Shown: positions 1-27,803 of the stretch, in pieces | Layout: each line of letters starts with the position of its first letter | Numbering within the stretch: position 1 is the first letter of the stretch | From: a virus | Virus record (IMG/VR): IMGVR_UViG_3300021964_000400 | Span: 1-27,803 of that record | DNA: 27,803 nucleotides | Strand: one strand, 5' to 3' | The notes under the pieces: model-generated | The model's database searches: none | What the model was told of the DNA's origin: nothing | The model's input: the letters and a program-made list of their open reading frames with translations, nothing else | Position numbers and translations under genes: made by a program

Positions 1-101
1 TGGCGCTTCAACACACTCGAGCGGGAACAGTTTACTATTATCCTTGGGGTGTGATTGCCCTACCAACACCTGATGGATATCTAATTACGAGGATGGACTA
101 A
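1..101 (+). CDS. 3' end of an unknown gene (partial)
   Basis: Frame 3 is open from the left edge to a TAA at 99-101 and gives about 32 residues ending PDGYLITRMD. The stop overlaps the ATG of the next gene (TAATG), which is the coupling pattern seen repeatedly in this operon, so this frame is the likely coding one. The other two forward frames stop at 54 and 73. The fragment is rich in aromatic residues (VYYYPWGV) and shows no motif that identifies a family. Function unknown; the rest of the gene lies outside the window. Confidence 0.55.
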   Translation, partial: ALQHTRAGTVYYYPWGVIALPTPDGYLITRMD

Positions 102-301
102 TGTTATACTATGAGTTTGATGAAGTGCGCGTTGAATACAACGGCAGTCGTACTTGCAATGTTCAAATCCAACTAGCCAATGGCAAGTGGACTGATGTTC
201 ATTGCACTGAAAACCACAACATGAACCCAAAAGACATGAACGAAGTAATGGCATTCATGCTTAATGCTTATGCTGATTACATCGAGGAGGATAACAAATG
301 A
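101..301 (+). CDS. small hypothetical protein, 66 aa
   Basis: The protein is acidic and has no membrane segment or cysteine cluster. It looks like a small alpha/beta protein: an N-terminal strand-rich part (VRVEYNGSRTCNVQIQL) is followed by a helix-like part after residue 40. The start overlaps the upstream stop (TAATG), and a GAGG stands 11 bases before the ATG. The 3' end overlaps the next start by four bases. I do not recognise a family. Its position in a dense early operon suggests a host-takeover or accessory role, but nothing in the sequence shows which. Confidence 0.7.
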   Translation: MLYYEFDEVRVEYNGSRTCNVQIQLANGKWTDVHCTENHNMNPKDMNEVMAFMLNAYADYIEEDNK

Positions 302-498
302 TGACACGCAAACACTTTGAAATTCTAGCAGACAATGTTGGCATGATAGCTGGAAGCATAACTCAATTAGATCTCTTTGCTGATGAACTTGCAAAGTATA
401 ATCCACGATTCAATCGAGATAAGTTTCTTGATCGAGCGTACAAAGCTTGGGAGAAAACACATGGCATACCTGAATTTAACGACGAGATTCCATACTGA
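298..498 (+). CDS. small hypothetical phage protein, 66 aa
   Basis: The start is ATGATG at 298-303, with either ATG possible, overlapping the preceding stop and following a GAGGA at 286-290. The protein MTRKHFEILADNVG... is mostly helical, with a pattern (HFEILAD near the N-terminus, FDRD/FNRDKFLDRAYKAW near residues 38-52) that recurs in small early proteins of many phages of aquatic bacteria. No catalytic motif is visible and no function is known to me. Its 3' end overlaps the start proposed for the zinc-finger miniprotein at 461. Confidence 0.65.
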   Translation: MMTRKHFEILADNVGMIAGSITQLDLFADELAKYNPRFNRDKFLDRAYKAWEKTHGIPEFNDEIPY

Positions 499-655
499 AT
501 CCTGCATTCCTTGCAATAGCAGGGGTGCAATCGGACATGGAACGGACTGGCTTACCTGTGAGACATGCGATGGCGTAGGTAAAATCGAACACATAACTGT
601 GGAGAGAACCAATGAAAAACATTTCGGAACACACTGGCACATTGAACCTAATTAG
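461..655 (+). CDS. small DnaJ-type zinc-finger protein, 64 aa
   Basis: The frame is open from 377, but I choose the ATG at 461 because it is preceded by GGGAG at 449-453 and because the upstream part overlaps the previous gene. The protein carries two cysteine pairs, CIPC (15-18) and CETCDGVG (33-40). The second is a CxxCxGxG motif typical of the DnaJ central zinc-binding domain. The first pair has the spacing but lacks the glycines. The protein therefore probably binds one zinc ion. Stand-alone miniproteins of this kind are common in phages and their partner is usually unknown. The 3' end overlaps the next gene by 44 bases. Confidence 0.6.
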   Translation: MAYLNLTTRFHTESCIPCNSRGAIGHGTDWLTCETCDGVGKIEHITVERTNEKHFGTHWHIEPN

Positions 656-863
656 GCGCATGAAAAATTCTCGAGACGGTAATCCGCAATTCATGCTTTG
701 GGTCGATGAAGGTAAAGGCACGGGGTGGACATTTAGGACACCTGCGAACTCAATGATTGCTTACAATATCGAAAGCTATTTGGGTAAAACTGTGACTGTA
801 ACTATCGGCACACATTATGGATGCGCAACACTAAACGGAATATCTAAAGGGAAAAACAAATGA
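612..863 (+). CDS. small hypothetical protein, 83 aa
   Basis: The ATG at 612 has a good ribosome binding site (GGAGAG at 601-606). The protein has no cysteine cluster apart from one Cys and no membrane segment. A strand-rich core (QFMLWVDEGKGTGWTF, then KTVTVTIGTHYG) suggests a small beta-barrel-like fold, and the C-terminus is basic (SKGKNK). It overlaps the zinc-finger gene upstream by 44 bases and the one downstream by four. I do not recognise a family. Confidence 0.65.
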   Translation: MKNISEHTGTLNLIRRMKNSRDGNPQFMLWVDEGKGTGWTFRTPANSMIAYNIESYLGKTVTVTIGTHYGCATLNGISKGKNK

Positions 864-1054
864 GAGTAATCAGGACAAGAACGGAAGTGCAATGCCATGT
901 CTGCTCTGGTGATGGGTGGATCGAGTACGATGTACCACAACCAAGAGGGCATGGCGAAGGCTATATCGAAACCAGAACAGAAGTGTGCGACTACTGTAAT
1001 GGTGATGGCACAATAGAAATTGATGACGCAGACCTTGACGAAATAGATTTCTAG
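860..1054 (+). CDS. small protein with two DnaJ-type CxxCxGxG motifs, 64 aa
   Basis: The start overlaps the upstream stop (ATGA) and follows AAAGGG at 847-852. Two copies of a similar segment are visible: TRTEV followed by CHVCSGDGWIE (12-22) and TRTEV followed by CDYCNGDGTIE (43-53). This is an internal duplication that builds one CxxCxGxG zinc-finger unit, as in the DnaJ cysteine-rich domain. The C-terminal tail is strongly acidic (DDADLDEID). It could bind an unfolded or partner protein, but the role is unknown. The last codons lie within the putative promoter of the following regulator. Confidence 0.7.
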   Translation: MRVIRTRTEVQCHVCSGDGWIEYDVPQPRGHGEGYIETRTEVCDYCNGDGTIEIDDADLDEIDF

Positions 1055-1069
1055 CTGCATATTCGCAGC
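1035..1069 (+). promoter_or_regulatory. putative sigma70-type promoter with dyad operator, leaderless start
   Basis: TTGACG (1035-1040) is followed after 17 bases by CATATT (1058-1063), a fair match to a -35/-10 pair. The dyad GCTGC-N6-GCAGC covers 1054-1069 and therefore overlaps the -10 box up to the start codon at 1070. A start site seven bases after the -10 would fall on the A of the ATG. The gene has no Shine-Dalgarno sequence, which agrees with a leaderless transcript. The same dyad occurs in the promoter at 2376. Repressor binding here is inferred. Confidence 0.5.
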
Positions 1070-1354
1070 ATGAAAGCATATCTCGACACACTAAAACAAA
1101 ACTCAAGTGAACTTGGCATCGATCTGCTTGAAGCATTCAAGACAGCTATGGTGCCAACATCAACATACTATAGAACAATCAACGGACAGACAGAGTTACG
1201 CTATGAAACAGCCCTAAAGGTAAGCAATGCAATCGACAGGATTCACGAGATACAACAAGCCCGTGAGCATTCCGAAAGACTACGAAAAGTTGGTAAAAAT
1301 GCTAATCCACGCAAGATCAAATCAAGGCTTAAGCCAAGAAAAGCTAGCGTTTAG
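1070..1354 (+). CDS. HTH transcriptional regulator-like protein, 94 aa
   Basis: The N-terminal 60 residues look like a small helix-turn-helix regulator: a helix around LLEAFKTAMV (17-27), then PTSTYYRTINGQTELRYETA, which has the shape of a recognition helix plus wing or following helix, then KVSNAIDRI. The C-terminus is very basic (KIKSRLKPRKASV). The ATG follows a dyad directly and lacks a ribosome binding site. The gene overlaps the next HTH gene by about 90-130 bases, so its last 30 residues are dual-coding. It is a good candidate for binding the GCTGC-N6-GCAGC dyad at its own start, which is inference. Confidence 0.6.
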   Translation: MKAYLDTLKQNSSELGIDLLEAFKTAMVPTSTYYRTINGQTELRYETALKVSNAIDRIHEIQQAREHSERLRKVGKNANPRKIKSRLKPRKASV

Positions 1355-1490
1355 CATTGGATGCACAGTTTCGTTGATTCACAAATGGGAATCACATAAG
1401 CGCATACCTTCTGGGTTTATGCTTATGTGCTGGTTGGATGCATTAGGATATGACATCGAAGTCAAAAAAAGGAAAGTCAGCAAGATGTGA
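1227..1490 (+). CDS. XRE-family (Cro/CI-like) HTH protein, up to 87 aa
   Basis: The segment YEKLVKMLIHARSNQGLSQE, continuing KLAFSIGCTVSLIHKWESHKR, is a classic XRE helix-turn-helix: LSQEKLAFSIGCTVSLIHKWE has the scaffold helix, turn and recognition helix in order. A downstream hydrophobic helix (FMLMCWLDALGYDIEV) closes the domain. Two starts are possible. ATG 1227 has AAAGG at 1216-1220, and GTG 1263 gives a shorter protein beginning VSIPKDYEKL, which fits the domain edge better. It overlaps the genes on both sides. The likely role is DNA-binding control of the early operon. Confidence 0.7.
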   Translation: MQSTGFTRYNKPVSIPKDYEKLVKMLIHARSNQGLSQEKLAFSIGCTVSLIHKWESHKRIPSGFMLMCWLDALGYDIEVKKRKVSKM

Positions 1491-1776
1491 GGCGTGTGAA
1501 ATAGACACACATCAATTCGTCGCCATCTTAAAGCAACACCACGAACGCACCAACGAGAAGGGTTGGTTTGTTTGTCTTTACTGTTACGAGAATGATCTAT
1601 GGCAAACAGCAATAAAAACAAAGGAACGTATCACGAAAAGTGGTTTGTCAAATGGCTTAATCAAATCGAAGCGCCGATCGAAGCGAAAAGAGTCCCCCTT
1701 AGTGGAAGCTTGGGAGGAGAGTATAGCGGCGACATCCACATCTACATCAACGGGCAAAAGTTGGTGGGAGAAGTAA
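1450..1776 (+). CDS. zinc-ribbon protein with dual-coding tail, 108 aa
   Basis: The N-terminal half has two cysteine pairs, C13-x2-C16 and C42-x2-C45, separated by a histidine-rich helix, which suggests a small treble-clef or HNH-like zinc site (HHERTNEKGWFVCLYC). The C-terminal 50 residues are basic and then Ser/Thr-rich (ATSTSTSTGKS) and are read from DNA that codes the nuclease gene in another frame over 178 bases. The zinc part is probably the functional part. The tail may be little more than run-on to the next stop. The function is unknown, and no catalytic HNH signature is complete enough to call. Confidence 0.5.
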   Translation: MTSKSKKGKSARCEACEIDTHQFVAILKQHHERTNEKGWFVCLYCYENDLWQTAIKTKERITKSGLSNGLIKSKRRSKRKESPLVEAWEESIAATSTSTSTGKSWWEK

Positions 1777-1958
1777 AGTATAGGGACAAATCTAACTTCC
1801 CTAGCCCCTTCTCTGTCTTAGATAAACGAGACATTGCATTTTATAAAAGACGGACGGGAAGTCCGCAAACACTGGTCATAATGACTGGGGAAAAATTCAA
1901 ACAACTAATGGAGAACAGATATGGAAACACAAAACAAAATGCTCAAGACGATACTTGA
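1599..1958 (+). CDS. PD-(D/E)XK nuclease, Holliday junction resolvase-like, 119 aa
   Basis: The protein has the order of an Hjc-like fold: E13 in the first helix (GTYHEKWF), a basic strand with VPLSGS (32-37), D45 in GDIHIYI, and E58-x-K60 in VGEVKYR. This is the D-(x)n-ExK active site of the PD-(D/E)XK superfamily. At about 120 residues it has the length of archaeal and phage resolvases. Such enzymes cut branched DNA that arises in recombination and packaging. The gene lies upstream of the exonuclease and annealing genes, which supports a recombination role. The zinc-ribbon gene overlaps its first half in another frame. Confidence 0.75.
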   Translation: MANSNKNKGTYHEKWFVKWLNQIEAPIEAKRVPLSGSLGGEYSGDIHIYINGQKLVGEVKYRDKSNFPSPFSVLDKRDIAFYKRRTGSPQTLVIMTGEKFKQLMENRYGNTKQNAQDDT

Positions 1959-2118
1959 CCAGGGGACACACATCACATCGATAGATGCCCTCAACTGGAT
2001 TGGCACAATGCGCCTAGCTGCACGTGTCTATGACATCAAGCAAGAAGGATATCCTGTAGACAAATATGTGCGCGAAGAAAACGGAAAGCGCATTACATAT
2101 TATCACAAGGCTTTCTGA
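1921..2118 (+). CDS. winged-helix DNA-binding protein (HTH_39-like), 65 aa
   Basis: The sequence MLKTILDQGTHITSIDALNW, continuing with IGTMRLAARVYDIKQEGYPV, has the pattern of the small phage winged-helix family Pfam HTH_39: a first helix, then ITS-x-DAL, then a recognition helix with RLAARVYDIK, a Gly-Tyr turn, and a wing of strands ending in YYHKAF. ATG 1921 is in the published frame, but the internal ATG at 1939 (MLKTIL) matches the family start well. The gene overlaps the nuclease by 38 bases. It probably binds DNA as part of replication or recombination control; the exact target is unknown. Confidence 0.7.
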   Translation: METQNKMLKTILDQGTHITSIDALNWIGTMRLAARVYDIKQEGYPVDKYVREENGKRITYYHKAF

Positions 2119-2148
2119 TGTCTAAGAGTATCAAGGAGTATTGGATAA

Positions 2149-2379
2149 ATGGGTGACGATTGGGATTCATTTGTGCATCGCGCAGCAACAAACAAAAACG
2201 TCGCAAAAGAAATGAAAGCACGTCAACTGCGACCAAGCAAATCGCCACTACAAATAATAGCAGCGCGAATAAAAAACGGCGAACCAGTATCAGATACCTA
2301 TCTCAAAGGGAATCGTCTACAAGAGTTGTTAGAATTCACTGACGTAACTCAAGAAGACATCGATAAATATATCCCTTGA
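2149..2379 (+). CDS. hypothetical protein, 76 aa
   Basis: The ATG at 2149 has AAGGAG at 2133-2138, a slightly long spacing of ten bases. The protein is mixed-charge and helical. Its C-terminal half (GEPVSDTYLKGNRLQELLEF, then TDVTQEDIDKYIP) is acidic. It has no cysteine and no membrane segment. The stop codon overlaps the -35 box of the promoter for the recombination genes, so it is the last gene before that transcription start. I do not recognise a family. Confidence 0.65.
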   Translation: MGDDWDSFVHRAATNKNVAKEMKARQLRPSKSPLQIIAARIKNGEPVSDTYLKGNRLQELLEFTDVTQEDIDKYIP

Positions 2380-2404
2380 CTTGCTGCGTATATGCAGCTA
2401 CTAT
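2376..2404 (+). promoter_or_regulatory. promoter of the recombination operon with operator in the spacer
   Basis: TTGACT (2376-2381) and TACTAT (2399-2404) are separated by 17 bases, the ideal sigma70 spacing. Sixteen of those spacer bases (2383-2398) are a dyad, GCTGC-GTATAT-GCAGC, symmetric at 14 of 16 positions. The same arms and spacing occur at 1054-1069. A protein bound in the spacer would block polymerase, so this looks like an operator. Transcription would begin near 2411, ahead of the AAAGGAG at 2417-2423. Confidence 0.65.
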
Positions 2405-2429
2405 CTTATTAATAACAAAGGAGAACACC

Positions 2430-3194
2430 ATGAATCGGACAGGATTCATAGGCGGGTCTGACTGCGTAAAGATTATGCAAGGTCAATGGCTTGAGCTATG
2501 GCAGATCAAAACTGGTCGTGTAAAACCAGAGGATCTATCAGATAATTTAGCAGTGCAAATGGGTATTTATACAGAAGACTTTCATCTGCGCTGGTTTGAA
2601 AAGCAACGTAACGTCAAACTGCAAGGGCATCAAACTAAGTTTGAAGCAACAGTTGGAAATGTTCCATGCGCTGGAACTGTAGACGCTATGCTTGACCGAA
2701 ACATTGTTGAAGCTAAACACACAAACTCATACAACACTATGAGCAAAGCGCTCGAATACTACATGCCGCAGATCCAATTCTATATTCACTTAGCTGATGT
2801 AGAGGGAGCTTATTTAAGTGTAATATTTGGCAACAGCGAATGGGATAGTGTGCATGTCGCAAGGAACGAAGAGTATTTTAATTCTATGTGGGCAGTGGTC
2901 TCAGACTTCTGGGGTTACGTTACAAGCGACAAAGAACCAATCGGTGTTGATACACCAATACTCGATACCAACAGTATTAAAGTTGACGACATGGTTACCA
3001 GAGATGCGTCTACTGATAATGCGTTCATCGATGCGGCGATCACTTACATACAGGGATACGAGCGTAATAGAATCTTTGAGGGAGCGAAGAAAGATCTTAA
3101 AGCCATGGTCTCAGATAATGAAAGAGAAGTTTACTGTGATTACCTCACGGTAAAACGTGACAAGCGTGGATCACTACGCATAACCAAACGATAA
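2430..3194 (+). CDS. YqaJ-type viral recombinase / exonuclease, 254 aa
   Basis: The open frame begins at 2376, but the ATG at 2430 with AAAGGAG upstream is the real start, because the 5' part is promoter. The protein follows the lambda-exonuclease-like YqaJ family in the PD-(D/E)XK superfamily. It opens with FIGGSDCVKIM (GSD at 9-11), has E49 in MGIYTEDFHLRWFE, D85 in AGTVDAML, and E94-x-K96 in IVEAKHT, followed by MPQIQFYIHL (Q114, Q116). It would resect DNA ends to leave single strands for the annealing protein encoded immediately downstream. The length is within the normal family range. Confidence 0.85.
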   Translation: MNRTGFIGGSDCVKIMQGQWLELWQIKTGRVKPEDLSDNLAVQMGIYTEDFHLRWFEKQRNVKLQGHQTKFEATVGNVPCAGTVDAMLDRNIVEAKHTNSYNTMSKALEYYMPQIQFYIHLADVEGAYLSVIFGNSEWDSVHVARNEEYFNSMWAVVSDFWGYVTSDKEPIGVDTPILDTNSIKVDDMVTRDASTDNAFIDAAITYIQGYERNRIFEGAKKDLKAMVSDNEREVYCDYLTVKRDKRGSLRITKR

Positions 3195-3205
3195 GGAGAA
3201 CACAA

Positions 3206-3637
3206 ATGACTAGCATTATAAGCAAGCTAATCAAAGCGCGAGCAGAGATTCAGCCACCAAAGAAAGAGGGAACCAACCCACACTTTCGCAGTAAGTACGT
3301 CACGCTCGAGGGCGTAATCGACGCAGTGACAGAGCCACTGGCCAATAACGGATTCTTCTTAGCGCAAGAAGTCACCGACTATCCAGACCATCGCCCATCA
3401 GTTTGCACCATTCTGAGACACGAAAGCGATCCGACTTGGCAGATGACATCCAATGTCCCACTTGTTCTCGGCAAGCAAGATATGCAAGGACTAGGCAGCG
3501 CGATCACTTACGCTCGACGCTATGGCATTATGTCTCTGCTCAATCTTCCCGCTGAAGATGACGATGGCAATGGCGCAAGCGGCACCCACAAAGATGCCGC
3601 GCCAGCGCCAAAGACAGAGCGTCAAAACGCATGGTAA
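3206..3637 (+). CDS. erf: ERF-family single-strand annealing protein, 143 aa
   Basis: Two ERF landmarks are clear: NPHFRSKYVTLEGVIDAVTE near residues 24-43 and the GLGSAITYARRYGIMSLLNL segment near 95-114, followed by an acidic AEDDDGNG. ERF proteins coat and anneal complementary single strands, as Erf of phage P22 does. The C-terminal tail is short, and the protein is shorter than the roughly 200-residue P22 type but includes the full core. It follows the exonuclease by 11 bases with its own AAGGAG, so the two form an exonuclease-annealase pair. The stop at 3635-3637 abuts the structured RNA at 3638. Confidence 0.85.
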   Translation: MTSIISKLIKARAEIQPPKKEGTNPHFRSKYVTLEGVIDAVTEPLANNGFFLAQEVTDYPDHRPSVCTILRHESDPTWQMTSNVPLVLGKQDMQGLGSAITYARRYGIMSLLNLPAEDDDGNGASGTHKDAAPAPKTERQNAW

Positions 3638-3707
3638 TTCTTAGGGAAAGGCGCGGGTAAATCGCCTGAACCACACTGACGGGCGGCAGTGTCCCTAAGA
3701 ACCGCCC
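3638..3707 (+). ncRNA. candidate pseudoknotted cis-regulatory RNA
   Basis: A perfect 10-bp stem pairs 3638-3647 with 3692-3701. Inside it are two perfect hairpins: 3649-3653 with 3663-3667 (loop CGGGTAAAT) and 3674-3678 with 3687-3691 (loop ACGGGCGG). The GGGCGG of the second loop (3681-3686) is exactly complementary to CCGCCC at 3702-3707, directly after the closing stem, which would make a 6-bp GC pseudoknot. It fills the gap between the ERF and SSB-like genes and ends 15 bases before the AAGGAG of the latter. I cannot assign it to a known class. Confidence 0.65.
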
Positions 3708-3736
3708 ACTTAACCTAAACAAAAGGAGCCAGAAGC

Positions 3737-4111
3737 ATGGCAGATTCAAATTTCGACAACAACAACAAAGGCGCAGCATGGACACCGTTCCCAACTCAAG
3801 AGATGATCTTGCAGGGAAAAGTCACCATCGACTTTGAAGAACACAAAGTTGTCTTAGTTAAAGACGTATTGCGTGACGGGAAAAAAGTCATCGAAGTTTA
3901 CGGTAAACTTGGAGTTATGTTTGATAACGACAAGAACGGTAATGACGCAGCACCAGATTTCTCTGGTCCAATGGGTGACAAATTGCGCATTGCAGGATGG
4001 AAACGTATGAAAGATGGTGCGCCATTCATTTCTATGTCCGTGTCTGAAAAGCAAGTCAAAGGAAATGACACGCAAAAAGCTGGGAAATTTGACGATTCAA
4101 TCCCATTCTAA
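3737..4111 (+). CDS. SSB-like protein with acidic C-terminal tip, 124 aa
   Basis: AAGGAG at 3723-3728 gives a firm start at 3737. The core is strand-rich (ILQGKVTIDFEEHKVVLVKD, then KKVIEVYGKLGVMFDND), and the extreme C-terminus is DDSIPF, the tip that in bacterial SSB recruits partner proteins (consensus DDDIPF). A flexible linker (EKQVKGNDTQKAGK) precedes the tip. I did not see a canonical OB-fold signature, so the assignment rests on the tail, the size and the neighbours: exonuclease and annealase upstream. It may protect single strands made by the exonuclease. Translation may be controlled by the RNA element just upstream. Confidence 0.55.
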   Translation: MADSNFDNNNKGAAWTPFPTQEMILQGKVTIDFEEHKVVLVKDVLRDGKKVIEVYGKLGVMFDNDKNGNDAAPDFSGPMGDKLRIAGWKRMKDGAPFISMSVSEKQVKGNDTQKAGKFDDSIPF

Positions 4112-4123
4112 GTTGCATAACTT

Positions 4124-4206
4124 GGAGTTCCATTCTAATCTGAGAATGTTCTCCGTAGGGGTCAACTGCCTGACTGTCCGCAAGTCCTCACCCCCTACCA
4201 ACCTAG
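4124..4206 (+). ncRNA. multi-hairpin untranslated region before a terminator
   Basis: Two stems are visible between the SSB-like stop and the terminator. The first has CATTCT (4131-4136) paired with AGAATG (4143-4148), extended by GGAG with CTCC (4124-4127, 4151-4154). The second has GTAGGGG (4155-4161) paired with CCCCTAC (4192-4198) around a 30-base interior. An AGTCC at 4183-4187 could pair with GGACT of the terminator and so compete with it. Whether this is a 3' end, an attenuator or a leader of the next gene is not clear. Confidence 0.4.
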
Positions 4207-4231
4207 CCAGTCCTTCGGGACTGGTTTTTTT
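4207..4231 (+). terminator. intrinsic terminator
   Basis: CCAGTCC (4207-4213), a TTCG tetraloop (4214-4217), GGACTGG (4218-4224) and seven T (4225-4231) form a textbook Rho-independent terminator on the plus strand. It ends the recombination operon or attenuates transcription into the small genes beginning at 4245. Confidence 0.85.
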
Positions 4232-4244
4232 ACAGGAGGAACCC

Positions 4245-4454
4245 ATGGAAAATTGGGCAGAAATGAACGCGCGTCATAAGCGTGAGAAGATTCAGTTGAT
4301 TCAAGCTTACGCAGCGCATTACACTGTCGATCAGACAGCAGACATCTTGCAGATGGATCGAGTACAACTGCGAACGTTTGCTTATAACAACGAAATCAAA
4401 TTCAATATGGTTTACAACGATGGACAAACAGCTACCGCCAGCACTGGCAAGTGA
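4245..4454 (+). CDS. small HTH-like protein, 69 aa
   Basis: The open frame extends upstream, but the ATG at 4245 has a strong ribosome binding site (AGGAGGA at 4234-4240) and lies beyond the terminator. The segment DQTADILQMDRVQLRTFAYN, near residues 29-48, has the length and pattern of a helix-turn-helix (Q-x2-AxxLxMDRxxLRxxAxxN), so it may bind DNA. It is followed by a short Ser/Thr-rich tail. It overlaps the next gene by 35 bases. Function unknown; the small size suggests a regulator or adaptor. Confidence 0.6.
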   Translation: MENWAEMNARHKREKIQLIQAYAAHYTVDQTADILQMDRVQLRTFAYNNEIKFNMVYNDGQTATASTGK

Positions 4455-4605
4455 ATACTCATTCCTTAAACAGCAAGTCGACTTCTGGATGGAGGCATAC
4501 ATGAAGATCGACGCATCGCCTAGCGCAAAGCAAAGATACTGGCATGCAAGGGAAGACCTTACCAAGTTTGTTAGCAACCGCCGCAAAGAAGGATACCACA
4601 TCTAA
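4420..4605 (+). CDS. small hypothetical protein, 61 aa
   Basis: I take ATG 4420 as the start, giving MDKQLPPALASEYSFLKQQV; the frame is open from 4378, but the earlier part is simply the upstream gene in another frame. The protein is helical and amphipathic (EYSFLKQQVDFWMEAYMKI) and ends in a basic stretch (NRRKEGYHI). No domain is recognised. Stop and next start overlap (TAATG), so it is translationally coupled to the following gene. Confidence 0.5.
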   Translation: MDKQLPPALASEYSFLKQQVDFWMEAYMKIDASPSAKQRYWHAREDLTKFVSNRRKEGYHI

Positions 4606-4967
4606 TGGTCAACATTTGCGATACATTCACCCGCATGTACGGACGAAAGCCATCCCCAAGTGAACTGGCTGCAATGATGCGCATGAAGGCAGAACAAGAT
4701 GCCTTTAAAAACAAAGACATGAAGCCAAAGGTCGGAGCAATGGGGCTGTCAGGTCCATGTCAGGAACGATCAAAGGCTGCATCAGCAAAGAGGAATCCAG
4801 ATGGCGCAATCGTAGTAAGCAAACTCACAATGAAGATCAGTCGGCTACTAGAGCTTGGCTTAAAGCCAGAGCAGATTGCATACGCACTGTTCATAGAAGT
4901 GTCCAATGTGAAAGGCCACATCGTGCGGTTCAAACTGCCCCGACCAAACCTGAAACAAAAAACGTGA
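4605..4967 (+). CDS. HTH-containing hypothetical protein, 120 aa
   Basis: The N-terminal third (RMYGRKPSPSELAAMMRMKA) is helical. A basic linker with NPDG follows. The C-terminus has ISRLLELGLKPEQIAYALFI followed by EVSNVKGHIVRFKLPR, a good helix-turn-helix of the type with a GLxPEQIA first helix and a xxNVKxHIxR recognition helix, as in LuxR- and sigma-like domains. It is coupled to the upstream gene by TAATG and is followed by a structured non-coding stretch. The likely role is DNA binding; the target is unknown. Confidence 0.65.
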   Translation: MVNICDTFTRMYGRKPSPSELAAMMRMKAEQDAFKNKDMKPKVGAMGLSGPCQERSKAASAKRNPDGAIVVSKLTMKISRLLELGLKPEQIAYALFIEVSNVKGHIVRFKLPRPNLKQKT

Positions 4968-4968
4968 G

Positions 4969-5103
4969 GTGCAAGGCCGTGCTAATCACAACACAATCAA
5001 AAACGCCATTCCTTTCAGTAAAAAAAATGAGGTTAAGGTGGCCTTGCAGACGCAGACTAAACAAGAGAACGCAAAAGATCAATCAACAAACGGTAAGTCG
5101 TGA
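4969..5103 (+). CDS. possible 44-aa peptide gene (GTG start)
   Basis: A GTG at 4969 lies one base after the previous stop (TGA-G-GTG) and opens a frame to a TGA at 5101-5103. The peptide is rich in Asn, Gln and Lys (AIPFSKKNEVKVALQTQTKQ in the middle) and has no hydrophobic segment. The tight spacing suggests coupled translation. The first ribosome binding signal is weak, and the frame overlaps the inverted repeat at 4970-5048, so it could be untranslated RNA instead. Confidence 0.35.
   Translation: MQGRANHNTIKNAIPFSKKNEVKVALQTQTKQENAKDQSTNGKS
4970..5048 (+). repeat. 9-bp perfect inverted repeat
   Basis: TGCAAGGCC (4970-4978) is the exact reverse complement of GGCCTTGCA (5040-5048), with 61 bases between. 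It begins three bases after the stop of the 120-residue gene. It could close a larger RNA fold or be a protein site. No T-run follows, so it is not a standard terminator. Confidence 0.5.
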
Positions 5104-5223
5104 GGGGCGCGAGTATAGATCATCGGGCTATAGCTCAGTTTTTAGCGTGCATCCAACCAGTCGCCCGTGCAGCCCCGTGATATTTTGCTGCCGTGGTTAT
5201 GTGTTGTAGCGAAGACGCCCCTC
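5102..5223 (+). ncRNA. candidate structured RNA, about 122 nt
   Basis: GAGGGGCG (5102-5109) pairs exactly with CGCCCCTC (5216-5223) and closes the domain. Inside, 5111-5118 pairs with 5128-5136 over 8 bp with one bulged G, leaving the loop ATCATCGGG. A second stem, GCAGC (5169-5173) with GCTGC (5187-5191), carries CCCGTGAT in its loop, which can pair with the first loop in a kissing interaction (ATCA with TGAT, GGG with CCC, one bulged C). AACCA (5155-5159) with TGGTT (5194-5198) can enclose the second hairpin. It is not a complete tRNA. It lies in the only gap of more than 200 bases on the plus strand. Confidence 0.5.
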
Positions 5224-5244
5224 GAACAGAAGGTTTAAATAAAC

Positions 5245-5442
5245 ATGGAATTCTTTACAATACTTGTTTTCGTTTTGAACGAAAAAATTACAAATCAAAT
5301 CGTAACCAAAAGCGAATGGGCTTGCTCCGAGTTAATGAACAAGCACCTTAGCTATGAGGGGGATATGTACTGCATCAATACTGGTGTGGCCAGTAGCAGC
5401 ATTAAGCCTAAGCTGAGACCTCGAAGTGAGGAGCATCAATAA
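5245..5442 (+). CDS. small hypothetical protein with hydrophobic N-terminus, 65 aa
   Basis: The protein starts MEFFTILVFVLN, a short hydrophobic stretch, then carries two cysteines (WACSEL and MYCINTG) in a pattern seen in small exported or membrane-anchored phage proteins. The spacing to an AGAAGG at 5228-5233 is long. The gene follows the structured RNA directly and its end overlaps the converging endolysin gene by 35 bases. No function can be assigned. The likely location is the membrane or periplasm, by inference from the N-terminus only. Confidence 0.5.
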   Translation: MEFFTILVFVLNEKITNQIVTKSEWACSELMNKHLSYEGDMYCINTGVASSSIKPKLRPRSEEHQ

Positions 5443-5866
5443 ATGGGCGCTTTCCCTGAGAGCGACGGAGATCAACGTAGGCGTTCATTGCCTCTTCCAT
5501 AGTACCTTCCCATGTGCGGATGTCATCGATGTGCCATGCAGCGCCCCAGCGCAGGGCTACGCCGCAATCAATGGCAGCCGCCTTCATTGCATCTGCGATC
5601 TCATCATAGAGATTTAATTCCCAACGAATACCGCTACCATCTTCATAAGCTGCAAGATCAACAGCCAATCCATCAATGTGTTTTGACTTCATAGTCTGGG
5701 AAGCACCTTTGGCAACAAGTTTGCGCTGTTCCTCGATGGTTCGCAGCCCACAGACAACAGAGAAGTCTTGTTTGCTTTGACCAATGGCCGCACGAACAAC
5801 AGTTTGCAACCGTTCATCAACGCCCTCTAAGCGCTCAAGGCTGCGCTGCCCTAGCTTGTAACTCAT
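5408..5866 (-). CDS. endolysin, M15-family L-alanyl-D-glutamate-type peptidase, 152 aa
   Basis: The zinc peptidase signature of the M15 (VanY/DacY-like) family is visible: SKHIDGLAVD at 61-70 gives ligands H63 and D70, and DAPHFEV at 144-150 gives H147. R42 lies in the usual GLRT motif before the zinc site. The enzyme would cut the peptide stem of peptidoglycan at lysis. It has no signal peptide, so it depends on the holin encoded directly upstream, with which it shares a four-base overlap. The length is typical for single-domain phage endolysins. The convergent plus-strand gene overlaps its last codons. Confidence 0.85.
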   Translation of the reverse strand: MSYKLGQRSLERLEGVDERLQTVVRAAIGQSKQDFSVVCGLRTIEEQRKLVAKGASQTMKSKHIDGLAVDLAAYEDGSGIRWELNLYDEIADAMKAAAIDCGVALRWGAAWHIDDIRTWEGTMEEAMNAYVDLRRSQGKRPFIDAPHFEVSA

Positions 5867-6252
5867 TTCTTTCCTCCAAAAAATTTAGTTGCAGACCTCA
5901 CGGCAAAGCTACTAGCTACAATTACACCCAACGTATATTGATACCACTCGGGCATCTGCTCCAAAGCAGCAAAGCCTTCAGCAACTGTGGTGCGCCCCCA
6001 ATCCCCTGTGAAACACAGAATTAACGGAATGCTGAAAAGAAGTACCAAATATTCGTCCTTCCAACTGTTCTGTGATCCTTGCGCCATCAGGCGCTCCCAA
6101 TCACTTTCGCTGGTAGCGGCGTTCTTCATGATTGTAGCTTTAGTTTCTGCCTCGACTAGCTTTAGATTAGCAGCCGCAGCTTGTGCATCAGCCTTGCCTT
6201 TGAGCCAACCACCCGCCAACTCAGTCAATGGGCCTATCAGTGCTTGTATCAT
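5863..6252 (-). CDS. holin, GTA-type 3TM family, 129 aa
   Basis: The N-terminal half is a soluble helical region with an Ala-rich stretch (KGKADAQAAAANLKLVEAET). A hydrophobic segment follows SWKDEYLV (LLFSIPLILCFT, about residues 70-82), and another comes near the C-terminus (YTLGVIVASSFAVRS, about 106-120), with MPEWYQ between. The order SWKDE-x-hydrophobic, then an EQMPEWYQYTLG-like turn and a basic C-terminus (KFFGGKK), is that of the Pfam GTA_holin_3TM family known from gene-transfer agents and alphaproteobacterial phages. It would open the inner membrane for the endolysin. Confidence 0.75.
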   Translation of the reverse strand: MIQALIGPLTELAGGWLKGKADAQAAAANLKLVEAETKATIMKNAATSESDWERLMAQGSQNSWKDEYLVLLFSIPLILCFTGDWGRTTVAEGFAALEQMPEWYQYTLGVIVASSFAVRSATKFFGGKK

Positions 6253-6548
6253 TTCGTAGCCTCCATAGCGTTAAAGCCAAAATAAGCAGCCACCACACCA
6301 GAGGCAGCAACAACATACACCGTGGCTATGTCTGCAATAAGAGAAGCAGCGTCACTGTAGCCTAGCAAAGAAGCCATCAGAATAGCGAAAGGGTAGGCCA
6401 GCATACCAGACAGCGCAAACCAAGTCATGCGCCTCTGTGCGTCGCGTTTAGCATCCGCATCTTCCATCTTACGCCGACGATCCTCGAGCATTATTTCGCG
6501 CTCGTCTGGATCTATCTTTCCGTTTCCGTTTAGATCGTATTCGTTCAT
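6249..6548 (-). CDS. EF-hand membrane protein, 99 aa
   Basis: Residues 5-16 are DLNGNGKIDPDE, a canonical EF-hand calcium loop (D-x-N-x-N-G-x-I-D-x-D-E). A charged helix follows (REIMLEDRRRKMEDADAKRD). Two membrane segments are then apparent, MTWFALSGMLAYPFAILMAS and a second near IADIATVYVVAASGVVAAYF. The gene overlaps the holin by four bases and belongs to the lysis block. It could be an accessory holin or antiholin with calcium-dependent control; this is inference from the motif and the location. Confidence 0.7.
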   Translation of the reverse strand: MNEYDLNGNGKIDPDEREIMLEDRRRKMEDADAKRDAQRRMTWFALSGMLAYPFAILMASLLGYSDAASLIADIATVYVVAASGVVAAYFGFNAMEATK

Positions 6549-6627
6549 TGTAGAACTCCGCTATTCGCTTGTTTGATGTGATGATAATAATCTTACCATC
6601 AGCATCATACACCGTATACTTTACCAC
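6469..6627 (-). CDS. possible small basic protein, 52 aa (GTG start)
   Basis: The GTG at 6625-6627 overlaps the stop of the coiled-coil gene and starts a frame that reads VVKYTVYDADGKIIIITSNK, a beta-hairpin-like segment, then RIAEFYNERIRSK, then a very basic tail (KRKRKDRSRRARNN). The tail overlaps the EF-hand gene in another frame. It fills the 72-base gap between two lysis-block genes, which argues for it. Without the gap it would be dismissed as a shadow. The longer ATG start at 6660 lies inside the neighbour. Confidence 0.35.
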   Translation of the reverse strand: MVKYTVYDADGKIIIITSNKRIAEFYNERIRSKRKRKDRSRRARNNARGSSA

Positions 6628-7088
6628 TTTTCTAAGTAAACGCCTAGATAATATACACAAACAACAACAGCGGTGATCGCCAAGACAATGCCAGTTGCTA
6701 CTTGTATTTGCTCAATCTGTTCTTCGCGCCGCAAGGCCGCAGCTTTTCTGGCGGCAGCGCGTTGCTTTCTAGCTTCAGCTTGCCATTGAACCCATCGATC
6801 CCACTGGCCAGCTTGCCCGTATAATCGGATGTAACTTTCTAATTCCTTACGCTGTTCGCGTATCTGCTCTAGCGCTTGGAACTCTTCCCAATCACCTTCT
6901 TCGCCGCCAGTGATTGCGGTTAATGGGCTGTTCTTTTTCTTTTGAACAGCTTCTTTTATTTCTTCTTCTGCGCTGAGAAACTTACCGACAGCACCGATAA
7001 GCCCCGCTCCTTCACGACCTTGATTGATAGCTGTCTTAATCACCTCATAAGCAGCAGATGCAGCAGCTATGCTTTCAAGGATAGGCAT
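6621..7088 (-). CDS. coiled-coil protein with C-terminal membrane segment, 155 aa
   Basis: A helical N-terminus leads to a long charged region with heptad-like spacing (EEFQALEQIREQRKELESYI, then RKQRAAARKAAALRREEQIE). A single hydrophobic segment near residues 130-150 (GIVLAITAVVVCVYYLGVYL) anchors it in the membrane. Lysis genes lie on both sides, so it may be a spanin- or antiholin-like accessory protein, but I recognise no family. It begins five bases after the stop of the small coiled-coil gene upstream. Confidence 0.7.
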   Translation of the reverse strand: MPILESIAAASAAYEVIKTAINQGREGAGLIGAVGKFLSAEEEIKEAVQKKKNSPLTAITGGEEGDWEEFQALEQIREQRKELESYIRLYGQAGQWDRWVQWQAEARKQRAAARKAAALRREEQIEQIQVATGIVLAITAVVVCVYYLGVYLEKW

Positions 7089-7092
7089 CAGC

Positions 7093-7290
7093 CTATCCCA
7101 TCTTGCTTAGGATTGTGAACAGTAGAACGATAATAGAGCCAGCAGCACCAAGCATTAGGCTTTCGATACGCTTTACGCGACCAAACAAATCCTTAAACTG
7201 GATTTTGATTTCAGTTTTGATTGCCACGACCTCTTTTTCAAGAGCGTCAATACGGTCATGTGCTGATGATACCGTTCGTTTATCCATCAT
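7093..7290 (-). CDS. XhlA-like small coiled-coil membrane protein, 65 aa
   Basis: A helical charged N-terminal region with heptads (AHDRIDALEKEVVAIKTEIK) is followed by a basic patch (FGRVKRIE) and a C-terminal membrane helix (LGAAGSIIVLLFTILSKMG). This layout is that of XhlA/hemolysin-type lysis accessory proteins and small phage spanin-like proteins. The start overlaps the upstream stop by four bases. It would sit in the inner membrane with the coiled coil in the cytoplasm or periplasm. Exact role not known. Confidence 0.65.
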   Translation of the reverse strand: MMDKRTVSSAHDRIDALEKEVVAIKTEIKIQFKDLFGRVKRIESLMLGAAGSIIVLLFTILSKMG

Positions 7291-7976
7291 TCTGCTTCCT
7301 TACGCTTGTGATGAAATTTTGTTTTATATCCATTGCGCATGACTGCGCTTAAAGCCGCCCTTGTTTTTGTGCGTCGGTCAATATCAGTCTCACTATAAGA
7401 TGCCTCAAAATCAGCCCGAATAAACGGGATAACTTGGACCAGTGGCGTTCCTTGCGGGATTACATATTCACCGTCTTCACCCGTCCACAAAAAAGGAAAG
7501 TTGATATTGTTGTAGTAAGTGTCAGTATCAACAACGCCATCAATAATCTTAAAGCGTGTTTCCATGTGGTTTAGAGGAGAAGTAAACAAGCAAGAAACAT
7601 TCTCAGGTGTTTCAATAACCCAAGGATTGTGAAACTTTAAAGGGATGCTGCCGTACTTTGTTTTTTCTAGGGGATGTCCTTTGATCTGAACAGCGCCATG
7701 TGGTGACAGAGATGACTCCATCATTAAGTTTGATGGAAAATCAATTTTCAATTCGCCGTTACAGGCAACGATAAACATGTCACACCATAATGGAATAATA
7801 TATCCAGCCGACGCAGCTTCAAGAAATGGAACGCATCGCTTAACGGTTCCACTTTCTGGATGGACACCGTTCTGAGGCGGGATTGCCTTAAAGTAATCTG
7901 GCAGTTTTTTATTAGCCTTTACTGGGTTTGGTATTGCCCCAAGCAAATGCTTGTCGGTGCTGAATTTAATTTCCAT
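7287..7976 (-). CDS. hypothetical protein, DUF6065-like, 229 aa
   Basis: The frame is open to 8024, but I choose the ATG at 7974-7976 (MEIKFSTDKHLLG), since the earlier part lies inside the upstream gene. It has features I associate with DUF6065-type phage proteins: RCVPFLEAASAGYIIPLWCD near residues 47-66, a central FHNPWVIETPENVSCLFTSP, and GTPLVQVIPFIR near the end, a cupin-like strand-rich pattern. No role has been demonstrated for the type as far as I know. The placement after the tail fibre could mean a tail-associated or host-modifying protein. The family name is a low-confidence guess. Confidence 0.6.
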   Translation of the reverse strand: MEIKFSTDKHLLGAIPNPVKANKKLPDYFKAIPPQNGVHPESGTVKRCVPFLEAASAGYIIPLWCDMFIVACNGELKIDFPSNLMMESSLSPHGAVQIKGHPLEKTKYGSIPLKFHNPWVIETPENVSCLFTSPLNHMETRFKIIDGVVDTDTYYNNINFPFLWTGEDGEYVIPQGTPLVQVIPFIRADFEASYSETDIDRRTKTRAALSAVMRNGYKTKFHHKRKEAE

Positions 7977-8295
7977 CAGAACCCTCGGACGACATAGCGG
8001 CATCAATCGACGCAGCATATTCACCGTGCATTCGCTCTAAATTGGTAAACACGTCTGGTATTGGGTCAGTCCAGTCTTGAACCACACCCATATGCAGCCT
8101 GTGGGAGAAAGTGACATACCCTGTATCTTCAAAGTGAACATAGTTCGAACCAGATAATTGAAGCCGATCAATAATCTGATTTATTGCATTTTTTGCCCAG
8201 GTCGAAATATGAACATCCTCAACGTCGGTGTTAAACGAAACGCCATTGACATTAAATTCAATTAAACCGTCTGTGGAAATTGATAAAGTTTTCAT
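7966..8295 (-). CDS. hypothetical protein next to the tail fibre, 109 aa
   Basis: The gene starts nine bases after the tail fibre stop and ends overlapping the next gene. The protein is strand-rich at the N-terminus (KTLSISTDGLIEFNVNG, VSFNTDVEDVHIS), helical in the middle (TWAKNAINQIIDRLQLSGSN) and acidic, with no membrane segment. Genes in this slot often encode fibre chaperones or small fibre-associated proteins, but nothing in the sequence proves that. Confidence 0.6.
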   Translation of the reverse strand: MKTLSISTDGLIEFNVNGVSFNTDVEDVHISTWAKNAINQIIDRLQLSGSNYVHFEDTGYVTFSHRLHMGVVQDWTDPIPDVFTNLERMHGEYAASIDAAMSSEGSDGN

Positions 8296-8304
8296 ATCAT
8301 TACC

Positions 8305-10518
8305 TTATAGTTTCATTATGTATGCAAGTGCATAATACGGTGGGCGGTTTTCATGTGCCATTCCTGAACCAGTAGCGCCAGACGAGCCAGTAATGCTATG
8401 CGTATGGTTTCCAGATGCCCCAGAGTTTGCATTGAAGTTGTGTGAATGATCGCCACCACCAGACGTTGTAAAGTTGTGAGAGTGTGCGCCTGTGTTGCTG
8501 GTATTGCCGTAAAGATCGATTGGATCACGACGACCTACACCAATTCTCCATGTCGATTGGGCATAGTCAAGCCCAGCCGCAATGCTGTGACTATGGCTAC
8601 CAGTGTTACTTGTAGAGCCATTATGAGCGTGGTTGCCAGAGTTTCCAGTGTTAGCATTAAAGTTATGGCTATGATCTCCACCATCACCAGCCGCTAATGT
8701 CCCACCGCCGTGTGTATGGCTTGGCAATTCAGCCTCAGAAAGTGCAACAGATGCCGCACCGCCTGTATCACCTACAGCATAAGAAGAACCAGCGCCAACA
8801 ACAAAGCGGTCACGCAAGTCTGGAGTGCCATTCGTACCGTCACAGATTTGCCAACCAGATGGAATGCTTGCAGTTGAACCAGACCACAAAGAAATTAAAC
8901 CAGTTGGGATTGAAACTATGCCTGTAAGCTGAGAGCCATCAAGCGCAGGTAATTTCCCAGTTCCATCAAGTTGAACAATTTCATTAGCAGATGTACCAAC
9001 ATTAATTGTTGCGGATGTACCTAGGCCAAGGTTTGTTCTGGCAGATGTTACATCATTAACGTCTGATAGGTTGTTTGTTACGAGCAGTGCGCCAGACAAA
9101 GAAGCATAAGCCGCAACCCAAGCAGACCCATTGTACACCTTCATGGTGTCATCGGTGCTATTGTAGTACAAAGCGCCACCAACCAAAGCATTTCCGTCAT
9201 TATCAAGCGTAGGGTCAGATGCTTTCACACCAAGATAGCGATCATCAAAACTGTCATATGCAGATAAAGCACTGTCTCGTGCTGCCTCTGCCGCAGTTTG
9301 CGCACTCAACGCAGAAGATGCAGAAGCGGCCGCATTACTTGCTGACGCTGATGCTTCGGCGGCTTTTGTAGTTGCTGTCGCTGCATTTGTTGATGCGTTC
9401 TGAATATCCACTATATTTGTAGCGGCTGTGTTTACACTCGCAATGTTTGTCGCGACTGTGTTTACGTCCGCAATGCTTCCTGAAACATTGCCAATATCCA
9501 CTGCATCGGCGGCGACCGCAGTAACATCTGCGCTTATTCCAGCAACCGTTGTTACGTTTGAAGAAATGCCAGCAACCGTGTTTACATTCGCAATGTTTGT
9601 CGAAACAATGCCAATGTCAGTTGCATCAGCGGCAACAGCAGTAACGTCAGCGCTTATCCCAGCGACAGTTGTTACATTCCCTGCAATTCCAGCGACAGTC
9701 GTTGTGTCTGCATAAATCCCAGCAACCGTTGTTACATCTCCCGATACACCAGCAACCGTTGTTACATTTGCTGATATACCAGCAACAGTGTTTACATTGC
9801 TAATGTTTGCAGAAACAATTCCAATATCAGTGCCATCAAGGGCAACAGTTGTAACATTAGCGTCAATTGCTGCAACATCAGTAACGTCTGTTGCAATACC
9901 AGCAACCGTTGTAATGTTGCTCGAAATTGAAGCTGCGGTGGTAATAGCATTAGTGGCTACAGTTCCATCTTGGATGTCTGCCAACAACTCAATATCAGCA
10001 GAAGCGTTTGCTAAGGCTTGAGTGCTAGAAATAGAAGGACCAATACCAACGTCTCCAGTAGTTGTGTCAAATGCTAAGGTTTTTCCTTTGCGAACGTCAC
10101 GTTCTGGAAGCGTTAAACCAGCAGCATAATCATAATCAGTAAGACTAAGAGAACGATCAACCTTATCTTGGAGGTCAGCAGCAATAGCGGTCAATGTATC
10201 TAGCTGAGTGTTCAAAGCCGCGCGGTTAATATCGATACCAGCAGTAAAGTCTGTTGTGCGCTCAATAGTAATATCGCGAGTAATAACAACTATTGAACCC
10301 CCAGATGCGCCAGTTACGCTTATGGTAACTGTTCCAGTTGAGCCATCGCCGCCAGAAACAGTATAGTCAGTCGCGATAGATTTTAACGCACCATCAACAT
10401 AAACATTAAGGTCTGAGTCATCAAAAAACTCAAACGGAATTGCAAAAGATGTCTGCGTTACTCCACTCGCAACAGAGTAAGATATCCGTGGGTTATTATT
10501 GGAAATATCAATGGTCAT
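8305..10518 (-). CDS. tail fibre with T7-type N-terminus and collar/HxH tip, 737 aa
   Basis: The first 160 residues resemble the T7 gp17 N-terminal domain that joins the fibre to the tail (YSVASGVTQTSFAIPFEFFD, then DYTVSGGDGS, ERTTDFTAG, RALNTQLDTL). Residues 192-371 are eighteen 10-residue repeats of the type VTTVAGISAD. An Ala-rich coiled-coil region and a neck with FDDRYLGVK follow. The tip has a tail-collar-like segment (IPSGWQICDGTNGTPDLRDR) and seven HxH motifs at 601, 616, 630, 642, 679, 691 and 705, ending RPPYYALAYIMKL. It should form the trimeric receptor-binding fibre; it is longer than T7 gp17 (553 aa). Confidence 0.85.
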   Translation of the reverse strand: MTIDISNNNPRISYSVASGVTQTSFAIPFEFFDDSDLNVYVDGALKSIATDYTVSGGDGSTGTVTISVTGASGGSIVVITRDITIERTTDFTAGIDINRAALNTQLDTLTAIAADLQDKVDRSLSLTDYDYAAGLTLPERDVRKGKTLAFDTTTGDVGIGPSISSTQALANASADIELLADIQDGTVATNAITTAASISSNITTVAGIATDVTDVAAIDANVTTVALDGTDIGIVSANISNVNTVAGISANVTTVAGVSGDVTTVAGIYADTTTVAGIAGNVTTVAGISADVTAVAADATDIGIVSTNIANVNTVAGISSNVTTVAGISADVTAVAADAVDIGNVSGSIADVNTVATNIASVNTAATNIVDIQNASTNAATATTKAAEASASASNAAASASSALSAQTAAEAARDSALSAYDSFDDRYLGVKASDPTLDNDGNALVGGALYYNSTDDTMKVYNGSAWVAAYASLSGALLVTNNLSDVNDVTSARTNLGLGTSATINVGTSANEIVQLDGTGKLPALDGSQLTGIVSIPTGLISLWSGSTASIPSGWQICDGTNGTPDLRDRFVVGAGSSYAVGDTGGAASVALSEAELPSHTHGGGTLAAGDGGDHSHNFNANTGNSGNHAHNGSTSNTGSHSHSIAAGLDYAQSTWRIGVGRRDPIDLYGNTSNTGAHSHNFTTSGGGDHSHNFNANSGASGNHTHSITGSSGATGSGMAHENRPPYYALAYIMKL
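9406..9945 (-). repeat. 18 tandem 30-bp repeats in the tail fibre gene
   Basis: The 540 bases encode residues 192-371, exactly eighteen units of ten residues with consensus V-x-T-V-A-G-I-x-x-D/N. A 40-residue super-unit is visible, in which VTTVAGISAD, VTAVAADA.D, IG.VS..IA. and VNTVA..I.. follow each other twice. The periodicity suits a repetitive beta-structure or trimeric shaft, and such DNA may change length by recombination. Confidence 0.85.
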
Positions 10519-10563
10519 GTATCACCTCGTTTGCCCTGTTGTCTCACAGCAAAGCAAAGAAGA

Positions 10564-10582
10564 TCAACGCACAAAAACACTA
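10564..10582 (-). promoter_or_regulatory. candidate late regulatory element, copy 1
   Basis: Read on the minus strand the sequence is TAGTGTTTTTGTGCGTTGA, in the 71-base gap upstream of the tail fibre. It matches the stretch at 25210-25227 except for one substitution and one T. Both lie between a stop codon and the next late gene. It may be a phage-specific promoter or processing site; no clear -10 box is visible downstream. Confidence 0.35.
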
Positions 10583-10589
10583 GCACAAA

Positions 10590-13500
10590 TTATTGGCGGC
10601 CAAGACTTGTTGCATAATCAATCATAGCTCTTGAATCTTGCTTTAACCAAAACAACTCAGTTAATGGAAGCATCAAGTAAAAGTCTTTAATCGCCTCGCC
10701 ATAGTCGCCATTTGCCATTTTCCCAGACGCATCAATAAAATCTTTAATATTAGATGCACCTGCGCCAAGAATAGTTGTTGCCGCTTCACCATAACCCTCA
10801 TTGCCATAGTAAGATAAACGCATCATATCATTGTCAGGATCATTAATTCCTAATTGAGTAGTGGCTCTAATCGAGTTAATAGCAACGTCTGCATAAATTG
10901 AGCCAATGCCGCTTCTTTCTACCGCAGCCGCAAACTTTTGGTCATAATCCATATCTTCCCAAGCCCAGTCAGGAGTACGAATTTTTGCCATCATATATCC
11001 ATATGCAAGCATAGAAGCAAAACCAGCATAACGCGCTTTGGTTTGACCTTGCGCTGTTGTTTGCAGGATATTTGTTACGGCGGACATGCTCCAGTTATAG
11101 AACATAAATGGCAAAGTCATGACGCTATTTTCCCAGACGACGTAGCCCGGAAAGTCTTCTGCTTCTTGGATGTTTGGCATAAGCTTACGGGCTTTGTCTA
11201 TTGGCAAATAAATCTTGCCATCAGCATAAGTAAATCGAGTATTAGGCGAAGAGCTAATAATTGTATTGTTTACGTTATTAGCAACAGCAGACTTAAACGA
11301 AGCTATAGTTTCAGCAGACATTCCAGCACTGGCCCAATTGTCAATGTTTGCTAATTTTAAACCATTATTAGTTTTTTCTATTGGCGCTGTAGCAGCAATT
11401 TCTTTTAGCTGTTTTATAGACAACCCATAACGAGACACATACTCTAAATCAAACTTAGACGCAGAGCCGTCAGCTACACGGCCAGCAATGTCTAAAAACT
11501 TGTGAACAGACAACGCACCACTGAACGATTTTAAGCCAACAGTCATCGGGCCAAGACCATTAAGAATAAAACCAAGATCTTTAATGCTATTCCAAGATCT
11601 AGACCCAACTTGCGTTCCAGTTTCTTCAAGAATTTGCTGCTGCACAGAACCAAGGGCTAATTCTAATCCTTCACCATATATTAATCTAAATTCTGTAATT
11701 TGTTTTTTCCAAGCGGCGCTATCCATTGCGCCAAAAGCACCCCTAAGAACATCTTTAAAGCCATTTTCCATAATTATTTTAGGAATATCGCCAAATGCTG
11801 TAGGGCCAGCACTCCCAAGATAGTTCAAAGATGTAAATTCTTTTAAACGTTGCACTAACTTATTTGTTAAGCTTGCTGGATTTGAAACTACTGTGCCAGT
11901 TACACGCTGATAAAGAATAGTTAGCTCTTTACGAAGTTTATTTGCATCTTTTAATGACATTCCATTGTCAACAAGATCGCCAACAAGTTCATCGCCAAGA
12001 TCTTTAAATGATCGATTTCCAAATTGTTTAGCAAAATCAATTTTAGAGCCAATGCGAATACTATAAGTACGCATTACATCTCGAACATCAGTGTTGATAA
12101 AATCCATAACCATTGAGTTTGGAATAGCAATTTGGCGACTAGGGTAATTAGTGCTGCGAGATGTCGTTGAAGTTGCTGGCTCATTGTCGCTAAGAATAGA
12201 TTTAATAATTGAATCTACATAGTTGCTTTGAGCTTGCAAATCGCCAGTTAAATCTTTTGGTTCATACAAACCAGATTTATTATTGTATTCTACGCCATAT
12301 GGATTGGCTCGAACCCAATCAGTTAATTTTCTGCGTAATTCTTTTGGACCTTTTTCATCAGCGGCTACTCGATCAGAGTTCCAAATGCGCGTGTAATATG
12401 GTTCATTTGGGCCAGAAGGACGAATGGGAGCAGACTTGATGTATTGCATACTATTTTCAAGTTCTCTTAAATCATCTTCAAGAGTTCTTAATTTATTTTC
12501 CCAGTAATCAATTCGATCAGTTTGATTTTTTGTACGAGATTCATCAAGCTTTGCTCGAGCCTCAAAGATTTGGCCTTCTTTAACTAAGATACGCCCTTCA
12601 ATAAAATTGCCTGAACCAATAACACCATGGGCTTCTGCTTCTGCTCGAGCTTTATTAAAGTGATTATTAATAATATCAGACGCTTCAATTTCTTTTGCTG
12701 TCATGTTTGGGTCTCGCGCAATTCGTTTGGCATTAACTGAATTAAGCCACTCGTCTAGCGTTTTGCCGCCGCTAAATCTTCGAGCAATGTTTGAGCCTAC
12801 AGTAGCATCTGTTTCTTCTTTCCAGATCTTCACCAAACGATTCTCCATTGAAGCAAGTTCAGCTTTACGAGCAGAACCTTGTACATGAACGCTTGGTGGA
12901 AGAGTTAATCCTAGTTTTTGACCAGCATAAAGCATTGAGCTATCACCAGCGAGAAGAAGTGATGTTTTCTTTAGGCGATTTAAGGCTTCTTTTAATTGCG
13001 GTGATGCATTTGCTGGGACTTTATATCGACCAATTGTTTTTGCTGGAGTTGGCATAATATCAACCCAATCAAAAAAGCTAGATGCAACGCTGTATGGGTC
13101 ATCAGCCATGGTCAATCCCTCATCTAGTCGACGAAGGTTTAGTTCATTAACAATGTTTTGGCGCTCACCAGCCGCTCTAGCGATATCAGCTTCAATGGCA
13201 GTAATTGCAGAAGGACTTAAATTAAGCTGTCCATTCTGAATACGGTCAATTGTTGCTTGCTTGCCATTAATTCTATTTGTCAAAACTATAGATTCAGACC
13301 GAAGTATTTTTTCATCTATCTGCCCTAATGGACGCTGCGCTTGAACCATGTCTTTCAGAATGGCTTCGTTCTCAACAAAGTGTTCCATTTCAAGAATAGT
13401 TTGTTGATGCTCTCCTAATCGTCGATGCGCATTATCAAGGTGGTTTTGAACACCTTTTTTAGCTCCATAACCAGCAGAGCCAATAAACCCACCTAAAATC

Positions 13501-13991
13501 ATTCCTGTAGCAGTATTAAATACGCCCTCAGAAGCGCTGTAATTAGGCATAGTCTGTGATCTGGCAACTTCTATACCGCCGACTACTGTGCCAACTTCTA
13601 CTGCGCCCCTAGAAGCACTGCCAAGCAATGTAGTTGCCTTTGCCCCACGGAAAAACGGAACAGCACCCAACGGATCTAAAACTCCAGTGCCAAGAACCTG
13701 TAAGTTAGACGAGTTAGCATACGTTTTTGCATCAGCTAGCTCTTTTAAATACAGATCTTTCTTTGTTTCAAATTCTTTTATTGTTGGAACCATATAAAGT
13801 TCAGTAGCAATCGGCGCAAAGATAGGATCTAAGCTACGGTCAAATTGCTGACGGTTAGCTCCATCATTATATTTAAACATAGCTACAAGAGGGTCTTTCC
13901 AGTAAGAAATTGTTCGATACATTGCCTCTGTTGTTGAAGCTGGTCGTTGAACATTTCCACCTGTAATGGGCGCAAAGTTATATTCAGCCAT
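10590..13991 (-). CDS. large internal virion / ejection protein (T7 gp16 position), 1133 aa
   Basis: The gene lies in the slot of T7 gene 16, directly before the tail fibre, and the size is similar (gp16 has 1318 residues). The N-terminus has a Gly/Ala-rich hydrophobic stretch around residues 100-180 (GGFIGSAGYGAKKG). The middle is a long charged helical region (for example REL/EDDLRELENS and KNQTDRIDYWENKLRTLEDD), and the C-terminus has hydrophobic parts (LPFMFYNWSMSAV, ASMLAYGYMMAK). Such proteins form the inner core and cross the cell envelope during DNA ejection. I see no transglycosylase motif of the kind at the gp16 N-terminus. The assignment is by order and composition. Confidence 0.65.
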   Translation of the reverse strand: MAEYNFAPITGGNVQRPASTTEAMYRTISYWKDPLVAMFKYNDGANRQQFDRSLDPIFAPIATELYMVPTIKEFETKKDLYLKELADAKTYANSSNLQVLGTGVLDPLGAVPFFRGAKATTLLGSASRGAVEVGTVVGGIEVARSQTMPNYSASEGVFNTATGMILGGFIGSAGYGAKKGVQNHLDNAHRRLGEHQQTILEMEHFVENEAILKDMVQAQRPLGQIDEKILRSESIVLTNRINGKQATIDRIQNGQLNLSPSAITAIEADIARAAGERQNIVNELNLRRLDEGLTMADDPYSVASSFFDWVDIMPTPAKTIGRYKVPANASPQLKEALNRLKKTSLLLAGDSSMLYAGQKLGLTLPPSVHVQGSARKAELASMENRLVKIWKEETDATVGSNIARRFSGGKTLDEWLNSVNAKRIARDPNMTAKEIEASDIINNHFNKARAEAEAHGVIGSGNFIEGRILVKEGQIFEARAKLDESRTKNQTDRIDYWENKLRTLEDDLRELENSMQYIKSAPIRPSGPNEPYYTRIWNSDRVAADEKGPKELRRKLTDWVRANPYGVEYNNKSGLYEPKDLTGDLQAQSNYVDSIIKSILSDNEPATSTTSRSTNYPSRQIAIPNSMVMDFINTDVRDVMRTYSIRIGSKIDFAKQFGNRSFKDLGDELVGDLVDNGMSLKDANKLRKELTILYQRVTGTVVSNPASLTNKLVQRLKEFTSLNYLGSAGPTAFGDIPKIIMENGFKDVLRGAFGAMDSAAWKKQITEFRLIYGEGLELALGSVQQQILEETGTQVGSRSWNSIKDLGFILNGLGPMTVGLKSFSGALSVHKFLDIAGRVADGSASKFDLEYVSRYGLSIKQLKEIAATAPIEKTNNGLKLANIDNWASAGMSAETIASFKSAVANNVNNTIISSSPNTRFTYADGKIYLPIDKARKLMPNIQEAEDFPGYVVWENSVMTLPFMFYNWSMSAVTNILQTTAQGQTKARYAGFASMLAYGYMMAKIRTPDWAWEDMDYDQKFAAAVERSGIGSIYADVAINSIRATTQLGINDPDNDMMRLSYYGNEGYGEAATTILGAGASNIKDFIDASGKMANGDYGEAIKDFYLMLPLTELFWLKQDSRAMIDYATSLGRQ

Positions 13992-16900
13992 TTATTTTCC
14001 CCTTACAGATTCTAAGACCTCTTGAAGACGCTCTAGCAATGCATCACGTCCTTTTGTTTTTGGCGCTCGTTTAGTTGCATTAATTACTTTGGTTATTTCT
14101 GTTTGCATTTTTAGAGGGTCATCAATAGATCCAAAGTTTTTAATAATCTCAGCCGCATTAGACTTAGGACCAACAATATTAGATACCGACTTAATTAACG
14201 CAGAGTCAGGTTTAATAATTGGACCTGTAGGTGTCGTTGCATAGCTAGGTCCAGTCGGGGCTGGCTGATTTATGACATCTAATTGTTGAGGAGTTAGTTG
14301 TTGTTTGATTGCCGATTCAGTGATTTTTCCTGTTGTCGGAATACTATATTGGCTTTGATCACCAGTCGGCGCTTTAGGCGCAACCATAGATACTTCTGGG
14401 CCAGTTGTTGTCGCAATTTGGCTTGGTGTATCTGGCAAAGTCCCCATCGCTTTTGCAATTTGAGCTGTTTTTAAATTAAACTGAGAACCAGCAATTGGAA
14501 AAACAGATCCAAATTCATCAATCGTATAAAGCTGAAACTGTGGAAACGCAATTGAGCTATTAAGCGTTGGCCCATAGAGCACTCGCTTTTGCACTCGGGC
14601 TTGAGCAATAGCTTCACTTGCATTGCCAACAACATCTTTTACAATTTGGAATGGCATCATTGATGTCTCGACGCGATAGTCTTCAATGCTTACAGAGCTA
14701 CCAATATCAAATCGTAAGTTTTCACCAGCATCAATTCGTTCTTGGACTATTGCTGCAACGCCTTTTTCAAAGTCACCAATATCTTTTACAAACATAGAAG
14801 CGTCAAATGGAACGTATGAGCCTCCAGTAACTTGACTGTATGCATTAGCATTTTCTGCAAAACGAGAGTCTAAAGCATTTTGTAAAACGTCTTGAGTGTT
14901 TTCTCCGTAAACAGTCGACAAAGCTTTAACAATTGGAATCATATCATCCATTAAGATGCTAGGAATATCCATATTTAAAATCATTTGTTGTGGAGTAAAC
15001 GTTGTACCAGTTTGTTTTTGAAAACGTTCATCGGTCATAGGGACACGCATTTCTTCAACAATAGTTTGAAGATAAGCGCCTTCTCTTCCAGCGGGAATTA
15101 ACGGTAAAGCAAGATTTAACGCTTCAAGTTTTGCCGCATTATCTTTGCCAAGTTGAGCATAAATCCCTGGTCGAACAACCACACTGCCATTTGATGTTTC
15201 TTGATACACAAAGTTTCTAACATTACGCATAAACTCTGGCATACTTTCTGGCGGCATTGTGCCGTTAAGAAAAGAAAGAGCCGCAGTTTTAAATGCAAAT
15301 GGCATTACATTTGGCTGACTGTTTATTAAGTTTAGAAGCTTTGCATCTTCTTGAGTTAATTGATCTACAGGTTTGGTAAATAAACTTGGGCTAATGTCTT
15401 CATAACCCACAGTTTGAGCCATTACTTTACCAGCATCTATTTGGACTTTTTCATCAGATGGATTTGAGACTGCACGACCATTAAGAACATTTTGTTGGAA
15501 TCCAGCAAGCGCCATAGCTTCTCGAACTTGCTTGTTAGCCTTGCCAGTTGCTTCAGCTAAAGAGCTAATTGTTTCAGCTACATTTATATTGTCGGCTACA
15601 AACTGATACCCATATTCTTTATTTTTTAATTTTTCATTAATAATCGATTCAATATATTCAGCATTTTCTTTTAAAATACCTTCGGGCCGACTTTCAGGAT
15701 TAGCGCCTTCCCTAGCATATTGCGCCATTAAATTCATCTGAGCAACAGATCCTTCGCGCTCCCCAAAAGTAGAAAGTTGCGCATTAATCTTATGCTGAAT
15801 AAATTTATTAAATACTTTTTGACCAGCTTCTTGCGCTTTATCTCTGCCTTGGTTGTTTTCTTCAAATGTTTTAACAAGAGAATTAATTAAAACATCAACA
15901 GAAGATGAACTATCAGTCATATTTAAAGTGCTTTGCAGAGAGGTGTTTGAGACTCTTTCTGCTGCTTTTTCTTCTTCCCGACGGTACTCAGATTGGAGCG
16001 AATCAAGGTCTGTAAGATATTCATCACGAATTAATTCTAATCCGCTATGCTCTTTTATAAAACGATCAAGAGCATCTTTTTTTCCAGACATAGTTATATC
16101 TGGATCATTTATCATATTTTTTGCAACCAAAGCATTATTTTTTAATGCTGTTGATTGAATTGCTTTCGTGCCATCAGTAATGACTTTTTCGCCACTTGCA
16201 TGTGCAGTAGCAATTTCAGCTAATCCACCTTTATTTTTATCAGTTAATAAAGGAAGCAACTGATTAAATACTGCTGGATTTAATAATCCAGCAATAGTAC
16301 CCATATCTTTTTCTTTAAGAGCAGCAGCTAAAATATTAGCTTGATCTTCATTTAAGTTATTTACACCTCGACGGATCAAACCTTTAGCATAATCAGCTTT
16401 AGCATCTTCAATCTGGTTTGAAATTGTATTGTACTTGTCGCCAATATCCCTTGGGTCATAGTTTGCGAGAGTGTTATTTAACCGATCAATAACTCGCTTA
16501 CCTTGCAGTAAACCAATATGCTCACCAACTCCTGCATAGTAACCGCTATTTAAGTCATTTGTTAAAGATGCATTTGCTAATTGAGCATTGTCTACCTGAG
16601 CTTTAACACGCGCTTCTTCTTTGGTTCGATCTTCTTCTAAAAACATTTGCTGAAGATTAGCCAAAGTTTGTTTAAACGCAGCATCTTCTGACTGGACAAT
16701 ATTTCCAGCAACTTTTGCATTGTTAAATGTTGTGGTGTTATCTTTTGCTATTTGAAAATAATCAATAACACCTTCTGCACCAGCAACATTACGGATGGCA
16801 TTAACTTCATCAATTACACTTGGAGGTAAGCCGCGAAGAACAGCATCATTGCCACCTTGCGTAAAATACAATTGAATCTTTTCGGCATGAATCGAAACTT

Positions 16901-17666
16901 TTGGGTCATTCATTATTTTTAGAATACGCCCATTTGCAAACTGAGTAGCAGCTTTTTTCTTTAACTTGTTAAACTCGCCTTTTTCTGCAACCTCAATGCC
17001 TTGATAGTCGTCATAAGCAGCGCCAGTTTTTGTTTGTTCTGCAAAAAATTTAGATAACTCAATACCAGCAGCCCCAGCTTCATAAGCAGACTCAAGAAAA
17101 TTCTTTTCATGTTCTGCTTTAGCAGCCCGAGCTTGCTCTTGCATACGAGCAATTTGCGCGACCTTCAATCGAGAAAGGCCATCTTCCATTGCATGTGCGC
17201 CGTTATCAACAATAATCCCTTTATAATAACCAGTCGCGTTCTTTCCAGTTTCAGAAAGATATTCTTTAAAAGCTGTTTCAAAAAGCTTTGGCGCATTTGG
17301 GGATTCCGAAACACGCTGCATTAATTCAGCTTTTTTTGCCTGAATGTCGTCACTTACTGCGGTTTCAAATCGACGAAGAACAATGTTTTCAAAAGAACTT
17401 TTTGCAAAACGACCCATGCCCTCTGTCAAATTCATTGCATCTGACAAGCCCGTTTCTTTATCAATCGATGTAATTTGGTTTAAACCAATATTAGAAGCAG
17501 CTCTTTCACCAGCAATTTTTGCTTCACTTACTGCAATCTGATAGTTACGCTGACGCAGCTGACCAGCATAATCCATAATTACATCTGCAACTTGAGTGCT
17601 AGATTGCTTTAATCGATTCACTCCAATTGCTTGGATTCCATACTGGCGTTTTTGACGATCTACCAT
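13992..17666 (-). CDS. large internal virion protein (T7 gp15 position), 1224 aa
   Basis: The stop abuts the start of the next gene without a gap. The protein is helical and charged, with long Ala/Glu/Lys stretches (ARAAKAEHEKNFLESAYEAG), and begins with a basic N-terminus (MVDRQKRQYGIQAIGVNRLK). It sits where T7 gene 15 does, between the gp14-like and gp16-like genes, but is much longer than T7 gp15 (747 residues). The C-terminal 150 residues are Pro/Thr/Gln-rich (TTTGPEVSMVAPKAPTGDQS) and look flexible. It should belong to the ejectosome in the capsid. No enzyme motif was seen. Confidence 0.65.
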   Translation of the reverse strand: MVDRQKRQYGIQAIGVNRLKQSSTQVADVIMDYAGQLRQRNYQIAVSEAKIAGERAASNIGLNQITSIDKETGLSDAMNLTEGMGRFAKSSFENIVLRRFETAVSDDIQAKKAELMQRVSESPNAPKLFETAFKEYLSETGKNATGYYKGIIVDNGAHAMEDGLSRLKVAQIARMQEQARAAKAEHEKNFLESAYEAGAAGIELSKFFAEQTKTGAAYDDYQGIEVAEKGEFNKLKKKAATQFANGRILKIMNDPKVSIHAEKIQLYFTQGGNDAVLRGLPPSVIDEVNAIRNVAGAEGVIDYFQIAKDNTTTFNNAKVAGNIVQSEDAAFKQTLANLQQMFLEEDRTKEEARVKAQVDNAQLANASLTNDLNSGYYAGVGEHIGLLQGKRVIDRLNNTLANYDPRDIGDKYNTISNQIEDAKADYAKGLIRRGVNNLNEDQANILAAALKEKDMGTIAGLLNPAVFNQLLPLLTDKNKGGLAEIATAHASGEKVITDGTKAIQSTALKNNALVAKNMINDPDITMSGKKDALDRFIKEHSGLELIRDEYLTDLDSLQSEYRREEEKAAERVSNTSLQSTLNMTDSSSSVDVLINSLVKTFEENNQGRDKAQEAGQKVFNKFIQHKINAQLSTFGEREGSVAQMNLMAQYAREGANPESRPEGILKENAEYIESIINEKLKNKEYGYQFVADNINVAETISSLAEATGKANKQVREAMALAGFQQNVLNGRAVSNPSDEKVQIDAGKVMAQTVGYEDISPSLFTKPVDQLTQEDAKLLNLINSQPNVMPFAFKTAALSFLNGTMPPESMPEFMRNVRNFVYQETSNGSVVVRPGIYAQLGKDNAAKLEALNLALPLIPAGREGAYLQTIVEEMRVPMTDERFQKQTGTTFTPQQMILNMDIPSILMDDMIPIVKALSTVYGENTQDVLQNALDSRFAENANAYSQVTGGSYVPFDASMFVKDIGDFEKGVAAIVQERIDAGENLRFDIGSSVSIEDYRVETSMMPFQIVKDVVGNASEAIAQARVQKRVLYGPTLNSSIAFPQFQLYTIDEFGSVFPIAGSQFNLKTAQIAKAMGTLPDTPSQIATTTGPEVSMVAPKAPTGDQSQYSIPTTGKITESAIKQQLTPQQLDVINQPAPTGPSYATTPTGPIIKPDSALIKSVSNIVGPKSNAAEIIKNFGSIDDPLKMQTEITKVINATKRAPKTKGRDALLERLQEVLESVRGK

Positions 17667-17675
17667 AACTTACCT

Positions 17676-18203
17676 CTATGTTGGCCGATAACGTGGCCGT
17701 GGCGATTTCAGCAAAGTAGATGATGAACCAGATTGCTTTGCTGATGCAATTGATTCTGCGCTACCTTTTTTTGAATCTAATATGTCTTGAGTGGTTTGAA
17801 GGCCAATCATAGCAGCCTTTAAATAACCAGCCTTTAATGCTTGTTCCCCCATACGCTTTTCAGCAGCCGCTTCACTTTTTAATTTTAAATCATTTAAGCG
17901 AGACATGACTTCAATGTCTGAAATATCATCTCCAGTGACTTCTAATTCGGCTTCTTTAAGAGCTCTAGTTGAAGCACTACCGCTTGATATATTGGCAACC
18001 CCTTGGAAAAAAGTATCAGCAATAGCTATTGCTTCTTTAAAATCATTAAATCGAAGTGTGCTTTGGCTTAACGCTTGCGCCCTAGAGGTTACAGCTTCCG
18101 TTTTAATGTTAAAAGAATTTAAGTCTCTCGTTTCTTTTTCATCTTTAGCAGCGCCAATAGCAGCCCCCATTTGGGCTAAACCTAATATAGCTTGTATTAT
18201 CAT
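17676..18203 (-). CDS. internal virion protein (T7 gp14-like), 175 aa
   Basis: The length (T7 gp14 has 196 residues), the Gly/Ala-rich N-terminus (AILGLAQMGAAIGAAK) and the long Ala-rich helices (MGEQALKAGYLKAAMIGLQT) match gp14, which forms the outer-membrane pore of the T7 ejectosome. The order gp14-, gp15-, gp16-like is kept. Its start overlaps the tail tubular protein B stop by four bases. The C-terminus is basic and Ser/Pro-rich (LLKSPRPRYRPT). Confidence 0.7.
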   Translation of the reverse strand: MIIQAILGLAQMGAAIGAAKDEKETRDLNSFNIKTEAVTSRAQALSQSTLRFNDFKEAIAIADTFFQGVANISSGSASTRALKEAELEVTGDDISDIEVMSRLNDLKLKSEAAAEKRMGEQALKAGYLKAAMIGLQTTQDILDSKKGSAESIASAKQSGSSSTLLKSPRPRYRPT

Positions 18204-20398
18204 ACTACTAACTCCGCAATTATACCATTTACTTGCAAAGACAAAGGATCGTCTTGCTCAATGGTTATCTGTGGATCACGGCCATATCCCATAACCCTAA
18301 ATTCTTTTTTACCAGTAAATCCCGTATCTGTAACCAATGGTCTATTATTTACTTTTGCTGATCGAGTATCTTTTAAGTCTACAATAACATTTGCTAAACC
18401 ACGAATTTTACCAGTTGCAGGACCATTTGTAATTGTTGCGTCTATCGGGTTTGTTACTAATTTTGCTGTAAACTTTTTTCCAACCCAAGCATAAGTAAAA
18501 CCATACCCATCAAAATCAGAAAGATCGACTTGATTGCTTGCATTTACGGTAAAAGTTAATAATGACGCAGTATCAGTGCCATCCGTTACAATGACTTCTA
18601 CTTCGTCGCCATCAGAGTATAAGTCGCTAACATCAACCATATTTGAGACAACAGGCTTATATATATAGAAATCAAGTCCAGTGTCGCCATCAAACTCACA
18701 GAGTTGAAGGTTCCCATACTCGTCATAAACATTCGCAAAGATGCGGTCTTTAACCGCAACAACAGAACAAAAATTACCAGACGTTTTTACACTTGTCCAA
18801 GCCGCTCTACGCTCTACCCTATTTGATGTAAACAGTGCAGCGTCACCACTTCCAAAAGTTAAGACAGCATATGAATCTGGCAATCCAAAAGCGCTGTGTG
18901 CAACAGCCATACACTTTGGGGCGTTAATTAAATGCGATGCAAGCAAAGAAACGGAGTTAGCCGTATAAGCTTGCTCAGAATCAGTGAACAAATATTCACG
19001 AATAGTTTTGCCATTTATCGAAGTAAAAATTGTTGCACCATCTAAAGAAACAGGCTGAACAAATTCACATCCATATGGCGTTTGCTTTCTGATTTGTATA
19101 TTTGTTGGAGTGATCGCTTGGTTTTGAAATGTCGGAACATAAAGCTCTCCAGACGCAGTGAAAATTTGCAAATCACGGTTAGAAACTAAATACCTAATTT
19201 CATTCACATCGCCAGTCGCGGCCGTAACCCCAATAGACTCGTTATCTTTGGCCTCCCCGACATCAAAGTTAAAATAACTACCAATTTGACTCATCCAGAT
19301 AGAATCAGGCTCATCAAGCGTTCCAGCAAAAACTAAACGGTTTTGATGGAAAACAACAGCAGCGGGGTATCCTCGAACAGCAGACCAAGACTGTTCGTCC
19401 CAATCTACTGTTGGCGCATGGGTCGTAACATAAACAATGCCACCACCATCTTCAGAACTAGAAGCCGACCCTCCAGCTGTATATGTGTATGTGTTTTCGT
19501 CAACGATGCTAGTAACTGTAAATGTCCCATTAATATTACCCGTATTAATACCACCTACAGAAGAAGCCCCAGAAATTACAATTGTTTCTCCACCTGCATA
19601 TCCATGCCCCAATTGAGTTACTTCAACTGTTGCGCTACCCTCTCTCGTGCGAAGAGGGTTTATATTAACAAGCCTAAGCTTTAATTCATCAACAATAGTA
19701 CCAGAGACAACAGTGCTAGATGTATAACCTGTAATTAATATTTCGGCCTTGCCATACCTAATCATTGACCCGACATGATCAGGAGTCCAATAGCTAGAGC
19801 TAGTTGTTAAAGTCACGGAACCAGTCGTCCCAGATGGATCTAATGTTACGCCTTGAGCCTGAAATCTAGTATATGGCTGATAAATTCTTGTTCCGTCTAA
19901 ACGTTCGTCAAAGCTAAATACACTAACCTCAAAACTTGTTAGGCTTGTTCGTGTTAGCATTCTAGGCGCAAAAAGCGGGTGACAAATAAACATAACATCG
20001 CCATATTGCGCTGATGTATATTGCTGAATGTAATCTTCATCAAATGGAAGTGGGTTGCCATCTGTGTCTACGGTCAGTGTGCTGACTAAAGTTACAGCCC
20101 CACTTGGTTCAAGTTGAAAACAACGAATCTTTCCCTCTTCAATAGAGATAATGTATTCTTCATTGTTATCAAAAACAAACTTGAATAAATGAGATTGAGC
20201 TTGACCAATAGATGAAAGACCATAGCTATAAAGATGCTTTAGCCCTGGTCTTTTTTGAACAGAACCCTCGGCCATAACCACCATGTTTTGAATCGTTTGA
20301 GCCGACTGAGCATAAATAACTGCATCAGTGCGCATCAACATCGATTGACTTATTTCGCCATACTGAAAGCTGTTAATTGGTACTCTAACTTTCTGCAT
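18200..20398 (-). CDS. tail tubular protein B (T7 gp12-like nozzle), 732 aa
   Basis: The protein begins VPINSFQYGEISQSMLMRTD and continues with a motif typical of gp12-like nozzle proteins, NMVVMAEGSVQKRPGLKHLY, found near residues 38-57. It also contains YPAAVVFHQNRLVFAGT and DSIWMSQIGSYFNFD, both recurrent in this family. The size is close to T7 gp12 (794 residues). It builds the tail nozzle below the gp11-like adaptor, whose gene precedes it with a one-base overlap. Confidence 0.9.
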   Translation of the reverse strand: MQKVRVPINSFQYGEISQSMLMRTDAVIYAQSAQTIQNMVVMAEGSVQKRPGLKHLYSYGLSSIGQAQSHLFKFVFDNNEEYIISIEEGKIRCFQLEPSGAVTLVSTLTVDTDGNPLPFDEDYIQQYTSAQYGDVMFICHPLFAPRMLTRTSLTSFEVSVFSFDERLDGTRIYQPYTRFQAQGVTLDPSGTTGSVTLTTSSSYWTPDHVGSMIRYGKAEILITGYTSSTVVSGTIVDELKLRLVNINPLRTREGSATVEVTQLGHGYAGGETIVISGASSVGGINTGNINGTFTVTSIVDENTYTYTAGGSASSSEDGGGIVYVTTHAPTVDWDEQSWSAVRGYPAAVVFHQNRLVFAGTLDEPDSIWMSQIGSYFNFDVGEAKDNESIGVTAATGDVNEIRYLVSNRDLQIFTASGELYVPTFQNQAITPTNIQIRKQTPYGCEFVQPVSLDGATIFTSINGKTIREYLFTDSEQAYTANSVSLLASHLINAPKCMAVAHSAFGLPDSYAVLTFGSGDAALFTSNRVERRAAWTSVKTSGNFCSVVAVKDRIFANVYDEYGNLQLCEFDGDTGLDFYIYKPVVSNMVDVSDLYSDGDEVEVIVTDGTDTASLLTFTVNASNQVDLSDFDGYGFTYAWVGKKFTAKLVTNPIDATITNGPATGKIRGLANVIVDLKDTRSAKVNNRPLVTDTGFTGKKEFRVMGYGRDPQITIEQDDPLSLQVNGIIAELVV

Positions 20399-20982
20399 TA
20401 GCTGCGCCTTTCAGCAATAAACCTCGATGTATTCAATTTACGGGTTGTTTGTTGTTGTGAGTGCAAGCGACGAGCTTGACGCATCTGCAAGTCAGCTTTT
20501 TGCTCCATTAAGCTTGCAAGCTGAGAGTCTCTAGCCACAGATACAGAAAGCACAGCAGCCATCATGTATTCAACCGCAGTTACAAAATAAGGAGGCCATG
20601 TAGACTCATCTGCACGAAAAACATAATCAGCAATCAATTCGCTTGTTTCTGATTCATTGCAGTAAACCTTAGAGCCATAAACATCATACTTAATCGGCAC
20701 CTCATTTATGGTAACTGCCGACAGCATGATTAATTCAGATGGTAATTGATAAGCCGCAGTCCAGCGACCAGTCGGTTCCTCAGCCAAACGATTCAAAACA
20801 GATTGATCTGTAGCAAAACGCCAACGAGAATTTGTTAAAGCAGAACGCGCCATGTCTTCATACATAGCGTCACAAACAGAAGCCTCTGCCGTTCCATCAC
20901 TAAATGATTGAATCGCGTCACCACCAATCAAGAGCGATGCGCGAGAACATATTTTAATCGGGGTGTTAGCTACTGTTGGCAT
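20398..20982 (-). CDS. tail tubular protein A (T7 gp11-like adaptor), 194 aa
   Basis: The family pattern is clear: ICSRASLLIGGDAIQSFSDG near the N-terminus, then DMARSALTNSRWRFATDQ, then AYQLPSELIMLSAV and a C-terminal helix with YMMAAVLSVSVARDS. The length matches T7 gp11 (196 residues). The protein forms the dodecameric adaptor between portal and nozzle. It is followed by the nozzle gene and preceded by a strong hairpin after the capsid gene. Confidence 0.9.
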   Translation of the reverse strand: MPTVANTPIKICSRASLLIGGDAIQSFSDGTAEASVCDAMYEDMARSALTNSRWRFATDQSVLNRLAEEPTGRWTAAYQLPSELIMLSAVTINEVPIKYDVYGSKVYCNESETSELIADYVFRADESTWPPYFVTAVEYMMAAVLSVSVARDSQLASLMEQKADLQMRQARRLHSQQQTTRKLNTSRFIAERRS

Positions 20983-20989
20983 GGCAAGT

Positions 20990-21007
20990 CGGGGGCCGAA
21001 GCCCCCG
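20990..21007 (-). terminator. GC-rich UUCG hairpin between capsid and adaptor genes
   Basis: On the minus strand CGGGGGC, a TTCG tetraloop and GCCCCCG form a 7-bp stem just after the capsid stop. No T-run follows (ACTTGCC), so it is not a full intrinsic terminator. It may protect the 3' end of the capsid message or reduce reading into the tail genes. Confidence 0.5.
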
Positions 21008-21015
21008 CCCTATTC

Positions 21016-21825
21016 TTAGTTGTTGTCTAAGACTTCGTAGACACCGTTGTTATTAATAACAACCGCGCCCATCGACATCATAGAGTTGGCAAGATGCGCA
21101 GCCTTCATTGGGACGTAGTTTACTTCCGTTTGAACGTCTGCGTTGATACCCAAGCCTACTGCCGATGTGTGGTACAAGAAGTTTTTACCACCAGCTACAG
21201 CAGATGTTGAGAATACTTTAATGCCCATGAATTCTTTCATGGTCATGCCGCCAGCGAATGGCAGGTTTTGTGGGCCAACATAGTCGGATGATGCAAACTC
21301 AACAATGTTGAACAAGTCAGCATAACCAGCAGGGGACATTGCAAGATAGCGTTGGCCATCTTCTGGAATGTCTGCTGTGCCTAGTGTTTCAAACATGGTC
21401 AAGAAGTCTGCTTTAACCAATGCACCACTTACGTCTGCGATCTGGGTTGCGTTTGCACCAGCGTCCATTGCAGTTGTAATGATGTCATCAGTCTTGCGGC
21501 CCAATGCAGCAGCAGCAGATTGTGCGACAGCTTGGCGCTCGTTGATGTTGAGTTTCAACTCGTCCAGTTTGTCGATCAACTCTGGCGCATAGTAGTCAGC
21601 CATTGTTGCTTCTGCATAGGTGTGGACTAGATCCATTGTTGTTACGTCGCCGTTACGCGATTTTGTATTCGCTGTACCCGCGCCGATTTTTTGGAAACGA
21701 ACTGTTGAACCAGATACGTTGTTGGTACGAACAGTGTTGCGCAGTTTAGAACCCATGCGTTGGTACGCTAGGTGTACTTCTGCTTCAAACTGCTTAATAA
21801 AAGCTTGGTCGATTGAACTAGCCAT
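21016..21825 (-). CDS. major capsid protein, 269 aa
   Basis: It sits in the capsid slot between the gp13-like and adaptor genes. The segment SKLRNTVRTNNVSGSTVRFQ near the N-terminus, followed by KIGAGTANTKSRNGDVTTMD, resembles the N-arm and E-loop of HK97-fold capsids of marine podoviruses. The P-domain-like region with LYHTSAVGLGINADVQTEVN lies near the C-terminus. It is shorter than T7 gp10A (345 residues) and lacks a visible frameshift site at its end. A strong AAGGAG stands upstream. Confidence 0.85.
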   Translation of the reverse strand: MASSIDQAFIKQFEAEVHLAYQRMGSKLRNTVRTNNVSGSTVRFQKIGAGTANTKSRNGDVTTMDLVHTYAEATMADYYAPELIDKLDELKLNINERQAVAQSAAAALGRKTDDIITTAMDAGANATQIADVSGALVKADFLTMFETLGTADIPEDGQRYLAMSPAGYADLFNIVEFASSDYVGPQNLPFAGGMTMKEFMGIKVFSTSAVAGGKNFLYHTSAVGLGINADVQTEVNYVPMKAAHLANSMMSMGAVVINNNGVYEVLDNN

Positions 21826-21906
21826 GATTGGCTCCTTTGATTGAGATTACGAACGATACGGGTATCCGTTACTTTCACCTCAAACTTGGGTATCCTTTCG
21901 GGCCAA

Positions 21907-22503
21907 TCAGTGCATCACGGGCCGTGATGTTTCATGTGAAACATATTTTTCACTAGGATTGCAACGCACAAATTCAACATACTTGTTTGGACCACTGGTC
22001 ATAACGCCTATTGCTTCAAACCCTAACCACGATGCCCAGTCTAAAACAAACTCATAATCAGCCAAGACTGTCATGCTCATATGACTATGCCACTGGTCAA
22101 AATGATTTACAAACATCTGTGATCCTCTGGCCATAGCATGAAAGTTATCTTTGATCTTATCTGAAAACATAGCAAACATTTGTGGAAAGTCTTGATCATC
22201 ATCAAACCAAAGACCACCAACCATAATAAATGACTCACCTTCTTTGCGGCAAAGATAACACTCTGCGCATTGATGCATTTCAATCAAAGCTTCCCTTACG
22301 TCAACATGGCCTAAGAGTTTTAACTCGCGTCTGTTTTCTTTGCTAAGATGTTTTTCTACTTCGTCAATATGATCCAAAGTAAAAGGGGTGAGATAATACC
22401 CACCCCGTTGTAAAATTTTTGGTTCAGCCTGGATATCTCCGTTGGAATGCTTTTGTGACTTCTGCAACATAATACGGGTCTCTTTGGATGTATCTTGGGT
22501 CAC
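21907..22503 (-). CDS. T7 gp13-like (DUF2833) GNAT-fold protein, up to 198 aa
   Basis: The core from about residue 34 (GGYYLTPFTLDHIDEVEKHL) through ALIEMHQCAECYLCRKEG, FIMVGGLWFDDD and a SWLGFEAIGVM segment near residues 154-164 has the acetyltransferase-like fold of the DUF2833 family, to which T7 gp13 belongs. Its role is in virion assembly. The first 26 residues overlap the scaffold gene. I favour the internal ATG at 22468-22470 (MLQKSQKHSN) over the GTG at 22501-22503. The gene sits between scaffold and capsid, rather than after gp12 as in T7. Confidence 0.7.
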   Translation of the reverse strand: MTQDTSKETRIMLQKSQKHSNGDIQAEPKILQRGGYYLTPFTLDHIDEVEKHLSKENRRELKLLGHVDVREALIEMHQCAECYLCRKEGESFIMVGGLWFDDDQDFPQMFAMFSDKIKDNFHAMARGSQMFVNHFDQWHSHMSMTVLADYEFVLDWASWLGFEAIGVMTSGPNKYVEFVRCNPSEKYVSHETSRPVMH

Positions 22504-23155
22504 GCATCATCTCCTGTAACTCGCCATCTGATGGCGGCTTAACTGAGTCTACACTGCCACTAAAGTTTCCATCTTTCAATGCTTCTTGTATTGCTTCTAA
22601 AGCAAGAATACCCTCGTGGCTTTCGCACATTCGCTCAATTGCTGGTAAAGCACTTTCTGGGAAAAACTTATGAGCAAAGTTTGATGCAGCCTCAATCCTT
22701 GCGTTTGCGTTTTCCCCAAGCTTTGCAGCCTCCGCTTCTAAATCAGGTTGATTTTGGCCAATAGATTGAGCGTACATTTCAATGCCCTGCTCAAATTCTT
22801 CTTGGCTATAACCATTTTCAAATGCATGATTAGCCCACCATTGCAGCAATTCATTATCAGTAGCTTGATCCGTGTCAATAGAATCTGGCAATTGATAATC
22901 ACCAGCTGATTCTGGTCGATCACTAAAAGCTTGGCTTTGAATTTCCTCAAGGATTGCGTTGCGCATATCCTCTTCTTTTGTCCCAAGCTTAGACTCAAGA
23001 GCCTTGTAAGCGTTTGCTAAGTCTTCTGGTGTCTTGTATTTTTCAGGTAACCATTCTGGTCGCGCTGGCGCTTGCGTTTGCTCTACATCAGCTTCCGTGA
23101 CAAAATCACGGCCATCTGCTTCCGCGATTGCTACTGCTTCTTGTGTCTCGCTCAT
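22424..23155 (-). CDS. scaffolding protein (T7 gp9-like), 243 aa
   Basis: The signature RPEWLPEKYKTPEDLANAYK near residues 33-52, then ALESKLG, is diagnostic for phage capsid assembly scaffolds. The protein is acidic and helical, and its C-terminal part (YVAEVTKAFQRRYPG) is basic, as in scaffolds that bind capsid by their C-terminus. It lies between the portal-side genes and the capsid gene. It is shorter than T7 gp9 (307 residues). The 3' end overlaps the gp13-like gene by about 47-80 bases depending on the start. Confidence 0.9.
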   Translation of the reverse strand: MSETQEAVAIAEADGRDFVTEADVEQTQAPARPEWLPEKYKTPEDLANAYKALESKLGTKEEDMRNAILEEIQSQAFSDRPESAGDYQLPDSIDTDQATDNELLQWWANHAFENGYSQEEFEQGIEMYAQSIGQNQPDLEAEAAKLGENANARIEAASNFAHKFFPESALPAIERMCESHEGILALEAIQEALKDGNFSGSVDSVKPPSDGELQEMMRDPRYIQRDPYYVAEVTKAFQRRYPG

Positions 23156-23439
23156 TTCTTACTCCTATGTCCATGGGCTATACGCTGCTCAATAAGCCCA
23201 ACAATATATCGTTGACCTTCTAGGTGACGCAACTCTTCCGTTGTCACATTAGGGCCGTTTACCATTTCTATGGTAATCGACCTCAAGTAGCGTAAGACTT
23301 CTTTGCCAGTTGGCGTTTCAAAAAGATGCACAAAATTTTGGCTTATTTGCACATCTAATTCAGGTTTGCGCTGATACCCATCGATACCAATATTAAGCTT
23401 GTTGTTGACCAAGCATTCCACCTTGTTGTTGCTGCGCAA
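23152..23439 (-). CDS. small structural-region protein (Bbp19-like), about 95 aa
   Basis: The conserved-looking part is FVHLFETPTGKEVLRYLRSI, then LRHLEGQRYIVGLIEQRI, a pattern I associate with the Bbp19-type small phage proteins between portal and scaffold. The true start is uncertain: the first 15 codons lie in the portal gene in another frame, and non-ATG starts (GTG, TTG) exist within it. The stop overlaps the scaffold start. Function unknown. Confidence 0.6.
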   Translation of the reverse strand: MRSNNKVECLVNNKLNIGIDGYQRKPELDVQISQNFVHLFETPTGKEVLRYLRSITIEMVNGPNVTTEELRHLEGQRYIVGLIEQRIAHGHRSKK

Positions 23440-24919
23440 TTTGCTGCGCCATTGCAGCTATTTGTTTACGCTGATTTTCATCACGAATCAAGCTTTCTGG
23501 AACACCAAACTTTTTAGCCAAGTGAACAGCCGTTTGCTCGCCATCGATTAAAAGCTGCAACATCTCAGGGCCAAAGACACCACCAACAAGCTCTAAGAAT
23601 CGAGCAACGCTAGAAATATCTTGGTTCGCTTGAGCTTGAGCTAGTGGGGAAACCGAACGAATTTTTACTTCTCGACCATTAACTGTTGGAACTTCTATAC
23701 GCCCTTGCTTTTTAAGGATGTATATAACTCGCTGAAGAACAGGCTGAACAAGCTCTGCTTGAAGTCGACCAAACGCAGAACCCATTCGACGAGACAAATC
23801 CGCCATGCGTTCCGCCACTTCTGTTGCGGTGGCAGGGGTTTTATCAGGGTTTCCAAGCATGTCGTTGTAAAGCGCTCGTTTAATATTAAGTCGCATGTCG
23901 CTAAGAACAAGTTGCGCAACATCAAAACGACCAGCCGCTTGTATAGGTTGAAGGCCCGAACTACCCATAGCTTTCGGAATGATTGAGCCAGGGACAAGCT
24001 GTATCGTGTCAGGGTTGATAACACCGTCATCCTCCATTTGATAAATACCTGAGATAGACATTTGAGCATTCTCAAGAATCAATTCGATGGTTAGGTTGGT
24101 TGTTTTGATAGCAGATAAGGCATTCATTAAAGGCCCACGGCCATAAACCTCGCCAGCGCATTTAGACCAGCGAAAGCAAACAAACGGGTTTGATCCTAAT
24201 CCACGCAATTCTTTATAATAAAGAATAGTTTCTGTCGTCATGCAAATTGCGTAGTGATAGTATGCCTCTTCATTTTTCTTAGAGTAGTCGCGGCAGACTA
24301 ATTCAAGTACCGTCGTTTCTCTGTCGCGGCCCATCAGGTTCATGACTTCTGGTGGTAGTTTTGCGTTAGGATACATAAATGGAAGATGGTCAAACTTGAC
24401 TTTTTTGCGCTCACGGAAGACGTGATCGATCCTGTCATCTGGACCAGTGTCAAGAACAACATGAGGAAGTGGAATGGCTGAAAATATTACTGGGTTAATT
24501 GCATCGCCTTCTTCAACGCATAAAACACCAGTTCCAACAGCTAAATCCATAAAAGATTCATGAATCTCTTGGCTAAAGTTTGAGTTCTGAATAACCTCAA
24601 AAACGTAATCAGTAACAATATCTAACTGATTATCAACTTCTTCTCGGTCTTCTTTATCAACTTCGCTTCCTGACATAAGGTCAGCCCATCGAGCAAAGTT
24701 TGGAACAAGGCCAGACTGTAAACGAGATGCAAATTCCTGAACCCCAACAACGGCAGTTTCGTCAAAAATCTTTTCATCTCGACGCTGACCAGCCTCTTCA
24801 TAATAAAAAGACTCACGCTGTGGCAGAGCATACTCATAGCATTCCTCAAATAACGGAACCCAGTTTTCTCGACGCGCTTTAGCTTTAGAGTATTTCTCTA
24901 TATATTTTTTTGCAGTCAT
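23393..24919 (-). CDS. head-tail connector / portal protein (T7 gp8-like), 508 aa
   Basis: The T7-type portal pattern is visible: KYSKAKARRENWVPLFEECY near residue 8, YALPQRESFYY, then EFASRLQSGLVPNFARWADL in the first 80 residues. It continues with a RDYSKKNEEAYYHYA segment and FRWSKCAGEVYGRGPLMNAL in the clip and wing region, and the TATEVAERMADLSRRMGSAF helix. The tail ends in a Gln-rich segment (MAQQIAQQQQGGMLGQQQA). The length is close to T7 gp8 (536). The protein forms the dodecameric DNA channel. Confidence 0.9.
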   Translation of the reverse strand: MTAKKYIEKYSKAKARRENWVPLFEECYEYALPQRESFYYEEAGQRRDEKIFDETAVVGVQEFASRLQSGLVPNFARWADLMSGSEVDKEDREEVDNQLDIVTDYVFEVIQNSNFSQEIHESFMDLAVGTGVLCVEEGDAINPVIFSAIPLPHVVLDTGPDDRIDHVFRERKKVKFDHLPFMYPNAKLPPEVMNLMGRDRETTVLELVCRDYSKKNEEAYYHYAICMTTETILYYKELRGLGSNPFVCFRWSKCAGEVYGRGPLMNALSAIKTTNLTIELILENAQMSISGIYQMEDDGVINPDTIQLVPGSIIPKAMGSSGLQPIQAAGRFDVAQLVLSDMRLNIKRALYNDMLGNPDKTPATATEVAERMADLSRRMGSAFGRLQAELVQPVLQRVIYILKKQGRIEVPTVNGREVKIRSVSPLAQAQANQDISSVARFLELVGGVFGPEMLQLLIDGEQTAVHLAKKFGVPESLIRDENQRKQIAAMAQQIAQQQQGGMLGQQQA

Positions 24920-25161
24920 GAACCATAACGACCTAAGAAGCCGCCCCCGCTTGAACGGAATAGTGAACGACCACCTTTGCCGCCAGACAGAATCGAAGCA
25001 GTTGTTGATGTGTCACGCTTTTTTAAATTGGCCTCAATGTCATCACGTTTTTGTTCAGCACGTTTTTCAACCTGATCACGCTTGGCCTCATCTGCTTCAA
25101 GGCGCTGTTCTACAGAGGCTTGCTTTTCTTCTTTACTAGGTCCACCACCACCAAAACACAT
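24916..25161 (-). CDS. small charged protein with Gly-rich ends, 81 aa
   Basis: It starts MCFGGGGPSKEEKQ, continues as a highly charged helix (EQRLEADEAKRDQVEKRAEQ) and ends SILSGGKGGRSLFRSSGGGF. Small proteins with this layout sit between terminase and portal in many marine podoviruses. It is coupled to the portal gene by a four-base overlap, and an AAAGGAG lies upstream. No known domain; a role in packaging or head assembly is inferred only from location. Confidence 0.7.
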   Translation of the reverse strand: MCFGGGGPSKEEKQASVEQRLEADEAKRDQVEKRAEQKRDDIEANLKKRDTSTTASILSGGKGGRSLFRSSGGGFLGRYGS

Positions 25162-25209
25162 GGGTTATCTCCTTTGTTTTCTATTCCTACTCATAGAGCA
25201 GCGATTAAT

Positions 25210-25227
25210 TCAACGCACAAAACGCTA
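25210..25227 (-). promoter_or_regulatory. candidate late regulatory element, copy 2
   Basis: On the minus strand TAGCGTTTTGTGCGTTGA starts at the TAG stop of the terminase and precedes the next gene by 48 bases. It matches 10564-10582 closely. The repeated element in two intergenic positions of the late block suggests a transcription signal. A proper -10 box was not identified. Confidence 0.35.
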
Positions 25228-26745
25228 TCGCACCCAAACACTTTGCCGCCTTGCTTGCTTTGGCTTTCTAGCAAACACATCAAAGTTTCTTTTAGCCACC
25301 GTAACCTGCGCTGGCTTTTGGCTATTCATCAAAGCACGACCCTCACCAGCGCCTAAAAATAAATACTGAGCCGCATCGTGAACGTGGCTGAACATATTCT
25401 TGTCTGGTTTATCTGCGTATCTTTCGCCACTTACTTCCATACGACGATATTGATACCCGCCCTCAAAGCCCTTGATTAACTGTGGGCAACGGCGGTCAAT
25501 TAAAAGTGCTGGCTTACCCTCCACCATCTTCATAAGCTGGGAAGAGACTGCTTCGAGACGGAGGTCAACAGAGTTGGAAGGCGCGGGGAACGCCCTCAAG
25601 CCAGCACCGCGCAGAATATGAAAGGGAGTAGATTCATCAGTCTGCGCTCTAAAGTCACCAGCAGGGTCACCATAAATGATTACCTCCCCTGCGGCATTAA
25701 ATCTTGTAGCCAGTTCGTTCCTCAACACTTCGGCAAATCTTACAATGCCCATGTCAACAGCAACGATTTCAGATTGGATTAGCCATCTGCCCCTGACCTT
25801 TTGTCCAAGAACAGCAGCAGGAGTAAGGCCAAAGTCAACACCAACATACACAGGGACACCAGCCGCTACTGGAATCTCCTCTTTGGCAATATGAACATCA
25901 GGTGCGAACATTGGATACACTGGCTTACCATCTTGGATGTGACCTAGCCTGTTCATGACGTAAACGTCAATCCAGCTTTTGGTCTTACCGCGAATAAGAT
26001 TCGGATAGTAAGACTTCATCATGTTTTTTTGATTCTCAGCCTCAACGTTAGGGACGTAATCCTCTAACTCACCTTCCTCATTCTTAACCTCAGTCATACC
26101 TGCTGGTTGTGTAAAGAAGCGCCAGTTGTCAGGAGTCACCAACATCTTCGCTTGCTCTCTGGGGATATGATCTGGAATCGGAACATCACCCGCCATAATC
26201 GGCCACCAATGATCTTCCTCTGGGGCGTTCGTATCTGCAATCACGCCAGTCCAGCTTGGACCGCCATCCCTCATGCTAGGAAAACGGCCAACACGCATCG
26301 TACACGCATCGATAATACTCTTTGGAATCTCTCTAGCTTCGTTAATCCAGATGCCAGTCAATTCTAAAGACAGCAATTTCTTGACATCTTCAGGTCGATC
26401 TAAAGCTAAGAAGATAACTTCGAGATCGATGTCTCCTTTTTTGATGTGGTGGGTATATGGGACTGACCAGATAAACTTTCCCCAGTCTGCTTCTGGGAAC
26501 CAGTCAAGCCATGTCTTAATAGTTGTAGTTCGTAACTGTGGGTTTGTGTTCCGTATAATAGCCCATCGAGACTTTCGGATTCCGTCTGGTCCTTTCTTTT
26601 GCTGAAGCGCCCGACGAAAAACTTCCACACAACATCCAACACTCTTCCCACTCCCTACTGGCCCCCGAATCCCACGGAAGAAAGTATCGTCCTTCATAAA
26701 GGCTTTCAACACTTCCCCGTCAGGCTTATACTTAAACGTTGTCAT
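25225..26745 (-). CDS. terL: terminase large subunit, 506 aa
   Basis: Walker A is GPVGSGKS at 28-35 and Walker B is GIWINEARE at 131-139, with the ATPase helix between. The nuclease domain has YVGVDFGLTPAAVLGQ, with an acidic D in an RNase H-like strand, and IIYGDPAGDFRAQTDE, with further acidic residues. The enzyme packages DNA into the procapsid and cuts concatemers. The start (ATGACAACG) overlaps the stop of the preceding gene and lies inside a short palindrome. The length is normal. Confidence 0.92.
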   Translation of the reverse strand: MTTFKYKPDGEVLKAFMKDDTFFRGIRGPVGSGKSVGCCVEVFRRALQQKKGPDGIRKSRWAIIRNTNPQLRTTTIKTWLDWFPEADWGKFIWSVPYTHHIKKGDIDLEVIFLALDRPEDVKKLLSLELTGIWINEAREIPKSIIDACTMRVGRFPSMRDGGPSWTGVIADTNAPEEDHWWPIMAGDVPIPDHIPREQAKMLVTPDNWRFFTQPAGMTEVKNEEGELEDYVPNVEAENQKNMMKSYYPNLIRGKTKSWIDVYVMNRLGHIQDGKPVYPMFAPDVHIAKEEIPVAAGVPVYVGVDFGLTPAAVLGQKVRGRWLIQSEIVAVDMGIVRFAEVLRNELATRFNAAGEVIIYGDPAGDFRAQTDESTPFHILRGAGLRAFPAPSNSVDLRLEAVSSQLMKMVEGKPALLIDRRCPQLIKGFEGGYQYRRMEVSGERYADKPDKNMFSHVHDAAQYLFLGAGEGRALMNSQKPAQVTVAKRNFDVFARKPKQARRQSVWVR

Positions 26746-26763
26746 TTAAGATTTCTGCTCTTT
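26728..26763. repeat. direct repeat copy A at the terminase start
   Basis: These 36 bases match 27087-27122 at 32 positions. They cover the last codons of the 104-residue gene and the first codons of the terminase. See the second copy for the other end. Confidence 0.75.
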
Positions 26764-27056
26764 GCAATCCGTCTGCTAATGCGCTTGGACATCTCCAAAC
26801 CATCTTTAGTCACAATAAAATCTTTCTTTTGAAGCGCAGTCTCATACGCTTCATCCTCAGACATCTTCTTTAACTTGCCATTCACCATGCGTATTGTAGG
26901 AAAGACAACATCACGATTCTTTCCCAATGGACGATGAGAAGTGCGAACAGTCTCAGTATCTTTTGTTGTTGGGGTCTTAGGATTAAGGGCGCGAGATAAC
27001 CAGCGCGGAACCTTTTTCTCAATCGTCCTTGGAAGTGGCGCTTGTCCTTTAGGCAT
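26742..27056 (-). CDS. small basic protein before the terminase, 104 aa
   Basis: The protein begins MPKGQAPLPRTIEKKVPRWL and ends in a basic helix (MSKRISRRIAKSRNLK). A central part, GKNRDVVFPTIRMVNGKLKK, is followed by MSEDEAYETALQKKDFIVT. The position just ahead of terL is that of a small terminase subunit, and the basic, helical make-up would allow DNA binding, but I see no HTH that proves it. The start has AAGGAG. The gene is flanked by near-identical 36-base repeats, which suggests that it was inserted or duplicated in. Confidence 0.65.
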   Translation of the reverse strand: MPKGQAPLPRTIEKKVPRWLSRALNPKTPTTKDTETVRTSHRPLGKNRDVVFPTIRMVNGKLKKMSEDEAYETALQKKDFIVTKDGLEMSKRISRRIAKSRNLK

Positions 27057-27084
27057 TACCTCAACTCCTTATCAAACCCGAACC

Positions 27085-27114
27085 GAATACTTAAACGTTA
27101 CCATTTAAGTATTC
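27085..27114. repeat. 11-bp perfect palindrome
   Basis: GAATACTTAAA (27085-27095) and TTTAAGTATTC (27104-27114) are exact reverse complements around an 8-base centre. It lies in the 67-base gap upstream of the 104-residue gene and overlaps direct repeat copy B. It could be an operator or an RNA hairpin; no T-run follows on the minus strand. Confidence 0.65.
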
Positions 27115-27122
27115 TGCTCTTT
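27087..27122. repeat. direct repeat copy B, vestigial terminase start
   Basis: The 36 bases match copy A at 26728-26763 at 32 positions, 359 bases away. Read on the minus strand, ATGGTAACGTTTAAGTAT encodes MVTFKY, compared with MTTFKY of the terminase, and then stops after four more codons. The upstream part also resembles the end of the 104-residue gene (KSRILK compared with KSRNLK). Confidence 0.7.
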
Positions 27123-27123
27123 A

Positions 27124-27432
27124 TTATTTTTTTTGTCCTCTAATAGAGAAAATAGTTTCCATTTTAGCTCTACTCTTTACTTCTTTGCGACGTTCTTTAG
27201 TCGTCGCAGAAGCGCCCTCTTTTCGGCCAATATCCTTCATTCTTCGACGAGTAATATCATTTGTTCCTTCTTCTTGAAGAACACGTTGAGCATTTTGATA
27301 AGGATTTCCCCTTATAATTTCTATCTGATTTTCAGTAGACTTGCCCTTCATCCCCTCTTGTATATTAAGGAGAGTCTTGAGAGCTTTACGCTGCTTTGCG
27401 TTATATGGGCGGGAGGTTTCACCTTTTGGCAT
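27124..27432 (-). CDS. small basic protein, 102 aa
   Basis: It begins MPKGETSRPYNAKQRKALKT, shares only the first four residues with the other MPKG gene, and ends in a very basic region (KERRKEVKSRAKMETIF). The middle (NPYQNAQRVLQEEGTNDITR) is helical. The start overlaps the upstream stop (TAATG). It may be involved in packaging initiation or be a nucleic-acid binding protein; the sequence does not decide. Confidence 0.6.
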   Translation of the reverse strand: MPKGETSRPYNAKQRKALKTLLNIQEGMKGKSTENQIEIIRGNPYQNAQRVLQEEGTNDITRRRMKDIGRKEGASATTKERRKEVKSRAKMETIFSIRGQKK

Positions 27433-27638
27433 TATCTTAATCCTTTGTCTACGCCGAAACGAATCATTCGTTCAGCAATTTCTGGTCCAATATTTTCAAT
27501 AAGTTTGTCACACTCATGGTTAGACACGCCAACATGATTTGGTCCAAACTTCTTCATCACCTCAGCCAAATGAACCTTCCGCACTATGCCGCGAAGAAGG
27601 TCCAAGTCCTGAGAAGATAACGTCGACAAAAAGCTCAT
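27432..27638 (-). CDS. small hypothetical protein, 68 aa
   Basis: A helical protein (LSSQDLDLLRGIVRKVHLAE, then HECDKLIENIGPEIAERMIR) with no membrane segment and one cysteine. Both ends are coupled: its ATG overlaps the stop of the partial upstream gene (ATGA) and its stop overlaps the next start. I recognise no family. Confidence 0.65.
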   Translation of the reverse strand: MSFLSTLSSQDLDLLRGIVRKVHLAEVMKKFGPNHVGVSNHECDKLIENIGPEIAERMIRFGVDKGLR

Positions 27639-27803
27639 TTCTTTTTTGCCACTGCTTTCTTAGGCGCTGGCTTAGGCGCTGGTTTAGGAGCATCGGGAAC
27701 CTCGATCAAACGACGAGATTCTGGGGTGCGCGTCTTACCAGAGTAAACAGTACCACCCAAAGTATGAGTTTCCCCTACATAATCTTCACCAGTGTTTGCA
27801 TAT
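27635..27803 (-). CDS. 3' part of a gene with a Pro-Ala-Lys tail (partial)
   Basis: The frame is open from the right edge to a TGA at 27635-27637 and gives about 55 residues. It reads NTGEDYVGETHTLGGTVYSG, then KTRTPESRRLIEVP, and ends in a basic repeat (APKPAPKPAPKKAVAKKK). Such tails bind nucleic acid or act as linkers. The 5' part is outside the window, so the function cannot be judged. Confidence 0.6.
   Translation of the reverse strand, partial: YANTGEDYVGETHTLGGTVYSGKTRTPESRRLIEVPDAPKPAPKPAPKKAVAKKK

Follow-up and report, generated by a model that had tools for sequence, protein, structure and literature searches.

The nearest functional precedent for the RNA described here is the operator of T4 gene 32: the gene 32 protein (gp32) binds a pseudoknot in its leader and then spreads along a UUAA-containing tract over the ribosome-binding site; T4-related phages can lack this knot (PMC3014915, PMC535899). 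As in the operators of T4, T2 and RB69, the locus studied here has a pseudoknot in the leader of a phage single-strand binding protein (SSB) gene, followed by a UUAA-containing tract that leads to the ribosome-binding site, and as in those operators the structure is not universal among related phages. The differences are considerable. The T4 knot comprises about 28 nt (two coaxial helices by NMR in the case of T2) and is located about 67 nt upstream, whereas the linker to the AUG is 26-29 nt here. The T4 operator is a simple pseudoknot without an enclosing stem, whereas here a stem (P1) encloses the knot in all sequences of what we call the first version, with an additional hairpin (P2) being optional. 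The A+U-rich UUAA(A) tract is present (ACUUAACCUAAACAAAAGGAG), but shorter than that of T4. Finally, the SSB belongs to a different family, and a copy of the element can precede an exonuclease gene.

Several other described RNAs resemble the element in part. The exoribonuclease-resistant RNAs (xrRNAs) of flaviviruses have the same P1/P2/P3 layout, with the loop of P3 paired to the strand 3' of P1. The loop pairing of the flavivirus three-way junction is present here, but P2 is missing in some members; the xrRNAs feature conserved junction nucleotides, a base triple and a 5' end paired to the junction, whereas here the junction varies freely, P1 is long, P2 is dispensable and the virus is a bacterial one. 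The repZ/repA activator pseudoknot of IncI-alpha, IncB and IncL/M plasmids, reportedly described by Asano and Mizobuchi in 1998, is formed by a hairpin loop that pairs just upstream of the Shine-Dalgarno sequence of the downstream gene, as here, and likewise adjoins an upstream reading frame whose translation matters. The element studied here differs in being part of a phage operon with full-length genes and in having no known antisense to the loop; the likeness meant here is one of layout. STAXI RNA, a tandem pseudoknot of enterobacteria, also occurs near SSB genes (PMC2864571). The STAXI motif (RF01728) resembles our element in being a pseudoknot RNA near SSB and other DNA-handling genes, but is made up of two or three pseudoknots in tandem, many of them with UUCG loops, and belongs to Enterobacteriales, whereas we find one copy per site and no match to Rfam.

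The window, by which we mean the whole stretch of DNA analysed, is a 27.8-kb virus record with a recombination cassette on the plus strand of its left part (Table 1). Judged by the large terminase, the nearest annotated phage is Pelagibacter phage EXVC031P Hodr, whose protein shares 65.5% identity with that of the window. A comparison with annotated phage records yielded no DNA match to the window, a single weak protein match to the SSB, and no protein match to a second SSB type. The SSB-like protein has no Pfam match and no sequence match in the PDB. It is predicted to be all-beta (mean pLDDT 74.6), and among the PDB matches listed for the predicted fold none was convincing. In the window and the relatives the protein ends in a C-terminal D-x-I-P-F motif, like bacterial SSBs. 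Elsewhere in the window, ARAGORN calls a tRNA-Ser (aga) on the minus strand (5790-5860), which overlaps the end of an open reading frame on the same strand (5408-5866) and is possibly a false positive.

Table 1. Coordinates in the window of the recombination cassette, the structured leader of the SSB-like gene and the second element downstream
Feature	Position	Strand	Remarks
RusA-like resolvase	1599-1958	+	
Small gene	1921-2118	+	
RecE/YqaJ-like exonuclease	2430-3194	+	Homologue carries the pseudoknot element in L193, L206, L227
ERF-family annealing protein	3206-3637	+	PF04404, E 8.9e-22
ERF stop codon UAA	3635-3637	+	Immediately 5' of P1
P1 5' strand UUCUUAGGGA	3638-3647	+	10 bp with 3692-3701
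P2 5' strand AGGCG	3649-3653	+	5 bp; optional, hypervariable hairpin
P2 3' strand CGCCU	3663-3667	+	Pairs with 3649-3653
P3 5' strand CACUG	3674-3678	+	5 bp; extendable to 3673
Pseudoknot 5' strand GGGCGG	3681-3686	+	Within P3 loop; 6 bp
P3 3' strand CAGUG	3687-3691	+	Extendable to 3692
P1 3' strand UCCCUAAGAA	3692-3701	+	Pairs with 3638-3647
Pseudoknot 3' strand CCGCCC	3702-3707	+	Directly 3' of P1
Linker, UUAA-like repeats (ACUUAACCUAAACAA)	3708-3722	+	Read as unpaired, from the alignment
Shine-Dalgarno AAGGAG of SSB-like gene	3723-3728	+	
SSB-like protein, DDSIPF tail	3737-4111	+	Weak PHROG match to an SSB family
Second element: UGUUCUCC	4147-4154	+	Perfectly complementary over 8 nt to the Shine-Dalgarno sequences of exonuclease and ERF
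Second element: hairpin GUAGGGG/CCCCUAC	4155-4198 (stem 4155-4161/4192-4198)	+	After the complementary stretch
Second element: closing intrinsic terminator	4205-4233	+	

The gap between the ERF and SSB-like genes is 99 nt long and contains, between 3638 and 3707, every pairing of the original prediction at the predicted coordinates, namely a 10-bp stem, two 5-bp hairpins and a 6-bp pseudoknot. The region is non-coding, as had been claimed: the ERF gene ends with TAA at 3635-3637, and P1 abuts this stop codon with a gap of 0. The sequence also bears out the predicted distance of 15 nt from the end of the fold to AAGGAG; the distance to the ATG at 3737 is 29 nt. A search for the architecture of P1, P3 and pseudoknot found a single site in the whole window, with a score of 15. 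A score of 15 or more was reached by one of 1000 dinucleotide-shuffled windows, in agreement with the earlier judgement that such nested complementarity is unlikely to arise by chance. The folding energy, with the pseudoknot left out, is ordinary (z = -1.25), and the case therefore rests on the nested complementarity and the comparative data. The fold in the window leaves the Shine-Dalgarno sequence of the SSB-like gene free. Several other identities were considered for the interval and rejected: an intrinsic terminator at the fold is ruled out by the missing U run after P1; coding sequence does not agree with interval lengths that vary freely and not in threes; inspection by eye found neither a slippery site nor a conserved frame for stop-codon readthrough or -1 frameshifting; and in a comparison by eye with the hammerhead, the CUGANGA core was missing.

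Relatives were gathered by searching IMG/VR with SSB, with ERF and by pattern. In all, 46 distinct IMG/VR sequences have the fold, nearly all of them between an annealing-protein gene and an SSB-like gene, and it was found only in uncultured phage contigs. We aligned 47 matches to a covariance model in which P1 and P3 were paired and the pseudoknot was left unpaired; one of the 47 (L226, minus strand) is spurious. Overall, 99.4% of cells in the alignment of P1, P3 and pseudoknot are paired, cells that are not independent events given the shared ancestry of the aligned sequences. P1 is paired in 99.7% of cells, with changes on both sides in one pair, and P3 in 99.6%, with such changes in four of five pairs, both counts leaning towards the covariance model. 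The pseudoknot is paired in 98.9% of cells, with changes on both sides in three of six pairs; this count was not fitted to the model, since the pseudoknot is absent from the model's structure, although the scan that supplied the first 44 sequences accepted only paired pseudoknots. The pseudoknot occurs as GGGCGG/CCGCCC, GGGUGG/CCACCC, GGGCAG/CUGCCC, GAGGGG/CCCCUC and GGGGGG/CCCCCC, and also with a U-G pair as GGGUGG/CCGCCC. In P1 the sixth pair varies between G-C, A-U and G-U, and L261 has a double change (UUCUUGAGG/CCUCAAGAA). The covariation score was 0.301, compared to at most 0.07 when the partners were slid against each other, and exceeded that of all 500 shuffles. Thus, base pairs covary in all three helices of the relatives, P1, P3 and the pseudoknot, whereas a lack of covarying pairs in homologues had been named in the original prediction as its refutation. 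The structured RNA in the ERF-SSB gap is real, confirming the earlier observation. Over the whole structure there are 41 G-U pairs and two A-C mismatches, a bias that points to an element acting as plus-strand RNA.

The three-way junction of the original prediction is present in the window, but it is not constant in the relatives, where P2 is optional. The interval between P1 and P3 contains a significant hairpin (p<=0.05) in 18 of 40 relatives, and several members, for example L002, L090 and L214, have no P2 hairpin at all. As P2 is variable or absent, the constant core of the element consists of P1, P3 and the pseudoknot. The sequence and length of the junction vary freely, and few unpaired positions are conserved, the exceptions being the first A of the P3 loop and the A that follows the pseudoknot. 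In the P3/pseudoknot part, 2-3 nt precede a pseudoknot stem of 6-7 bp and none follow it. A classical H-type knot has loops of these lengths, and we regard this part as an H-type-like knot with P1 inserted in its third loop.

A second version of the element is found in six sequences (L282, L314, L328, L333, L339 and L369). Its P1, P3 and pseudoknot are in the same places, but the P1 sequences (UUGCAGA/UCUGCGA, UUGUGG/CCACGA, UUGUAG/CUACGA and GUAGAG/UUCUAC) are unrelated to those of the first version, and the pseudoknot has 7 bp (GAGGCGG, GAGGUGG or GGGGUGG with its partner). The stems of the second version were assigned by hand and their pairing was then confirmed by script. Two further leader types were noted by eye. 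A small knot in L262, L263, L272, L290, L303 and others, possibly an H-type pseudoknot (GGGG-GUUAAU-CCCC-AUUAAC), adjoins the ribosome-binding site of the SSB gene directly upstream, and the annealing-SSB gap of L104 and L105 holds a divergent leader with other stems and a possible GGGGGG/CCCCCC pseudoknot.

The position of the element is tightly constrained at both ends. In the SSB context, the gap from the stop codon of the annealing gene to P1 is 0 nt despite differing C-termini of the annealing proteins, with the exception of L121 (3 nt). The distance from the pseudoknot to the AUG is 26-29 nt in all 46 leaders of the first version and 27-28 nt in the second. The total gap ranges from 84 to 109 nt in the first version and from 68 to 127 nt in the second, a variation that sits inside the fold; a few shorter values are probably an artefact of the automatic choice of the upstream frame. 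Structureless leaders directly after the annealing gene have gaps of 11-31 nt, and the other long gaps in relatives lacking the fold contain another small gene or another structure. A long gap with fixed spacing on both sides implies that the fold brings the two ends of the gap together. In L193, L206 and L227 the fold instead precedes an exonuclease gene, with the pseudoknot immediately upstream of the ribosome-binding site and 18 nt from the AUG; the upstream stop codon is about 45 nt away. The L227 copy is the second one on a 43.8-kb contig with two recombination cassettes. Each cassette of this contig (L217/L227/L228) has its own SSB and pseudoknot element, and the assembly is possibly chimeric.

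On a tree of SSB proteins the presence or absence of the element changes at least 18 times, the tree being one of 125 rows with few columns and many unresolved forks. Identical SSB proteins are encoded with the first version and without any element (L106 and L109/L111), with the second version and without (L369 and L370), and with the second version and the small knot (L314 and L306). In alignments of such pairs, near-identical flanks enclose either the element, a short spacer or a small gene. The element is a module that can be exchanged, which weakens any mechanism that depends on one particular SSB. It is not essential, because it is absent from many close relatives, even ones with identical SSB proteins. 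When there is no element, the annealing-SSB gap often has a small gene in it (L107, L109, L111, L238, L305, L370 and others), making the gap a hot spot for insertion.

The RNA family appears to be new. Rfam (release 15, 4227 families) gave nothing at the gathering threshold in the window or in 20 relatives, in keeping with the original statement that no known class could be matched, and permissive scans returned unrelated low scores only, none of them credible. A search of 84,980 bacterial and archaeal genomes with the P1 pattern produced 40 matches, none of which had the pseudoknot on inspection. The literature we searched, with partial coverage, contained no description of the element.

What does the element do? 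Its spacing and conservation point, on balance, to a cis-acting RNA that controls translation at a gene boundary of the phage recombination operon, a reading that we rate as the likeliest and hold with slightly more belief than doubt. P3 and the pseudoknot form a compact H-type-like knot clamped by P1. Through this clamp the 5' end of the element adjoins the stop codon of the upstream annealing gene, while the 3' end is 26-29 nt from the SSB start, close to where an initiating 30S subunit has its upstream edge. A ribosome that halts on the UAA of ERF would lie over the 5' strand of P1 and melt it, with the fold forming again after the ribosome has departed. Folding would reduce the gap of 68-127 nt to roughly the 11-31 nt that relatives lacking the element typically have, and the folded element would modulate ribosome loading at the SSB start, either alone or together with a bound protein. 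We infer that translation is controlled at this boundary, with P1 being melted by the ribosome that terminates at ERF, and the element probably helps to set the amount of SSB protein made. Melting by a ribosome cannot be the mechanism of the copies in the exonuclease context, given their distance of about 45 nt from the upstream stop codon. The original prediction had suggested a role in tuning the SSB. The fixed spacing makes this plausible, but the element is found before exonuclease genes as well and occurs with and without identical SSBs, and is therefore not tied to the SSB alone. We rejected sequestration of the SSB Shine-Dalgarno sequence by the P2 loop: pairing to this sequence from the P1-P3 interval is significant (p<=0.05) in only 10 of 42 relatives and not in the window (p=0.55). 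The P1-P3 interval is enriched in UCCU, with 20 sequences compared to 3.9 expected, part of which may be explained by shared ancestry. UCCU(U) is present in the interval of L116, L132, L134, L211 and others, but missing from the window, and in some relatives it pairs over 7-9 bp with the SSB Shine-Dalgarno sequence.

Rather unlikely in our view, the precedent of T4 notwithstanding, is an autogenous operator, in which the SSB would bind the pseudoknot and spread over the UUAA-rich linker and the ribosome-binding site to repress its own synthesis. The gene type is the same as that of gp32, and the order of pseudoknot, UUAA-containing linker and ribosome-binding site agrees with the pseudoknot and UUAA(A) repeats of the T4 operator (PMC3014915, PMC535899); two more leader types in the relatives can be drawn as pseudoknots. 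However, the presence of the element does not track SSB kinship, identical SSBs being found with and without it, some copies precede an exonuclease gene, and relatives without the fold (L124-L128) still have the linker. The topology itself, with P1 enclosing hairpins and a loop pairing just 3' of P1, is that of the exoribonuclease-resistant RNAs of flaviviruses, and one such RNA stops the bacterial RNase J1 as well (PMC5760640). Accordingly, the knot might block exonucleases or mark a processing boundary, such that the SSB mRNA outlives the upstream part of the transcript. We consider such a role in mRNA stability or processing doubtful: P1 has 9-10 bp and its 5' end is far from the junction, P2 is dispensable, the junction bases are not conserved, and the narrow range of distances to the start codon suggests that the role is linked to the ribosome.

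A compact junction with a pseudoknot in an intercistronic leader also brings to mind riboswitches and small self-cleaving ribozymes, the analogy drawn in the original prediction. It was not supported by the comparison with relatives, in which P2 and the junction are variable or missing and unpaired bases are hardly conserved; nor was there any Rfam match in the window or relatives, and we now think either identity very improbable. A search of the alignment of relatives for the conserved unpaired pocket of a metabolite riboswitch found almost no conserved unpaired columns, making a metabolite sensor unlikely. Equally remote is a function at the level of DNA, as a structured single strand or recombination site that aids the exchange of modules at this boundary. 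The gap is indeed a hot spot of swapping, with near-identical flanks around the element, around small genes or around nothing at all, but the 41 G-U pairs against two A-C mismatches and the consistent orientation relative to the genes point to RNA.

Downstream of the SSB-like gene, the window contains a second element, which is independent of the pseudoknot in sequence and has no Rfam match. In most relatives, the SSB gene is directly followed by (U)GUUCUCC, then by a hairpin whose sequence varies, and lastly by a terminator. Of 76 distinct 3' regions, 64 contain GUUCUC, and the stem that begins within 3 nt of it has 18 different 5' arms and a mean length of 6.8 bp, compared to 4.3 bp in shuffles. 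The plus strand of the window contains exactly three copies of GGAGAAC (1910, 2420 and 3195), which are the Shine-Dalgarno sequences of three consecutive genes, the exonuclease and ERF genes among them (8-nt target sites, 1910-1917, 2420-2427 and 3195-3202). GUUCUCC occurs exactly once (at 4148), and the match extends over 8 nt (UGUUCUCC/GGAGAACA). Among the relatives, 455 of 469 occurrences of GGAGAAC precede a start codon.

The 3' region appears to coevolve with the upstream ribosome-binding sites, although the means are inflated by shared ancestry. For a phage's own 3' region and own exonuclease site the mean match is 7.93, compared to 7.03 with swapped sites (highest of 40 swaps, 7.27) and 5.30 with shuffled regions. 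The corresponding values for the annealing-gene site are 7.25, 6.70 (highest 6.93) and 5.25, whereas there is no signal for the SSB's own site (5.22, swapped 5.21, shuffled 5.38). Both sides have changed in divergent phages: UACUUCCUCU/GGAGGAAGUA in L121, UUAGUUCUCC/GGAGAACUAA in L045 and ACGUUCUCC/GGAGAACGU in L130. This pattern of complementarity suggests an antisense element that leaves the SSB unaffected and acts either in cis or as a small RNA. A joint circuit with the pseudoknot is possible. Antisense RNA from the 3' end of the SSB transcript would silence the ribosome-binding sites of the exonuclease and the annealing protein, while a ribosome-gated or nuclease-resistant pseudoknot would keep the SSB expressed when the upstream genes are off; we put forward this cooperation of two RNA devices tentatively and with considerable doubt.

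With our analysis, a group of uncultured marine phages gains a pseudoknot RNA that is well supported and has no counterpart in Rfam. Besides the operator of T4 gene 32, it is a second, apparently independent pseudoknot located before a phage SSB gene, and the identical SSB genes with and without the element provide a natural experiment on what such knots do. Together with the coevolving, putative antisense element, the pseudoknot suggests that phage recombination operons are under more RNA regulation than is evident from gene annotation.
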